In this document: in pieces, positions 1 to 64,000 of the stretch
How positions within the stretch are numbered: the stretch's first letter is position 1
Layout: each line of letters starts with the position of its first letter
Translations under genes and position numbers: made by a program
The notes under the pieces: model-generated
The model's input: the letters and a program-made list of their open reading frames with translations, nothing else
Database searches by the model: none
What the model was told of the DNA's origin: nothing
DNA from: a bacterium
GTDB lineage: Bacteria; Cyanobacteriota; Vampirovibrionia; Obscuribacterales; Obscuribacteraceae
Length of the DNA stretch: 64,000 bases
NCBI GenBank assembly: GCA_016124935.1
Contig: WGMS01000005.1
Span: forward strand, 1 to 64,000
Reading direction: 5' to 3'

Positions 1-2
1 AA

Positions 3-140
3 GCTAAAGCAGAGGAAGAAGCCAGAGCCAGAGAAGAGGAAGAGGCCAAAGCTAAAGCAGAGGAAGAAGCCAGAGCCAGAGAAGAGGAAGAGGCCAAAGC
101 TAAAGCAGAGGAAGAAGCCAGAGCCAGAGAAGAGGAAGAG
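3..140 (+). repeat. 48-bp perfect tandem repeat inside a coding region
   Basis: Three copies begin at 3, 51 and 99 and are identical base for base until 140. Each encodes 16 residues (AKAEEEARAREEEEAK). The perfect nucleotide identity, rather than only protein identity, indicates recent duplication or ongoing copy-number change. More copies may lie left of the window. Confidence 0.95.
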
Positions 141-926
141 GAGCGCGCTCGGGCCGAAGCCGCAGAGCGAGAGCTTCAGAGCGGAGACAAGAACGGAAAC
201 GACAAGAGTATCAGTACAACGGTGGATCAGATGGCAACGACAATTCCTGACTGGTGTAAGCGGTATTTCTCGGACGAGCTCAAGAGCCTCAACGAAGAAC
301 TGGACGAGCTGAATGAAAAGATTCGCAATACCCAGGAGCGAATCAAAGAGATCGAGGGACAGACAGCTCTTACCAAGGGACTGAGAAATACTCTTCTGAC
401 TCACAAAGGCGACGAATTGATAGACGCCTGCAAGAAAGTACTCAGTCTGGTCGGCTGGAAAGTCACCCAATCGGAAGAAGATAAACATGAATTGCTTCTG
501 GAAGGTGAAGACGACAGAGTCGCCATAGCCCGTATCATCTGGACTGAAGAGAACGCAGAAAGAAGCCATCTTGGCAAACTTTCTATCTCTCAGACGACCT
601 ACTGGTGCGAAAAAGCTATCGAACCGAAATGTCTTTTGATCGTCGCCAAGATAACCGAAGACGAAGCCTCAGAACCGGCAGATTCTACGGATACCGAGGT
701 AGTAAACTACGCTGTCAAGAAGAACATCTGCCTGTTGAGCACTCTACAGCTTCTGGCAATCTACCGCGATATCTCATTGAAAGATGGTAGCGCCGATGAT
801 GTCAAAAAAGCGGTGCTCGAATCCAAGGGCTGGCTGGATGGCTACAAAATAGAGCCCGGCGATGAAGTTCTGGAAGAAGACGAAGAGCAACCCAAAGGTC
901 AGACCCTCAGCGCCCTTCTAGCCTAA
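3..926 (+). CDS. Coiled-coil protein with Ala/Glu/Lys/Arg repeats and a possible nuclease-like C-terminal domain (5' truncated)
   Basis: The reading frame is open from base 3 and continues beyond the left edge, so the N-terminus is missing. The visible part begins with three copies of a 16-residue charged repeat (AKAEEEARAREEEEAK), expected to form a long single helix or coiled coil. A second coiled coil follows (about 230-370). The C-terminal 150 residues are globular: the pattern GDELIDACKKVLSLVGWKV followed by an acidic strand recalls restriction-endonuclease-like folds, but I cannot confirm catalytic residues, so this is only a suggestion. It ends TAA and its last bases overlap the stop of the convergent TPR gene. 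No function is recognised. Confidence 0.75.
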   Translation, partial: AKAEEEARAREEEEAKAKAEEEARAREEEEAKAKAEEEARAREEEEERARAEAAERELQSGDKNGNDKSISTTVDQMATTIPDWCKRYFSDELKSLNEELDELNEKIRNTQERIKEIEGQTALTKGLRNTLLTHKGDELIDACKKVLSLVGWKVTQSEEDKHELLLEGEDDRVAIARIIWTEENAERSHLGKLSISQTTYWCEKAIEPKCLLIVAKITEDEASEPADSTDTEVVNYAVKKNICLLSTLQLLAIYRDISLKDGSADDVKKAVLESKGWLDGYKIEPGDEVLEEDEEQPKGQTLSALLA

Positions 927-2509
927 GGCAATAACTGCGCTCGCTTTTCCTGGAGCTTCTTGCGCCAGATTGCCCGGGCATTGTTCTCCAGTCGCTCAGC
1001 CTTATCGACTCGGCCGGTAAGACGCATCAACCTGCTCAAGTCAGCCATACAAGCGGCGGACAATGGACTCTCTTCTCCGGAGGCAGCAACCGTGGCCGCC
1101 AGGGCGTATTCATACAGCTTGCGAGCTCTTTCTATCCGCCCCTGGCAGTAGCACTGAAAAGCAAGTTCATTCAAACGAAAAGCGGTATCAAGAGTCTGGG
1201 CTGACAGAGGAATAGAGGGCAACTCTGCCGCCAGGGAGACAAAATGGTATGCAGACGAAGGAGACTCCTCTTCGGATATAAGCTGAAGAAGCAATCGGGT
1301 CTGTTTGACAAGCTGAGAATCCGCCTCATAACAGTCCTGATAGATTCTCAACGCTCTTTGAAGAAGAGGTTTTGCATCCTCATAACGTCTCTGACTCAAA
1401 TAGATGTTAGCCAGTCCGGTAAGATCCCTGGCCACACTGGGATGATTTCTGCCCAGGGATTTGATGTCAACCTCGATCATCCTCTCGTAAAACAGAACAC
1501 GCTGCCGATTAATCTTCTCGAGTGCCACCGGATCAGAGGGCTTGCGGGCAGGCACGATGGTGTTGTCACCGCTTTGACCAAGAGCGGCTTTCGTGCCGGT
1601 ATCACCAGTAGAACCACTAGACGCCGAACCAGTCGAAATCCGATAGCTGACCTCTTTGCTGAAAGATGATGGTGCGACGCCTTTGCGGCGCGCCAGCAGA
1701 TCGATCTCGTCTTTCAGAAGCTCTCCTTGAAATCTAGATTGCACTACCTTGGAAGGTAAATCACTTTTGACAATCAAATCTATATAATCGCTCAAAAGCT
1801 CTTCTAAGAAGGCGGGAGAAAGCTCTGACAGGGATGGCTTCGCCGCCTTCGAGGAAGCAGATGAGTCTCCTGGTTCAAGGACGGCCACCAGCGCCTTATA
1901 GAACGCCTCTTCCGCTTCCAGAGGCTTCCCTTCGAGGAAGTAGATACGCCCGAGCTTATGCCTGCAAGTAGCGGCAGTCAGACTCTTGTCACCCTCTACC
2001 CTCTCGCTTATCTCCAGGGCTCGATGATAGTACTTCTCTGCTTTTTTGAAATCCCCTTCATTCTCATAGACACCGCCAATGATATTAAGGGTCGGAACCA
2101 GGGCGACGTCCTCTTTGCCTTCATGCTTCTCCAGAGTCGCCAGCGCCTTTAGATAAAGACCCAGAGACTCTTCTAGCTTCTCCTGCATATACTGGGACTT
2201 TGCAAGACTCTCCATTACGGTGACCAACTCGAAGGCAGTGCTGCTCGGGTCCCGGCGAATAAGCCTGTATGCGCTTTCGAAACAGGTTTCCGCGTTCTCC
2301 AATTCTTTCGTTCTCAGATAAGCTTCGCCCTGGATCAACTCTTGCTTCCACTGCCTGCTATCTACAGCGGGCTTCCGTGAAAAGACATTCGCTCGTGCTT
2401 CCGGAGTCGCCGATGACTGCATAAGCGCCACTATTATCGATACCATTAAATAACGACAAATTTTGCATCGCACTTTTTTAGTCACTAGATTTTGCCTGTT
2501 CGACTTCAT
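923..2509 (-). CDS. Exported TPR protein (kinesin-light-chain type)
   Basis: A 528-residue protein with a basic N-terminus, a hydrophobic segment (about 20-32) and an Ala-x-Ala site typical of a signal peptide, so it probably acts outside the cytoplasm. TPR-like helix pairs occur around residues 50-220 and 340-500. The NHPSVARDLTGLANIYLSQR motif is characteristic of kinesin-light-chain TPRs, which bind peptide ligands. The middle (about 220-330) is low-complexity Ser/Gly/Ala. It starts 7 bp after the Asp/Arg-rich gene on the same strand, so the two are probably cotranscribed. It is a paralogue of the TPR protein at 9703-11304; together they flank the efflux operon. The partner is unknown. Confidence 0.85.
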   Translation of the reverse strand: MKSNRQNLVTKKVRCKICRYLMVSIIVALMQSSATPEARANVFSRKPAVDSRQWKQELIQGEAYLRTKELENAETCFESAYRLIRRDPSSTAFELVTVMESLAKSQYMQEKLEESLGLYLKALATLEKHEGKEDVALVPTLNIIGGVYENEGDFKKAEKYYHRALEISERVEGDKSLTAATCRHKLGRIYFLEGKPLEAEEAFYKALVAVLEPGDSSASSKAAKPSLSELSPAFLEELLSDYIDLIVKSDLPSKVVQSRFQGELLKDEIDLLARRKGVAPSSFSKEVSYRISTGSASSGSTGDTGTKAALGQSGDNTIVPARKPSDPVALEKINRQRVLFYERMIEVDIKSLGRNHPSVARDLTGLANIYLSQRRYEDAKPLLQRALRIYQDCYEADSQLVKQTRLLLQLISEEESPSSAYHFVSLAAELPSIPLSAQTLDTAFRLNELAFQCYCQGRIERARKLYEYALAATVAASGEESPLSAACMADLSRLMRLTGRVDKAERLENNARAIWRKKLQEKRAQLLP

Positions 2510-2516
2510 TAGCTCT

Positions 2517-3398
2517 CTAATCCGCCTCTTCGGCCCAGGGACGCTTTCTCTCTATATCCAGATGACCATTCAGTCGATACGGCACCGGAAAACCATTGTC
2601 CGGCTCTTTCTCGAAAGCGCCGTTATGAAGCCGATTGACACGGTCCGGTACCCAGTCTTGCAACATGCCCGGCACAGGCTTGGTCAAATCGCGAAAAACC
2701 CTTTCATCATCTCTTTTGATAGCCGGATCGTCTTCATAGTCCCCACCGAGATCCGGCTGTTCGGTGACGCGACCATCGTCGACATCATCGTCGTCATCTC
2801 CGGGAAGAGTCGCTTGATCAGTAAGTTCAGAGGAGTCCGGTCTCATATCGCTTAGCTCACGCCGTCTTTCCCGAACTTCTCTTTCTATCCTTTCGTCCCT
2901 ATCTGATTTCGTCACAGGGTCCCGATCGTCGCCGTCGTCGTCATCACGATCATATTCCCGGCTGTCAGCTCGAGAATCACGCCGAGGGTCCCTCAACAAG
3001 AAATCGTCGAAAGTCTTCTTTCTGAAATCGGTGTCTTGAAAGTCCTCCAGCCACTTGCAGCGAAGCCGATCTCGATTGTCATCATCATCATCATCTTTCT
3101 TGTCTGTGAGTTTCCGGTCGTCCCGTTTTTTTTCGTCGCGCCTATCATCATCATCATCCAGCAAATCATCGGAGTCTCTGTCCGAATCTTGATCCGAATA
3201 GCCATTATCTAAATAATCGTCTAAAAGTCTATCGCCGGGAGAATCGCCTGCTTCAGCCAGGGCACCCGGGATGGTGCCCGGGACAGGACAGGCGAGGAGA
3301 AAAGCAAAAGCCAGGACGCATCCCGATATCAATCCCAGAAAGCGCTGAAGCTGCAGATTCCGCAAGAGGTAACTCCAAAAAAAAAAACACTTGGTCAA
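2517..3398 (-). CDS. Asp/Arg-rich low-complexity exported protein
   Basis: About 290 residues: a hydrophobic N-terminal segment with a possible lipobox (FAFLLAC), then a very charged body with runs of 5-6 Asp mixed with Arg and Lys, and a more ordinary C-terminal 70 residues. The Asp runs are encoded by GAT/GAC microsatellites. Acidic exported proteins of this type can bind Ca2+ or basic polymers, but no family is recognised. The start is uncertain: the frame opens at a TTG at 3398 with no Shine-Dalgarno, directly upstream of an 11-base homopolymer in codons 4-8. The frame shifted by one base is open further upstream to 3456. It sits 7 bp ahead of the TPR gene in a two-gene operon. Confidence 0.7.
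   Translation of the reverse strand: MTKCFFFWSYLLRNLQLQRFLGLISGCVLAFAFLLACPVPGTIPGALAEAGDSPGDRLLDDYLDNGYSDQDSDRDSDDLLDDDDDRRDEKKRDDRKLTDKKDDDDDDNRDRLRCKWLEDFQDTDFRKKTFDDFLLRDPRRDSRADSREYDRDDDDGDDRDPVTKSDRDERIEREVRERRRELSDMRPDSSELTDQATLPGDDDDDVDDGRVTEQPDLGGDYEDDPAIKRDDERVFRDLTKPVPGMLQDWVPDRVNRLHNGAFEKEPDNGFPVPYRLNGHLDIERKRPWAEEAD
3377..3387. repeat. A11/T11 homopolymer at the start of a coding region
   Basis: Eleven consecutive A on the plus strand lie in codons 4-8 of the minus-strand gene ending at 2517. Homopolymers of this length are hot spots for polymerase slippage. Loss of one base would join the gene to an upstream open frame that runs to 3456. Confidence 0.9.
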
Positions 3399-3538
3399 GT
3401 TTATAAAATCGATGCCCAGAGAGTGAATTACTTAATCTTAACAAAAAACATGACAAGAAGAGGGTCGAGTAAAATAATTAGACTTTTTACGAGCTGTTTT
3501 AGAAACACTTTACTAGTGCTAGCTCATTCTGATGGCTG

Positions 3539-5095
3539 ATGTTCTCTGAAGTCTGCTATCAGCCTGGGATCCGAATTATCTTGGTGAAATTGTTGAGACA
3601 TGCAAAACATGGAAGCCATGCCTTTGAACTAGTTTCAATCGTGGCAGTTTGCATTTTTCTCTTAGGCAATTGTTTCTGCTTAGCACCGGCAGAAGCAGCC
3701 GGCAGAGAAGTCCCGGTTCCCGATCTGCAATTCCAGCCGATCCGACCAACAAAGGCTCTCAGCTTAAAAGAATGTGTCGACATAAGCCTTCGCAACTATC
3801 CTTCCATCCAGAAAAAATTCTTCAAGCTGAGAGCGGCCAAAGCCAACGTCACCCTTGCCAAGACCCAGTATCTACCCAACCTCAACATCGACATCCAGCA
3901 ATCGGCGGTAACTCCGAATCGAATCGCCAGCGTTGTCATGAACAATGTCTCCGGATTCGATACCGTGCCGGTGGACTCCGGTCCACCGGTGTCCAGCACC
4001 ACTCTCACGCCACTATCCAACAACCTCCAGGGTCTCAACTTGAACTGGTTGCTGGTTGATTTCGGCATGCGAAAAGCAAACGACAAATTCGCCTTTGCCG
4101 ACGCCAGAACAGCTAGAGCCGATGTCAATCTCACCAAGCTCGATGTCGCCTTCGATACCTCGGAAGCGTTTCTTCTGGCGGTGGCAGCCAAACAGATGAT
4201 CGAAGCCCGGGAAGCGGAGTTGAGACACATGGAAGCCTCCAAGCTTCGGGTCAAGACCCTGGTGGCAGAAGGACTTCGTCCGGCGGTGGACACGGCGGAT
4301 CTAGATTACGAAGTAGCCAAGACAAAAATAGCCCTGATTAAAGCAGAGAAAAATGCCCGTCTCGCCCTGGTAGGTCTGGCAGAAAAGATGGGTCTGGCGT
4401 CAGAAGACATAGACATTGTCTCGGATCCAATCATCCGCGGTCCCATGAAAGTAGAAGACACAAGCCCGATAGACTTGAGCAGCCATCCTCTTGCCAGAAT
4501 GAAAATGGCGGAGGTAAAGCGCTGGCGTGCAAAGCAGCTTGTCCTGGACAAAGCTTATCGCCCTCACCTCTGGCTCAACGCCTCGTTATGGGGACGGGGG
4601 AGCACCGACGGGGTGAACCCGATAAGACCGGTAGCCGGAGGCGTACTACCCCAGGTTTTCAACTATATGGTCGGAGTGAGCTTCAGCTTTCCGATAATGG
4701 AGTACTTCCCGCTGAAAGCGCAAAAGCGCATGGCCCGCAGCAATGAGCTGGCCGCCAAAGCCGATTTCGACCTGGCGATGCAGGTCCTGGAGAAGAAAGA
4801 CGCCAACAGTCGCATCATGCTGGAGCAAGCGCGCAAAGTGGCGGAGCAGACGCCGTTATTGGTGCAAGCAGCCAGAGTAAGAGAGATCAAGGTGCAAAAG
4901 AGATACAGCACCGGCTTGACCAATGTGGTCACCCTTGCCAACGCCGAAAAGACTCTGGCAGAAGCGAAAGTGGAAAATGCAGTAGCCCAGGTGGAGGTCT
5001 GGCGCTCCATTCTCGCCCTGGCATACGCCCAGGGCGACCTGAAACCATTTTTAGAGCTAGTAACTATAGCCGAAGGCTCAAGTATTGAAGAGTAA
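3539..5095 (+). CDS. TolC-family outer membrane efflux protein
   Basis: A 518-residue protein of the TolC/outer-membrane-factor family, which forms trimeric channels through the outer membrane and periplasm. A long N-terminal extension precedes a signal-type hydrophobic stretch (about residues 30-53, ending in AEAAG). The mature part has the two-fold TolC repeat: LSLKECVDISLRNYPSIQ opens the first half, with long Ala/Lys/Glu-rich helices up to residue 500, including QVEVWRSILALAYAQGDL near the end. It is the first gene of a plus-strand efflux operon, 9 bp before the RND pump gene. The ATG at 3539 is the first in frame. A shorter form starting closer to the signal peptide is possible. Confidence 0.93.
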   Translation: MFSEVCYQPGIRIILVKLLRHAKHGSHAFELVSIVAVCIFLLGNCFCLAPAEAAGREVPVPDLQFQPIRPTKALSLKECVDISLRNYPSIQKKFFKLRAAKANVTLAKTQYLPNLNIDIQQSAVTPNRIASVVMNNVSGFDTVPVDSGPPVSSTTLTPLSNNLQGLNLNWLLVDFGMRKANDKFAFADARTARADVNLTKLDVAFDTSEAFLLAVAAKQMIEAREAELRHMEASKLRVKTLVAEGLRPAVDTADLDYEVAKTKIALIKAEKNARLALVGLAEKMGLASEDIDIVSDPIIRGPMKVEDTSPIDLSSHPLARMKMAEVKRWRAKQLVLDKAYRPHLWLNASLWGRGSTDGVNPIRPVAGGVLPQVFNYMVGVSFSFPIMEYFPLKAQKRMARSNELAAKADFDLAMQVLEKKDANSRIMLEQARKVAEQTPLLVQAARVREIKVQKRYSTGLTNVVTLANAEKTLAEAKVENAVAQVEVWRSILALAYAQGDLKPFLELVTIAEGSSIEE

Positions 5096-5104
5096 GTAGA
5101 AGTC

Positions 5105-8100
5105 ATGTGGATTATCGCAGCAGCAATGAAAAGACCGATCACCGTGGTGGCGGCGGTCCTGGCCATTGTTCTGGTGGCGGTGATGGCAATCACCAGCATG
5201 AAACGAGATATCTTTCCGGATCTCAAAATCCCGGCGATTTATGTAATCCAGGGCTACGGCGGCATGTCCCCCGAGCAGATGGAAGGCTACATCACCTCGA
5301 CCTATGAACTTTTCTTCCTCTATGTCCCTGGAATCGAACACATCGAATCCCAGTCCATCCAGAACCTCTCTCTAATCAAAGTATTCTTCCAGCCCGATAC
5401 GGACATGGCCAGCGCCATGGCGGGCATCGTGGCCATGGCCAACCGGGCCACCAGCTTGATGCCGAAGGGGACATATAATCCATTCGTATTGAGATTCGAC
5501 GCCGGCAGTCTACCGGTCGGACAACTGGTGTTGTCATCTGAGACCAAGACAGTGAAAGAGTTGGAGGACCTTGCTTACACGAGAATTCGACCGATGCTTG
5601 CCACCGTCCCCGGAGCGGAAGCGCCACCACCTTTCGGCGGCAACATTCGCAGTATAGTTATCAGTGTCGACGCGGATAAATTGCGCAAATACAATATTTC
5701 CGGCGACGAGATCATCGAGGCCCTCGAAACAGGCAACAAAGTGCTGCCGGCCGGCAACGTCAGAACCGGCGATTATATGCGAATCGCGCCGGTCAATACG
5801 GACTTGCCCGATATTCACCAGCTCGATTACCTTCCGATTCGAACCGGACACGGTCCCCAGATCTTCATCAAAGACGTGGGCGTGGTGCAGGACTCTGCCG
5901 ATATCCTCTGCGGCTACGCCCTTTTCCAGGGCAGACGAACAGTCTACCTGCCGGCGGTAAAACGCGCCGACGCCTCGACCGTTTCAGTGGTGGATAACCT
6001 GAAAGCAGCCCTGCCCCGGATGCAGGCCGTTCTACCCAACGATGTGAAAATCAGCTACGAATTCGACCAATCCAAATATGTACGGGAAGCCATCGACGAT
6101 GTGTTTAGAGAAGGTCTGATGGGCACGATTCTGCCCGGCCTGATGATTCTTATATTCCTTCGAGATTTTCGCAGCACCCTGATTGTGGTGACAACCATTC
6201 CACTCTCCCTGCTCTCTGCCATCGTAGGCCTCTGGCTCTGCGGTCAGACCTTCAATATCCAGACCCTGAGCGGTCTGGCCCTGGCTATCGGCATTCTGGT
6301 CGACGAAGCGACCGTCTGTATCGAGAACATCCACAGCCATCTATCCGAAGGGGCGGCCCTGGCAAGAGCGGTCTTCGACGCCTGTGTCGAGACGATGGTG
6401 CCGAGAATGCTCGCCATGTTCTCGGTGGTGGCTGTCTTCGTGCCCTCCTTCTTCATGGTCGGCATCACCAGGGAGCTATTCATCCCGCTCTCCCTGGCTG
6501 TGGGCTTCGCCATGATAGCCTCCACAACTCTTGCCTCCACCGTCGTTCCTATTATGGCTGTCTGGATCTTGAAAGCCGAGCATAAAGAAGCCAAACGCGA
6601 CTTTGTCGATGTCTTGAAAGACGGTCTCGGCAGAATCCTTCACTTCCTTGCACCTGTCCGCGGTATAGTCGTGCCGGTTTATCTTATCGTCGCCATCTCC
6701 ACCGTCGTATTTCTCTACGAAGACATCGGCAAACAGCTCTTTCCCGACTCCGGCACAAGCCAGTTTCGGGTGAGGATATCGGCGCCCACCGGCATGCGGG
6801 TGGAAGCCCTGGAAGACAGGGTGCTCCATACGATAGAACGCATCAAAAAACTGGCCGGTCCGGATAACGTGGAGAAAACCCTGGGCTATGCCGGTCAACA
6901 ACCCCCGATGTTTCCGATAAGCTCGGCATTCCTCTGGACATCCGGTCCCCATCAGGCTGTTCTTGATGTGCAACTCAATGAAAAGTCCGGAATCGATATA
7001 TCGAAATTCAAAGATAAACTTCGGGAAGACCTGAAGAAAACCATTCCGGATACACTGTTCTCCTTCGAACCAGGGGATCTCGTCAGCCAGATCATGAACC
7101 TCGGCTCTCCCACCCCGATAACCGTGCAGGTAACCGGACCGGATCTGGTAGCCGACAAACTCTTCGCCGGTAAAGTGCTGAAAGAGATGAAAAAAATCAG
7201 TCAGCTTCGAGATCTTCAGTGGGGACAACCCCTCGACTATCCCTCCTGCGAAATCAAAATAGACCGAGAACTGGCAGGACAGCTGGGAGTCACTCCGGAA
7301 GACATAGGTATGTCGTTGCAGCCCGCCTTCTTCTCCAGCCGATTCGTGCACCTCAGCCTGTGGCGCGACGCCAAGAGCGGCTTTTCCTACCAGGTACAGG
7401 TACAGGTGCCCCAGGATCAGATCCGCTCGAAAGAAGACATCGAAAAATTCCCCACCATGAAGAGTACCCGCTCAGACCAGATGGCCGAGTACATGGACCA
7501 GCTGGAAGACCCGGATACAAACAGATACTATCCCGGCAATCATACTAGACGACGGCAGCATCCGCTTATTCAGGACGTGGCCAAAGTCGAATATGGTGTC
7601 ACTAACGGTGAATTCGATCGATACAACATGATGAGAATGGTATCGCTCACAGCCAATATAGAAGGTAATGACTTGGGCAGAGCCGGAGAAGCCGTACAAG
7701 AAGCGGTGCGTAGAGCGGGCAAACCGCCGCCGGGAGTATTTGTCAACGTTCTCGGTCAGGTGCCTCTTCTAGAAGACACATTCTTCCACCTGCTCACCGG
7801 TCTTTTGCTGGCAGTGGTGATTATCACCCTGATGCTCCTCGCTTACTTCCAGGCTTCCCGGGTGGTACTAATAGTGATGTCCACCAGTCCAGCCATACTT
7901 CTGGGCGTTCTCACCATGCTCACCGTCACCGGTACCACCCTCAACGTCCAATCTTTTATGGGCGCGATTATGTCCACCGGTGTGGGAATAGCCAACGCCA
8001 TCCTCCTGGTGGTCTTTGCCGAACAGAGCAGAGCTAAGGGCATGAGCGCCGAAGAGGCCGCCATTCATGGAGCCCAGAGCAGGATGCGCCCGATTCTTAT

Positions 8101-8302
8101 GACCTCTATCGCCATGGTGGCAGGTATGATACCGATGGCGCTCTCCGGAGGACAGAGCGCCTCTCTGGGTAGAGCCGTTATCGGTGGTCTATCCATGTCG
8201 ACTCTATCGGTACTGACGATTTTGCCTCTGGTATTCATGATAATTCAAAAGAGCGCCCCGGTAGGCGTTCGCTCGCTGCATCCCGAAGACCAGGGTATAT
8301 GA
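5105..8302 (+). CDS. RND-family efflux pump inner membrane subunit
   Basis: 1065 residues, the usual length for AcrB/CusA-type proton-driven exporters, with one N-terminal membrane helix, a periplasmic loop, helices 2-6 (about 340-545), a second loop and helices 7-12 (about 870-1050). Helix 4 carries an acidic pair, D400-E401 in GILVDEATVCIEN, matching the AcrB D407-D408 position. Helix 10 reads GVGIANAILLVVFAEQ and lacks the lysine that AcrB has there (K940). The pump therefore probably has a proton relay unlike the classical drug pumps. Substrate cannot be predicted. It lies between the TolC gene (9 bp) and the adaptor gene (27 bp) in one operon. Confidence 0.95.
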   Translation: MWIIAAAMKRPITVVAAVLAIVLVAVMAITSMKRDIFPDLKIPAIYVIQGYGGMSPEQMEGYITSTYELFFLYVPGIEHIESQSIQNLSLIKVFFQPDTDMASAMAGIVAMANRATSLMPKGTYNPFVLRFDAGSLPVGQLVLSSETKTVKELEDLAYTRIRPMLATVPGAEAPPPFGGNIRSIVISVDADKLRKYNISGDEIIEALETGNKVLPAGNVRTGDYMRIAPVNTDLPDIHQLDYLPIRTGHGPQIFIKDVGVVQDSADILCGYALFQGRRTVYLPAVKRADASTVSVVDNLKAALPRMQAVLPNDVKISYEFDQSKYVREAIDDVFREGLMGTILPGLMILIFLRDFRSTLIVVTTIPLSLLSAIVGLWLCGQTFNIQTLSGLALAIGILVDEATVCIENIHSHLSEGAALARAVFDACVETMVPRMLAMFSVVAVFVPSFFMVGITRELFIPLSLAVGFAMIASTTLASTVVPIMAVWILKAEHKEAKRDFVDVLKDGLGRILHFLAPVRGIVVPVYLIVAISTVVFLYEDIGKQLFPDSGTSQFRVRISAPTGMRVEALEDRVLHTIERIKKLAGPDNVEKTLGYAGQQPPMFPISSAFLWTSGPHQAVLDVQLNEKSGIDISKFKDKLREDLKKTIPDTLFSFEPGDLVSQIMNLGSPTPITVQVTGPDLVADKLFAGKVLKEMKKISQLRDLQWGQPLDYPSCEIKIDRELAGQLGVTPEDIGMSLQPAFFSSRFVHLSLWRDAKSGFSYQVQVQVPQDQIRSKEDIEKFPTMKSTRSDQMAEYMDQLEDPDTNRYYPGNHTRRRQHPLIQDVAKVEYGVTNGEFDRYNMMRMVSLTANIEGNDLGRAGEAVQEAVRRAGKPPPGVFVNVLGQVPLLEDTFFHLLTGLLLAVVIITLMLLAYFQASRVVLIVMSTSPAILLGVLTMLTVTGTTLNVQSFMGAIMSTGVGIANAILLVVFAEQSRAKGMSAEEAAIHGAQSRMRPILMTSIAMVAGMIPMALSGGQSASLGRAVIGGLSMSTLSVLTILPLVFMIIQKSAPVGVRSLHPEDQGI

Positions 8303-8329
8303 CCCGGTCATGCATAAGGTACGTGGAAG

Positions 8330-9682
8330 ATGAAGGAAAACGAGACCCCGGAAGAAATCAGGACCAATGCAGAGAAAGAAATCTCTGTCTTCAACAAGAC
8401 AAACCTGCTCACTCTTTCGATTGTGCTGGCAGTGGCGGGACTAGCCTTCTTCTTCTTGTGGAAAAAACATTCGCGCCCCCTGGTCGACACCAGAGAAACA
8501 CCGGATGTGGCAATCTCCGTGCCGGTGGCACCGGTGGTGAAAAAGACCCTCTTTCGAGAAGACCAGTTACCCGGCGAAATAGATGCCTACCAGGATGTAT
8601 TGATCTACCCGAAAGTGCCTGGATTCATTCAATGGATAGGTGTTGACCGAGGCTCGGTGGTAAAAGCCGGACAACTGATGGTTCGTATGTACGCTCCGGA
8701 ATATATCGCCCGAAGAAATGAAGGCATGGCCAAAGTAGCGGCGGCAAAAGCCGCTCTGGCTGCCGAAGAGTCCAAACTGGAGGACATAAAAGCCGAGCTC
8801 CAAAAAAGAAAAGCAAAACTGCTGGCAGACCAGTCTACCTATCAGAGAGTCTACGCCGCCTCTTTAGTGCCCGGTGTGATCGCTGACAATGACGTAGTCC
8901 AGTGGTCCCAGACAGTGGAAGCTTCAGAACAAGAGGTCAACACCTTCATCAAACGGGTGAACGCCAAGGATCACGAAGTAAACATGCGAAAAGAGCAAGT
9001 AGAATCGATGATTCGCGGATTCGAGAACTTCGCCGATTTCGCATCTTACCTGGAGATCCCCGCCCCCTTCGACGGCTATGTCACCGAACGAAAAATGCAC
9101 GTGGGCAGCTTCGTCGGTCCCGACGGCACCGGCGCCTATCCTCCTATCTGTCGCCTCAAGCAATTGGATTTGCTTCGAATAATTGCACCGGTTCCGGAAA
9201 TCTACACCGATGGACTGATACTGGGCTCGGAGGTCGAATTCTCGGTATCGTCCTTCCCTGGGCGCCGTTTCAAAGGAAAAGTAGCAAGAATCAGCAATAA
9301 TCTGGATAAAGACACAAGGACCATGCCGGTGGAGTTAAACTTCCTCAATCCGGAGTACAAAATTCTGCCGGGTATGTTCTGCAAAATCTACTGGCCGACT
9401 CGCCGCAAAGAGTCTACCCTTTTTGTGCCAATTAGTTCAGTCGTTTCCACCCCGCTCAATACCTTCGTTTGCAAAATAGAAAGCGACCGGGTCAAATGGG
9501 TCACTGTTAAAAAAGGTCAGATCATGGAAGGCATGGTCGAGGTCTTTGGCGATCTCAAAGAAGGCGATCAGGTAGCCCTGAAAGGCTCAGAAGAGCTGGA
9601 GAATCAATCCAGGGTCCATCCTGTCGGAAACTCTCTGAAGAAACAAAAGAGAATGACCGACGTTAAAAATAACGATAGCTGA
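8330..9682 (+). CDS. Periplasmic adaptor subunit (HlyD/MFP family) of the RND pump
   Basis: 450 residues with one N-terminal membrane anchor (about 24-46), a lipoyl-like half (LIYPKVPGFIQWIGVDRGSV), a helical hairpin (about 125-225, Ala/Lys/Glu rich), the second lipoyl half (IPAPFDGYVTERKMHVGSFV) and beta-barrel domains. This is the membrane fusion protein that bridges the RND pump and the TolC channel. It is last in the operon, which is unusual because adaptors are more often encoded first. The ATG at 8330 has a weak GGAA-type ribosome site. It converges with the TPR gene ending at 9703. Confidence 0.93.
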   Translation: MKENETPEEIRTNAEKEISVFNKTNLLTLSIVLAVAGLAFFFLWKKHSRPLVDTRETPDVAISVPVAPVVKKTLFREDQLPGEIDAYQDVLIYPKVPGFIQWIGVDRGSVVKAGQLMVRMYAPEYIARRNEGMAKVAAAKAALAAEESKLEDIKAELQKRKAKLLADQSTYQRVYAASLVPGVIADNDVVQWSQTVEASEQEVNTFIKRVNAKDHEVNMRKEQVESMIRGFENFADFASYLEIPAPFDGYVTERKMHVGSFVGPDGTGAYPPICRLKQLDLLRIIAPVPEIYTDGLILGSEVEFSVSSFPGRRFKGKVARISNNLDKDTRTMPVELNFLNPEYKILPGMFCKIYWPTRRKESTLFVPISSVVSTPLNTFVCKIESDRVKWVTVKKGQIMEGMVEVFGDLKEGDQVALKGSEELENQSRVHPVGNSLKKQKRMTDVKNNDS

Positions 9683-9702
9683 GAACAGCGATAAACAAAA
9701 GA

Positions 9703-11304
9703 CTAATTGCGCTGAGCCAGAATGGAATCAGCACGCATCTCCACTTCTTTAGCCCTGCTCTCCTTGCCCACGCTGCGAAGCACCCTGGCGTAATCCTTCA
9801 AACAAGCAGCGAAAAGAGGATCACTGCTGCCAGTGGCACTCTCTGTGCTGGAGACGGCCCACTCATAGAACGTAAGAGATTCACTCAACTTCCCCTGGTT
9901 GTAATAGAGATAGGCCAGACCGTTTAAAATCCTGGCTGTTTCAAGATTATTCGGACCTAGAGACTTTTGACCATGGCCGAGTGCTTTCCGATACAGATCG
10001 GCTGAGCGCTCATAGTCTCCCAGCGCAAATTCCACCTGGGCTAGAGAAGCAGTGGCGCTAATGGTGAGTAGATTGTCCTCACCATAGGTAGAGTCATAGA
10101 TTTTCAGCGCTTTCAGCAGGAGCTCCCTTGCCTCGCTATATTTTTTTTGTTCCATATATAGCTGCGCCAGAGCGGCCATATCGTTAGCGACCGAGGGATG
10201 ATTGCCACCAAGGGCGTCGATATCGATAGCTATTTTTCGCTTATACTGATCTTCGGTAACACCATAACGCTTCTGATTAAAGACACTCTCGTTGACCGCT
10301 TCATAGGCAGGCGCAAGTGACTGACTGGACTCCGGGCGAATCATGCCTCTTAGCGCAATCTTCTCATTCTCATCAGTTTGAGACCGCCCCATCGATTCAA
10401 AGCGAGTTCTGCTTGCTTGCTGAAAGCTGGATCCGCCGCCCTTTGCTTCGATATTTATTGGAGGTCGCAATCCGGCATCGGAAGCTTCGGCAGAAACAGG
10501 ATTTACCCGCTCGGAAACTCTGATACCGCCTTCTTTTACACTTCCGGAGTCAACGGAAGAACGTCCTTCTTCTTCCGATCTCCGGTTCAAAACGTCTCTA
10601 TCGAAATCCTCGATAAGCTGCGAATTAGAATGATCATCACCCTTGCTCAAATCGCCATACTCATGCATGACCGATTTGAGTTGCTGAGCCGCTTCCTGAT
10701 TAGGTTCTTTGGAGAGAATAGAGATAGCCCGCTTGTACTGCACGACAGCGGTGTCTCTATTGCCCAGACGGTGATTGACCCTGCCAAGCTTACTCAAAGT
10801 ATTCGCGTAAGCCGGACTGTAGACCCCATCATTTTTTTCGTTGATCTTAAGGGCTCGATTGTAGTATGTCATTGCCAGGCTATGGTTGCCGGCGGACTCT
10901 TCTATAGACCCGAGAGCCATGAGAAGAGGCTCGGTTTCGTGACTGCGAGCGCCATAGCGACGCTCTACCCTGGCCAGCAAATTGCGATAAGTCTCGCGAG
11001 CTTCGCCGGTCCTGTCCTGAAAAGCAAGGGTGGCAGCCAGTCTCTTCGTGCATAGCACCTCGTCCTGAAATGACTTCGATTGCTTTTTGACAAGCTTTAA
11101 AGCCTCCCGAAAGTTAGCTTCCGCCTCCTGGAAATCACCCTGGTTCAAATACTTATCAGCCCGTTCATATGCGGTCTTCCAGGCGATCTCTCTTCTCTGC
11201 GCGGACTGCGCGACGGCGCCGGTCTCCGCTGTCGAGCCGGAAGCAGCCAGCGTAGCTAGAAGAAAGAAACACAATGAATATCCACTCAAGAATCGCAAAT
11301 CCAC
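9703..11304 (-). CDS. Exported TPR protein (kinesin-light-chain type), paralogue of the gene at 923-2509
   Basis: The start is set at a GTG at 11304, because GAGGAG lies four bases upstream (11309-11314) and the protein then begins directly with a signal peptide (VDLRFLSGYSLCFFLLATL, Ala-rich cleavage region). The frame is open up to 11382 but without a ribosome site there. The 533-residue product has TPRs near residues 25-210 and 345-525, including GNHPSVANDMAALAQLYMEQ. A polar linker separates them. The same layout and motif in the TPR protein at 923-2509 show a duplication, and the pair flanks the efflux operon. It probably works in the periplasm or at the surface in protein-protein contacts. 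Confidence 0.87.
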   Translation of the reverse strand: MDLRFLSGYSLCFFLLATLAASGSTAETGAVAQSAQRREIAWKTAYERADKYLNQGDFQEAEANFREALKLVKKQSKSFQDEVLCTKRLAATLAFQDRTGEARETYRNLLARVERRYGARSHETEPLLMALGSIEESAGNHSLAMTYYNRALKINEKNDGVYSPAYANTLSKLGRVNHRLGNRDTAVVQYKRAISILSKEPNQEAAQQLKSVMHEYGDLSKGDDHSNSQLIEDFDRDVLNRRSEEEGRSSVDSGSVKEGGIRVSERVNPVSAEASDAGLRPPINIEAKGGGSSFQQASRTRFESMGRSQTDENEKIALRGMIRPESSQSLAPAYEAVNESVFNQKRYGVTEDQYKRKIAIDIDALGGNHPSVANDMAALAQLYMEQKKYSEARELLLKALKIYDSTYGEDNLLTISATASLAQVEFALGDYERSADLYRKALGHGQKSLGPNNLETARILNGLAYLYYNQGKLSESLTFYEWAVSSTESATGSSDPLFAACLKDYARVLRSVGKESRAKEVEMRADSILAQRN

Positions 11305-11442
11305 TGGGCTCCTCTCACTATGACTAAAGACTGCGACTTTTATTTTACCTATTTTGAGCTGATCAAATACAGAAGTATTCAATAGGATAGACTTCGAACC
11401 GGATTATCTTAATGCCAGGACTATTGTCAAGCGAGGTCCGTC

Positions 11443-12849
11443 GTGGATCCACAGACCTTTAAACTCGTAATTCTAATTGTTGTCGTCTCCTGCGTCGGTG
11501 TCGCAGGCGCGATTGTTAATACGCTCATGAAACGAGATTCCCTGATCAAAAGAATCACAGAACACTTCGGTAGAGAGCCGCGAAAACTAGTCAATGCCAT
11601 TCGCAGTTTCCAAGGAATAGATTTTCCCAATCTCCATATCGCTATCAAGGAGCTGGTTAAAGAACAAGGTGGAAGCTATGAGCTGATCGGTCACGCCGGA
11701 TTGGGTCTCAAATACCTGGTTCAGGAGCTACCACCGCCTGGGCCGAAAGTCTCATTGGTCCAGCAAGAATGCATCGATACCGACACCGACACCTCCATTC
11801 AATGCCCCAGAAACGGCATCTATCTGATTACGATCGCAGAAAAAAAATACGCGGTGGAGGCAAGCTTCGTATACGAAGGCAGCAACCAGGTTGACCTCGT
11901 GGTCTACTCAATAGACCCGGAAGCTTGTTCGGAGTTCATCGAACAGGTTAGAGAGCAGCTAAACAAACACAGTATCTACAGGGGAAAAGTAATCTCCTTA
12001 TCCGGTCAGGAGAGCTTCGGAGACGTCTCTGGCTGGCTGAGAATCCAGTTTCACAAATTTGCCGAAGTATCTAGAGAGGACATCGTTCTGCCCGAAAAAA
12101 CCATGAACCTAATAGAGCGAAACATAGGCAGCTTCTACAAGCATTCTGAAAAGTTGAAAGCGGTAGGGAAATCTCTCAAAAGAGGCGTACTTTTTCATGG
12201 TAAACCAGGAACGGGAAAGACATTCACTGCAAAGTTCTTTTCTCAATACCTGGATGGTGTGACGGTATTTTTACTGTCGGGTGAGCAGCTATGGCTTATC
12301 AAACAGTCCTTCCAACTGGCAAGACTACTGGCACCATCTCTGGTGATTATGGAGGATGTCGATTTAATCGCCCATACTCGTGATGAGACTCTTGGACAAA
12401 CTATACTGCATCAACTTCTGAACGAACTCGATGGACTCAATAAAGATACCGAGATTCTCTTCCTTTTAACAACCAACCGCCCGGAAGTGATTGAACCGGC
12501 GCTTGCCCTCAGACCAGGCAGAGTAGATCAGGCTATCGAATTTCCGCTGCCCGATAGAGAATGCAGACAACGCTTGATAGAACAATACGCCCGCGGCATG
12601 GAGCTCAAGCTAGAGGACATGGACCGCATTACCCGCCGAACCGAGGGAGCCAGCCCGGCCTTCATACAAGAATTGATGCGCAAATCGGCATTGATAGCGG
12701 CAGAATCAGAATCAGAATCGAAAAACGGCGATACTTTATCTATTACCGATGACCATGTGCATGAAGCCCTGGACGAGCTTTTACTCAGCGGTCCACTTAC
12801 AAAGAAAATAGTCGGCTTCCATCAAACCGACGAATTCTTGCCGCTCTGA
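11443..12849 (+). CDS. Membrane-anchored AAA+ ATPase
   Basis: 468 residues: an N-terminal membrane helix (about 7-28), a 200-residue domain of unknown fold, then an AAA+ module with Walker A GKPGTGKTF (about 253-261), Walker B LVIMEDVDLIA (about 299-309), a sensor-1 segment LLTTNRPEVIEPAL and an arginine-finger region ALRPGRVDQAIEFPLPD. The organisation, with an anchor, a substrate domain and a single AAA domain, resembles BCS1- or FtsH-like remodelers, but no protease domain follows. GTG start with GAGG upstream. It is divergent from the TPR gene by 138 bp and convergent with the phosphatase gene. Substrate unknown. Confidence 0.88.
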   Translation: MDPQTFKLVILIVVVSCVGVAGAIVNTLMKRDSLIKRITEHFGREPRKLVNAIRSFQGIDFPNLHIAIKELVKEQGGSYELIGHAGLGLKYLVQELPPPGPKVSLVQQECIDTDTDTSIQCPRNGIYLITIAEKKYAVEASFVYEGSNQVDLVVYSIDPEACSEFIEQVREQLNKHSIYRGKVISLSGQESFGDVSGWLRIQFHKFAEVSREDIVLPEKTMNLIERNIGSFYKHSEKLKAVGKSLKRGVLFHGKPGTGKTFTAKFFSQYLDGVTVFLLSGEQLWLIKQSFQLARLLAPSLVIMEDVDLIAHTRDETLGQTILHQLLNELDGLNKDTEILFLLTTNRPEVIEPALALRPGRVDQAIEFPLPDRECRQRLIEQYARGMELKLEDMDRITRRTEGASPAFIQELMRKSALIAAESESESKNGDTLSITDDHVHEALDELLLSGPLTKKIVGFHQTDEFLPL

Positions 12850-12882
12850 CAGAAAACGAACTGTCCATTAATAGACCAACTG

Positions 12883-13539
12883 TCAGGGCTGGGGATTATT
12901 CTGGTCATATGGACGGCCCGGCACGATTAGCTTGTCGGCGTCATTCGTGACAGGAAACTCCAGATGATGAATCAAGAAGCCGTAACGCAGCATCTCCACA
13001 CCGGCTCTTATCGGATGCCAGCCTTTTTCTATTACTCTCCAGCAAGCCAGATAGAAACTGGTACGGTCGCAACCGGCGTTGCAATGGACGAACACTGCCC
13101 CCTTTTCTCCAGCTTGATGAGCCTTTTCCATCTCTTTCACCCTTTTGATAAACCGGGCGACTTTGGCCGGATGTGGTGGCGCGTTTCCGCTGGGCAGACT
13201 GATATACTCCATACCGAGGGTGGTGGCAACATGTTTCTCCAGGGCGATTCCTAGAGGGTCACAACGCAGATCCACAATCGTGTTGATGCCATTATCATGT
13301 AAAGCCTGGATGCCGTTCGGCGTAGGCATGCCACCACGATAGAGATAGTCGTTGACCTTGTGAAAGTTGCGAAGCTCCTTGTTCATATTGGCCGATTTGA
13401 CCGGAGCCGTGTTCATAGCAGGCAGTTCGGCATCTCTTATAGCGCAGGAAGTCGTGCTGGTAACAGCCAGAACAGCGATAGATAGAAAGGCGAAAAACCT
13501 CTCTTTACCGACTCTTCCATATCTTCCCTTCAAAGCCAC
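12883..13539 (-). CDS. Dual-specificity/tyrosine phosphatase-like lipoprotein
   Basis: The catalytic loop VHCNAGCDRTSFYLACWRV contains the HC(x5)R signature of cysteine phosphatases, and VDLRCDPLGIALEKHV resembles the region ahead of it in DSP-type enzymes. The N-terminus has a signal segment ending in STTSC, a probable lipobox, so the enzyme would face the periplasm or surface. I place the start at a GTG at 13539, with AAGGA six bases upstream. That leaves 19 bp after the glycosyltransferase stop; the longer frame to 13602 would overlap that gene by 44 bp. Probable two-gene operon with the ArnT-like enzyme. The substrate could be a phosphorylated lipid, sugar or protein. Confidence 0.85.
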   Translation of the reverse strand: MALKGRYGRVGKERFFAFLSIAVLAVTSTTSCAIRDAELPAMNTAPVKSANMNKELRNFHKVNDYLYRGGMPTPNGIQALHDNGINTIVDLRCDPLGIALEKHVATTLGMEYISLPSGNAPPHPAKVARFIKRVKEMEKAHQAGEKGAVFVHCNAGCDRTSFYLACWRVIEKGWHPIRAGVEMLRYGFLIHHLEFPVTNDADKLIVPGRPYDQNNPQP

Positions 13540-13558
13540 TTCAATTCCTTCAATCCCT

Positions 13559-15427
13559 TTAATCCCGGCTCCTCTTTTCGATTCGGGCTCTTCCCGCAGC
13601 ATAAGGCACAGTCAGGGGTCCCATACTCGTGTCTCCATCCATCAAACTCTGAAATACCTCTGGCATCCGGAATACATCTTCCAGAATCATAACCTTTTCC
13701 ACCTCGAATCCGCTAATTCGATACAGACCCCACTGCCCGGCTTTCTCCACCGGCTCGAGAACCAGACCCGGTACCTCTGAAAGCTTAGACAGGTCACGAT
13801 CCCGCACGATTATAGAGCGGCTTATGCCATCGCCTGCCTGTAGCGGTTTGATTTGCTTGGTCAGAAAAAAAGTGTTCACCGGACCCCGGGCGTAGTATAT
13901 AGCCGAAGGCATAAAGACCCCGAACATATGAACCTGGTCGGAAATTTGTCCAGCCCTGGACGACACTTTCATCAAATCGCCCTCTTGACGAGTATAGAAG
14001 AGATGAAACCCGGTATTGGCTATTATCGAAAGGGCAAGAACCATGGTGGCAAAAGCGACCGAGACCGACTTTACGAAGTCTCCCTGCCTGAACAGCCGAA
14101 ACTGTATCAATGAACCGGCACAAAATACCGCAAGCCCTGTTACAGCCAGGGATTTAATCAAAATACTCCAGGAGCTGAAATAAAACAGAGCAAATACCAG
14201 CGCGGCGGCGGCGACCAGACCATAGACCAGAACCGAAACACAGAAAGTCTTGCGCCAGAAAGCCAAAGCGCCTTCTTCATCGCTTTTCGAATCCTCGATA
14301 GACTGACAGAGACGATTGATGAAAAGACCGACAAAAACTGCTATCGGAGCCATCACTGGAAGAATATAGGTAATCAGCTTGGTTCCGGAAAAGCTGAAGA
14401 AGGAAAAGGTGACGGCGGCGAAGGCAAAAAGAAAAGCCAGACCCCGCATCAGAGGGTCCTCTCTCAAACGCCTGGCAGAAAGACTGAGTGCGTCTTTGAA
14501 AGCCGGAAAAAGCAGCAGAACAAACGGAAAGAATCCGGTCGCCAGGACCGGAATAAAAAACCAGACGCTCATTTTGCCCATATTAGTATGGCCGGCATAG
14601 CGTGCCACGTTTTCGTATAGGAAGAAAACCTTCAAAAAGAGCCCCTCGGTTTGCATCCAGACCGCAGCATGCCAGGGCAGAATCACCGAAAGAAAAAGCG
14701 CGATACCGGGCAGGAGCTTCAGTCGACTCAACCATCCGCCAAGCTCCCTGATGCCGGGCCGGGTCAAGGTCAGAAAGAAAGCCACCGCCATCAGATAAAG
14801 AGCCACGGCAGCCGGTCCTTTTGTGAGCACCGCCAGACCCAGACCGATATAAACAAGGGTCCAGGAAAAGCGATTTTCTTTAGCAAGACAGAAACCGGTG
14901 GAAAGTACCGCCAGGGCTAAAAATGCCGAAAAGGCTATATCTATGGGCGATTCCCGGGCAATCAACAACAACAGCGGGGAAGCCGCCAGGGATAGACCGG
15001 CAAAGAGACCGGCTCTTACACTCTTGAGCCTGGAGACGAACAGATAGACCCCCAGGACCATGGCGCTGACAATCAAGGCAAAAGGCAACCTGGCTGCCGC
15101 TTCGGAGACACCAAAGAGCTTATATGAAGCCGCCGTAAGCCAGAAAGTCATAATCGGCTTTGAAAAGTAGATTTGATAGTTGAGATAGGGGGTAATGTAA
15201 TTACCCAACTCGACCATCTCCCGGCCGGCTTCGACATAGTAAGCCTCTGCCGGATTGACCGCCGGAAAACTCCCCAGACCCGGGAAATAAAGCAGCGCGC
15301 AAGCCAAAATCAGAAGACCGGCGGCAAAAGACGGGCTCATGCGATGCTCATCTGTGCAGAGACGATTCGGCTCCAGCTCAGGACCGCTTATCTCTGGCAG
15401 GCTCTCCCTGGTGGTCGGGGTTCTCAT
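13559..15427 (-). CDS. ArnT/PMT-like lipid-linked glycosyltransferase, integral membrane
   Basis: 622 residues with about 11-12 predicted membrane helices and a short C-terminal domain. The first periplasmic loop has the family pattern around NPAEAYYVEAGREMVELGNY followed by FSKPIMTFWLTA, corresponding to the conserved acidic loop of GT-C enzymes such as ArnT, which move a sugar from an undecaprenyl carrier to lipid A or protein. The exact acceptor is unknown. The ATG at 15427 has no clear Shine-Dalgarno. A second ATG at residue 30 would still precede the first helix. The downstream phosphatase lipoprotein is probably cotranscribed. Confidence 0.88.
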   Translation of the reverse strand: MRTPTTRESLPEISGPELEPNRLCTDEHRMSPSFAAGLLILACALLYFPGLGSFPAVNPAEAYYVEAGREMVELGNYITPYLNYQIYFSKPIMTFWLTAASYKLFGVSEAAARLPFALIVSAMVLGVYLFVSRLKSVRAGLFAGLSLAASPLLLLIARESPIDIAFSAFLALAVLSTGFCLAKENRFSWTLVYIGLGLAVLTKGPAAVALYLMAVAFFLTLTRPGIRELGGWLSRLKLLPGIALFLSVILPWHAAVWMQTEGLFLKVFFLYENVARYAGHTNMGKMSVWFFIPVLATGFFPFVLLLFPAFKDALSLSARRLREDPLMRGLAFLFAFAAVTFSFFSFSGTKLITYILPVMAPIAVFVGLFINRLCQSIEDSKSDEEGALAFWRKTFCVSVLVYGLVAAAALVFALFYFSSWSILIKSLAVTGLAVFCAGSLIQFRLFRQGDFVKSVSVAFATMVLALSIIANTGFHLFYTRQEGDLMKVSSRAGQISDQVHMFGVFMPSAIYYARGPVNTFFLTKQIKPLQAGDGISRSIIVRDRDLSKLSEVPGLVLEPVEKAGQWGLYRISGFEVEKVMILEDVFRMPEVFQSLMDGDTSMGPLTVPYAAGRARIEKRSRD

Positions 15428-15690
15428 TTAAATAGTCTTTTTTGCTTCCTGAAGCCTTTTCACTTGCGAATCATATACATAACAGCTCTTGGCTTCTTTA
15501 GATGTAGCTAACACCTCCCGAGCCGATTACAGGGAATCAACCTGGTCAGGGCGCTTTCTATGGGCGAAAGAGAATAAGAACAAAGAAGAAATCTTTACCA
15601 AATTTCAGCCAGGTCCGGGTGATCATGCATACTTAGGATAGAATTCGAGCTTCTCGAATCGATATAGTCCTCCAGGGAGCCCAAAAGAGC

Positions 15691-16023
15691 ATGGCTTACG
15701 ACGAACTGCTTGCCAAAAGAGTACAGAAAACCCTGGCAGCCTGCGGCTTGGAATTCAGCGAGAGAAAGATGTTCGGCGGAATCGCCTTTATGCTGAACGG
15801 CAACATGTGCTGCGGCATCATTCAGGACGAGCTGGTCCTGCGAGTAGGTCGTGAAGTGGCTCGGGAGATGATTGAGGATGATCACATCCGAACAATGGAT
15901 TTCACAGGCAGACCGATGCACGGCTTCGTCATGGTAGAGCCGAAAGCTCTGATGAACAATACCAGCCTTTTCGAATGGCTGGAGCCGGCTATATCCTTTG
16001 CTTCCAACCTGCCGCCTAAATAA
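15691..16023 (+). CDS. TfoX N-terminal-domain protein
   Basis: A 110-residue single-domain protein that starts MAYDELLAKRVQKTL and contains RKMFGGIAFMLNGNMCCGI, the conserved core of the TfoX/Sxy N-terminal domain. In gammaproteobacteria full-length TfoX activates competence genes. Stand-alone N-terminal domains are widespread and mostly uncharacterised. Its last 8 bp overlap the end of the convergent membrane protein gene. No neighbour suggests a competence role. Confidence 0.9.
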   Translation: MAYDELLAKRVQKTLAACGLEFSERKMFGGIAFMLNGNMCCGIIQDELVLRVGREVAREMIEDDHIRTMDFTGRPMHGFVMVEPKALMNNTSLFEWLEPAISFASNLPPK

Positions 16024-16654
16024 AGAGAGTAACCGGCGGACTTACAAAAAGCACCGTGCCCTGATAATTTACCGCGGCAAGCTTACCGCTTTCACTGTCC
16101 ACGTAGCAGGAGAGCTTCATAGGTGCCTGCTCAACCGCATCGGAGTCTTCCTGCGAATTTCCATCCAACTCTGGCAGTGAACGAATCACCGCTTCGCTGC
16201 CCGAAGTGGGGATGATCATATAGCGTTCAATACCGGCTTCGCTTCCGGTATCGTCAATGATATCAACACAGGAGAGCACATAGTCCCCTCTTCCGGTAAT
16301 CTTGAAAATCCCCCGCGCCTGCAAATCCCGGGTCTCGCCGGCTGCGACAAGCTGACTGGAGCGTTCTAAGAAGCGCATTCTGCGAATACCCAGCAAGTAG
16401 CCGCCCATGGCACAGATAGGCACTTGAAGAACAAAGAAGACCACCACCGTGGTCAGATGCTTACCGAGATAACCCAGACCAGGGCCGGAGAGATAGAGAA
16501 AGACAAGGGTCGCCAGGGGAAGGAAACCCGATGCGCACAAAGCAAGAAACATAAATCGATAACGATTGTATTGCTCCTTCAGCTCCGAATTAACTCGTTC
16601 ACCATCCTGCATTTGACTCCCGTCCTCTTTGCTCTTTGAATTCTTATCTCTCAC
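16016..16654 (-). CDS. Hypothetical membrane protein with two helices and a soluble C-terminal domain
   Basis: 212 residues. A charged N-terminus is followed by two hydrophobic helices (about 33-57 and 66-90) and a roughly 115-residue soluble part predicted to be beta-rich, containing GIFKITGRGDYVLSCVDII. No family is recognised. It overlaps the TfoX-domain gene by 8 bp at the 3' end, and its ATG at 16654 is followed by a charged KSKEDGS-type start. Confidence 0.75.
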   Translation of the reverse strand: MRDKNSKSKEDGSQMQDGERVNSELKEQYNRYRFMFLALCASGFLPLATLVFLYLSGPGLGYLGKHLTTVVVFFVLQVPICAMGGYLLGIRRMRFLERSSQLVAAGETRDLQARGIFKITGRGDYVLSCVDIIDDTGSEAGIERYMIIPTSGSEAVIRSLPELDGNSQEDSDAVEQAPMKLSCYVDSESGKLAAVNYQGTVLFVSPPVTLFI

Positions 16655-16899
16655 ATTTAAAAGTCGAAATATCTCCCAATTCTACCTCGATTTAAATATC
16701 CGCAATTCGCCGGAAGAAAATATTCGGATGAGCTAAAGTGTGTCCATGGAGACGAAAGAGAATCACGATCATTACTATCACTGCCTTGCCGCCCGAGACA
16801 GGCGCTTCGACGGGAATTTCTTCCTGGGGCAACTATCACGCCGGTTTAAGCCGCGGCCTATCTAAGGCACGGTCAGCGCTCAAAGGAGATCGCAAAATC

Positions 16900-17442
16900 A
16901 TGAGTTATCGTCACCACTATGAAAGCCCTCTGGGCAGACTAGTGCTTCTCGCTTCCGAGACCGGCGCCCTCAAAGGTGTCTATTTCGAAAATCACAAACA
17001 TATTTCGAGCCGGACTGAAAATGAGATCAAATCGGCAACTCCTTCCCCGCAAATACTGTCCAAAGTCGTAGCTTGCCTCGACCAGTATTTCGAAGCAGGC
17101 AGAGTGGACAGAATGCCTGACCTGGAGCTTCAAGGCTCGGCGTTTCAACTGGAAGTCTGGCATCGACTCATGGACATTGCCCCTGCTACCACCACCACTT
17201 ATGGTGACATAGCCAGAGAGCTTGGCAGAGAAAATGCCCAGCGGGCAGTGGGGGCAGCCGTCGGCAGAAACCCTGTCTCCATATTGATCCCCTGCCACAG
17301 AGTGATCGGCAAAGACCAGAAGTTAACAGGCTTTGCCGGAGGATTATGCAACAAAGAGTGGCTCCTGAGGCACGAACTAGAGCTGCTCGCCGGAAAAGCA
17401 CAAAGACAAAGAGTTTATGTTTCGGGTACTCTCAGTCCCTGA
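16900..17442 (+). CDS. ogt: Methylated-DNA--[protein]-cysteine S-methyltransferase
   Basis: Repairs O6-alkylguanine by transferring the alkyl group to its own cysteine. The active-site motif IPCHRVIG and the upstream AVGAAVGRNP helix-turn-helix region are clear. An N-terminal ribonuclease-like domain (YESPLGRLVLLASETGALKG) precedes them. The start is the ATG at 16900, preceded by AAAGGAGAT. The open frame reaches back to 16738 but the extra 54 residues look non-coding. That gives 180 residues, normal for Ogt/MGMT. There is no Ada domain. The last 66 bp overlap the 3' end of the convergent DNA methyltransferase gene, an unusually long tail-to-tail overlap. Confidence 0.93.
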   Translation: MSYRHHYESPLGRLVLLASETGALKGVYFENHKHISSRTENEIKSATPSPQILSKVVACLDQYFEAGRVDRMPDLELQGSAFQLEVWHRLMDIAPATTTTYGDIARELGRENAQRAVGAAVGRNPVSILIPCHRVIGKDQKLTGFAGGLCNKEWLLRHELELLAGKAQRQRVYVSGTLSP

Positions 17443-20127
17443 ATCCGTCCTCAAGCAAGCGGTGTAGGTTCGAGCAAGCCCCTTCAAATAAGCCTGTCCC
17501 CTGCCCTTGGCTAAATAAGCCAGCAACATACTGATGGCTGTCTGCCTCTGCCAGACCGGAAGCTCTCGATCGACCCGATGAAAGCCTTTTGGATTGACGC
17601 CATAGCTTCTGGTCGGCTTCAGCGGCGGCAGCTTGTCGGAATCGGAAAGACTTATCAGAAGACTCTCCAAATCTGGCGCCCTGTCGATATCGATGAGCGC
17701 TCTCTCGAACAGCTCATCTAAACAAGGCTCCGGCATATTCAAGACGAAATCGGCGCCTCTGCCTGTTGCCCATTCTCCTAGCAGACTGTCTTGCAGAATC
17801 ACGAACAGATCCTCCGGCGCAAGGTCATAGAGCCGAAGGACGAACACATCAAGCAAGCTCATAACTATTTTACGACTCAAAGAAGAAAGGTGAGTTCTTC
17901 TATCTGCCGCGCCGATGCCTGAAAGGCCGAGTTGCGATAACGGCATCGAGTAGCGGGGGCTCTCCATATTCAGCAGGGCGACAAGATCGACGATTAGAGC
18001 AAGCGTCTCTTCATCTATACCTCGGCAATCGGGCAGGGGACATTCGGCGATCACAAAATAATTGAGATTGGTTCCCGCCATCCTTCGCCGGAGCACAAAG
18101 TCGAAAACAAAACTATTTAAAATAGCGGTCAAGACAAGTTGCCAGCGCATAGTCTTTGCGGCTTCACCCTCAAAGTAGAGAACAGGGACAGAGTTGCCGC
18201 AAGGCACTTCGAACAGGAGCGAAGCCATCATAGAACGGCGGTTCGTATCACTGCCCACGGCAAGAAAGCCTGTTTTCAGACCCCTCACCGCCCGTGATGC
18301 TGCGAATGCCTCGGCATCTATAAGATAATGCGGTTCAATTCGAGAATTTTCGAAGTCCTTTTCACGCCAGATCGCTCCACGGCCGGACCCCTCCAGCCAC
18401 TTCTTCTTTCTAAAATCATAGGGCCCGATCATTCGCCCTTCATAGAGCGGCAGACGAATTGACTGCACTGAATCAGGCATGATGCTGAAGTCGCCGCAAG
18501 CCGAAATTATGGCGCCTTCGATATCACTATCTGTATCAGCTTTGCCCAGTCTCCTCCAGGAACCGGCCAGCCAGTTGCCGCTGAGGTCGCTTCTAAAGCC
18601 GGCTTGCTCCAGCGCATCCCTTGCGACAAAAAGCGAGGAGTCCATGGTCATGTCGAACTCCCGACGATATCGTAATGGGAAGTCGCCAAAGACGGACTCA
18701 CCGAGATATTGAGAAGAAGAGCCGCAGTAGATTTTATCGAGCAGCTCTAGGGTAAGAGCCCCTTCAACCTCGAGTATGATATTGCTGCGAGGGCTGAATC
18801 GCTTCAGAGCCTGCGCATCATATACGGCGCCGGCGCCATCACCACCTGCATCAGGCTTTCTTTCAGAGAAGAAATCGACATCAATTGCTTTTGTCACTCC
18901 CCCTTTACGAGCGACAAAGTAGCAATATTTGAACGAGCGATGAATGTCGAAAGCGGCATTGGAATTCTCGAATCCCCTGAGCAAAAGCCATTCGGCTTTC
19001 TCTATTAGAAGACGGCGCAAAGGCGCCGATCCGGAATCACAATAGAGACCGCCTGGAACAATCAAAGAGATCAAGCCCCCATCCGCCACAAGCCTGAAGC
19101 TCTGTTCGATGAAATATTTGTAGAAGTTAGCGTCGCCACCACCCTGATGCAGAAAAGCTCGTTTATAAAACCGAGCGTTCTCCGCATAGCTGCAATTGAG
19201 CGCCTCCCATCTCTTGCGACTGTCGGGAAACAGAGAAAAGATCTCCTGTTGACGCACCAGGGCTTTCTGCCTGGGATAACTATAAAAATCCGGATCGTAC
19301 AAAGAGAAGAACTCTCTCGTATTAGGCTTGTGTATCTCCCAGGGCGGATTGCCTACCACCACATCGAATACGGTATCACCAGCGTATTCGGATACAGTAA
19401 CGAAGGGACTATCGCCCTCGACAAAAAATCGCAGAGCATCTCCACATACGACTCTAGAAGCTGCAATATCCGCCGACAGTCCGGCTCTATATAGATAAAA
19501 GCGAGTCAGAAAGACCGAACCGGGATCAAGATCTATTCCGAAATAATCAGCTTCTACCCCGCTTTCCTCAAGGCATTTATTCAACGCGAGCAACACAATT
19601 CCTGGTCCACAAGCAGGATCAATCACCTTCAATCGGCTCTGCCTGACGGGTCCATCGCCGACCGAGAGCCTTCCAGAAACCCTTCTTGCAAGCTCCCGGG
19701 CAAGCTCAGCCGGAGTATAGTAACTGCCGCTTCGCTTTCTTCCCGGCTCTGTCGCACCATAGACTACCGAGACACGATGCAGCTCCTCAACAATGTCTTC
19801 GGCTGCCATCTCATCTGCCAGGTCACAGAAGGGCTCGACACCGAACCGCTCCACTGCCGCACCAGAAACGATACCACTGCCAGCCGGAAGGTCTGCGTAG
19901 AGCACAGGCGGCACACATTCCGAGCACAGAGCGCGTGCCAGCCCCAGACCGAAAAGCAGCCTTGCCGCTTCTCCGTCACAACCAGCGCTCGAGATTCTCC
20001 CGAGCCAAGCCTCGATTTTCTGACGCTGGTTTCCACTCAACTTGAAAATAGCAAAGGTACCTGTAGTTTTGCCCGGTTCAGCCTGATTCTCTATAAAGTT
20101 TACCAGCCCGGTCCTCCGACCTATCAC
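17377..20127 (-). CDS. Eco57I-like adenine-specific DNA methyltransferase (possible type IIG)
   Basis: 916 residues. Motif I, the SAM-binding site, is VIDPACGPGIVLLALN; motif IV, the catalytic site, is VVGNPPWEIHKPN, typical of N6-adenine methyltransferases of the Eco57I/PglX type. YTPAELARELARRV precedes motif I as in these enzymes. The C-terminal half probably holds the target-recognition domain. I see no clear PD-(D/E)xK nuclease motif, and no restriction or BREX/DISARM gene lies next to it, so it could be a solitary methyltransferase or a type IIG enzyme with an undetected nuclease. Start GTG at 20127. The 3' end runs 66 bp into the alkyltransferase gene. Confidence 0.85.
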   Translation of the reverse strand: MIGRRTGLVNFIENQAEPGKTTGTFAIFKLSGNQRQKIEAWLGRISSAGCDGEAARLLFGLGLARALCSECVPPVLYADLPAGSGIVSGAAVERFGVEPFCDLADEMAAEDIVEELHRVSVVYGATEPGRKRSGSYYTPAELARELARRVSGRLSVGDGPVRQSRLKVIDPACGPGIVLLALNKCLEESGVEADYFGIDLDPGSVFLTRFYLYRAGLSADIAASRVVCGDALRFFVEGDSPFVTVSEYAGDTVFDVVVGNPPWEIHKPNTREFFSLYDPDFYSYPRQKALVRQQEIFSLFPDSRKRWEALNCSYAENARFYKRAFLHQGGGDANFYKYFIEQSFRLVADGGLISLIVPGGLYCDSGSAPLRRLLIEKAEWLLLRGFENSNAAFDIHRSFKYCYFVARKGGVTKAIDVDFFSERKPDAGGDGAGAVYDAQALKRFSPRSNIILEVEGALTLELLDKIYCGSSSQYLGESVFGDFPLRYRREFDMTMDSSLFVARDALEQAGFRSDLSGNWLAGSWRRLGKADTDSDIEGAIISACGDFSIMPDSVQSIRLPLYEGRMIGPYDFRKKKWLEGSGRGAIWREKDFENSRIEPHYLIDAEAFAASRAVRGLKTGFLAVGSDTNRRSMMASLLFEVPCGNSVPVLYFEGEAAKTMRWQLVLTAILNSFVFDFVLRRRMAGTNLNYFVIAECPLPDCRGIDEETLALIVDLVALLNMESPRYSMPLSQLGLSGIGAADRRTHLSSLSRKIVMSLLDVFVLRLYDLAPEDLFVILQDSLLGEWATGRGADFVLNMPEPCLDELFERALIDIDRAPDLESLLISLSDSDKLPPLKPTRSYGVNPKGFHRVDRELPVWQRQTAISMLLAYLAKGRGQAYLKGLARTYTACLRTDSGTESTRNINSLSLCFSGEQL

Positions 20128-20225
20128 AGGTACTCCGACCTATGACATCTTCTCCCCTTGTCCGGGCGGCAGCCAGGGTGCTAAATTAAGTCGAGTCCAT
20201 TATAGAAAGACCGAGGAAGCAGGCC

Positions 20226-20603
20226 ATGACAGTTCCCAAGATCTTGCTGATAGACGATGACCCGGATATCCTCAAGATAGGCAGCCTCAGCCTTACCGGC
20301 ATTGCCCGCTGGCGCGTGGCCACTGCCTCTTCAGGCAAAGAAGCGATTCATCTTGCCCCCCAGGAAGAGCCGGATTTGATCGTGCTGGATACTTCGATGC
20401 CCGATATGGACGGGCTCACTGTTATGGCCAAATTGCGAGAAGCGCCGGTCCTCAAAACGGTACCGATAATCTTCGCAAGCACCCACGTGGAAGCCGGAGA
20501 AGAAGCATTCTATAGATCCAAAGGGGCATCGGGTCTGATCGCTAAACCCTTCAACCCGGACACCCTGGCCCAGGATATTCTGGATAAAGCCGCCGGTAAG
20601 TAA
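20226..20603 (+). CDS. Single-domain response regulator receiver protein
   Basis: 125 residues, a stand-alone CheY-like receiver. The acidic pocket D10-D11-D12, phosphoacceptor D55 (IVLDTSMPDMDG), a switch residue in FAST and the conserved Lys in AKPFNP are all present, so it should be phosphorylatable. No output domain and no kinase gene adjoin it. It converges with the receiver-GGDEF-EAL gene, with a 22-bp gap. Confidence 0.93.
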   Translation: MTVPKILLIDDDPDILKIGSLSLTGIARWRVATASSGKEAIHLAPQEEPDLIVLDTSMPDMDGLTVMAKLREAPVLKTVPIIFASTHVEAGEEAFYRSKGASGLIAKPFNPDTLAQDILDKAAGK

Positions 20604-20625
20604 ATCTTCCGTCAACGGATATTTT

Positions 20626-22317
20626 TTATGAGGGCTTGCCCCAGTACCAACCCTGACCGTAGGTCACTCCCATGTCGAGGAGCAGCTCCAGCTCTTCCCG
20701 GCATTCTATCCCTTCGGCGATAAGTTCGGAACCCAGCGCGTTGACCACTTTGACAAGACGTCGCAAGAGCCTCTCTTTTGTGGGCTCCTGGGCGATGCCC
20801 GAGACATATTTGCGGTCGATTTTGACGATATCCGGCTCGAGAATGATCAAGCTCTCCAGAGAGCTGCGCCCGAAGCCCACGTCATCGATGGCGACAAGCA
20901 CTCCGTTTTTGGTCAGCTCATGGACATGATCCCTCAAATAAGTGGGATCACCAATAAACTGCTGTTCGCTTATCTCGACACAGTACTTCTGGTTGGCTTC
21001 TCCATTGGTATCTTCCGGAAACAGGGTCATCAACCGATCTATCGGAGTATCGATAATGGTGGAAGGGAAGAGATTGACATGCACTCTCGCCTGTTTCTCG
21101 AATTTGTCATCGGCGCTGGCATTAAGACAGGTTTTGAGGCAACGCAGGTCGACTATGGTAAGCAGGTTGTATTCCACTGAAACCCTGAAAAGATCGTCGG
21201 GCATTTCAAAAGCCCCTTTGGGTCCGCGACTCAGTATTTCGTAACCGACAAGTTTTTCGTCCGGTAGATGCAGAATGGGCATAGAGACGGCCCTGAAACA
21301 ATCACCTTTGCGGAGCTTCTCGGTAAGCTCTTCCAGGGCATCGCGGTCCGGTTGATGACCGGGTCTTTTATGCTTCTCTCCGGAAGAGACTCTGTTTTTG
21401 CCGAGCAATTTGCTCTCCCTGACAGCCAGCCGCACCAGAGAGAGGATCTCTTCTATGGAGCAGAACTCATATGGCAGTGCCAGGACTCCAAGACTGGCAG
21501 TAACCCTGATGGTCTCGGAGGCGAGGCGCAATGGACTCTCCGCCACGGACAGACGAATTTTTTCAGCCACCAGCATGCCTTCGGCAAATCTGGTATCGGG
21601 AAGCAACAATAGAAACTCATCGGAGCCGATGCGAGCTATGTGATCGGTAGGGCGCACAGTCTCTTTCATACGCTTGGAGATCTCTTTGAGCACCACATCA
21701 CCGACACCATGGCCGAGCTGAGCGTTTATTCGGTCGAAATCGTCGCAATCCAATAAAACCGCCACCAGGGCACCGCCACCGCGCTGGGCTCTTTCGAATT
21801 CGTTTTGCAGAGACTTTTCCAGACCGGCGACATTAAGGCACTCTGTAAGAGGATCGTTGTGGGCCAGGGCTTCTAAGCGCGAGGTGGCCGCCTCTAGTCG
21901 GGTGGAGGCTTCGTTCAAGGCAAGCTCTGCCCGTTTCAGATCGATGGCGTAGCGCAGAGACTGCAACAACCGACCGCCATCCAGACTCTCCCGGGCCAGC
22001 CAGTCCTGGGCGCCGCTGTTGACCGCATCGGTGACGGCGGTATCCCTCGGGTCGTCACTCAACACCACCACCGGAACGCTGTTATCGAACTTGCGCAGCT
22101 CTTTGAGAACCTCCACTCCGGACTTATCCGGCATAGACAGGCTGAGAAGCACCACATCAAATCTGTCTTCTCCGAGCATTTCCATCCCGGCGTTGAACTT
22201 CTCGGTCCATTCCATGGAGAACTCTTTGCCCGCGGCCTCTTGCAAGACTTTTCTCAAAGCCTGGGCTTGACCAGCGTTGTGCTCTATCAAGAGAACTTTT
22301 GTTTTTCTGTCACCCAT
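20626..22317 (-). CDS. Pseudo-receiver/GGDEF/EAL protein (cyclic di-GMP turnover)
   Basis: 563 residues in three domains. The N-terminal receiver (1-120) is degenerate: the phosphoacceptor is replaced by S59 (LLSLSMP) and the acidic pocket reads IEHN, so it cannot be phosphorylated in the usual way. A coiled linker follows. The GGDEF domain (about 150-305) has GSDEF (231-235), and an RxxD inhibitory site (R222-D225) lies exactly five residues upstream. The EAL domain (about 325-563) retains E360 in the EIL motif, HVNLFPS, CVEISEQ, IDDVGFG, KIDR, AEGIE and GQGWYWGKP, so phosphodiesterase activity is plausible. It could make, break or sense c-di-GMP. Confidence 0.92.
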   Translation of the reverse strand: MGDRKTKVLLIEHNAGQAQALRKVLQEAAGKEFSMEWTEKFNAGMEMLGEDRFDVVLLSLSMPDKSGVEVLKELRKFDNSVPVVVLSDDPRDTAVTDAVNSGAQDWLARESLDGGRLLQSLRYAIDLKRAELALNEASTRLEAATSRLEALAHNDPLTECLNVAGLEKSLQNEFERAQRGGGALVAVLLDCDDFDRINAQLGHGVGDVVLKEISKRMKETVRPTDHIARIGSDEFLLLLPDTRFAEGMLVAEKIRLSVAESPLRLASETIRVTASLGVLALPYEFCSIEEILSLVRLAVRESKLLGKNRVSSGEKHKRPGHQPDRDALEELTEKLRKGDCFRAVSMPILHLPDEKLVGYEILSRGPKGAFEMPDDLFRVSVEYNLLTIVDLRCLKTCLNASADDKFEKQARVHVNLFPSTIIDTPIDRLMTLFPEDTNGEANQKYCVEISEQQFIGDPTYLRDHVHELTKNGVLVAIDDVGFGRSSLESLIILEPDIVKIDRKYVSGIAQEPTKERLLRRLVKVVNALGSELIAEGIECREELELLLDMGVTYGQGWYWGKPS

Positions 22318-22570
22318 TTAATTGTCACCGGATCTTTCACTGAAGTCACAGGCAGAGGGACCATAATTGTTATCAGTCACCTGATCTCGCCTTTTGCACT
22401 GTTCTTTTACCACGCTCTCTCGATTTTTCTGCTTAACACTCTTTCGAGGTACCATTGTGCGAGCAACACACCTCTTCAATGGTCAATAATTCCCAGATTT
22501 ATTAGCAGCAAAACTCACCTTTCTATGTAATTGTCAAAGAATCGACCTTTTAATATGCAGACGAGAGCCG

Positions 22571-23620
22571 ATGGAAGCCGATAAAACAGTAAGCCCCCAG
22601 ACCCCCGAACAGAAGACGAGCTGGCTGAAGCTCCTATTGGCCTTGCTTCTTGGTCTGGGGCTATTATGGTTTGCCTTTAAAGACTGTGATTTCGAGATGA
22701 TCCTTGCCAATCTCAAAGATCTGGACATCTTCTACCTGGTGATTGTTTTCACAACCGGTCTCCTCAGCCACATTGTAAGAGCCCTGCGCTGGATCTGGCT
22801 GCTCAAGCCGGTGGCGGACCGATCCATCAGTCTGTGGAATTCCTTTTATGCAACCATAGTCGGCTACGCAGTAAACGTTGTCATCCCCCGGGGCGGAGAG
22901 GTGGCAAGACTGGTCGCCATCAGCCGCATGGAAAAATTGCCCTGGGCGGCAGTTCTACCAACCATGTTCATCGACCGCCTTTTGGACATCGCCTCCCTCG
23001 TAATTCTAATCGGTGTCTCCCTGACCATACTGCCCAAAAAGATTCTGGACGAGATGCCCTGGCTTGTACCCGGCGGTGCCACCATGGCCCTGATTTCGGT
23101 GGTCGCCCTGGTGCTCCTGCCCCGCACCCACAGCATCCTTACTTGGATTCAAAAACAGCCTTTCATCGACAAAATCCTCCCTCAGCCGGTCAAAGAAAAG
23201 CTCTCCGAGCTGAGCGCCCAGTTCGACCGGGGCACAAAGTCTTTGCTCGATCCCGTCGCCTATCCGGTTATCGCTCTCTTCACCGCTGTGATGTGGCTCC
23301 TCTACGGATTGAATTTCTATTTCATGCTTTTCGCATTTCATATTCAAGACAAAGTCGGCATCAAAAACTGCCTGCTCACCTTCACCATAGGTTCATCCGG
23401 CAACCTCATCCCGACCCCGGGCACCATCGGCACCTTCCATGTCCTGGTCAAAGAGTCGCTCGTCAAGACCGCCCAGATAGACCCTAATCTGGCGGCAGCC
23501 TATGCCACCGTCCTGCACCTGATCTGTTTCATAGTGGTCACCTGTGTTCCGGCGGCAGTCTGTGTGGCGCTCAACGGCATGCTGAGCGCCAGGAGGAAGA
23601 CCCCGGAAGAGACACCATAG
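22571..23620 (+). CDS. YbhN/UPF0104 (MprF flippase-like) integral membrane protein
   Basis: 349 residues with about 8 hydrophobic helices. The motifs VRALRWIWLLKP and VNVVIPRGGEVARLVAISRME match the lysylphosphatidylglycerol synthetase transmembrane (UPF0104) family, which includes the MprF flippase domain and YbhN. There is no C-terminal lysyl-transferase domain, so it is a stand-alone lipid-handling membrane protein with unknown substrate. The gap upstream (22318-22570) is shared with the divergent c-di-GMP gene and has no feature I can support. It converges with the Fpg gene, 9 bp apart. Confidence 0.88.
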   Translation: MEADKTVSPQTPEQKTSWLKLLLALLLGLGLLWFAFKDCDFEMILANLKDLDIFYLVIVFTTGLLSHIVRALRWIWLLKPVADRSISLWNSFYATIVGYAVNVVIPRGGEVARLVAISRMEKLPWAAVLPTMFIDRLLDIASLVILIGVSLTILPKKILDEMPWLVPGGATMALISVVALVLLPRTHSILTWIQKQPFIDKILPQPVKEKLSELSAQFDRGTKSLLDPVAYPVIALFTAVMWLLYGLNFYFMLFAFHIQDKVGIKNCLLTFTIGSSGNLIPTPGTIGTFHVLVKESLVKTAQIDPNLAAAYATVLHLICFIVVTCVPAAVCVALNGMLSARRKTPEETP

Positions 23621-23629
23621 GCGACACTA

Positions 23630-24466
23630 TTACTTTTGACACGTCGGACAATAGTGTGTCGATCTGCCGGCCAATTTGATTCGTTCAATCTTAGAACCGG
23701 AGCCACACTTGCGGCAGTCCTGGGCGAATCTGCCATAGACCCAGGCTTGACTCTGATAGTTTCCGTTCACACCATCCGCCTTGCGATAGTCTCTGAGGGT
23801 GCTTCCCCCTTGCTCAATCGCCTCCGACAGCACCGACTTCACCGTGGCTACCAGTCTTTTCATTTCGGCGGGCTTGAGCGAACCGGCCTTTCTATTGGGT
23901 CTGATTCCGGCAAGAAAGAGGGATTCGTCAGCGTAGATATTGCCGATTCCGGCTATTATCCTCTGATCTAATAAAGCGTTTTTAATAGGCTGGGATTTGC
24001 CTTCCAGACGTTTTTTCAAATACGAGAAATCGAGATCATCGAGGGGCTCCACCCCCAGACTCTTGATACCACTAACAATATCAAGCAGAGCGGCGCGCTC
24101 AGGAACATACCAGATTCGTCCAAAGACTCTCATATCCTCGAAATGCAGCTCTTTGCCGCTTTTCAGGGCAATTTTAACCCGCAGGAACCTATCCGGCGGA
24201 GAGCCCGCCTTTTTAACCAGAAGTCTACCGGACATACGCAGATGGACAACCAGCATGTCGCCTTCGGATAGATCTATCAATAAATACTTTCCCCGTCGGC
24301 TCACCGAGACGACCCGCCTGGCACAAATAGCCTGGCAGAACTTTCGCTTACTGAGAGGATAAGCCACCGATTGCTCTCGCAGCACCTGGGCGCCCTTAAT
24401 GGTCTCTCCGATCAAGAGCTTCCTCAAGCCGATGGCGACAGTCTCTACTTCGGGCAACTCGGGCAT
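23630..24466 (-). CDS. mutM: Formamidopyrimidine-DNA glycosylase (Fpg)
   Basis: 278 residues, full length. It starts with the catalytic PELPEVETV (Pro2 is the nucleophile and Glu3 acts in strand cleavage), has HLRMSGRLLV with the DNA-contacting strand, an H2TH region QRIIAGIGNIYADESLF, and the C-terminal zinc finger with CRKCGSGSKIERI and CPTCQK. It removes 8-oxoguanine and other oxidised purines from DNA. It sits convergent to the YbhN-like gene and 38 bp after the Ca2+/H+ antiporter gene on the same strand, so cotranscription with the antiporter is possible. Confidence 0.97.
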   Translation of the reverse strand: MPELPEVETVAIGLRKLLIGETIKGAQVLREQSVAYPLSKRKFCQAICARRVVSVSRRGKYLLIDLSEGDMLVVHLRMSGRLLVKKAGSPPDRFLRVKIALKSGKELHFEDMRVFGRIWYVPERAALLDIVSGIKSLGVEPLDDLDFSYLKKRLEGKSQPIKNALLDQRIIAGIGNIYADESLFLAGIRPNRKAGSLKPAEMKRLVATVKSVLSEAIEQGGSTLRDYRKADGVNGNYQSQAWVYGRFAQDCRKCGSGSKIERIKLAGRSTHYCPTCQK

Positions 24467-24504
24467 GAACAGATTCCTCTATTGCGACAATCGAATCAGA
24501 TAGA

Positions 24505-25602
24505 TCAAATAAAGAAGAAAGTGGCAGCAAGAATGGCATAAACAGCCAGTAATTGAACCCCCTCCAACCAGTTGCACTCCCCATCGGTGGCTACAAAAGG
24601 CAGAATAATCACCGACACGACCACGGCAAGGACCTCTATCTCGGTGAACACGAGATCCATGGGTTTACCGATTGCGAAGCTGGTAAACACTATGAACGGT
24701 GCCACAAAAAGCGCTATCTGACTGGAAGATCCAAGAGCTATGTTAATAGCCAGATCCATCTTGTTCTTCATGGCCATAAGAATGGCAGTCGAGTGTTCTG
24801 CGGCGTTACCGATAATCGCCACCAGAATCACACCGATAAACAACTGGCTCATCCCTACAGTGTGGGCGGTCACCTCTACCTCTCCCACCAGGAGCTCACT
24901 GAGAAGCGCCACCAGTACGGTTGATACGGCGAGCACCGTGATCCCTATCTTGATACCCCATCCGGTGGTACCGATCGCTTCGTTTACCTCCACATCCATC
25001 TCCCGGACATACAGATTTTTGTGGGTTTTCAAGCTGAAATACAAACTGAGGAAATAAACTACGATCTGCACTGTGGAAATCGCTATGGCCAGCTCGTCTT
25101 CGTTGGCTCTGGATGTATGAGTGGCGGCATAATGAAAAACCGTCGGAACCACAAGACAGATTGCGGCTAAAGCCAGCATGGTGGCGGATGTGGTGGCAGC
25201 AGTGCGGTTAAAATACTGAGTTTTGAATTTCAAGCCGCCGGCCAGCATAGAAAAACCCAGAACCAAAAGGATGTTCCCGACTATCGAGCCGGTAATCGAG
25301 GCTTTGACGACATCGGGCAATCCGGCGCGCAAAGCCGAAATAGCAATCAGCAGTTCACAGGCGTTTCCGAAGGTGGCGTTGAGCAACCCACCCAGACCGG
25401 CGCCCAACCTGTCGGCCAGAATCTCGGTGGCTTTCCCCATTAAGCCTGCCAAAGGAATGATGGCAAGACAGGAGATCAAAAATATGCAGGGACCAGGCCA
25501 ACCCAGGAATTTACCGATAAAGGCGAGGGGCACGAAGACCAGAAAAATGTTCAGAATGGTTTCCGGTTGAAGCTTGATAACGCCAGAATTGAGCAAAGTC
25601 AT
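24505..25602 (-). CDS. Ca2+/H+ antiporter (CaCA/CaxA family)
   Basis: About 365 residues and 10-11 membrane helices. The two conserved repeats of the calcium/cation antiporter family are visible: FGNACELLIAISAL in the first half and IGNAAEHSTAILMA in the second, each with the acidic residue that binds the cation. It exports Ca2+ (or another cation) in exchange for protons across the inner membrane. I chose the ATG at 25602 (MTLLNSG); the open frame extends to a TTG at 25674, but that would add an unlikely Gly-rich leader. Confidence 0.93.
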   Translation of the reverse strand: MTLLNSGVIKLQPETILNIFLVFVPLAFIGKFLGWPGPCIFLISCLAIIPLAGLMGKATEILADRLGAGLGGLLNATFGNACELLIAISALRAGLPDVVKASITGSIVGNILLVLGFSMLAGGLKFKTQYFNRTAATTSATMLALAAICLVVPTVFHYAATHTSRANEDELAIAISTVQIVVYFLSLYFSLKTHKNLYVREMDVEVNEAIGTTGWGIKIGITVLAVSTVLVALLSELLVGEVEVTAHTVGMSQLFIGVILVAIIGNAAEHSTAILMAMKNKMDLAINIALGSSSQIALFVAPFIVFTSFAIGKPMDLVFTEIEVLAVVVSVIILPFVATDGECNWLEGVQLLAVYAILAATFFFI

Positions 25603-25740
25603 GCCACCATAATCGATACTACCGTTCGCCTGCCCGCAGGACCCACCCCCGGACAGCCTGAAACCGCCAACCAAGCTTACCAGAGGATGGTCCCGGAGAA
25701 CCTCCCGAGCGCCGGTTCGGACAACGTCTTGAAAAAGATT

Positions 25741-25770
25741 TTAACAGTTCAACTAACATTCGAATATATA
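25741..25770 (+). promoter_or_regulatory. Candidate sigma-70-type promoter of the glutamate dehydrogenase gene
   Basis: TTAACA (25741-25746) and TATATA (25765-25770) are separated by 18 bp, in the gap before the dehydrogenase gene, about 100 bp ahead of its ATG. The assignment rests on consensus match only. Confidence 0.4.
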
Positions 25771-25871
25771 CGTTTCACCGACGGAAGAGTAACATATGCA
25801 GAAATAATCACCGGTTGTCAACTTCTTAGCGATACCGCGGAAGTTCTATTCGAAATAACGAGGTCCCCATT

Positions 25872-27155
25872 ATGCTTACGGCACAGTCGCGTCCACCCAA
25901 AACAATGGAATGCGAATCGGAACAGTTCTTACGATGCCAACAGCAGCTTGACGAAATCGCTCGCGAAATGGGTCTCTCGCCGCAACTGCACGAACGTCTC
26001 CGTTATCCCAAACGTTCCATGGTGGTATCGATCCCGGTCCGCATGGATGACGGACTGGTCAAGCTCTTCACCGGTTACCGTGTGCACCATGACGTCACCC
26101 TCGGACCGGCCAAAGGCGGAATTCGCTTCCATCCCGAAGTGAACCTCGGAGAAGTATCTTCTCTCGCCATGCTCATGACATGGAAATGCGCCTTAATGGG
26201 CCTTCCCTACGGCGGAGCCAAGGGCGGTATCAAATGCGAACCCTGGAATTTTTCTCCCTCCGAAAAAGAGAAAGTGACCCGGCGTTATACATCCGAAATC
26301 ATCAACCTGATCGGACCGGATAAAGACATCCCCGCCCCTGACATGTACACCGATGCCCAGACCATGGCCTGGATCATGGATACCTATTCGACAAACGTCG
26401 GCTACACCGTGCCCAGCGTCGTCACCGGCAAACCGGTCTCTATAGGCGGCTCACTGGGACGCAACGAAGCCACCGGTCGAGGCGTGGCTTATTGCGCCAG
26501 AAGAGCCGTGACCTTTACCGGAATGACCACCGAAAACCCCACAGTTATAGTCCAGGGCTTTGGAAACGTGGGCTCCGTAGCGGCACAATTGCTGCACGAG
26601 AAAGGTTATAAGATTATCGCCGTGTCTGATGTGCATGGCGGCATCCACAACACGAAAGGCATCGATATACCTCGCCTTCTCTCCCACATGAGCGAAGGCG
26701 GCAAACTGGTAGATTTCGGCGACTGTGAAAAGGTCTCCAATTCTGAGCTGCTCACCCTGGAATGCGATGTACTCATTCCCGCAGCCCTCGGCAACCAGAT
26801 AAGATCTGATAATGTCGAGAAGCTGAATTGCAAAATCGTTGTAGAGGGCGCCAACGGACCGACCACCCCGGAAGCCGACGTCTACCTGCATGAAAAGGGC
26901 GTTTGCGTGGTTCCGGATATCCTGGCCAACGCAGGCGGTGTCACCGTCAGTTATTTTGAATGGGTGCAGGGACTGATCCAGCTTTTCTGGTCGGAAGACG
27001 AAGTGAACGCCAGACTGGAGACTATTATGGGCGGCGCCTGCGATAGAGTCCTTTCCCTGACCAGTGAATCTGGACTGAGACCGAGAATGGCAGCGCTCAG
27101 AATCGGAGTCTCCACCATCGCCGAAGCCAAAAAATTGAGAGGACTCTATCCATAG
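25872..27155 (+). CDS. Glu/Leu/Phe/Val dehydrogenase family protein, probable glutamate dehydrogenase
   Basis: 427 residues, full length. The substrate domain has YRVHHDVTLGPAKGGIRFHP and GLPYGGAKGGIKC with the catalytic and substrate-binding lysines; the NAD(P) domain has VIVQGFGNVGSVAAQLL. It interconverts glutamate and 2-oxoglutarate plus ammonia, linking nitrogen and carbon metabolism. The hexameric 420-residue class to which it belongs is usually NAD-linked, but the cofactor cannot be decided here. The ATG at 25872 has GAGG eight bases upstream. It is divergent from the antiporter gene. Confidence 0.95.
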   Translation: MLTAQSRPPKTMECESEQFLRCQQQLDEIAREMGLSPQLHERLRYPKRSMVVSIPVRMDDGLVKLFTGYRVHHDVTLGPAKGGIRFHPEVNLGEVSSLAMLMTWKCALMGLPYGGAKGGIKCEPWNFSPSEKEKVTRRYTSEIINLIGPDKDIPAPDMYTDAQTMAWIMDTYSTNVGYTVPSVVTGKPVSIGGSLGRNEATGRGVAYCARRAVTFTGMTTENPTVIVQGFGNVGSVAAQLLHEKGYKIIAVSDVHGGIHNTKGIDIPRLLSHMSEGGKLVDFGDCEKVSNSELLTLECDVLIPAALGNQIRSDNVEKLNCKIVVEGANGPTTPEADVYLHEKGVCVVPDILANAGGVTVSYFEWVQGLIQLFWSEDEVNARLETIMGGACDRVLSLTSESGLRPRMAALRIGVSTIAEAKKLRGLYP

Positions 27156-27288
27156 CCTCTCGGGGCTGCGGGAAATTTTATCCGCACTTATTAGGAATCA
27201 AAGTGGTGATTAACTATGCAAAAGGGGTAAGGTTGTAATAGTGAAAAGCTACCATTTTTAGATTCGACAAGAGTGTGCATCAACCCCC

Positions 27289-28980
27289 ATGTTTCAACAG
27301 CACGGCAGATCCCAACAACCCCAGCAACAGCGAAGCGTAAGACTACCCAAGCAATCGGCCATGCCGAGCTTTGGTGATGTTCAATTCCTGATGCAAGAAG
27401 CACAAAAAATGTCCGGTCGGGTCGTAGAACTTCCGTTCTCGACCGTGGACAGAAAGTCGGACTTCGTTTTATCAGTTCGATTCGAATCGAGAGACGTGGA
27501 CCCGGAACAGATTCAAGATCCGGAATGGACTCTTACTCAGTTTACCGGTGGTCCACCTAAAATATTATGGAAGCATCCCTCGCGCGATCTCTCATTGATC
27601 TGCAACCTGGTTGCAGGAGCCGCAGGTGGTGACCAGCTTCCGGATGTTATGGACCAGAGTTCTTCCATCTACGGCAGCGCGGGAGATCCGCTCGGCGGGT
27701 CGACCGGCGCGTATAACCCGGTGGCCACCGCCACCGGTATAACTCCCACCTCAGCAGGAGGCTTAGGCAGCGCCGAAGCAAACATCATTTTCGAGCCGCC
27801 CCGCCCCGGCGCCAAAGCTACCCTGGAAGGCGACCTGAACAAACTACAGGTGCCGAACCTGCTGCAGTCTATCAGTCTGGCAAAAATGACCGGCCGGCTC
27901 GACGTGAAGACAAAATCAGAAAACTGCGAGGTCTTTTTCCAGGAAGGTATTCCCCTGCATTGCAAAATCAAGGAAGGCAGCGGAGACTCAGCCCTTATCG
28001 AGCTCATCACCTGGACCAACGGTGAATTTCGTTTCTGGCCCGACGAAAAGACCCAGGATCGTACCATCAACAAGAGACTGGACTCGGTGCTGATGGAAGG
28101 GGTGGCTCTTCTAGACCAATCAAAATATCTGGATTCAGCCGGACTGAAACCGGAATCTTGTCTGGTCAAGAAAAATGCCATGATCTCCGAAGAAGAGTTT
28201 GCCGCCCGGGTAGAAAAAGGAGCACCGATTCCCCTGGAGCCTCAATTAGATTTCTTCGAGCTGGTGGATAACAGAAACACCCTCTTCGATCTACTCAGAA
28301 AGCGGCCGATGCCCAAAACCGACTGGGTGCCGATTCTCTTCAATCTAGTCAGCTGCGGGCTGGTTCAGATAACCGACCAGGCTCCTACCCAGGATAGATT
28401 GGCTCGCCTCAAAGCGCTGGGCATCAACGATAACGAGTTCCAGGCAGTGGTCAAATCTCTGACACGTTCTGAAACCGGGATCAACAGCTATAACGCTTTT
28501 CTCTATTTTCTCGACCAGGAATACCTGAGATACGAGTATTTCAACCAGCCCTTCTCCCTGGTGATATTCAGCCTCGGTCACAAAAAAGACGAAGAAGGCG
28601 TCCGGGTCGAAGCCCTGCAGATGCTTGCCGTCAGACGAGCCATGCAGCGCATCAGCCTGGTCAAAAGACAGGTGGATGTACTCGGTCACTACAAGACTTT
28701 CGACTATGCCCTCTTGCTGCCCAACACAAACTCCGCCGCCGCAGGAGCCCTGGCGAATAGAATCGCCGATGTCCTCAGAGAAGCGCCCCTGTCATCGGAC
28801 ATGGACGCCCGTTCTCTGGCCATGGCATTTGGAGTCGCTACGGTACCGGAAGATTGTGTCGATATGGACAAGCTGATTGTAGCCTGCGTAAAGGCCAGGG
28901 ATCGCGCCAAAGAGACCCAGAGACGGGTCGTGCTGGCTCGGGACATCATGGGTGGAGCCCAGACCAACTCTCAGGTATGA
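27289..28980 (+). CDS. DUF4388-like protein with a degenerate GGDEF-fold domain
   Basis: 563 residues. A polar N-terminus rich in Gln leads to a DUF4388/PATAN-like domain (about 180-275: LEGDLNKLQVPNLLQSISLA, then a segment reading VFFQEGIPLHCKIKEGSGDS), a fold common in gliding and signalling proteins. The C-terminal 150 residues have the shape of a GGDEF domain, ending YALLLPNTNSAAAGALA, but the signature itself reads KTFDY, so diguanylate cyclase activity is not expected. It could be a c-di-GMP receptor or a scaffold. The related degenerate GGDEF protein at 34835-35560 is the closest match in the window. Confidence 0.75.
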   Translation: MFQQHGRSQQPQQQRSVRLPKQSAMPSFGDVQFLMQEAQKMSGRVVELPFSTVDRKSDFVLSVRFESRDVDPEQIQDPEWTLTQFTGGPPKILWKHPSRDLSLICNLVAGAAGGDQLPDVMDQSSSIYGSAGDPLGGSTGAYNPVATATGITPTSAGGLGSAEANIIFEPPRPGAKATLEGDLNKLQVPNLLQSISLAKMTGRLDVKTKSENCEVFFQEGIPLHCKIKEGSGDSALIELITWTNGEFRFWPDEKTQDRTINKRLDSVLMEGVALLDQSKYLDSAGLKPESCLVKKNAMISEEEFAARVEKGAPIPLEPQLDFFELVDNRNTLFDLLRKRPMPKTDWVPILFNLVSCGLVQITDQAPTQDRLARLKALGINDNEFQAVVKSLTRSETGINSYNAFLYFLDQEYLRYEYFNQPFSLVIFSLGHKKDEEGVRVEALQMLAVRRAMQRISLVKRQVDVLGHYKTFDYALLLPNTNSAAAGALANRIADVLREAPLSSDMDARSLAMAFGVATVPEDCVDMDKLIVACVKARDRAKETQRRVVLARDIMGGAQTNSQV

Positions 28981-28999
28981 AGACCGAGATTAATTCGGC

Positions 29000-29027
29000 T
29001 TGACAACGCTTTCTTATGATCTACTAT
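29000..29027 (+). promoter_or_regulatory. Sigma-70-type promoter before the unknown/macro-domain gene pair
   Basis: A perfect TTGACA (29000-29005) is followed after 16 bp by TACTAT (29022-29027). Transcription would begin near 29034, about 40 bp ahead of the ATG at 29076, a normal leader length. Confidence 0.55.
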
Positions 29028-29075
29028 TAAAGGTGCTGCGCAAAGCATTTACTAAAGAACAGGCACACCCCGACC

Positions 29076-30191
29076 ATGGCCTTCAATCCAGCGGAATCCA
29101 ATCATTCTGATACCTATTCAGCAACAGGTGGTCGTTTCGAGCAGCCTAATTTCCGTCGGGATGCAGGCAGAGGAAAGTCGAGCGGCATTGGTCCCCCGCC
29201 TTCTTCTAAGTGGGAGGAAGATGCCAGATCGAAATCAGCATCGGACATGAGCGCCCCGCCTCTGGCAATTCCGAATCTCCAGCACGAATACCTGTTGAGC
29301 CAGAACCTGTTCAATACAGGATATTCCGAATTGAGACCGCAACCTGTCGAAGAGCAGAAAGCGCAGACGGCGGTAGCTACCATGCCCACGTTCGCGGCAG
29401 ACGGTGTTGCCGGAGCGATTAAAAGAGCAGCCCAGCAAGAGTTCTCCAGCGTACCGGAAATTTCGCTGACCCGGGAGGATAATCGGCAAGCGCCTCGCTC
29501 CAGAGACATCTACAGCAACGAAGCAGGAAGTGCCGCCCCCATCGCCCAGCTCCTCAAAATGCGCACGCCGGCTGATTCCTCGGCAATGACAGGCAATCGC
29601 GAGATGGCTGTTCCAAAAGAGTTCTACCACGCCAGAGAGACCGCTGCCAACGAAGCAGCCCGCATCAATAATATCGGCATAGGTATTAGCGACGGGCTTC
29701 CGCAATACCGCGAACAGAAACTGGGACGCCTGCCGGAGCTTGCCCGCCTCGAAAAAACCGAATCCGGATTAGCCAACCTGAACGGCAGTCCCGAAGGTTA
29801 TCTCTTCGCCACCAAGCTGGACATGACAAAAAAATTCAAAGGGCCCGACACTAAATACACCCGAGTGGTCGATGCCAAAGGCACCACAGAAATCCAAACG
29901 GCAGGCGACTTCTCAACTCTGCATACTTCCTACGGCGAAGACGGTGCCTGCAACACCTCTCATTTCGACAGCTACAGAAGACCACTTACCAGAGTATCGG
30001 AAAGGTATAACGAAGGCAACGTAGAATACAACATGGTCCAGTATCTCTACAGCGATGGCGCCAGCGGCAAAATCAGCCCCTTCCCGAAAGAGACCCGCGA
30101 AATCAACTATGCCGACGGCAAAGCGGTTGTCGACCATTATGACCATACCGGTATGAAAGCTAAGCTCATCTCTTCAGAAACCTGGTCCTGA
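29076..30191 (+). CDS. Hypothetical protein of unknown function, partner of the macro-domain gene
   Basis: 371 residues, hydrophilic with no signal peptide or membrane segment. The first 260 residues are Ala/Pro/Ser-rich and probably disordered; the last 110 look folded and beta-rich, with TKYTRVVDAKGTTEIQTAGD and tyrosine-rich strands. It has its own promoter-like sequence and ends only 4 bp before the macro-domain gene, so the two are translated from one message. No family is recognised; a link with ADP-ribose biology would be guilt by association. Confidence 0.75.
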   Translation: MAFNPAESNHSDTYSATGGRFEQPNFRRDAGRGKSSGIGPPPSSKWEEDARSKSASDMSAPPLAIPNLQHEYLLSQNLFNTGYSELRPQPVEEQKAQTAVATMPTFAADGVAGAIKRAAQQEFSSVPEISLTREDNRQAPRSRDIYSNEAGSAAPIAQLLKMRTPADSSAMTGNREMAVPKEFYHARETAANEAARINNIGIGISDGLPQYREQKLGRLPELARLEKTESGLANLNGSPEGYLFATKLDMTKKFKGPDTKYTRVVDAKGTTEIQTAGDFSTLHTSYGEDGACNTSHFDSYRRPLTRVSERYNEGNVEYNMVQYLYSDGASGKISPFPKETREINYADGKAVVDHYDHTGMKAKLISSETWS

Positions 30192-30195
30192 CTGA

Positions 30196-30711
30196 ATGAC
30201 CATCAGTCTCGTTCGTGGTGATATAACCCGAGAAGAGACCGACGCCATAGTCAATGCTGCCAATTCCTCCCTGATGGGTGGAGGCGGAGTGGACGGCGCC
30301 ATCCACAGAGCAGGCGGCCCCGCCATAAAAGAAGAATGCAAAAAGATTGTCGCCCTTGAAGGCAGGCTGCCCCCGGGCAAAGCTGTAATCACCGGCGGTG
30401 GCAACCTGAAAGCCCGCTTCGTTATCCACACGGTAGGACCGATCTGGCGCGGCGGCAGCGGCAACGAAGATGCGGTTCTAGCCAGCGCCTATCGCTCCAG
30501 CCTGGAGCTCGCCGAACAATACGAGATAGGAAGCATCTCCTTTCCTTCGATAAGCACCGGCGCCTATGGCTTTCCCGTTGATAGAGCAGCCGCAATAGCG
30601 ATTGCGACAGTGAAAGAGTTCTGTCGAGACCACCACCAGCCAGACCGCATAAAATTCGTCCTCTTCGACGAATTTACTCTCCTGTCTTATAAAGAGGCCT
30701 TGAATAAGTAG
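30196..30711 (+). CDS. Macro-domain protein (ADP-ribose/O-acetyl-ADP-ribose hydrolase type)
   Basis: 171 residues, the size of single-domain MacroD/YmdB proteins. Diagnostic motifs are RGDITREETDAIVNAANSSL, GGGGVDGAIHRAGG and, later, SFPSISTGAYGFPV. In YmdB-type enzymes these bind ADP-ribose and position the catalytic Asn and Asp, and the family removes ADP-ribose from proteins or hydrolyses O-acetyl-ADP-ribose. It lies 4 bp after a protein of unknown function. A 111-bp gap leads to the MshEN-like gene. Confidence 0.95.
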   Translation: MTISLVRGDITREETDAIVNAANSSLMGGGGVDGAIHRAGGPAIKEECKKIVALEGRLPPGKAVITGGGNLKARFVIHTVGPIWRGGSGNEDAVLASAYRSSLELAEQYEIGSISFPSISTGAYGFPVDRAAAIAIATVKEFCRDHHQPDRIKFVLFDEFTLLSYKEALNK

Positions 30712-30822
30712 ATAATCTATAAATTTGTCGGGCAAGAAGCCAGGTGCGCGCATTTGCCGGTGAATCTGGGCAAGATGATATAGTAGCGGAAGCGATTTCA
30801 TTTAGCAATCCGGTTTATTCTG

Positions 30823-33501
30823 GTGTCATCTATTTTTCGCAGATATTCTAATAGTGCCCGGCTTGGCGATCTACTTGTGCAGGCCGGTGTGTTGTCGCCG
30901 CCCCAGCTCCAGGAAGCCGTTAAACATTCCCGTTCTAAGAAGCTTCAGATAGGCCAGGTCCTGGTCATGTCCGGTCATCTGACTCCTAAAGATTTGCAGG
31001 TAGCCCTGGAAGCGCAGTCCATGCTGCGTGATCACACCATAGATATTAATATCGCCGTACAGTGCATAAAAGTAGCCAGGAAAATCGGCGCTTCCTTTGC
31101 CGATGTCCTGGAAGACTATGACGCCTCCGCAGCCAAGCGAGCCCGCACCGGCAAGCTCGGCGAATTACTGGTAGACGCTTCGATAATCAGCCAGGATCAA
31201 CTCTCTCAAGCTATGGAACAGGGCTTGAATACCGGTATGCCGCTTGGCCGGATGCTGGTCCTCAACGAAGCAATACAAGCCGAATTTTTAGAGAAGGCTC
31301 TCGACATTCAGGTCCGCCTCCGGGACGAGATGATGACCAGAGAAGAGGCAATCAAGTCCCTTCAAGAGCTGGCCGGAGTAGAAGCCACCACCGGTAAAGA
31401 AGAAGAGAAAAAACCCGAGAAGAAGAAACAAATAGTAAGACTGGGCGAATTGCTGGTCATGGCAGGCATTCTATCGGAAAACGATGTGATGGACGCCCTG
31501 GAATGGGGTCTGGCCAACCAGCAACCAATCGGTACGGTGCTGGTATCCCAGCAGCTTATTTCCCAGGAACTGCTCGATGCGGCGCTCTTCTTCCAGACCT
31601 GCGTAAAAAGCGATGAATTAGATCCGCTCAAAGCCTGCGAATGTCTCTCCGAAGTATTCTCCACCGGCGTCTCCCCGGAAGAAGCGCTGAAAGAAGTCAC
31701 CGATAGTGCCACCGTCGAAGCGCCGGATAAGCCCCCTATCGATTACCGCACCCTGGTCAAAATGGCCCGGGTGGTCACCGACGAAGACATCGACAAGGCT
31801 TTCGACATTACTGCCCACGACGCCGCCCTCATAGGAAAAGTCCTGGTTCTGACCGGCTTCATGGATGTTCCTACCCTGCAAGCCAGCCTGCGTTGCTACC
31901 AGATGGTATCAAAAGGCTGGCTCAGCCCGGACGATGCCATAGCAGCCCTAGACTATTGTTTGCACCAGAGCCAGAGCGCTTCCCCCAGTTTCGAACAAGC
32001 TCTTCGAGACCTCAAATGGAGCCCGGAAAGCGGCTTAAAAATGCGCGGCGAAAAGAACCTGATGAAACAGACCCGCGAAAATATGGCTGCCCTCTCCGCC
32101 GGAAAGTTGACCGAGAAAGCTCCGGAACCGTTACTGGAAGCGGCGCCGGAGCCTGAGCCCGAGCCAATTGCGGCTGCCCAAGAGATTGTCGAAGAGGAAG
32201 AAGAGTCGGTCGTTCCGAAAAGCCTGCTTGCTGCCCTGGCGGTCAAATCGGCTAAGGAAGAAACAGTTACGCAGCCGGAGCCGGAGCCTGAACCGGAGCC
32301 AGAACCAATTCCGGTTGCCCGAGAAGTTGTAGAAGAGGAAGAAGAGTCGGTCGTTCCGAAGAGCCTGCTTGCCGCCCTGGCGGTCAAATCGGCAGAGGAA
32401 GAAACAGTTTCGAAGCCGGAGCCGGAGCCGCTAAAAGTCGAAGTTCCGGCCACCCCTCCCACCCTGGACACCCTGCTAGGGCCTCTGCGCAACGGCGAAG
32501 AACCTCACGAAGAGGTAGAAGAACCAGCAGCAGAAGCAGAAATACCACAAGAACAATTAGAAGAAGAAAAAATCCCGGTTGCCGCAGTCGCCCGGGAAGA
32601 AGAGACTGGCGGAGGACTCGGTGCCCTGCTCCAGGGACTCGGAGGAAGCTCCGAGGAGAGCTCCCGAGCCGATGCGCCACCTAAAAAAATGGGCAGCTTA
32701 CTAGGAAACTTGATTCAGAAAAGTGCCGAGCCCGAAGATTCAAAACCATTATCTATACAGGAACCGGTAAAAGCAGAAGCAGACGCAGACCCTCTAAAAG
32801 GTCTCTCGGCAGAAGAGCTGCTCGCTCAAATTGAGCAGGGAGCGCAACAACAGCACGACAGCGCCAAAGGCATAAAGAGAAAAGGCCGCCATGCCGATAC
32901 GATAATGCCCGAAGCCGCAAAAGCCAGACAGCTAGCCGCCCTCATAGCAAAAGAGCCCAGCGCCGCCAACAAATTTGCCGGAGCAGGCGCGGGAGACCAG
33001 GACGAAGATGCTCTGGGAGAAGCCTTTGAAAGACTGGCAGAAAGACATTTCGAGCAGGGCAACTACAAAGAAGCCCAGGTCATTTACGAGCGCATACTTG
33101 TTCACAAGCTCAACGACTTAGGTCCGGAAAGCCCGGATCTGATAGAAGACTATAACAATCTGGCCATGACTCTTTGTATCCAGAAGTTTTTCGATAAAGC
33201 CGAGCCTTTCATGAAAAAAGCGGTGACGCTGTATGAAAAGAGAGAGCAAAAGGATCCCCTCGTTTTTGCTGACTATCTGCACTCCCTGGGCACTATTCAC
33301 TATCGTCTCGATAAACTGGAAGAAGCCGAAGACGAATTCTCGCGGGTGCTCGAAATTAGAAAGGCGATGCTCGACCGAGATCATGAAGATATAGGTCGCA
33401 CTCTGACCGATTATGCCAGAGTGGTGAAGAAACTCGGTCAGAATGAAAACGCCGAAGCGATCTATAAAAAAGCAAAAGAGATTTTGAAACGCAATAGCTG
33501 A
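30823..33501 (+). CDS. Protein with four MshEN-like repeats, an acidic linker and C-terminal TPRs
   Basis: 892 residues starting at a GTG. Four repeats of about 55 residues (near 12-70, 109-168, 205-262 and 308-362) share the pattern RLGDLLVQAGVLSPPQL... LQIGQVLV... ALEAQ. This resembles the MshEN/GspE-N domain, which in several type II secretion and type IV pilus ATPases binds c-di-GMP; no ATPase domain is present here. A long Glu/Pro-rich linker (about 430-690) contains a 47-residue duplication. TPRs occupy about 725-892 (ALGEAFERLAERHFEQGNYK onward). A role as a c-di-GMP-responsive scaffold is an inference. Confidence 0.8.
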   Translation: MSSIFRRYSNSARLGDLLVQAGVLSPPQLQEAVKHSRSKKLQIGQVLVMSGHLTPKDLQVALEAQSMLRDHTIDINIAVQCIKVARKIGASFADVLEDYDASAAKRARTGKLGELLVDASIISQDQLSQAMEQGLNTGMPLGRMLVLNEAIQAEFLEKALDIQVRLRDEMMTREEAIKSLQELAGVEATTGKEEEKKPEKKKQIVRLGELLVMAGILSENDVMDALEWGLANQQPIGTVLVSQQLISQELLDAALFFQTCVKSDELDPLKACECLSEVFSTGVSPEEALKEVTDSATVEAPDKPPIDYRTLVKMARVVTDEDIDKAFDITAHDAALIGKVLVLTGFMDVPTLQASLRCYQMVSKGWLSPDDAIAALDYCLHQSQSASPSFEQALRDLKWSPESGLKMRGEKNLMKQTRENMAALSAGKLTEKAPEPLLEAAPEPEPEPIAAAQEIVEEEEESVVPKSLLAALAVKSAKEETVTQPEPEPEPEPEPIPVAREVVEEEEESVVPKSLLAALAVKSAEEETVSKPEPEPLKVEVPATPPTLDTLLGPLRNGEEPHEEVEEPAAEAEIPQEQLEEEKIPVAAVAREEETGGGLGALLQGLGGSSEESSRADAPPKKMGSLLGNLIQKSAEPEDSKPLSIQEPVKAEADADPLKGLSAEELLAQIEQGAQQQHDSAKGIKRKGRHADTIMPEAAKARQLAALIAKEPSAANKFAGAGAGDQDEDALGEAFERLAERHFEQGNYKEAQVIYERILVHKLNDLGPESPDLIEDYNNLAMTLCIQKFFDKAEPFMKKAVTLYEKREQKDPLVFADYLHSLGTIHYRLDKLEEAEDEFSRVLEIRKAMLDRDHEDIGRTLTDYARVVKKLGQNENAEAIYKKAKEILKRNS
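32182..32430 (+). repeat. 141-bp tandem duplication inside the MshEN-like gene
   Basis: Two near-identical copies begin at 32182 and 32323, the second slightly shorter. Each encodes EEEEESVVPKSLLAALAVKS followed by Glu/Pro dipeptides (47-residue period). The changes between copies are few and mostly synonymous, pointing to a relatively recent duplication in a disordered linker. Confidence 0.9.
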
Positions 33502-33754
33502 CGAGAATCATCTAACAGATGACCTTGCGATCACCTGTGACTTCTCAAACTGTTTTGCCTATTCTGCTGAAATATTCAAAACCACCTGCAAATCCTTCTA
33601 ACTTTCATTGCCAAGTCACATCCTCGATTCAGTCCATAGAATGAGGTTTTTCGCTAAGTCAAAACTCTATCATCCGAGATACATCTCGCTGTTTCATTCA
33701 GAACCAGGCTTTTTCCCATATGAAAGACTGCGTGTTCAGCAGTATCGTTTAGGG

Positions 33755-34384
33755 ATGTTGAAACTAACATCAATATTGCGATTTAAAAGCAGGTTCTTTT
33801 TACTAGCACTGATAGCCGTTTTCCTGTTTGCAGGAGCAGGCTTGGTCTGGCAATGGATTGCCCAAGCTAAGACTTCTGCCCTGGCGGACAAGCTCTACTC
33901 ACCGCCTTCTCCGGTGACCGTTTACGGAGCGAAGTCTGGAACTATCGGCTATACCCCAATTGAAACGGCACTGATGAACATCGAAGCTATCGGATGTGAT
34001 GGGACATGCGTAATTTGTGAGAGTCCTGCCGACAAGGATTGTATTCACTGCGGATTGCAACATAATACGGCCGGATTGTTTTGCTTTTATAACGGTTTTT
34101 ATGACCGGGCGGCCCTGCATTTTGAAAGAGCTTTGAAAATCGAGAAGTGGTATCAAGATTCGGGTAAACCGGATAGGACAACCTTAAATAAAACCACCTG
34201 GATCAATCCGGAGTTTCGCCAGGGTGAGCACTTTATGGAGCTGAACAATCGTCCCATCGACTATCTTCCATATTCGCATTCAGCTAGATTGTCAGGCTAC
34301 AAGAACAACTTGGCGCTGGCTAGAGAAGCAGGCAAACACCAAACTAAGTTTTTCAGACCCACCTACAGAGAATGGTTCAGGTAA
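33755..34384 (+). CDS. Hypothetical single-pass membrane protein with a cysteine cluster and TPR-like tail
   Basis: About 210 residues from the ATG at 33755; the frame is open back to a TTG at 33608, and no candidate start has a convincing Shine-Dalgarno. An N-terminal membrane helix (FFLLALIAVFLFAGAGLVWQ) is followed by a cysteine-rich segment, CDGTCVICESPADKDCIHCG, in the pattern C-x3-C-x2-C-x7-C-x2-C, and then a helical pair resembling one TPR (FCFYNGFYDRAALHFERAL). The cluster could bind zinc or form disulfides. No family is recognised. Confidence 0.6.
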   Translation: MLKLTSILRFKSRFFLLALIAVFLFAGAGLVWQWIAQAKTSALADKLYSPPSPVTVYGAKSGTIGYTPIETALMNIEAIGCDGTCVICESPADKDCIHCGLQHNTAGLFCFYNGFYDRAALHFERALKIEKWYQDSGKPDRTTLNKTTWINPEFRQGEHFMELNNRPIDYLPYSHSARLSGYKNNLALAREAGKHQTKFFRPTYREWFR

Positions 34385-34403
34385 TTGAGTTTGTTCGGAG
34401 CAA

Positions 34404-34559
34404 ATGTCCCCAGACTTCCCATCTATAGTCTCTTCCATCCGCATCTTCCAAGAAGACCTGGCTGATCTAGCCGGCCCAAAAGCGGTAGAAGAGTTTCAAG
34501 AAGAGCTGGAGCGAGAGACCCGGGAAATCTATCTTCAACTCAACGAAATAAAACGCTGA
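34404..34559 (+). CDS. Small protein of 51 residues, unknown function
   Basis: ATG with GGAG three bases upstream, directly after the cysteine-cluster membrane protein gene (19-bp gap), so probably in the same message. The product MSPDFPSIVSSIRIFQEDLA... is acidic and helical, with the segment VEEFQEELERETREIYLQLN. Its last 20 bp overlap the end of the convergent small membrane protein gene. It is too short to classify. Confidence 0.5.
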   Translation: MSPDFPSIVSSIRIFQEDLADLAGPKAVEEFQEELERETREIYLQLNEIKR

Positions 34560-34788
34560 CACTCTTCTTTATCTCTTTCAGAAAAGATGGGTTCTTATAT
34601 AGATAAAAACCGGAGCCGAAAGATGAGAGCAAGACGACAAAAGAGAGCCCGATTTTAACCAGGGTACCGACCACAAAGCGGGTGAATTTGTAGAAGAGAA
34701 AAGCGACAAAACTGCCCACCACAAAAATAGCCACCGGCACACCGATGAGAAGTGAGAGCAAATCCGGAGATAGAGCCATGGTTTCCAT
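34540..34788 (-). CDS. Small membrane protein with two helices
   Basis: 82 residues. Two hydrophobic helices (about 8-32 and 40-63) are joined by a short basic loop (FYKFTRFV) and followed by a basic tail, LYKNPSFLKEIKKSVSVLFR. No family is recognised. It lies 46 bp after the degenerate GGDEF gene on the same strand. Confidence 0.6.
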   Translation of the reverse strand: METMALSPDLLSLLIGVPVAIFVVGSFVAFLFYKFTRFVVGTLVKIGLSFVVLLSSFGSGFYLYKNPSFLKEIKKSVSVLFR

Positions 34789-34834
34789 AGCTAAAATGTA
34801 CCGGTTTTAGCCGGCTGCATCAAGCTTGGCTGAC

Positions 34835-35560
34835 TCAGCAAGAACCCAGGGAGTTGCCTCCGGCTTCGATGACCATGTCCGCTGCAAGATCAGCCTTAGC
34901 CAGCAGCTCTCTCCATTCTTTGCCGTGATGGGGAACCGAAACGATGCCGAAGCTGCCTTCCAGCAAGAACTTGTATTGATGGTACTGCACAGGCACAGTG
35001 GCAAAATGTTGCCGCATCTCCTCAAATCGCTTCACCGCTTTATCCGGTGGGTGCTCCGGTAGAACGATCAGAAATCGATAGCTCTCGTAACGAGCGACGA
35101 TGTCGATATCGAGGTCGACAAAACCGGCAAAAGTCTCTCCCAGATAGCGAATCGACTGCTCCTGGGCAAGCACGCCATACTTACTGTAGACCAGCGGCAA
35201 TTCGTGAAAGCCGACAATGGCTATGGTCAGAGGTCGATTAAATTTGAGAGCCCGCTTCGTCTCTTTCTCTAATTGTCTGGCCGCATAGCGAAAGTTGAAA
35301 ACCGAAGGTGCCTGATCGTCGAATTGTACTGAACGCTCGAAGTCCTGACGCTGCTCGTCCGAACGCGAGGCGGTGCTGGGCATGGAATAGAGAGTACTAT
35401 GGGCCAGGGCACCGCGGGCGGCTTGATGATGCTCCATCACCATGGCGTTTATATCGGGATGATTCTGTTGCACAGCCGAGTTTCTCACACCGGTCAGATT
35501 TCGATGGAACTGATTGTCGAAAACGACCTGAGATTCATCATCTCGCTTTTTCTTGTTCAT
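34835..35560 (-). CDS. Degenerate GGDEF-fold protein
   Basis: 241 residues. The C-terminal two thirds follow the GGDEF domain layout: LEKETKRALKFNRPLTIAIV at the start, then RYESYRFLIVLPEHPPDKAV where the GGDEF loop should be (ESYRF), and a final helix AKADLAADMVIEAGG. The catalytic and metal-binding residues are lost, so it is probably a regulator rather than a cyclase. The N-terminal 70 residues are polar. It resembles the C-terminus of the DUF4388-like protein at 27289-28980. ATG at 35560. Confidence 0.72.
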   Translation of the reverse strand: MNKKKRDDESQVVFDNQFHRNLTGVRNSAVQQNHPDINAMVMEHHQAARGALAHSTLYSMPSTASRSDEQRQDFERSVQFDDQAPSVFNFRYAARQLEKETKRALKFNRPLTIAIVGFHELPLVYSKYGVLAQEQSIRYLGETFAGFVDLDIDIVARYESYRFLIVLPEHPPDKAVKRFEEMRQHFATVPVQYHQYKFLLEGSFGIVSVPHHGKEWRELLAKADLAADMVIEAGGNSLGSC

Positions 35561-35649
35561 AGAGCTTGATTTCTGTCTTCATCAAAGGCGGCTGTCGGCC
35601 TTTTAAATATTTACCCCCACAAAACAGATTTTCCTCGGCTGCCTGAAAT

Positions 35650-37056
35650 CTAAGCCAAGTTCGAGAGCCTCCGCCCGACCTCCTCCGCCGACGATATTCT
35701 ATCTGAAGGAGCGATAGCCATGAGCTCCTGCACAAGAGTATCGAACTCCTCGGAGACCTGGGCATTGAGGCTGCGAGGGCTGTTGACCGAAAGGGGCTCC
35801 GGCTCCTTTGCGGTGAGCATAAAGTGAATTACTGCCCCCAAAGAATAGAGATCGCTCTCCAGACAAGCCCTACCGGAGAACTGCTCCGGGGCGATATAAG
35901 AAGGCTTGCCCACAAGAGTCCCGGTCACCGTCCCGACAAACTCATTGGCGGCACCGAAATCTACCAGAACTAAAGAACCGCGCATATCGAGCACCAGATT
36001 CTCCGGGGTCAGATCGCGGTGAATAATGGGCGGGGTGCGGCTGTGCAGATAAGCGACGATCTCGACGATCTCGCGAGCCCAAATAAGCGCCTGACGTTCC
36101 GAAACAGCGCCGCGATCCCGGACATAATTTCGCAATGTGGAACCGTTTATACGCTCTAGAAGCATGTATTGCCTGGAATTCTCGACAAAATAATCTATCA
36201 CCCGGGCGATTCTTTGATGCTCCAGCCCGGAGAGCAAAACAGCCTCTCGCTCGAAGTGCTCCCGGGCTTTCTCCTTCAAGCTTTCATTGGCGGAAGGCGG
36301 TACCACCGCCTCTTTCAAAATAGCCGGGGTCTTGCCTTTCCATTCGCACAGATAAATTGCCGACCAGCCTCCTGCTGTGAGGAGCTGGATTATTTTGATG
36401 CGACCGTCTTGCAGCCGGGTCCCTGGCTCCAGAGGCTGAAATGGGGTGGTGGAGATGCGACGCTCGGCTTCCTCCATCCATATACCGGTAAAGCTGGTCT
36501 GCTCCGCTTCCACCCTTCCTCTGACCACCTTCTCGACCATATTGTCGAAGCTCTTGTCGCGACTCGCCTTTTCTGCCCACAGATCACAGGCAGAGATCAG
36601 CTTGTCTAGATCTTCCAGACCCAGAGCCGAAGTCTTTATGGCTATGGTCTCGCCTCCTTTGCCGAGCCTGAATACTATTTTTTCGTCGCTCTTTCCCAGG
36701 GGCTCGACAGAGATACGCTCCACTTGCCCCCAGCTCAGCCCCCTGGCACCATCGGCGATATCGCCCTGCTTGCGAGGCAAGACCAATCCCTCTTCATTGA
36801 AGATAAGGCGAGAATCCCTGGCTTTCGTATATGCGAACAAACAGCGAAACAACCAGAAAGCCGAGGCGATAGAGAGCAAGACGAAAAGAATCTCCATCGG
36901 TGAAATAACCGATTTTGCCATGACCAGGGGATAGACCACCGGCAAGGGAAAAACCACCATGAAGAGAGCGATCGACCAGACAGCCAGCGAGCGATTTTTC
37001 TCGGCAGTATCGCTCTTATATGTAACGACGGCGGTCTTTGCCGAAAGCCTGGTCAA
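35650..37056 (-). CDS. Membrane-anchored Ser/Thr protein kinase
   Basis: 468 residues: two N-terminal membrane helices (about 25-48 and 54-76), a PH-like region and a C-terminal eukaryotic-type kinase domain (about 215-468). The catalytic elements are complete: ATP-binding Lys in AILKEA (K248), HRDLTPEN (D348), DFG (366-368) and APEQF. The start is a TTG at 37056, supported by AGGAGG five bases upstream. It is the last gene of a three-gene operon, 15 bp after the larger kinase gene. Partner proteins are probably the TPR/zinc-ribbon protein and the other kinase. Confidence 0.9.
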   Translation of the reverse strand: MTRLSAKTAVVTYKSDTAEKNRSLAVWSIALFMVVFPLPVVYPLVMAKSVISPMEILFVLLSIASAFWLFRCLFAYTKARDSRLIFNEEGLVLPRKQGDIADGARGLSWGQVERISVEPLGKSDEKIVFRLGKGGETIAIKTSALGLEDLDKLISACDLWAEKASRDKSFDNMVEKVVRGRVEAEQTSFTGIWMEEAERRISTTPFQPLEPGTRLQDGRIKIIQLLTAGGWSAIYLCEWKGKTPAILKEAVVPPSANESLKEKAREHFEREAVLLSGLEHQRIARVIDYFVENSRQYMLLERINGSTLRNYVRDRGAVSERQALIWAREIVEIVAYLHSRTPPIIHRDLTPENLVLDMRGSLVLVDFGAANEFVGTVTGTLVGKPSYIAPEQFSGRACLESDLYSLGAVIHFMLTAKEPEPLSVNSPRSLNAQVSEEFDTLVQELMAIAPSDRISSAEEVGRRLSNLA

Positions 37057-37071
37057 ATCAGCCTCCTGTTC

Positions 37072-39300
37072 TCAGGCAATTTTTGGAGTTTTCTCAACTT
37101 CAGAAAGATCGAGGGGGCAGCCCTCGTCCTCTTCAATCCATGTCAAAACAATATCCGCCCCCGACGGTCGTTTGGAAGCTTCGAAATGACTGCAAGCTTC
37201 GATAATCGCTTTTAAGTCTTCGGGCATATCGGCTTCGCCATCTCGCTCTCTATCGCCCTCCAGGGGCGCCGGATCGCTTCCAATAAGCAGAAAGTGCAGG
37301 ATAGCACCAAAGGCATAGATATCGCTCTCTTTTACCGGTCTGCCTCGAAACTGCTCCGGCGGCGTATAGGCAGGACGAGCCGCCACTACCTGCGGTGCAA
37401 TGCGTCCATCACCATCGACTCTTGCCACATCGAAATCTATCAGTTTGACATCGCCTTCCTCGGTGAGGATGAGGTTATCCGGAGCCAGATCACAATGAAT
37501 TATCGGTGTCGGTAGATTATGAAGATAAGAGAGGATCTCGAGTATCTGTCGAGCGATATGGCGAACTCTCTTCGATGGTAGAGGACCTTCTTCAGCGACA
37601 ACCTGACGTAGAGTCTTGCCGGGAATATATTCCATTACCAGATAGGCTCTCGTATCTTCGATGAAATGTTCACGATGACAGACGATGTTCGAATGCTTGA
37701 TAGAAGAAAGCAACTGGCTGGCATGCTCGAAGCGAATTCTGGCGTTTTGCAAGATACGCACATCGGCATTGCCCGGCAAAACAAGCTCTTTCACCACCAC
37801 GGATTCGTTTTCTTCCAGCGAGCTGGCGATATAAGTGGTGCCCTGACCGCCATAACCGAGCACCGATTCGATCTGATAGCGACCGCGTCCTACACGACGT
37901 CGCTCGAATTTAGAGCTCTCCGATTGACCGGAGCCAAAGTCCCTCTCATCCACAATCAAAGCATCCTTTCCTGCCTGGGCAAGCCAAAGATCGGTAAAGT
38001 TGAGGTCGGCAGATACGGTGGTGGCTCTCAGGAATTCGTCGTTAAAATTAGCCTCGCCGGCATAGCGTTCTATTAACCGGAGCACCTTCATTCTCACAGC
38101 CACCTGGGGAATTCTATCGAGACGTAAAATCAATACTCTGTCGGCTCCATGAATTCGAAGATAGCCGTCCATCGGGTCGGAATAGGCTCTATCGGCTAAA
38201 AGCTCGACAAATTGAACCTGTTCGAAAGGCATAAAATACATGCCCTGACCGATGCTTTTCGCGTCGACAAAAAGAAAGTTCGGAGTCATCCTTCTAATGA
38301 TAGGAAGAAAGACGAAAGCAACCATTGCGCTCATTGACCAAACAATAATCAGTTGATAGAGCACCTTCCCTGAGCAGAAGAAACTGGCAGCACCCCGATA
38401 TAATACAAGCCAGAGCAGGCTGAGATTTTGATACCAATGCTTCGAACCTATGTCCTGAACAAGCCGCTCCACCACTTTGTTCTCGACTTCGGGATTATCT
38501 GCCCAGTAAAGATCGCCTTCTTTGAAAGCTTCAGGATATGCCGCTTTGGCCTGGGCAAAAGTCTGTCTGGCGATATCCTCGCGCAGCTCCGATTCGGTGA
38601 GCGACTTGCCGCAGGTCAAGGTCAAGACGGTGAAAACGAGCACAACCACCATCCAGCCTGCCAGATAAATTGAAAAGAAGGTCTTCTTCTGCTGATTGAC
38701 AAGATGGAAGAAGCTGTCTTCAACGGGACTCTTGATCTGCCTTGCGATGACGCTATTGCTGTCGCTCGATTCATAAATGAATTTGATCAGCCCCCGGGAT
38801 TCCAGAGGCAGGACATCTCCGTAACTGAAGATACAATCGGGTCGGAGATTCTTGAGACTATTGAGAAAGTCCCGCAAGGTCCTTTCGTCATAGTCATCTA
38901 AATAAAGAGTCTCTTCGACACCGTTGTCAAAACGAAGCACTATCCCTTCTCGATAATCGTTCAGGACAGAGCCCGCCTCTCCACCGACTTCGACCAGTGT
39001 GCCAAGCAGCCTTTTCTCTGCCGAGAACGGTCCCAGATAAATAGCGTCATCACCGAGCACCACTTTATTGAGGAACTGCCCACCAAGAACGGCAAGATAA
39101 ACAGGGGGCAGAAAACAGACCCAGACCGCCGACTGAATAACACTGGTCATGTCCGCCATGAAATTGCTCATATAGGCACCACCGGTTACAGCGATTTGCA
39201 AAAGCAATAAAAGCGGATAGAAGAAAAACACCGGCGAAAGAAAGAGCAGCATCTGGATAGACCTGGATACCGACTTCTTTCGCAGAACCAGCTTTTTCAT
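37072..39300 (-). CDS. Large membrane Ser/Thr protein kinase with altered HRD and DFG motifs
   Basis: 742 residues. Four hydrophobic segments (about 17-38, 52-72, 208-230 and 312-335) frame soluble domains, and the kinase domain lies at about 475-742. The glycine loop (LGYGGQGTTY), the ATP Lys (VVVKEL, K504) and the catalytic Asp (D604) are kept, but HRD reads HCD (HCDLAPDN) and DFG reads DFD (LIDFDVAR, 622-624). It may be active with altered regulation or be a pseudokinase. ATG at 39300, 3 bp after the TPR gene stop and 15 bp before the second kinase, so translation is tightly coupled. Confidence 0.88.
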   Translation of the reverse strand: MKKLVLRKKSVSRSIQMLLFLSPVFFFYPLLLLLQIAVTGGAYMSNFMADMTSVIQSAVWVCFLPPVYLAVLGGQFLNKVVLGDDAIYLGPFSAEKRLLGTLVEVGGEAGSVLNDYREGIVLRFDNGVEETLYLDDYDERTLRDFLNSLKNLRPDCIFSYGDVLPLESRGLIKFIYESSDSNSVIARQIKSPVEDSFFHLVNQQKKTFFSIYLAGWMVVVLVFTVLTLTCGKSLTESELREDIARQTFAQAKAAYPEAFKEGDLYWADNPEVENKVVERLVQDIGSKHWYQNLSLLWLVLYRGAASFFCSGKVLYQLIIVWSMSAMVAFVFLPIIRRMTPNFLFVDAKSIGQGMYFMPFEQVQFVELLADRAYSDPMDGYLRIHGADRVLILRLDRIPQVAVRMKVLRLIERYAGEANFNDEFLRATTVSADLNFTDLWLAQAGKDALIVDERDFGSGQSESSKFERRRVGRGRYQIESVLGYGGQGTTYIASSLEENESVVVKELVLPGNADVRILQNARIRFEHASQLLSSIKHSNIVCHREHFIEDTRAYLVMEYIPGKTLRQVVAEEGPLPSKRVRHIARQILEILSYLHNLPTPIIHCDLAPDNLILTEEGDVKLIDFDVARVDGDGRIAPQVVAARPAYTPPEQFRGRPVKESDIYAFGAILHFLLIGSDPAPLEGDRERDGEADMPEDLKAIIEACSHFEASKRPSGADIVLTWIEEDEGCPLDLSEVEKTPKIA

Positions 39301-39303
39301 CGA

Positions 39304-40710
39304 TCAAATACCGGCAGTGGTATCGAATCCGCAAGAGGGGCAGATGTCTTTACCGCCCAGGGAAGCGCCGCAAATATCGCAGCTTTGCTCCAGAGCCTGG
39401 GTAAGGGACTGTACCTTGGTTACCTGCATGACTTTCCAGGAACCGGTTATGCGTCCCATGGTCTCGACATCCATATTGCCACCATTATCGGTATCCGGCT
39501 TTTTGGCTGTCTGGGAGAGCAGCTCGGCATAAGAGTTCATCAAACGCTTGGTCTCGGGATGCTCCGGACCGAAAACCTTATTCTTGATATCCAGGGCTCG
39601 CTTGTAGCCAGACTCGGCATGCTCGTACTTGCGCTGGACATGATAAAGGGTAGCCAGGTTATGAATAGCGCAGGCTACTTCCGGATGCATCTCGCCGAAG
39701 ACCTTTTCATAGACATCGGCACATTTACGAGCCAGAGGTTCGGCGTTTTCATAGTCGGAGAGCTGATAGTAAAAGTTTGCCAGTTGGCCGAAAGAGTGAG
39801 CGGTTACCGGATGATTGACTCCCAGAGACATCTCTTTTATCTTGTGAGCTTCTTGAAAGTACTCGATGGCATCTTTCACCATACCCATCTTCTGCTTCAC
39901 GCTGGAGACAGCCTCGTAGGCCCTGGACAGGATCTGTCCTCCGACTCCGAATTTCTTGAGGATGTTCAGGTTAATTTGATAAAGACAGTCGGCATAGGCG
40001 AAGCTGCCATTGGTCTCGGCATTCTGAGCGCTCTCCAGGTTGCTCTGATAAATCGCCTCGGCTTCCGGCTGGGTAACGGAGAGGAGCATGACCTGCTTGT
40101 TGGTACCGGTTCCAACCTGCCTCTCTACCGGCACGGACTCCTCTGCCGAAACCGGCAGCTTGAGGACATTGCTTCCGATCCAGTCTGCCAGGGTGACAAC
40201 CTTGGGATTAGCCCCCAGAGCTTTCGCCCCTGCCGCATCGCCCCGGGAAATGAGCAGGTCGGCATAGAGACTGCGAACCTTGGTCGAGCACATATGCTGC
40301 GAACCCAGCATCTTATCGGTCAGATCGAGGGCGGCTTTGTAATGTTTTTCTGCTTTATCTAAGTCACGAGAGACATGATAAATCATCGCCAGATCTATCG
40401 AAAAAGCAAGCAAATTGGCACGACTGAGAGAATGATTGTGTTTATAGAGACTGACGAGCTGTTCGCAAAAAATCCTGGCTTGCTCGAAATTGGCTATGTA
40501 CCAATAAAGTTCGGCAAGCTTCTCCAGGGTCAACAAATTGCGGGCGTCAGTCTCTTTGAAATCGCTGCACTCTTCTAATGCGGCAATAAGCGACGATTCG
40601 GCACTATCAAAGCGCTTTTCATCGAGCGCCTGAAGGGCAGAGTCTTTATAGATAACCCACTGCTTACTTGACTTACTCAACTGCTGCCCCCATGCCTCGG
40701 GCAAGCCCAA
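39304..40710 (-). CDS. TPR protein with C-terminal zinc ribbon, first gene of the kinase operon
   Basis: 468 residues, no signal peptide. TPRs run through about 15-165 and 210-400, the latter of kinesin-light-chain type (GVNHPVTAHSFGQLANFYYQ, then FGEMHPEVACAIHNLATLYH). The C-terminus has a zinc-ribbon motif, CDICGASLGGKDICPSCGFD. It probably scaffolds or recruits clients for the two kinases encoded directly downstream. The frame starts at a TTG at 40710 with a weak ribosome site, and a second TTG ten codons in is an alternative, so the exact start is open. Confidence 0.82.
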   Translation of the reverse strand: MGLPEAWGQQLSKSSKQWVIYKDSALQALDEKRFDSAESSLIAALEECSDFKETDARNLLTLEKLAELYWYIANFEQARIFCEQLVSLYKHNHSLSRANLLAFSIDLAMIYHVSRDLDKAEKHYKAALDLTDKMLGSQHMCSTKVRSLYADLLISRGDAAGAKALGANPKVVTLADWIGSNVLKLPVSAEESVPVERQVGTGTNKQVMLLSVTQPEAEAIYQSNLESAQNAETNGSFAYADCLYQINLNILKKFGVGGQILSRAYEAVSSVKQKMGMVKDAIEYFQEAHKIKEMSLGVNHPVTAHSFGQLANFYYQLSDYENAEPLARKCADVYEKVFGEMHPEVACAIHNLATLYHVQRKYEHAESGYKRALDIKNKVFGPEHPETKRLMNSYAELLSQTAKKPDTDNGGNMDVETMGRITGSWKVMQVTKVQSLTQALEQSCDICGASLGGKDICPSCGFDTTAGI

Positions 40711-40817
40711 TTCCCGCTAGAGACCGATAAGCCGACTGGCTTCTTCCATCTCATACCCAGATATGAGATAAAGTATTAGACCACTAAGTTATCAACATAA
40801 CAGCTCTTAATTAAATG

Positions 40818-40849
40818 AAAAGCCCCCGGATAATCTTCCGGGGGCTTTT
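40818..40849. terminator. Strong bidirectional hairpin terminator
   Basis: A perfect 13-bp stem (AAAAGCCCCCGGA / TCCGGGGGCTTTT) with a six-base loop at 40831-40836. The A and T runs allow Rho-independent termination in both directions. On the minus strand it ends the transcript of the giant-protein operon before the kinase operon. Confidence 0.92.
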
Positions 40850-40860
40850 CTATGTCGTAT

Positions 40861-40879
40861 ACCGCGCAGCCTGCGCGGT
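40861..40879. other. Second GC-rich hairpin next to the terminator
   Basis: ACCGCGCAG and CTGCGCGGT form a 9-bp inverted repeat separated by one base, a near-perfect palindrome between the small gene at 40893-41075 and the terminator. It has no T-run of its own. It could protect the 3' end of the message or bind a dimeric protein. Confidence 0.7.
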
Positions 40880-40892
40880 TAAGTCAGCTTAC

Positions 40893-41075
40893 TCAGCAAC
40901 CAGGCAGACTATTGTTTGCCGTATTGGGTTTGCTGTTCATGGCATCGAAATAATCCTTGTTGCTCGTACCGAGGTTGGATTCGGAAAAGAGCTTGCTGTT
41001 CGTTTTAAAGTTCTCGAACGCATCAGGATTTTCGGCCTTGTCTCCATTGGAGCCGGACTCGAAGCTGTTATTCAT
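40893..41075 (-). CDS. Small Asn/Ser-rich protein of 60 residues
   Basis: ATG at 41075 (MNNSFESGSNGDKAENPD...) ends NNSLPGC. The frame is open back to a TTG at 41144, but that region has no better start. It is hydrophilic, with no signal or membrane segment. It lies between the operon of the giant repeat protein and the strong terminator, so it is probably the last gene of that message. No homology is recognised, and coding status rests on the position and open frame. Confidence 0.4.
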   Translation of the reverse strand: MNNSFESGSNGDKAENPDAFENFKTNSKLFSESNLGTSNKDYFDAMNSKPNTANNSLPGC

Positions 41076-41233
41076 GTTATAGAACCTGGGTAAGGGGCGG
41101 AAATCGCAGGGGGATTTATCAAGTTTCGATATTGTATGAAACAAGTGTGACCAAAGTGTAGCTCTCAGGAAACCAGCAAATTGGGCACCTCCTGGAAATT
41201 ACTCTATTGCCTGTCAGAGCAATCTCGCCTGAC

Positions 41234-41722
41234 CTATTTATCTTCTGTCTTTTTCTTACCGGTGAACGCTTCGCGCAGAGCCCTTGCCATGTCGGTCTCC
41301 GGCGCGGAGCTCCAATCGATGCTCTCACCCAGTTCCCGCAGGCGATTGTTTTCGGCACCTTCAGCTTTTTCTTTGCCTTTGCCCTTACCTTTATTTGGAT
41401 CCCCCGCCCTGTCTCCAGTCTCCGGCTGCAGCGACTCTGCTTCGACTTTTTCCGGCGCAGGCTTAACCGCTTCGATAACGGGCTCCGTTTTTTCCACAAC
41501 CGGCTCGATTTTATCTACCGCTCTTTCTAAGACTTTCTCAACTGGTGGCCTGGCCTGGGTTCTTTTACTGGCCACGCCTCCCATCACCTTCTTCGCTACC
41601 GCGTCTGCCCTGGGGTTTACCTCTGCCGCCCCGGTCTCCGCCGCGATCACCACCGCGATCACCGCCACGGTTGAAACCGCCTTCCCTTCTTGGCGGGCGA
41701 AAACGACCGGAGATAAGGCCAT
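41234..41722 (-). CDS. Glu/Lys/Ala-rich protein overlapping the 3' end of the giant gene in another frame
   Basis: 162 residues. ATG at 41722 with GGAG seven bases upstream; the first 158 bp lie inside the giant gene, in the +1 frame relative to it. Residues 60-162 are outside the overlap and look truly coding: acidic and Lys-rich with EPVVEKTEPVIEAVKPAPEK, a Gly-Lys run and a final RLRELGESIDWSSAPETDMA segment. Three readings are possible: an overlapping gene, a +1 programmed frameshift extending the giant protein, or a sequencing indel in the RGG repeats. I cannot decide between them from the sequence. Confidence 0.55.
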   Translation of the reverse strand: MALSPVVFARQEGKAVSTVAVIAVVIAAETGAAEVNPRADAVAKKVMGGVASKRTQARPPVEKVLERAVDKIEPVVEKTEPVIEAVKPAPEKVEAESLQPETGDRAGDPNKGKGKGKEKAEGAENNRLRELGESIDWSSAPETDMARALREAFTGKKKTEDK

Positions 41723-44700
41723 CTACCAGCTCCAGCGCTCGACCATGTTTACCACCGGATGGTGATACCATCTGGTTGACCAGGGAGATAGCAAGCTCCT
41801 GATTGACCTGGACATCACCCTCGGTGACGTTCTTATTATAATTTCTGTCCTTCGGATTTCTGACACGGTGCAGATTATTGCCTTCATTTATGGTCTTCAT
41901 CAACATCGAGACATCACTTATGTTCTTAGCACCATCGGTGACTATATCTATCAACTCTCGATACTCCGGGGCAGAGCGCTCGGGATTGAGACGGAACATA
42001 ATCTGATCTAAGGCGGCAGGGTCTTCCCCGGCCAGGCGCTGAAGCTTGGCTACAAGCTCGGGCGATCCGGGGCCTTCTATAGAAAGCATCTTCTCCACCC
42101 GGTCGAAGCGACTTTGAAGAGTTTCTACCCGCGGCGGTCTAGCACCGGGACCGGAAAAACCGGCAAGCTCATTGAACTTATTGGGATCGCTCCGGCGAAC
42201 ACTCTCCATCTCTTTGACCAGTTCAGCATTGACTTCCGGCTTATACTGAACAGAGCCGTCCGGCTTGACCTGAACATTGCCCCGCAGCAGATCTTTGACC
42301 AGCCAATCGGGTAAAGCTTCGCGCAGAACCTGTCCAGGCTGAGCCCCTGAACCAAGACGACCTCTGGCCACTTCTAACTTCATGCCTATATGATCGCCTA
42401 GCCAGGCGGGCGCCTCTGCCGTATTTTGTGCTTCGGAAGCCCGCAACATATCGCGGAAAGACTTAACCGCCCCATCGCCGGTGACATCTCGCGCCACCGC
42501 ATCGACCAGCTCTGGTCTGTTCAGCACCTTGGCGCCGACAATGCCCATCCTGTCGAAATTAGTCAGATCACTGCCCTCGGCCTTTGCCTGACCATAGGCA
42601 AGCCAGTCTCTGAACTGCCTGGGCGTCATACCATCAATCAGATCCACCAGTTGATGCGCTTTAACAAGTTTGGTGTTACCGGTAGCGGCTTCGAACTCTG
42701 GAAACATTTTCTGGGCGCGATAACTGTTCGAGCGAGCCGCTCCTTCTGCACCGGGACCTATTTGAGCATAATCAAGCTCTACCGGTCTGATATCAGAGAA
42801 TCTAGAGAGTCCGTAGTCTGTCCGGAAATAGAAATCTATCGGTCCTGCCACCGAGCTGTATGCCGACTGCGAAGCGATTATCTCGAAAATATTCTTACCA
42901 TAGTTAGGACTGCTGGGATCGGTCTCTATGCTGTATCCGGTCTCTCTGGCACGTTGAGGCTGATTGGGGTCGGTTATCTCGCGACGATTCCGGGCGATAA
43001 AGTCGATAACCTGGGCTTTGAATGCCGCATATTCAGCCGGATTGGTCGGTACTTTAGATATAAGGTTCAAGAATGGCTCGATCACATCAGCATCATGACG
43101 AATGCCTTTTAGCTGGGCATCGCCGACATCACGTCGACCGCCGTTCTGGGAGAATAGATAGGCTTCTTTAAGCGTGGTGGCAGCCCGGGGATCGACTTCC
43201 GGACTGAGGCTTGCCAGTTTCTCCAGGGCGCGACCAAGGTGCACCCCTTCGCCCCTGGCGTAGTCCACCAGAGCGGCTGTAGCCTCTCTATTAAAGGGAG
43301 CAGCCTCGGATACGACACCACTTTCGCCTTCGGATACCCTCTTGCCCATGGCTGCATCAAGCAGTTCTACGCCTTTCATAAGAGTCGAACCCAGCCTGGA
43401 ATTGGGAGCGCTGGCATAGGCCATGACCACTGCATGTTCCATGTAGGGATCGTTATTGCGAACCGCCTCGCTGAGCAGATAATCGCCCACCGCCTGGCCG
43501 TCGCCTTCGGCATACTTAAGGAATCTATCTCTCAAACCTTGAGGAGCATCGGGATGGAAAGAGCTGCGGGCAAGAGCCTCTCCTTCTATGGTACGCGACT
43601 GAGTGTAATCGAAGCCGTAGGCTCTCTCGATCACTTTCACCATTCTGGGACTATCGACGGTATAGGCCCATTCTAATAAAGCCTTACCGACCGAAGCGCC
43701 ATCTCCGCGGGCATACTCACCGAAAGCTCTGGTATCGACTTCGGTGCCCTGCTTCTCGGCCCGGACCAGCATGTCCAGTCCGCGATCGAACTCGCCAAGC
43801 CGCTCGTTGAACTTGCCATACTCGAAACTCTGAGGGTCGAATTCATTGCGAGAATCTACCTGGCGACGCAGCCTGCTGGCCACTGCCTCTGTCGCGATGC
43901 GAGAGACAGCCTCGTTGCCTTCTCCTTCGACTTTGTACTCCTGACCATATTTCTCGCGAATCTGCACTATAGATTCGCCCATTCTCAAATCTTTACCCAG
44001 AGGCGAACTCTCGATCTGGCGATAGGTCTCTATGGCAAGGTTCTGAATTTCGGGCTTGCCCATTCTCTCGCCCATGGCTACCAGGTCGTGGCCGAACTCG
44101 ACACCACCGGTTCTCGCCCACTGCGTAAAAGCGTCCCGAACGGCCTGGGGAGAGGCAGGATCGGCAGCAGCTTTGGTAAGGGCTTCGCCCCTGAGCGCAT
44201 TGTTCACTTCCGGCGAAAGTTGATAAACCCGACTGACCAGATCTATCAAAGCCGGATCGTTTTTAATATGAGCTGCTTCTATAATAAATTTGGCTGCCGG
44301 AGCGTTGGAAGCATCCCCTGCAAAGTCCAGAAAACGTCCGGCAGATTCAGTGGTGCCTTCTTTGACGGCCTCTAGTGCGCGGGTGAAGCCTTCTTTCACC
44401 GAAGGCGCAATCTCCTGGGGTACGTCATAGACCTTAAAGGTCTCTCCTGCCCTGGCTCCGTCTTTACCAGCCAGAACAGTGTTCTCCAGACGTCTATCGG
44501 CGCCTTCTCCTTCGATAATCCGCCTTCCGGCGTCTCTGGCCCGCTCCACAAGCCCCTTACCGGAACCCGCATCGGTCTCAACCTTAGCTTCTAGCTTGCC
44601 TGGCGCAATGTCGGCAGGCTTTATTTCAATACCACCTTCCCGGACGGTGCTGCGCTGTGCCGCTTCCAGACCGGTTCTGGCAACCGCAGGAGCGATATCC

Positions 44701-45632
44701 GACCGTAGCGAAGCCAGAAGATCGGCGTCATTCTGACGCTTTACTCTGCCCTGTTCGGCCAATTGATGGAAAGTAGGCGCCGGTTCGGCCCCGATGAAAC
44801 TCTTCAGCTTAGCCACACCGGCATCTTTGAGACCGAGTCCCAGACCGACCACACCGAAGGTGTAAGCGTTCTTGCCATAGTCTTCCAGACCGGAATACTT
44901 GGAAAAATCTGCTCCTTTGAAAGCTACATCGTGGGAGAACGTATGAGCGAAGCCAGCCGGAGCGCCCGAAAGGGTGGTAGCAGTGATGTTGCTGCCCAAA
45001 AGCTTCTGCGCCCAGGGTTTTGCCAGGGAGCCCGCATAGGACTTGATCCCTATGGTAGAGGCGGTCAGGGTACCGAAAGTGGCAGCACCGACAGCGAAAT
45101 TCTTCGGTCGGGTCCAGATGCTATCCCCCTCTTCCGTGGGTATGAAGGTAAACTCGAAGGCACCGCCTGCAAGGGCTCCTTCGGCAATGGCGACTTTTGT
45201 AGGCGTGTTGAGAACTCGGCTCACCGCAAGCCCGGCTTCGGTGGGAGCCAGTTTGCTGCTCATCATCTTGACGCCTTTATGAGTCACCATGAACGGCGCG
45301 ATTATCCCGGCAGCACCTCCCAGTTGCTGGGCATGCCAGCGACCGGTGCCGAACTCGGCCGGAGCCGGAATATCCATCTTGCCGAGCACATCTTCCATGC
45401 CTACCAGCTGTAAAGCACCCCGACCGGCGCTATGGATAGAATAGGCTGCAGAGTAGAGCCCTTCTCCCACAAGGGTATCGGCGGGTTTGGCAATGCCGGG
45501 TAACGGAGCCTCATCCGGTTTGGTCAGTCTTACTAAAGATAGGTTATCGCTGGAAATGCCCAGGTCCATATCGACCTTGTTCAAATTGGAAGGCTGGTCT
45601 TTATCGGACTGGATTTCTGGTGTGTCTGCCAT
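41565..45632 (-). CDS. Giant helical-repeat protein with an RGG-type tail
   Basis: About 1,355 residues from the ATG at 45632 (MADTPEIQ); the frame extends to an ATG at 45671. An N-terminal 290-residue Gly/Ala-rich domain has hydrophobic stretches. Numbering from 45671, a repeat region (about 445-845) holds five divergent copies of a 65-85-residue unit starting like FGEYARGDGASVGKALLEWA, and pairs 1+2 and 3+4 are alike (EALTKAAADPASPQAVRD versus EALARSSFHPDAPQGLRD). The middle and C-terminal parts are alpha-rich, and the protein ends with GGDRGGDRGGDRGGRG, an RGG-box-like tail. No known family is recognised; it may be a lineage-specific scaffold or RNA-binding protein. Confidence 0.8.
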   Translation of the reverse strand: MADTPEIQSDKDQPSNLNKVDMDLGISSDNLSLVRLTKPDEAPLPGIAKPADTLVGEGLYSAAYSIHSAGRGALQLVGMEDVLGKMDIPAPAEFGTGRWHAQQLGGAAGIIAPFMVTHKGVKMMSSKLAPTEAGLAVSRVLNTPTKVAIAEGALAGGAFEFTFIPTEEGDSIWTRPKNFAVGAATFGTLTASTIGIKSYAGSLAKPWAQKLLGSNITATTLSGAPAGFAHTFSHDVAFKGADFSKYSGLEDYGKNAYTFGVVGLGLGLKDAGVAKLKSFIGAEPAPTFHQLAEQGRVKRQNDADLLASLRSDIAPAVARTGLEAAQRSTVREGGIEIKPADIAPGKLEAKVETDAGSGKGLVERARDAGRRIIEGEGADRRLENTVLAGKDGARAGETFKVYDVPQEIAPSVKEGFTRALEAVKEGTTESAGRFLDFAGDASNAPAAKFIIEAAHIKNDPALIDLVSRVYQLSPEVNNALRGEALTKAAADPASPQAVRDAFTQWARTGGVEFGHDLVAMGERMGKPEIQNLAIETYRQIESSPLGKDLRMGESIVQIREKYGQEYKVEGEGNEAVSRIATEAVASRLRRQVDSRNEFDPQSFEYGKFNERLGEFDRGLDMLVRAEKQGTEVDTRAFGEYARGDGASVGKALLEWAYTVDSPRMVKVIERAYGFDYTQSRTIEGEALARSSFHPDAPQGLRDRFLKYAEGDGQAVGDYLLSEAVRNNDPYMEHAVVMAYASAPNSRLGSTLMKGVELLDAAMGKRVSEGESGVVSEAAPFNREATAALVDYARGEGVHLGRALEKLASLSPEVDPRAATTLKEAYLFSQNGGRRDVGDAQLKGIRHDADVIEPFLNLISKVPTNPAEYAAFKAQVIDFIARNRREITDPNQPQRARETGYSIETDPSSPNYGKNIFEIIASQSAYSSVAGPIDFYFRTDYGLSRFSDIRPVELDYAQIGPGAEGAARSNSYRAQKMFPEFEAATGNTKLVKAHQLVDLIDGMTPRQFRDWLAYGQAKAEGSDLTNFDRMGIVGAKVLNRPELVDAVARDVTGDGAVKSFRDMLRASEAQNTAEAPAWLGDHIGMKLEVARGRLGSGAQPGQVLREALPDWLVKDLLRGNVQVKPDGSVQYKPEVNAELVKEMESVRRSDPNKFNELAGFSGPGARPPRVETLQSRFDRVEKMLSIEGPGSPELVAKLQRLAGEDPAALDQIMFRLNPERSAPEYRELIDIVTDGAKNISDVSMLMKTINEGNNLHRVRNPKDRNYNKNVTEGDVQVNQELAISLVNQMVSPSGGKHGRALELVDGLISGRFRPPRREGGFNRGGDRGGDRGGDRGGRGKPQGRRGSEEGDGRRGQ
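41645..41685 (-). repeat. Short Gly-Gly-Asp-Arg coding repeat
   Basis: Near the 3' end of the giant gene a short unit encoding GGDR is repeated about three times, in a form that could gain or lose units by slippage. The overlapping open frame begins just upstream and passes through the same bases. Confidence 0.7.
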
Positions 45633-45814
45633 AGAAACGAACTGAACTCTTATAAATAGCCGGGTACCCATGAGGTTACTTACTATTTATTCCGCAGACA
45701 ATGGTAAATCTCCCATGCCGATATTATTTATGCCGAAATCAAAATGGGCTTAGTCTAAGTGGGTATGATACAAATACCTCGAACAGAAGCAAGGAAAAGC
45801 CAACAGAAGCCCAG

Positions 45815-46492
45815 ATGGCCAAGATCCTTTTAGTAGAAGACGAGACAGATATATCCGAGCTGGTCAGTGAGTGGCTGGCCCGGGAACACCATGTGGTGGA
45901 GGTGGCGACTTCAGGGGAAGAAGCCCTGGATATAATCAGGGTCTATCCTTTTGATGTGCTCATTCTCGACTGGGTCCTGCCCGGCATAAGCGGTGTCGAT
46001 GTTTGCAGACAATATCGCAGCAAAGGCGGGCGTTCTCCGATATTAATGCTGACGGCAAAGAAGGACGTGGACGAAAAGGAGACCGGTCTCGATGCCGGCG
46101 CCGATGACTATCTGACCAAGCCCTTCGAACTGAAGGAACTCTCGGCAAGAATCCGTGCGCTGTTGCGGCGACCGACCCCTTTCGCCGGAACTGTGTTAAA
46201 AGTAGGGCCTATCAGCCTGGATACGACATCCCACGAGGTTACCAGGGATGGCGCAGTGGTGGAGCTTTTGCCAAAAGAGTTCGCCTTGCTGGCATTTTTC
46301 ATGCGTCATCCGAACCAGGTCTTCAGCGCCGATGCTCTACTAGATAGAGTCTGGTCCTCGGACTCGGAGGCATCGCCCGAAACCATCCGTACCTATATAA
46401 AAAGATTGCGCAAAAAAATCGACGAAAAAGGAAAGCCTTCCATGGTCGGCACGGTTCATGGAGTAGGCTATAAACTGGTCGGTCCGGATTAA
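45815..46492 (+). CDS. OmpR/PhoB-family response regulator
   Basis: 225 residues from the ATG at 45815 (MAKILLVEDETD); the open frame reaches back to 45701 but adds an implausible leader. The receiver domain has the acidic pocket, phosphoacceptor D52 (LILDWVLPGISG), the switch in LTAKKD and the Lys in LTKPFE. A winged-helix DNA-binding domain follows, with EVTRDGAVVELLPKEFALLA and ETIRTYIKRLRKKI. It should control transcription upon phosphorylation. No histidine kinase gene adjoins it, so it is an orphan here. A T-rich hairpin follows the stop. Confidence 0.95.
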   Translation: MAKILLVEDETDISELVSEWLAREHHVVEVATSGEEALDIIRVYPFDVLILDWVLPGISGVDVCRQYRSKGGRSPILMLTAKKDVDEKETGLDAGADDYLTKPFELKELSARIRALLRRPTPFAGTVLKVGPISLDTTSHEVTRDGAVVELLPKEFALLAFFMRHPNQVFSADALLDRVWSSDSEASPETIRTYIKRLRKKIDEKGKPSMVGTVHGVGYKLVGPD

Positions 46493-46499
46493 ACGAAAC

Positions 46500-46526
46500 A
46501 AAAAAATCAAGCGGGGCGATTTTTTT
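46500..46526 (+). terminator. AT-rich hairpin with T-run after the response regulator gene
   Basis: AAAAAAATC (46500-46508) pairs with GATTTTTTT (46518-46526) around a 9-base loop, 8 bp after the stop codon. The stem is weak but the T-run is in place for Rho-independent termination. Confidence 0.45.
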
Positions 46527-46625
46527 AGCTCAAACCTCGCAATTCCACAAATCTGTCACAAACCTCTTCTAGGATAGGAGCATCGAGATCAAAACTCGCT
46601 TGTTGAAGTCCGAGGTCCCCTGCAA

Positions 46626-46874
46626 ATGTCGCACAGATCAAAAGTTACTTCCCAGTTCGGTAGATACTACAGCCTGAAGTCTCTTCAAGCGCTGAATGTC
46701 GCCGAGATGAGAAGCATGCAACAATCCTGCGTCAATCCTCCGAATGCATCGGGCTCTCACAACCAGGGCTTCTTCTGCAAATGTGTCGAGTCTTTCAAAC
46801 TAAACTTCCCAAAGATAAGACAGTGGGCCGAAGACCTGTTCTACGAGCCGGTCGAGCCCACCAGCCACAAATAA
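46626..46874 (+). CDS. Hypothetical 82-residue protein
   Basis: ATG at 46626, no strong ribosome site. The product is basic in the first half (MSHRSKVTSQFGRYYSLKSL) with three cysteines (SCVNPPNASG, then FFCKCVES) and ends KIRQWAEDLFYEPVEP, a plausible folded helix. No family is recognised. It is followed by a hairpin (46906-46927). Codon use looks like the neighbours, but this is one of the weaker calls. Confidence 0.4.
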   Translation: MSHRSKVTSQFGRYYSLKSLQALNVAEMRSMQQSCVNPPNASGSHNQGFFCKCVESFKLNFPKIRQWAEDLFYEPVEPTSHK

Positions 46875-46905
46875 TTGATCTCGAAAAGCTTTTCTGACAA
46901 AGGGG

Positions 46906-46927
46906 CGGACTCAGTTTACTGGGTCCG
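46906..46927 (+). terminator. Possible terminator hairpin
   Basis: CGGACTCAG pairs with CTGGGTCCG (one G-U pair) around a four-base loop, 32 bp after the small gene. The following bases are T-poor (TCGGGGTCTTT), so termination would be inefficient or Rho-dependent. Confidence 0.35.
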
Positions 46928-46982
46928 TCGGGGTCTTTAAGGGTATTAGAGAATAATCACTGCAAGATCACTGCACAATCGC

Positions 46983-47011
46983 TTGACAGGGATGCGGTGG
47001 TGCCTTATGGT
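46983..47011 (+). promoter_or_regulatory. Sigma-70-type promoter
   Basis: A perfect TTGACA (46983-46988), 17-bp spacer and TATGGT (47006-47011). Transcription would start near 47018 and give a long leader for the ABC transporter gene at 47399. Confidence 0.6.
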
Positions 47012-47060
47012 TTGATTTATCTCTCAAGAACCACTTATCATTTTGAGCAGGAGACAACCA

Positions 47061-47084
47061 ATGACCTGGATCGCTTTCAATTAA
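47061..47084 (+). CDS. Possible seven-residue leader peptide
   Basis: ATG ACC TGG ATC GCT TTC AAT TAA (MTWIAFN) is preceded by AGGAG with ideal seven-base spacing and lies about 45 bp after a good promoter. Short translated leaders can control a downstream gene, here the ABC transporter. It is too short to exclude chance. Confidence 0.3.
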   Translation: MTWIAFN

Positions 47085-47398
47085 AAGGCCTGGCGCAGTA
47101 GCCATCTTCGACCGTCATACGAATCGACTTCATATAGATGGCCACAGGTTGTAGCTCTCCCTGCACGAACCAACGCAAACGCAACAACTTTTGCAAACCA
47201 GGACCTTCATCTGTTTGTGCTCGTAACCAGCTCGGCAAGTCGCAAGCTTAGTTCGAGATTGAGTTCGGTTTCGGCACCGGCAACGCAGTTGAATCTGACT
47301 ATTTTGAGCGGTCCATTGCGTCTTTTGCGTGTCGAATCGAAGCTAATCGAAATCGAATTTGAAAAAGCCTCAAGACTTGTCTTTTCGGAGACAGTTCG

Positions 47399-49216
47399 AT
47401 GAACTCGTTTATGCAAAGAAATCCCTTCGGATTTCTCATATCTCACGGCTGGCAGTATGCCGGTGACTTACGATGGATCCTGATCGTATGCTACATCATG
47501 CACGCCTGCGCCCAGGCCGCACTACTGGCGGAGCCCTATATCATAGGGAACCTATTGAACACTGTGCAACTGCAAACCAAGGCAGCGCCTGCCTTGATGC
47601 AGGAGATCTTCTACACCCTGGCGATTTATTTCTTTCTGCAATTCACATTCTGGGTGTTCCACGGGCCTGCCCGTTATCTGGAGATGTTTCTCGGCTTCAA
47701 AATAAAGCTCAACTATAGAACCGCGCTATTTAGGATGGTGACCTCTCTGCCTCTGCCCTGGCACCGGCAGCACCACTCTGGTGAGAGCATCGATAAAATA
47801 AATCGCGCCGCTAACTCGCTGGGTCTATATTTTGAAGACGGCTTCCAGGTATCGTATATGGTGTTCCGATTGATAGGAGCCCAGGTTATGCTGTGCTGCT
47901 TTCTGCCGGAGGCCGGCTTTGCCGCGCTTACAATCACTACTATCGCGGTGATTATGGAAATTTGGCTTCATATCTATCTTTCGAAGATGTATAAGACCCT
48001 CAACAAGTGCGAGAACCACGTCGCTTCTGCCGTTCACGACTATATCACCAACGTCGAGAGCGTCATCATGCTGCGCTTAGAAGAGCGCACCACCGAAGAG
48101 GTGGCGCGACGCATCGCCTCTCAGCTCGATTTGATTAAGAAAGCGGTTCGCATGAACGAAACCAAATGGTTCATCAGCACTATGCTGATTGCCACCATGA
48201 CGGTGTTGGTCCTCGGCTATTACACCTTCTCTACTCTGTCCAGTGGACAACAGCTAATGGCAGGGACCTTCGTTGCCCTATTCGAATATCTGCGTCGCAT
48301 CGGCGAATCTTTCTCGGATTTCGCCCTGCTTTATGGCAGAGTAGTGAGACAGGCGACGGATGTAAAAAGCGCGGACACCATTGTCTGTGCCGCTTCCGCC
48401 CTGGCAGATCCAGCGATTAGCGAAAAGCACCATGCGCTGCCCACCGCCTGGACGACGCTCGCCATAAACGATCTGAACTTCGCCTACGAAGACGCCGAAT
48501 ATGGCAAAATGCATCTGCGCGACATCAATATAGAGTTGAGCAAAGGCAAGAGCGTTGCCCTTGTGGGCGAGAGCGGCAGCGGCAAGAGTACTCTTATGTC
48601 CTTGCTGCGTGGACTGCAAGATCCGGACAGCGTTGAAGTTCGCTGTGATGGTGTGCGTATGCCGAAAGGTCTCAAGCACCTGGCTGGTGCCACCACATTG
48701 CTTCCTCAAGATCCGCAGTTGTTCAACGACACCGTGGAGCGCAACGTCACCTTCGGTCTTGAAGCGCACGAAACAGCCATGCCAGAAGCCATTGAACTGG
48801 CACGCTTCGCGCCGGTGCTGGCAAGGCTGTCCCGGGGAGTTGACACCAACATCGCCGAGAAAGGGGTCAACTTAAGTGGTGGCGAAAAGCAGCGGCTGGC
48901 TCTGGCGCGCGGATTGTTCTTCGCGCGAGATTCAGAGCTGGTCTTGTTAGATGAGCCAACCAGCAGCGTCGACACCTATAACGAGCGCCTTATCTATACA
49001 GGCGTTCTGAATAGATTCCGGGACAAATGTCTGGTTTCATCGATTCACAAGCTGCACTTGCTGGATCTTTTCGACCAGATCTATGTCCTCGATGGTGGCA
49101 GAATTGTAGAGTCTGGAGACTTTTACAGTCTGCTGAAAAGTGATGGCGCCCTGGCACGGATGTGGAAGCAATACCAGGTCGGTGCAGGCGATATGGTCAG
49201 CGTGGGAGGTGAGTGA
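47399..49216 (+). CDS. ABC-type exporter, fused membrane and ATPase domains
   Basis: 605 residues, a half-transporter that would dimerise. Residues 20-330 hold five or six membrane helices; the nucleotide-binding domain (about 355-595) has Walker A GESGSGKST, Q-loop LLPQDPQLF, signature LSGGEKQ, Walker B LVLLDEPTS and the H-loop His in SSIHK. ABC exporters of this build move lipids, peptides or drugs out of the cytoplasm; the substrate is unknown. The ATG at 47399 overlaps the stop of a weak small frame in an ATGA arrangement. The long leader ahead of it suggests regulation at the RNA level. Confidence 0.93.
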   Translation: MNSFMQRNPFGFLISHGWQYAGDLRWILIVCYIMHACAQAALLAEPYIIGNLLNTVQLQTKAAPALMQEIFYTLAIYFFLQFTFWVFHGPARYLEMFLGFKIKLNYRTALFRMVTSLPLPWHRQHHSGESIDKINRAANSLGLYFEDGFQVSYMVFRLIGAQVMLCCFLPEAGFAALTITTIAVIMEIWLHIYLSKMYKTLNKCENHVASAVHDYITNVESVIMLRLEERTTEEVARRIASQLDLIKKAVRMNETKWFISTMLIATMTVLVLGYYTFSTLSSGQQLMAGTFVALFEYLRRIGESFSDFALLYGRVVRQATDVKSADTIVCAASALADPAISEKHHALPTAWTTLAINDLNFAYEDAEYGKMHLRDINIELSKGKSVALVGESGSGKSTLMSLLRGLQDPDSVEVRCDGVRMPKGLKHLAGATTLLPQDPQLFNDTVERNVTFGLEAHETAMPEAIELARFAPVLARLSRGVDTNIAEKGVNLSGGEKQRLALARGLFFARDSELVLLDEPTSSVDTYNERLIYTGVLNRFRDKCLVSSIHKLHLLDLFDQIYVLDGGRIVESGDFYSLLKSDGALARMWKQYQVGAGDMVSVGGE

Positions 49217-49305
49217 CTAACTCCTAAAAATCCAGATGTCATCAGGAAGAACATTCAGAATCTCTGTCCTAGCTGAAGTCGCCCACAAACACATCGCATG
49301 TAGTA

Positions 49306-49920
49306 CTAAACAGGAGGCTCTTTATGTCCCCAGGTTTTTCGTTCTTCAAAATTGTACTCGGTCCTCTCAACGACAGACCTCCAGTTCAGATTAGCTGGTT
49401 GAACATTCAACTCTGTTATCAAAAACTCAACTATTCTTTCAGCAGATACTCGTCCTGTTGGGATATGCTTTTTCTTCAAACTCCGGTACCAACCTTCCTG
49501 GGAATCTCGAAATATCTGCAAGTGCGGATATGGGATAGGAGAAATCGGATCTTCTGGATGATAGTGCCAACCCAAGACTTTTGTTTGTGGAGTATCTTGA
49601 ATTTGATAAATGTAGTGCCTTGTTGAGACAGTGTACTTGCCCTCCAAGACTCGTATTTGAACCTGTTGTATCGCTTGAAAATACAGATAATCTCCAGCGC
49701 CATCTACCAAAACAATAAGAGGGATGCCTCTTTCGTTTCTAATCCTGCTTCTAGTTTCAACTTTAACAGCGATTCTAGTTGAACTATGGTGCACTGCTGG
49801 AGCGTAATAAACATTGGCATCTTGATCAATACACTGAAAAACGTCCCTAAAGTCAGCCAAAAACAGATTAAGGGCATCTTGAGGATTATCAGGCCAATCT
49901 ACGATACTTTGTTTTGACAA
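49306..49920 (-). CDS. Second gene of a toxin-antitoxin-like two-gene cassette
   Basis: 204 residues starting at a TTG at 49920 that lies inside the end of the upstream small gene (22-bp overlap). Distinct features are GIPLIVLVDGAGDYLYFQAI, HYIYQIQDTPQTKV, a HYHPEDP segment followed by PHLQIF, and KKHIPTGRVSAERIVEFLI. This pattern recalls uncharacterised proteins (broadly DUF6516/TumE-like) encoded next to a small acidic partner in many bacteria. I name the similarity from memory and cannot verify it. The His-rich motifs could be catalytic. Confidence 0.65.
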   Translation of the reverse strand: MSKQSIVDWPDNPQDALNLFLADFRDVFQCIDQDANVYYAPAVHHSSTRIAVKVETRSRIRNERGIPLIVLVDGAGDYLYFQAIQQVQIRVLEGKYTVSTRHYIYQIQDTPQTKVLGWHYHPEDPISPIPYPHLQIFRDSQEGWYRSLKKKHIPTGRVSAERIVEFLITELNVQPANLNWRSVVERTEYNFEERKTWGHKEPPV

Positions 49921-50117
49921 TGCTTTTGAATCATGGGAAGCAAAGCTATTATATCGGATACATCTGGTGCATCCTCTTCATTGTAAGCTCCATCTTGCAG
50001 ATTTCTCAAAAATTCATCAGTAGTAATACCGAGCAAGCTCTGCACAGAGCGCTCAAAAAGCTCTCTTGCGCCTTCCTCATCCAATGGATGAATATCTTTG
50101 TCTATTTCTACTGCCAC
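49899..50117 (-). CDS. Small acidic first gene of the two-gene cassette (antitoxin-like)
   Basis: 72 residues from a GTG at 50117. FERSVQSLLGITTDEFLRNL and a following acidic segment ending DIIALLPMIQ resemble short proteins that precede the HYHPE-type protein in similar cassettes elsewhere. It overlaps that gene by 22 bp, consistent with translational coupling. The ribosome site is weak. Confidence 0.6.
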   Translation of the reverse strand: MAVEIDKDIHPLDEEGARELFERSVQSLLGITTDEFLRNLQDGAYNEEDAPDVSDIIALLPMIQKHCQNKVS

Positions 50118-50346
50118 TGGTTCTTACCGTCTTTGCTTATCAACAAGAATATACCCAATCCCAAACCATAGTATATACATGTTTTTACCAATTTTCGCGA
50201 AAGAGCCTGAAATGGTACCTATACGCCAATGAAACCTTGAAATTCTGACTCAGGGGCAGCATTCTCTTCTTAATGCCTGAGGCTCATTCCTTGAAAGCTC
50301 TTGATGGGGCTCGAATTAGTCAGCGTTTCATTTTCAAGTTCCTCTC

Positions 50347-50976
50347 TCAATACGGCTGAACAAATAATCCGTTGGTAATTGCGATATCTCGAACGGCTGC
50401 TCTCAGACTATCATGCCGCAGTGGTCGCACATCCGCTGCTGTACACTTAAAAGCGTCGGTGGCTCGCTCATAAAACGCGAACGCCTCCTCGTCATTATGA
50501 GCATTATAGAAAGCCAGCCCATCTACGGCAGTGTAAGCAAAAGTGGTGTCATAAAAGAACCGCGACCACTCCTGGCTGAAGCGACGGCTGCTCTCTTTTG
50601 AAATAGCAGATACCGTGCCTGCCCGCATTGCACCAGGACCACGCAGGTCTAGAAGTTTGAGCGGTCTTGTAGTGGTCAATGCGGCAACTTCCCAGGTTCC
50701 GGTTTCGACAACTTTCGAATCGCCAAATATCTCCACCAAACATGAAGACAATTTGCTGGCACCATATACAATGCCCCTATCCGGATCTTCGCTTTTTGCT
50801 GGAAAGGGCGCCCGATGATGATCAAATCTGCTGATTGGTCCGAAGCTACGAAAAGAGAGTGCATGGGCACCATGCCTCAAAGGGTCATAAAGTCTTACTA
50901 TGGTCGCTCCCTTCGGAACAACAAGATAAAGAGGATCAGGAGCCACGGAAGGAGGGGGTGGATCAACGGCAACCAA
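50347..50976 (-). CDS. RES-domain toxin
   Basis: 209 residues. The RES family signature residues are visible: Arg in IVRLYDP, Glu in GASKLSSCLVEIFGD and Ser in TVSAISKES. Known members of this toxin family degrade NAD+. It starts at a TTG 5 bp after the HTH gene, the usual order in RES-Xre pairs (antitoxin first), and GGAG lies 13 bases upstream inside the preceding gene. A proline-rich N-terminal extension (VDPPPPSVAPDP) precedes the fold. Confidence 0.9.
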   Translation of the reverse strand: MVAVDPPPPSVAPDPLYLVVPKGATIVRLYDPLRHGAHALSFRSFGPISRFDHHRAPFPAKSEDPDRGIVYGASKLSSCLVEIFGDSKVVETGTWEVAALTTTRPLKLLDLRGPGAMRAGTVSAISKESSRRFSQEWSRFFYDTTFAYTAVDGLAFYNAHNDEEAFAFYERATDAFKCTAADVRPLRHDSLRAAVRDIAITNGLFVQPY

Positions 50977-50981
50977 AGTGC

Positions 50982-51602
50982 TTAGCTAGCTCCTACAGCC
51001 TGGGCTTCATGGAGAACTTCGGCGACCAATCCCTTCTTCAGAGCTTCTATCGGTCTCAGTCCGTCAAAAATGTTGTTAGAACGGGCCAACCAACTGATCT
51101 GGGCAAATGCTCCACAGTTCAGGGCCGCAAGCACCTCTGGCAAGCCCTGAACCACACCATTGGGTCCGCTGGCATCAAACTGCCAGGCAGGAAATTTCAT
51201 GACATTATTGTCTAAGACTCCCAGAAGCAGACCGGCCTTTACTCTGTCATGGGGAGTTTGCCTGGAGACCCCTAGCATTTTCGCGACTTGAGAAGCGGAG
51301 AGCGAATCTTGCAAAATGCGCTTGCGATACGCAAACATCTGAACAAGAGAAGCAAGCTCTAGCGAATTCTGCTCATCTTTTGAATACTCGCGGACACCGA
51401 TGCGACGACCGAAACCGTCATCGCCTGATTTTGATTCTGCATCTGAGTCTGAGTCTGGATACGAGAAGAGAAGCTGCCGAGCCAGAATAGATAGTTCTTC
51501 CGGACCCAACCCCTGCAAAAGCAAGTGAACAAAAGCCTGCTTGCTCTCTTCATTAGAAAGCAACTCCAGGGCTCTTTTCTCGATATCTGCCGCTGAAGCC
51601 AT
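50982..51602 (-). CDS. HTH antitoxin paired with the RES-domain toxin
   Basis: About 206 residues. SLSASQVAKMLGVSRQTPHD is a helix-turn-helix, followed by a C-terminal domain (GLPEVLAALNCGAFAQISWL) like the Xre/MbcA/ParS toxin-binding region. It should bind both the toxin and its own promoter. I place the start at the ATG at 51602: an upstream in-frame ATG at 51629 lies almost inside the -10 box of a good promoter (51631-51659) and would not be in the transcript. Confidence 0.85.
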   Translation of the reverse strand: MASAADIEKRALELLSNEESKQAFVHLLLQGLGPEELSILARQLLFSYPDSDSDAESKSGDDGFGRRIGVREYSKDEQNSLELASLVQMFAYRKRILQDSLSASQVAKMLGVSRQTPHDRVKAGLLLGVLDNNVMKFPAWQFDASGPNGVVQGLPEVLAALNCGAFAQISWLARSNNIFDGLRPIEALKKGLVAEVLHEAQAVGAS

Positions 51603-51909
51603 CTTTGCCCATGCCTCAAAGTACACCATAATTCTAATCTATGCCGTAAGACTCGTCAAGTTGACCAACCTTACATACTTCAAAATATCCAACCCCGCTG
51701 TGGTAGGAGAATCTACCAATCGGCTCGCCCCCCTCTCTCACGATGTGGTCACGTTGCCGAGGCATAATCCAATTTATAGCCTTTCAAAACCCGGATGCGG
51801 GTGATGTCGAGCAACCCACAATTAATAAAAAACCGGGAATAGCGACACAGAGGCGGGTACAAGCTTAAAGGTATCCCGTTTATTCGGAAGCTCTCAGGAG
51901 ATTGACCAC
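51603..51909. other. 307-bp gap between the RES-Xre operon and the unknown gene at 51910
   Basis: Contains the antitoxin-toxin promoter (51631-51659, minus strand). In the rest I see no convincing gene or structured RNA. A Shine-Dalgarno AGGAG lies about ten bases before the ATG at 51910. Confidence 0.6.
51631..51659 (-). promoter_or_regulatory. Promoter of the RES-Xre toxin-antitoxin operon
   Basis: On the minus strand TTGACG (51654-51659) and TAGAAT (51631-51636) are separated by 17 bp. Start of transcription is expected near 51624, giving a leader of roughly 22 bases to the ATG at 51602. Such pairs are usually autoregulated by the antitoxin at this site. Confidence 0.65.
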
Positions 51910-52656
51910 ATGACTGATAGACACAATGGCGAAAGCCCGGCCAAAGACGCTGTGAACCACGTATCCGATACGGCAAGCAGCGAAAGAACTGACCACGCCG
52001 CAGATCTCAGTCGCTCCGTCTGGTCCTCCGATAGCAGAGGCAACGTCCCTAACGACACCAAGGCGGGCAACGCCGCCACCAGCGCTACCGCATCCGATGG
52101 ATTTCAGATTGTGGACGGCAACGATACCGATCCTACAAAAGTCCAGGAGAAAGCAGACTCCGGAGACCGCTCCAAGATATTTGATAAGGGCGAAAAGTCT
52201 GATGACCCAAGTCATCCATCCAACTGGAAGACCGACAAGTTCGGCAATGTGACCGAAGCAGGTCCGGATTACAAAGCCGAGTACAATGACAAAGGTGAGC
52301 TACAGAGCGTCACCCAGGGCGACGACACCTGGACCCGTCAACCAGACGGGACGATCCGACACGACGATACAGACGCCCAGGGTAACAAGAGGTCTGAAAT
52401 TATCGACAACGTTCGAAGCTTTACCGCTGAGCCTTACTTCAGCGATCTGGGTGGTGGCTTATTAGGTGGCATGAAAGTTGAAATTGGCACAGGTAAAACC
52501 AGCTTGTCCGGTCGCAGTAAACCGATTTATCAAGACTCTGCGCACGACAAGGCGGCAACTGTAATAGTGGACGATATGATAAATAGCCTTCGGGGTGCCC
52601 AGGGCGGCGAAGAGAAGAAAGGCAGCAGCGCACACGAAGGCTACCTGGGCTTCTAG
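51910..52656 (+). CDS. Hypothetical acidic hydrophilic protein
   Basis: 248 residues, no signal peptide or membrane helix. The N-terminal 90 residues are polar and probably disordered; the middle has short Gly/Asn-turn strands such as WKTDKFGNVTEAGPDYKAEY and WTRQPDGTIRHDDTDAQGN, which look like YD-repeat-type beta units. The C-terminus is Gly-rich. ATG with AGGAG ten bases upstream. No family is recognised. Confidence 0.7.
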   Translation: MTDRHNGESPAKDAVNHVSDTASSERTDHAADLSRSVWSSDSRGNVPNDTKAGNAATSATASDGFQIVDGNDTDPTKVQEKADSGDRSKIFDKGEKSDDPSHPSNWKTDKFGNVTEAGPDYKAEYNDKGELQSVTQGDDTWTRQPDGTIRHDDTDAQGNKRSEIIDNVRSFTAEPYFSDLGGGLLGGMKVEIGTGKTSLSGRSKPIYQDSAHDKAATVIVDDMINSLRGAQGGEEKKGSSAHEGYLGF

Positions 52657-52917
52657 AAAGCGAATCTCTAGCAGGTGCCGCTTAAAAGCCATTTGTTTCT
52701 TTATCTTCTGTTAGGCATTAGGGTCCTACGCCACCATATTTAATCCCACCAGCTGAAGACTCTTTTTCTTTTCGAGTGTGAACCTGGAACTGCGGTGTCC
52801 TTATCTATGGTTCCGAAGCAGTAGTTCTATTCCTGGTCGCCCTGCCATTCTACTTTCTGGCAAAGTTCTCTTTGTGGACTAATCCTCTGAAATCCACAAC
52901 CTGAATAGATGATTGGG

Positions 52918-53223
52918 TCATATTGAGACTGCCTCTGCCAAAATCTCTTTACGAATTCGGGGTTTCAATCCACGCTCATTAACTACATCAACTTTGTGAC
53001 CGAGCAACGCTTCAAACTCTTCATGGAGTTCTTCGATCACTCCAAAATATCGCATTCCTTCAAACTTGGAGCTATCTAAATTGACCAGTATATCGATATC
53101 GCTGCTGTCTGTGTAATCACCTCTAGCAACAGAACCAAAAATACGCACATTTGAAGCACCATACCGTTGAGCTATGGCAATAATTTCGTCTCTCTTTTCG
53201 GCAATCAGTTTGGCAAGATCCAT
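52918..53223 (-). CDS. MNT-type nucleotidyltransferase-domain protein (antitoxin-like)
   Basis: 101 residues from the ATG at 53223. The polymerase-beta-fold motif [18 protein letters not shown] with two Asp, and a third Asp in [10 protein letters not shown], are intact. In MNT-HEPN systems such proteins AMPylate and silence a HEPN toxin. No HEPN gene is found in the 260 bp downstream or upstream, so it is an orphan here. GGGG lies seven bases before the start. Confidence 0.88.
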
Positions 53224-53304
53224 CAAAGCACCCCTTCGCTAATATCTTACTATTAATTGCTCCGATTCAGAATCACAAAATTTCATCGGAATCACATCTG
53301 TCCT

Positions 53305-54672
53305 CTATTTACCTTCTGCCTGCGCCTCGATAAGAGAAGCGACCACCATGTCTTTCAAACCATATTTCAAAATCTCGGGGAAATAACGCGTATCAACGAT
53401 GTCGTAGGCAGCCCCGGCATCGACCAGGTCGTCGTCCAGCGCTTTCAACGTCGGGGAACCATGCGTCACGCTCCCAACCGATAGGAAAGTAATCTTTACC
53501 TCCCTCGAATTATTCATCTTCATGGTGGCATCTATCACCACATCACGAATTCTGGCAAAGCTATCCTGTCCATCGGTGAGCACGGCGATAGCAAGCGGTT
53601 TCGCTCCACCTCTTGCTCGTCGCTCAAAATAATCATCCAGTACATAAGCCAGCGGCTTGGCTATGTCAGTACCGCCGACAGGCATGAGCCGACGAAAAAC
53701 ATCATCGATGTCGCTGCGATTTGCATTCTTCGCAACGGCAAACTGATGATTGAAGGGCACCAGAGTGATACCACGGGGAAAGTAACGAGCGGTGACCAGA
53801 GAAAAATTCACACTGTTCAGTCGACACCACTCCCAGCGGCTGCCCAGGAAGTTGTGCGCATCACCGGTATCTGCCGGGCTGGACATACTGCCGGAATTGT
53901 CTATTAGCAACGCAAAGTCATAAGAACCCAGCAGTTTTTCCGACTTCTTAACCAGTTCCGGATGTTTCACCAGCCCGGATTCGAGCACCGTATCGGTCTT
54001 GCGCCCATCTTTTTTAGCTTGCCCTGCCGCCAGCTTGGTGAAATCCAGTTTCGCCTTTTTGCGCAGTCGCAGCTTTATCTGATAGGTCTTTCCCTTGCGG
54101 ACTACGGTAAGGTGATAAACATCATTCTCGACCCGGACTTTGGTAATGCGGTCGTCGGCTCTAAGACCGCTCAACCAGGCTAAGGAAGGCTGAAAAACCT
54201 TCTCGACCTTTCCTGTCAGGGCATTCTTATTCGGATTGTCCGTCTTATAACCCAACTCCGCAGCCAGGCTCATGCGCGCCTCGGTGGATTTAATGGCAGC
54301 CTCGGCATTTTTCATTCTGGGATCGCCTGCAGGAAACTCATAGGCTCGGATCAAAGCCAGATTGAATGCGTTGAGCGCGCGCCTGTAGTCGCCATCATTA
54401 AAAAGCTTCAGACCTACTTCATAGGCTTTGGCGGAGCCGGAAGAAGGAATCTCGAGCACCTCGGGATTATATGTGTCGCTGATCGCTCCGGAGAGGGTCT
54501 TTTTGACGGCATCTTCGGGGGTAGAGGTATCCAGAGTCGGATTGAGCGCCTCCAGCTTTACAGGAACGCCCACCACAGGCTTCTCCACAATCTGTCCGAA
54601 CAAAGGCTGCCCCGTGCCCACAAGCACTCCCAGCGATAAAACCAACACAAAAATCTTGTTCGGATTTCCCAT
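53305..54672 (-). CDS. Exported von Willebrand factor A protein with a PDZ-like region
   Basis: 455 residues. The start is an ATG at 54672 with GAGGAG four bases upstream. A signal peptide (IFVLVLSLGVLVGTGQPLFG) comes first, then a TPR-like helix region, then a PDZ-like segment (VFQPSLAWLSGLRADDRITK and following strands), and a VWA domain whose MIDAS motif is DNSGSMS with the Thr in GGTDIAKPL and the Asp in LTDGQDS. It probably binds a protein ligand through a metal ion at the cell surface or in the periplasm. Divergent from the ATT-start gene at 54760. Confidence 0.87.
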   Translation of the reverse strand: MGNPNKIFVLVLSLGVLVGTGQPLFGQIVEKPVVGVPVKLEALNPTLDTSTPEDAVKKTLSGAISDTYNPEVLEIPSSGSAKAYEVGLKLFNDGDYRRALNAFNLALIRAYEFPAGDPRMKNAEAAIKSTEARMSLAAELGYKTDNPNKNALTGKVEKVFQPSLAWLSGLRADDRITKVRVENDVYHLTVVRKGKTYQIKLRLRKKAKLDFTKLAAGQAKKDGRKTDTVLESGLVKHPELVKKSEKLLGSYDFALLIDNSGSMSSPADTGDAHNFLGSRWEWCRLNSVNFSLVTARYFPRGITLVPFNHQFAVAKNANRSDIDDVFRRLMPVGGTDIAKPLAYVLDDYFERRARGGAKPLAIAVLTDGQDSFARIRDVVIDATMKMNNSREVKITFLSVGSVTHGSPTLKALDDDLVDAGAAYDIVDTRYFPEILKYGLKDMVVASLIEAQAEGK

Positions 54673-54759
54673 TTTTCTCCTCTGCATAAGGATTTTCGGA
54701 CTGGTCAACAATATGCCCATTTGCCGAAATTGATAAGATTGAAAGAGGAGGTGGAAGCG

Positions 54760-55695
54760 ATTAAAAAATCGAGCTTGCCAAAAGTAATGGTTTCAACCGT
54801 TCTTGTTGCCGTCGGACTGCTTGCCTGCGGAATAGATCAGCGCGCCTGTGCCCAGAATTACCACGAGCTTCACCAGTCCAGAAGAATAGAGAGCATAGAG
54901 GACCTGCGCCGCTATTTCGACACAGAGCCAACTTACTCAAACCGCCGAACTTATCGCAATTACCGAAGACCATACAAGGCGCCGACCTATTCCAGACCCG
55001 GTGTGGAAGGGCGAGAGACCAGGAAGCTGACGACCTGGGAGGGTCCCACAAAAGAAGACCGGTCAATAGATGAAGAGATTACCAAAGCCCAGGTGGACTA
55101 TGGACCTACCAGCCCCGAAGTGGCAAAGCTAATGCTCAAATATGCCCAGCGCTTTTTCGATGCCCATGATTACACCAAAGCCCAGGCCATGGCCGAGAGG
55201 ATAATCAAAATCAACAACATCTCGAAGATGGAAGGCATCAACATGAATGATGTCCAGGCTATTCGCCTTACGTCTATGCGCAAAATGATTCCAGAGAACC
55301 GACCGCGCAATCCCTATTATAGAAAGGGCATTTTGATAAGCGACGACGACTACTCTCGCATGGCGCTGCCGGGACGCCATAAACTGCCCCAGACTTCCGA
55401 AGCAAGAGTGGTTCCCAAAGGAAGCGGTGTCACCGAGGTCAAGTACGGTGCAGAGGCCAGGGAAACGCCAAAGGAAAAGCCAGTGGTGACGACCAGCCCG
55501 GCGCAGTTGACCAAGCCAAATACGCAAGCCCAGACCAGTGCACCCGCCAACAATGCAAAGCCCCCTGCTGTCAGATACAGAAAGGTGACCGGATCGCAAT
55601 CGAGCCCCGGAAGCATTTATGCGCCTAATCGTTTTAGAGATCCTGTGGATGACAGTTTTGACAACCTCGGCAGAAAGTTCGAGACCTATAAATAA
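54760..55695 (+). CDS. Exported protein, first of two tandem paralogues, probable ATT start
   Basis: About 311 residues. The frame is open from 54721, but the AGGAGG at 54746-54751 lies eight bases before an ATT at 54760, and from there the protein reads KKSSLPKVMVSTVLVAVGLL, a perfect signal peptide. ATT is a rare start codon (known for infC). A nearby ATG at 54787 would remove the basic start. The mature part has WEGPTKEDRSIDEEITKAQV and LMLKYAQRFFDAHDYTKAQA, followed by Pro/Thr-rich sequence. Its paralogue is next door. Function unknown. Confidence 0.7.
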   Translation: MKKSSLPKVMVSTVLVAVGLLACGIDQRACAQNYHELHQSRRIESIEDLRRYFDTEPTYSNRRTYRNYRRPYKAPTYSRPGVEGRETRKLTTWEGPTKEDRSIDEEITKAQVDYGPTSPEVAKLMLKYAQRFFDAHDYTKAQAMAERIIKINNISKMEGINMNDVQAIRLTSMRKMIPENRPRNPYYRKGILISDDDYSRMALPGRHKLPQTSEARVVPKGSGVTEVKYGAEARETPKEKPVVTTSPAQLTKPNTQAQTSAPANNAKPPAVRYRKVTGSQSSPGSIYAPNRFRDPVDDSFDNLGRKFETYK

Positions 55696-55805
55696 GCGCG
55701 CAACTAAAAAACTCCATGGAAAACCCTGCATATTTTGCCCGGGGCAATTGCTAGGATGAATTTCTGCGTCGTATTCCTGAGCCTGAACCTAAGCCTGAAA
55801 TAGCT

Positions 55806-56474
55806 ATGAAAAAACTGCCTGCCGCCCTCCTTTTTATAGTCGGATGCCTTTCCTCATTTAGCACCGCCTACGCCGGCGAGACCACCGCCGTAGATACTAT
55901 CTGGTCAGCAGATCAAAACAAACTCGACGTACTCTGCCAGAAGCCGCGCACGCCCGGATGTATCTATCCTGGTAGAATTCCTGCCCATCGCATACCAGCC
56001 CTCAACAGACCCGACTTTGATATGCCCCGCGTGAAGCGACCGAGCATAGAAATCTCGATGCCCAGAGAAGAGATTTCTATTCAGCAGAAAACGATCTGGG
56101 AAGCTCCGACTTCTTTTGATCGACTGATCGAACAAGACATTGAAAAAGCACAGATAGACAACGGACCAACCAGCGCCGAGGCGGGACGACTGATGCTCGC
56201 TTACGCTAAACAGTATCTCGATCGAAAAGAGTACGGCAAGGCGGCGAAACTAGCCGACAAGATCATCTTGCTAAATTCCAGAACAAGAATCGATGGAATT
56301 TCAATCGGCGAAGTAACGAAACTGAAAGCGGAAGCTCGCCGCAAGGGGAATCTGAATCATCTGAGCGCTCGAAATAAGCTCAAAAACAACTTCTACGTCT
56401 TGAATCAGCCGGTTTCATCGGCGGCGCCTACCGTGATAAATATCGGTCCCGGATTGAGACAGATCGCCTACTGA
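55806..56474 (+). CDS. Exported protein, second of two tandem paralogues
   Basis: 222 residues with a clear signal peptide (MKKLPAALLFIVGCLSSFST, AYA site). Two Cys occur in the first 60 mature residues. The core matches the neighbour upstream: IWEAPTSFDRLIEQDIEKAQ, then GPTSAEAGRLMLAYAKQYLD with helical units like a TPR. The neighbour has a longer Pro/Thr-rich C-terminus. Their tandem order indicates duplication. Function unknown. Confidence 0.8.
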   Translation: MKKLPAALLFIVGCLSSFSTAYAGETTAVDTIWSADQNKLDVLCQKPRTPGCIYPGRIPAHRIPALNRPDFDMPRVKRPSIEISMPREEISIQQKTIWEAPTSFDRLIEQDIEKAQIDNGPTSAEAGRLMLAYAKQYLDRKEYGKAAKLADKIILLNSRTRIDGISIGEVTKLKAEARRKGNLNHLSARNKLKNNFYVLNQPVSSAAPTVINIGPGLRQIAY

Positions 56475-56744
56475 ATTTTAAAAGTTCATTTCGAGAACCA
56501 GCTTCCCGACCTGTGATGAGAGTCGAGAACCGCTTCGGAAATGTAATAATAGATATAGCACCAGATGAAATATCGCATCGAAAAAAGTTTTCGCAAATGA
56601 TATGCGATACGCATACCATTTACCCCGCAAGGCTTTCCGCCTGGTATCACTTATGGTTATGCTTTCTGGAGTCGCCAGAGTCACTTGACATAATACCAAA
56701 TTATTTGCATGCTCTAATTAGGGAAAGCAAGGAGGGTTATTACC

Positions 56745-56996
56745 ATCGAGCCTTTTAATCTACTGGAGTTTCAAAAACGAGCACGAGAGACCGTCGATCC
56801 AAGACAGCTCTTCGAGCTATGGGAAGACGTCTGTCAACGCTATGACAGACGGGAGATAGGCTCGTATGAACTCGAAGAGATGAAAGAGATCATTCTCCCT
56901 AACTTAAAAGCCCTGGCCGGTCTTAGGCGCTCTATCAACGATACCGGTCCGGCTGATGATCAAAAAGAAAACACTCAGCTCAAAAAACGCGCCTGA
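56745..56996 (+). CDS. Small protein of 83 residues, probable ATC start, missed by ordinary gene finding
   Basis: A frame without any ATG, GTG or TTG start downstream of a stop at 56715: an AAGGAGGG ribosome site (56729-56736) is followed by ATT at 56739 and ATC at 56745; the ATC is at ideal distance. The product, EPFNLLEFQKRARETVDPRQ..., is a clean helical protein with LFELWEDVCQRYDRREIGSY and ends QLKKRA. The codons look typical for the genome. The strong ribosome site and coding look make this convincing. Function unknown. Confidence 0.65.
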   Translation: MEPFNLLEFQKRARETVDPRQLFELWEDVCQRYDRREIGSYELEEMKEIILPNLKALAGLRRSINDTGPADDQKENTQLKKRA

Positions 56997-57150
56997 AAAA
57001 TCTTCTCTATTCGAAAAAACTTCTACGAATCCGCAAAAGCGCCTCCTCACCGGGGCGCTTCTTGACATAGCCGAGAAAGACAACAAATCTGCGACATCTC
57101 TAAATCTATCTGCCTGACAATTATCTCCAGGCTATGCTATTTTGCACCTT

Positions 57151-58374
57151 ATGCATCGAATTCGAATTCCCGTCAGTTTTAAAAACGCCCTTACCGTCTC
57201 TCTGACCGGTCTCTGTCTGTGGTCGGCAGCTTCTGTTTCGCTTGCCTCGGACTGGGTAGAGGAAGGGGTCTCTGATATCGCCCCCAATTCCGGTCAGAGA
57301 CAGCCGATAGAAAGAGCACCGGTATCGACTCCAGGTTTTAATTCTGGTTCTGGTTCTGATTCAGGTGCTGATTCCAATTCCAATTCCAATTCCAATTCGG
57401 AAAGTCCTTTCGACACACCGCCCCAGATGCAGAACCAGAATCAGGACGATCAAACCGGTCCGGATTCGAGCACCAGCACCTCCAGCCAGAGCGGCAACAC
57501 CCACGACACATCGAAGCCGCTGGAAGCCACTATCAGCACAGTCAAGACAGACTACCGCAGACCGAGCCGCTTTCCCGGACTGGACGGTTATGCAAACAAC
57601 GTCATGCAAAACGCGCCGATGATTCCATTGCCCCAGAAAGACGAAGCGGTAAATCCCCCCGCCTATAAGTCCTGGCTCAGTGCAACCCATGCCGGTATCA
57701 CCGAAAATCTCAACCGCGAATCTATCATCGAAGTAAAAGGTAAATGGGACGATTCCGGGCATGTCCTGCACTCTTTTGGAATCCCCTGTAAAAGAGTATC
57801 GCCCAACGAACTTGGCGATACCAATCTGGATAATGTCTATGTGGTGGTGGTCAACTGCGCCGGCGACCTACCCACCGAAGCGATTCTCGCTCTCAGGCGT
57901 TATGTCGGTATGGGCGGCTATCTGCTCACCACCGACTGGGCTCTCGATGGAGTTTTGAAAAAAACCTTCCCCGGTTATGTCACCTGGAACGGTGGCTATA
58001 CAGAAAGCGGCGTAGTGGATGCGGTTATTGTAGACCCCGATCCAAGACTTTTCAAAAACTGTCCTCCCACGGCATTCTGGAAACTCGACAAAAAGAGCCA
58101 GACGGTCAAGGTAAACCGCCCCGGCGAAGTACGAGTGCTGGCTAGAAGTAGGCTGCTCTCCAGAAGCGACCCGTCCCAATTCGGCATCCTTGCTTTTACG
58201 CTGGATTTCAGACAGGGCAGAGTGCTGCATCTGGTCGGACATTTCGACAACAATTCAGATCGCGCCTTCAATAATGCCCTGCCCGATCCGGCTCCGGGAA
58301 TTCAAATTAGTCTAAGGCAGGCTCTGGCAGCCAATTTTATAGTGGAAGCAATCAAAAACGGCCGCAGCCGCTAG
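57151..58374 (+). CDS. Exported protein with a class I amidotransferase-like (ThuA/DUF4350-like) fold
   Basis: About 407 residues. A signal peptide (LTVSLTGLCLWSAASVSLAS) is followed by a disordered Ser/Asn linker with repeats of TCCAAT, then a Rossmann-like domain with VYVVVVNCAGDLP, in which the Cys sits at the nucleophile elbow, and LRRYVGMGGYLLTTDWALDG. This pattern is found in amidotransferase-like folds lacking a clear catalytic triad, so it could bind a ligand rather than catalyse. The frame also opens at a TTG at 57142. The function is unknown. Confidence 0.72.
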   Translation: MHRIRIPVSFKNALTVSLTGLCLWSAASVSLASDWVEEGVSDIAPNSGQRQPIERAPVSTPGFNSGSGSDSGADSNSNSNSNSESPFDTPPQMQNQNQDDQTGPDSSTSTSSQSGNTHDTSKPLEATISTVKTDYRRPSRFPGLDGYANNVMQNAPMIPLPQKDEAVNPPAYKSWLSATHAGITENLNRESIIEVKGKWDDSGHVLHSFGIPCKRVSPNELGDTNLDNVYVVVVNCAGDLPTEAILALRRYVGMGGYLLTTDWALDGVLKKTFPGYVTWNGGYTESGVVDAVIVDPDPRLFKNCPPTAFWKLDKKSQTVKVNRPGEVRVLARSRLLSRSDPSQFGILAFTLDFRQGRVLHLVGHFDNNSDRAFNNALPDPAPGIQISLRQALAANFIVEAIKNGRSR

Positions 58375-58378
58375 AGCC

Positions 58379-59110
58379 TCAGATCAACATTTTTACCACG
58401 GCTATGATAAGCACAAATGCTATCAGCTGACGCAGCCCCTTCTGCGAAGAGCGGCTGGCGCCATAATAAGACCCTATTAGAGCACCGACAAGGGCGAAAA
58501 AAAGGAATGGGACAATCTCAGAAAAGTCCACTCTGCCTGACAGATAGCGGGCACCGAGCCCGGCAAAGGAATTGAGCACAATAAACAAAGCGGAGCATCC
58601 GGCGGTGGTTTTGGAGTCGGCCCAACCGCATAGAATTATCAGAGGACTGAGGAAAACACCACCCCCGATACCTAGTGCGCCGGAAACAAAACCGAGAATC
58701 GCTCCTGCGATAGCCGCCACTTTAAGGTCGGGACTTTTGACAAAAGGCTCCTCTGTATCGACTTTGCCTCTATGAAACCAGAGCATCAAAGCAGAGACGA
58801 ACAAAACCGCCGCCAGCATCCACCCGAACTGTTTTTCGGTCAAAGGCACCGTCGCCCCCAGATAGGCGAAGGGAATGGAAATCAGGATAAAAGGCAGACT
58901 GAGCTTCATAGAAAGATAGCCCCGGCGACCATAGGCCAGGCTGGATATGCCGGCAGTCAGACAGTTGAGAGTGAGGGCTGTGGTCGCCATCACATCCGGA
59001 GCCACCCCCCAGAAAGACATAATCGCCAGATAGCCGGTGGCACCACCATGCCCCACGCTTGAATAAAGCATGGCGATGAGCATTACAGCGAAGTGTTGAA
59101 GGTTATCCAT
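58379..59110 (-). CDS. TauE/SafE-family membrane transporter
   Basis: 243 residues with about seven or eight membrane helices. Motifs: SSVGHGGATGYLAIMSFWG in the first helix pair and LGFVSGALGIGGGVFLSPLI, both typical of the TauE/SafE family (putative sulfite, sulfoacetate or other anion exporters). The substrate cannot be told. ATG at 59110. It is 4 bp away from the convergent exported protein gene and divergent from the nitrate reductase operon. Confidence 0.9.
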   Translation of the reverse strand: MDNLQHFAVMLIAMLYSSVGHGGATGYLAIMSFWGVAPDVMATTALTLNCLTAGISSLAYGRRGYLSMKLSLPFILISIPFAYLGATVPLTEKQFGWMLAAVLFVSALMLWFHRGKVDTEEPFVKSPDLKVAAIAGAILGFVSGALGIGGGVFLSPLIILCGWADSKTTAGCSALFIVLNSFAGLGARYLSGRVDFSEIVPFLFFALVGALIGSYYGASRSSQKGLRQLIAFVLIIAVVKMLI

Positions 59111-59381
59111 ATCGCAATTCCGGCAGGAGACTTCAAATGAAACAGTAAATCGACAGAATAGAAATAATACAAGGTTGAACGAACCGCTAAAGCAAATCGC
59201 TACATATAACTCTCTACGGACTCAGCACAATAGCACGCAGGTTACAAACTAGTATCCACCCGGGGCATTACGCTAATTGTCGATGCCCCTGGCTCCATTC
59301 TCAGTAGTGGTTTCGAGAATTCGGTACACCGCCTAATCCTTTTGGTCTCATTGCAAAAAAAACTATACCTCTGCCGTCCGT

Positions 59382-59404
59382 CTCTGGATGGATACAATCC
59401 AGAG
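59382..59404 (+). other. Hairpin in the leader of the cytochrome c-nar operon
   Basis: CTCTGGAT and ATCCAGAG pair perfectly (8 bp) around a 7-base loop, 50 bp before the GTG at 59454. Without a T-run it is not a terminator; it could be a regulatory RNA element. Confidence 0.5.
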
Positions 59405-59418
59405 CCTTCGGCCAACAT

Positions 59419-59432
59419 AATGTTGAAACATT
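59419..59432. promoter_or_regulatory. Palindrome AATGTT-GA-AACATT upstream of the nar operon
   Basis: A perfect 6-2-6 inverted repeat 21 bp before the cytochrome c start. Its form resembles a site for a dimeric regulator, possibly of the Crp/Fnr group that controls nitrate respiration, though it does not match the canonical Fnr box TTGAT-N4-ATCAA. Confidence 0.35.
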
Positions 59433-59453
59433 CGGAGCCCGGAGCATAATCAA

Positions 59454-60266
59454 GTGTATCTTTCATGCAAGCCCACCGCATTCTGGCAGAGCAAACTCTC
59501 GATTCTAGCTTCCATGATCCTGATGGCAGGTCTGGTATGTCAGCCTCCTGCACAGTCCAAAGATAATCTGTTCTCATCCAAGTGCTCCGGGTGTCACACG
59601 ATTGGCGGCGGTGACGCTGTCGGTCCCGACCTGGCCCAGACGAAAGAATGGACCGACGATAAGCTCAAAGCCGCTGTTGAAAAGATGGCAGCCATGAGCG
59701 GAGGGCTAACCGGAGAGGAGATCACCGCCCTGGTTTCCTATCTGAAGAATCCTGACACCGAAGCAAACACTTCTTCCGAAAAACAAGAGAATCCTCAATC
59801 GGAACAACCTGCCTCCAAGACGGCGGCGGAAACGGACATGGAGGTTGACCTGCCAGGCTCTTATGAAGAAGGAAAGATGCTCTATTTTGGGCAGAAGTCA
59901 CTTGAGAACGGGGGCATGTCCTGCATATCCTGCCACCAGAGCGGCAGCCCCGAAGGTCTTGGACCAGATCTGAGCAGAATAACTGAAAAGTATAAGGGAA
60001 GAGCCCTGGTCTCAGCTTGCAAGCAAGCCCCTTTCAAGGTCATGCAGGCAGCTTATCGAAATCACCCAATCACAGAGGCCGAAGCTCTTAATCTTGCAAA
60101 ATACCTGTCGGGTGACAAAAACAAATCAAGTGAAAAAACGGAAACAGAGAAACCGCTCCCCATTCCGGCTATAGGCGGTGGTGCCGCCATCGCATTTCTG
60201 GCGATGCTGGCATTAGGTTACCGCAATAGAAACCGGGGCGTTAGAGAGAAACTGAAGAGGAAATAG
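59454..60266 (+). CDS. Membrane-anchored diheme cytochrome c, first gene of the nar operon
   Basis: 270 residues from a GTG with GGAG nine bases upstream. A signal peptide ([13 protein letters not shown]) precedes two c-type heme motifs: CSGCH (44-48) with M81 as possible axial ligand, and CISCH (157-161) with M197. The two domains are joined by a Glu/Ser linker (about 100-130). A C-terminal helix ([20 protein letters not shown]) anchors it. It ends 4 bp before narG, so it is coexpressed with nitrate reductase and likely carries electrons to or from this respiratory chain on the outer face of the membrane. Confidence 0.93.
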
Positions 60267-60270
60267 ACAA

Positions 60271-63200
60271 ATGGGCTGGATCAGAGACATCTTTGCGCCG
60301 AAGCAGCGTCAGTGGGAAGACATGTACAGGAACCGCTGGCAATATGACAAGATTGTTCGCAGCACCCATGGAGTCAACTGCACCGGCTCTTGTAGCTGGA
60401 ACGTCTATGTGAAGGGAGGAATAGTCACCTGGGAACTTCAAGCCCTCGATTATCCGACCATCAGCAAAGATATTCCACCCCACGAGCCCCGGGGATGCCA
60501 GCGCGGTATTTCCTGCTCCTGGTACCTCTACAGTCCGCTGAGAGTCAAGTATCCATATATAAGAGGGGCTCTGCTCGACCTGTGGCGCAAGAGCAAGACC
60601 GAATGCGGGGGAGATCCGGTAGAAGCCTGGTCAAAACTGGTAAATGATGAAGAATCACGAAAACGTTATCAGAAAGCCCGGGGGAAGGGCGGTTTTCGCC
60701 GCGCGTCCTGGGATGATGTAAACGAGATAATGTCGGCCGCCAATATCTACACGGCCAAAAGATATGGCTCAGACAGAGTGGCAGGATTCTCGCCTATCCC
60801 GGCAATGTCCATGGTCAGCTATGCTGCCGGGTCAAGATTCATGCAGCTCTTCGGCGGTCTGTCCATGTCCTTCTACGACTGGTATTGCGATCTACCACCG
60901 GCCTCACCCGAGATCTGGGGGGAGCAGACCGATGTGGCCGAAAGCGCCGATTGGTTCCATTCCAAATTTGTTGCCGTGGTAGGCTCCAATGTCCTCATGA
61001 CCAGAACCCCTGATGCACACTTCCTAGTAGAAGGCCGGCACAAAGGTTCCAAGGTTGTGGTATTTTCACCAGACTTTTCCATGACCTCCAAGATCGCAGA
61101 TGAATGGATTCCCATCCATCAAGGTCAGGATACAGCTTTCTGGATGGCTGTCGGTCACGTGATTCTAAAAGAGTTCTATGTCGACCGTCAGGTCGGATAT
61201 TTCACTGACTATGTGAAGCAATACAGTGATTGCCCCTTCCTGGTAAAACTCGAAAAGCAGGCGGACGGATCCTACCAGGCCGGACGATTTCTGCGTACCA
61301 GCGAAGTCGAAACGACAAAGGACATGGCTAACGCGGACTGGAAGATGTTTGTCCTGGACGCAAAAACAGGCGAGTTAAGAGTGCCGAAGGGGACAATCGG
61401 GCATCGCTGGCAGGAGAAGAAGGGTGAATGGAATCTCAAACTTGAAGATACCATATCCGGTGAGCCGATAGATCCGGCTCTGATGCTAGATCAGCATGGC
61501 GTAAAAGCGGATGGAGTAGTCAATCTCATTGTCAATGATTTCTCAGAAGGCACCAATGACAAAATCGCCAGAAGACAGGTCCCGGTTAAAAGAGTAAAAA
61601 CCGTCGACGGCGAAGTGCTTGTCACAACGACCTTCGAACTTCAATTGACCCAGTACGGTGTCGCCAGGGGACTCGAGGGAGACTATCCCAAAGACTACAA
61701 CGACGAGCTGGCGGTATACACTCCAGCCTGGCAGGAAAAATTCACAGGAGTTCAGGCTGATACCCTGATAAACTTCGCCCGGCAATGGGCCACCACTGCC
61801 GAGAAGTCCCGCGGAAAATGCAGCGTCATCATCGGCGCCGGCGTCAATCACTGGTACCATAACAACCTGATCTATAGATCCATCATCATGCCTCTTATAT
61901 TCTGCGGCTGCGTTGGTGTCAATGGCGGTGGTCTAAATCACTATGTCGGGCAAGAGAAGCTTGCCCCCCAGGCCTCATGGGCGCCAATCGCATTCGGCGG
62001 CGACTGGGGTGGTCCGCCCAGGCTGCAGAATACACCGTCATGGCATTACATGCACTCCGATCAATGGCGGTATGACCAGAATTTCGACGAGATGTGCCCT
62101 GTAAGCGATCACAGACACATTCTGGCCAGTGGTCATACTGCCGACAAACAGGCCCTCGCCGTAAGAGCCGGTTGGATGCCCTGTTATCCGCAGTTCAATG
62201 AAAGCAACTACGCCCTGGTAGAAGAAGCCCGCTCTAAAGGGGCTCAGTCGGACCAGGAAATCATCGACTATATCGTCGGTAGACTGAAAGATCGATCGCT
62301 CAAGTTCTCCATGGAAGACCCGGACAATCCTGAGAGTTTCCCCAGGGTCTGGTACATCTGGAGAGGCAATGCCATTTTAAGCTCCGCCAAAGGGCATGAA
62401 TACTTCCTCAAACATTACCTTGGCACCCACACCAATCTGATTGCAAAAGAGAAGGCTGAAGAGCTGGTTAAGGAAGTGACCTGGCATGACAAGATTCCCA
62501 CAGGCAAAATGGATCTCATTGTTGATCTCAATTTCAGGATGGACTCCTCGGCGCTCTACTCGGACATAGTGCTGCCAGCATCCACCCATTACGAGAAGCA
62601 CGATCTGAACAGTACCGATATGCACACGTTCATCCATCCGCTTCAGCCGGCTGTTCCGCCATGTTGGGAGTCGAAAACCGACTGGGAGATTTTCAAAGGA
62701 CTGGCCCGAGCTACCGCAAAAATGTCGGAGAACTACTTCGACGGACCAGTCCAGGATGTGGTCATAGCTCCTCTCCTTCACGACACCCCGGCCGAGATTG
62801 CGCAGCCCACTGTGAAAGACTGGGCGAAAGGCGAATGCGAAGCCATTCCCGGCAAGACAATGCCCTCTTTCAAGATAGTCGAAAGAGACTATCACAACCT
62901 GTTCAATAAATTTGTTTCACTGGGACCTAACTTCCGCAACAACGGACTCGGCATGCACGGCACCACATATGACGTCGCTGACATCTACGACGAGTATATG
63001 GAGAGCTACCCGACCCGGACCTGGGGCGGCAAAACCTATCCAAGCCTGTATGAGGCAAAAGATGCATGCAATGCCATTCTTCACTTCGCAGCAGAGACCA
63101 ACGGTGAGCTCGCATATCGAGCCTTCCAGGCCGAATCAAAGAAAACCGGAATCGATCATACGCACCTGGCAACGGATTCAAGATCGGTTCGCATGCACTT

Positions 63201-63912
63201 CGAAGATTTGTCAGTACAGCCGCGCCGCATTCTGACCACTCCATTCTGGACAGGAATAACCAATGATGGAAGGACATATTCTTCCTATTGCCAGAACAAA
63301 GAGGAACTCATCCCCTGGCGAACCCTGACTGGAAGACAGCAGACCTATCAGGATCATGAAGCTTATGTGGCCTATGGTGAGCATCTGCCTGCCTTCAAGC
63401 CCAGGGCAGAAGCCAGGGTTACCGGCGATCTGGAGCACACCGAAAGCGGCGAGGGGAGACTGGTGCTCAACTACCTTACCCCCCACGGCAAGTGGCATAT
63501 ACATTCGACTTTCGGCGATACTCTCAGGATGAAGACTCTCTCCCGAGGCACTGAACCTGTCTGGATCAACGATAAGGACGCAGACATGATAGGGGTGAAC
63601 GACAATGACTGGGTCGAGGTTCTCAACGATCACGGTGTGGTGTGCACCCGTGCCAATGTAAGCGCGAGAATCCCGCGCGGTCTGGTGATGATCTACCACT
63701 CCCCAGAGCGCACCGTAGGAGTGCCAAAATCCCGCACCCGTAAGATGCGCCGAGGCGGAGGTCATAACAGCCTTACCAGGGCCAGACTGAAACCCCTGTT
63801 CATGCTGGGCGGCTATGCTCATCATACCTATGCCTTCAACTACTGGGGTCCTCAAGGTGTGAACCGAGATACTTTCGTCGTGATCAAAAAGATGGACAAA
63901 CCGGTATGGTGA
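60271..63912 (+). CDS. narG: Respiratory nitrate reductase catalytic subunit NarG
   Basis: 1213 residues, close to the 1247 of E. coli. Ligands of the FS0 [4Fe-4S] cluster are in place: H33, C37, C41 ([12 protein letters not shown]) and C76 (EPRGCQRG), all shifted by 16 relative to E. coli H49, C53, C57 and C92. The Mo-ligand Asp is D207 in [10 protein letters not shown]. The protein has no Tat signal, so it faces the cytoplasm, where it reduces nitrate to nitrite using a Mo-bisMGD cofactor. It forms a complex with NarH, which starts 16 bp downstream. Upstream overlap with the cytochrome c gene is nil, with a gap of 4 bp. Confidence 0.98.
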
Positions 63913-63928
63913 CCAGGAGGACACGTAG

Positions 63929-64000
63929 ATGGATGTAAGAGCCCAAGTTTCCATGGTGTTTCACCTGGATAAATGTATCGGTTGCCATACCTGCAGCGTT
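63929..64000 (+). CDS. narH: Respiratory nitrate reductase iron-sulfur subunit NarH (3' end outside window)
   Basis: Only the first 24 codons are present. The ATG at 63929 has AGGAGG eight bases upstream. The start MDVRAQVSMVFHLDKCIGCH with the CIGCHTC cluster motif is typical of NarH, which holds four Fe-S clusters and passes electrons to NarG. The order narG-narH is that of a standard nar operon; narJ and narI are expected next. Confidence 0.95.
   Translation, partial: MDVRAQVSMVFHLDKCIGCHTCSV

Follow-up and report, generated by a model that had tools for sequence, protein, structure and literature searches.

A +1 frame overlapping the 3' end of a giant Obscuribacteraceae gene is probably the gene's own severed tail

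Interrupted coding sequences and single-species frame-shifted genes (fs-genes, the GeneTack singletons) consist of two adjacent same-strand frames that jointly reproduce the layout of a homologue read in one frame, occur in one species and have their break near the 3' end (PMC1852416; PMC3711429). When 73 interrupted genes of M. smegmatis were resequenced, 28 turned out to be sequencing errors and 45 authentic (PMC1852416), and a survey of 1,106 genomes judged single-species frame breaks near the 3' end to be likelier indel mutations than errors (PMC3711429). In programmed +1 frameshifting of the prfB type, the zero frame ends early and the frame change is governed by a signal of the form AGGGGG-N3-CTTTGA at the start of the gene (PMC12421855).

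The locus considered here lies in the window, the whole 64,000-nucleotide stretch that was analysed, on a contig belonging to a 4.4-Mb genome of 43 contigs, a metagenome-assembled genome (MAG) in the family of Candidatus Obscuribacter (Obscuribacterales). It resembles interrupted coding sequences and fs-genes in all of the points listed above, but differs in that its putatively severed part is disordered, so that residue-by-residue homology to one protein is not demonstrable. With prfB it shares the +1 direction and a zero frame that ends early; it differs in having neither a CTTT slippery site nor a Shine-Dalgarno (SD) sequence at fixed spacing, in ending on TAA rather than TGA, in that the frame change is not conserved, and in that the change falls at the end of the gene. 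A further likeness is to an undescribed family of giant helical proteins of the Obscuribacterales (L039-L053), which have a C-terminal domain about 30% identical to that of the window's protein and an IRDPRP-like motif with a G/R-rich stretch behind it, but whose acidic/Lys tail is in the same frame, whereas that of the window is in the +1 frame. The features of the locus are as follows.

41565 to 45671, minus strand: giant gene of 1368 codons, encoding a predicted all-alpha protein that ends in a Gly/Arg-rich (RGG) tail
41568 to 41684, minus strand: Gly/Arg-rich tail of the giant frame, EGGFNRGGDRGGDRGGDRGGRGKPQGRRGSEEGDGRRGQ, which aligns with the G/R-rich stretch that homologues have after the IRDPRP motif
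41565 to 41612, minus strand: zone of likeliest frame change, the whole zone lying within ~3.6 nats; best point 41582, GAT GGG AGG
41234 to 41722, minus strand: second (+1) frame of 162 codons with an ATG start
41234 to 41564, minus strand: part of the second frame beyond the giant gene's stop, rich in Glu/Lys/Pro/Val and then GKGKGK, with the codon usage of coding DNA
40817 to 40850, minus strand: strong terminator-like hairpin of 14 pairs, following both frames and a 60-codon open reading frame (ORF)

The ORF coordinates confirmed that the 162-residue frame overlaps the giant gene by 158 bp, as a sequence-only reading of the locus had stated, and the ATG and GGAG that it had pointed to are indeed present, GGAG standing 7 nt upstream of ATG 41722. 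The same reading's impression that the part outside the overlap looks coding was borne out both by a codon model whose training set was the long genes of the window and by the openness of the frame. Past the giant gene's stop, the second frame (frame b) scored about +4 to +9.5 per 30 codons and the other frames were mostly negative, and in first-order Markov simulations 109 open codons at this point had a probability of ~0.015 for the given frame and 0.044 for any of the three. The tail part of the second frame showed no decay under the codon model, and the giant frame (frame a) beyond its own stop is full of stops. Within the overlap, 53 codons of the +1 frame are free of stops, and in most homologues this frame is likewise open for 46-115 codons ahead of the stop; this openness is a composition effect of G/R/P/E-rich sequence. 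Continuation of the +1 frame for more than 30 codons past the stop was seen in the window only, and in most homologues the frame closes soon after the stop.

By the codon model, frame a codes as far as approximately its stop and frame b codes from approximately there to 41237, so that each frame has its own coding signal and the one gives way to the other at a switch without an intergenic gap, as in interrupted coding sequences. Judged by codon usage, the likelihood of a +1 switch was nearly flat from 41591 to 41579; this interval follows the RGG units and immediately precedes the giant gene's stop, a position that fits one ancestral gene in which an RGG stretch is followed by an acidic tail. 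Counting against a severed end, the giant frame keeps its RGG-type character as far as its stop, the last codons being CGT GGC CAG TAA; in favour of one, the minus strand has no terminator-like site between this stop and that of the second frame. Between the second frame and the hairpin lies the 60-codon ORF, which is Asn/Ser-rich (MNNSFESGSNGDKAENPD..., 40893-41075, minus strand) and for which no relatives were found in 49 other genomes of the family. Further downstream of the giant gene, and tightly packed on the minus strand, are two Ser/Thr protein kinases (35650-37056 and 37072-39300) and a TPR_12 protein (39304-40710).

Relatives of the C-terminal part of the giant protein were found in many Obscuribacterales MAGs, and all of them have the IRDPRP-like motif (SGRFRPPRR in the window) and then the Gly/Arg-rich stretch. 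Among the 15 named homologues, which come from Candidatus Obscuribacter and other Obscuribacterales MAGs, 14 have a single frame that runs from the G/R-rich stretch into a disordered tail rich in E, K, P, V and D, and a different search, which led to an overlapping set of genomes, gave the same layout. The layout of the two window frames is thus present in one frame in these homologues, as for interrupted coding sequences, with the homology of the tail itself suggestive only. The sequence-only reading had proposed that, if the frames join, the giant protein would end in an acidic tail instead of the RGG tail; the acidic ending, with the acidic/Lys tail standing behind the RGG tail, agrees with the order of parts in the 14 relatives. 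Three proteins do end at the G/R stretch, namely the named relative L044, the more distant L038 and L032, a paralogue in the same genome that is 40% identical to the giant protein over residues 432-1349, and none of the three has a second frame or anything coding downstream of the stretch. Homologues of this kind had been named beforehand as evidence against a joined or hidden frame, and they exist, but as these three only. Both endings therefore occur in the giant-protein family, and an out-of-frame tail was seen only in the window.

The 113 residues past the switch (tail b) are similar in make-up to the homologue tails. Against the 14 homologue tails, tail b had a mean local score of 57.3, compared with 40.0 ± 2.8 for shuffled sequences, and none of 300 shuffles reached that value; however, of 34 disordered segments taken from unrelated proteins encoded in the window's genome, 2 scored as high, so the likeness is no proof of descent. 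No residue-level motif common to tail b and the homologue tails was found, and a possible match between the end of the tail and homologue L036 (ELGESIDW...REAF, E = 2.1) was dismissed as chance. Tail b is of low complexity, and its likeness to the homologue tails is suggestive, a likeness of kind from which common descent does not follow.

We put at roughly 80% the probability that what stands as a second frame is the giant gene's own 3' end, cut off and shifted by +1, because 14 of the 15 named relatives run on into the tail in one frame, because no free-standing relative of the 162-residue product was found in 39 other genomes (0 at E <= 0.001), and because its ATG and GGAG are unremarkable. 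Under the severed-end reading, the ancestral gene would have had one frame that read on from the RGG tail into a disordered, acidic/Lys-rich one, and we infer both that tail b is homologous to the tails of the relatives and that a small indel, amounting to the gain of one base or the loss of two, arose near the end of the RGG tail. After such an indel the giant frame would stop at 41565, with ~109 tail codons left out of frame. As the sequence now stands, the protein would end at its RGG tail, an ending natural in some relatives, and the severed tail would normally be left untranslated. A recent mutation or a sequence error, rather than a new mechanism, is the probable cause of the displaced tail.

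The first of these causes, a real and recent frameshift mutation that has left the protein ending in RGG and the tail as a fresh pseudogene fragment, is quite possible at somewhat under even odds. It agrees with the existence of RGG-ending forms in the two relatives and the paralogue named above, and with the observation that a singleton frameshift at the 3' end is more often an indel (PMC3711429), but it has to accommodate 109 codons that are still open and well biased; the frameshift, if real, must therefore be recent. The second cause is an assembly or sequencing error, with a true gene in a single frame and a giant protein of ~1,470 residues that carries the acidic tail, and this we hold as a tentative possibility. 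Retention of the single frame in relatives, the undecayed tail frame, the GC-rich region and the frequency of such errors among interrupted genes (PMC1852416) all speak for an error. The lack of a comparable break elsewhere in 429 kb speaks against it, as does the sequence of the switch zone, which contains no long homopolymer; the repeat unit in the RGG region is 12 nt, so that collapse of repeats would leave the reading frame unchanged.

No other same-strand overlap of coding cores longer than 60 nt was present in 429 kb of the genome (344 coding cores), and 262 of 300 simulated one-base insertions (87%) were detected as touching coding cores; since natural gene pairs also give touching cores, this test excludes a high error rate and not a single error. 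Between a real recent indel and an assembly error we lean slightly to the indel, because the sampled assembly has no comparable break, because the break is at the extreme 3' end and because the short form is viable in relatives. The window has one other notable overlap, of 44 bp at 13559-13602, which was considered as a second frameshift and rejected, its two proteins matching unrelated families: at 12883-15427 (minus strand), the genes for a DSP-type phosphatase and a PMT_2-type glycosyltransferase share these 44 bp, and both are real genes.

It is improbable that the second frame is an overlapping gene in its own right, with its start at ATG 41722, or that the tail is translated by stop-restart coupling from ATG 41584. 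The ATG with its GGAG and the coding signal beyond the overlap are what such a gene would offer, but SD-like 4-mers near that distance precede 22 of 314 (7%) of the +1-frame ATGs inside other window genes, and for this reason the GGAG is weak evidence; the ATG and the GGAG sit, moreover, within conserved giant-gene sequence and are ordinary there. The first ~45 codons of the frame are RGG codons read one base off, homologues without a downstream tail have similar open +1 frames, and the +1 frame is not continued in homologues as a conserved overlapping gene would be. At ATG 41584 the SD-like run is just 2 nt away. The suggestion of a hidden gene in the sequence-only reading accordingly finds no free-standing relative in the 39 other genomes searched and loses its first part to the giant gene. 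Least probable, and very unlikely, are programmed +1 frameshifting (or transcript slippage) yielding an RGG-ended and an acidic-tailed form and, at the same low level, a lineage-specific recoding at the RGG end that would yield both a giant protein with its basic RGG tail exposed and one whose RGG tail is followed by the acidic tail: the overlap does contain simple +1-type sites, CCC C at 41615-41612 and GGG at 41582-41580, and the family has proteins of both forms, but three-base runs are common, a frame change at this place was found in 0 of 14 tail-bearing and 0 of 3 tail-less homologues, the stop is preceded by CAG (CAG TAA) with no CTTT-like slippery site and no spaced SD before a TGA (PMC12421855), and RNA folding around the switch is not unusual (z = -1.38), so that the earlier proposal of a +1 frameshift product does not hold in the programmed sense.

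The main consequence is for annotation: automatic gene calling at this locus would produce a spurious 162-residue orphan gene and misplace the end of the giant protein. The locus also brings out the undescribed Obscuribacterales family itself, whose members are very large helical proteins and in which an acidic tail usually comes after a G/R-rich stretch, although tail-less forms occur naturally. Neither the giant protein nor the second-frame product had a match in Pfam or NCBIfam, and a PDB sequence profile search with the C-terminal domain of the giant protein returned no relative. AlphaFold2 gave an all-helical model of residues 300-1331 at low confidence (mean pLDDT 60, pTM 0.38); helical repeat proteins, which appeared as possible structural kin in a Foldseek search of the PDB, were discounted, the matches being weak (best E 0.05). 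A G/R-rich stretch suggests that the protein binds polyanions such as nucleic acid, a binding that an acidic tail behind the stretch could restrain. A literature search for work linking Obscuribacter with RGG proteins found none.

At its other end, within residues ~60-290 (window 44800-45500, minus strand), the giant protein has an N-terminal Gly-rich/hydrophobic module, GRWHAQQLGGAAG..., which is without a Pfam match and recurs across the family, with as many as a dozen or so proteins per genome carrying it. Elsewhere in the window, the plus strand at 60271-63912 encodes a NarG-like molybdopterin oxidoreductase of 1213 codons that weakly matches the N-terminal motif of nitrate reductase alpha.
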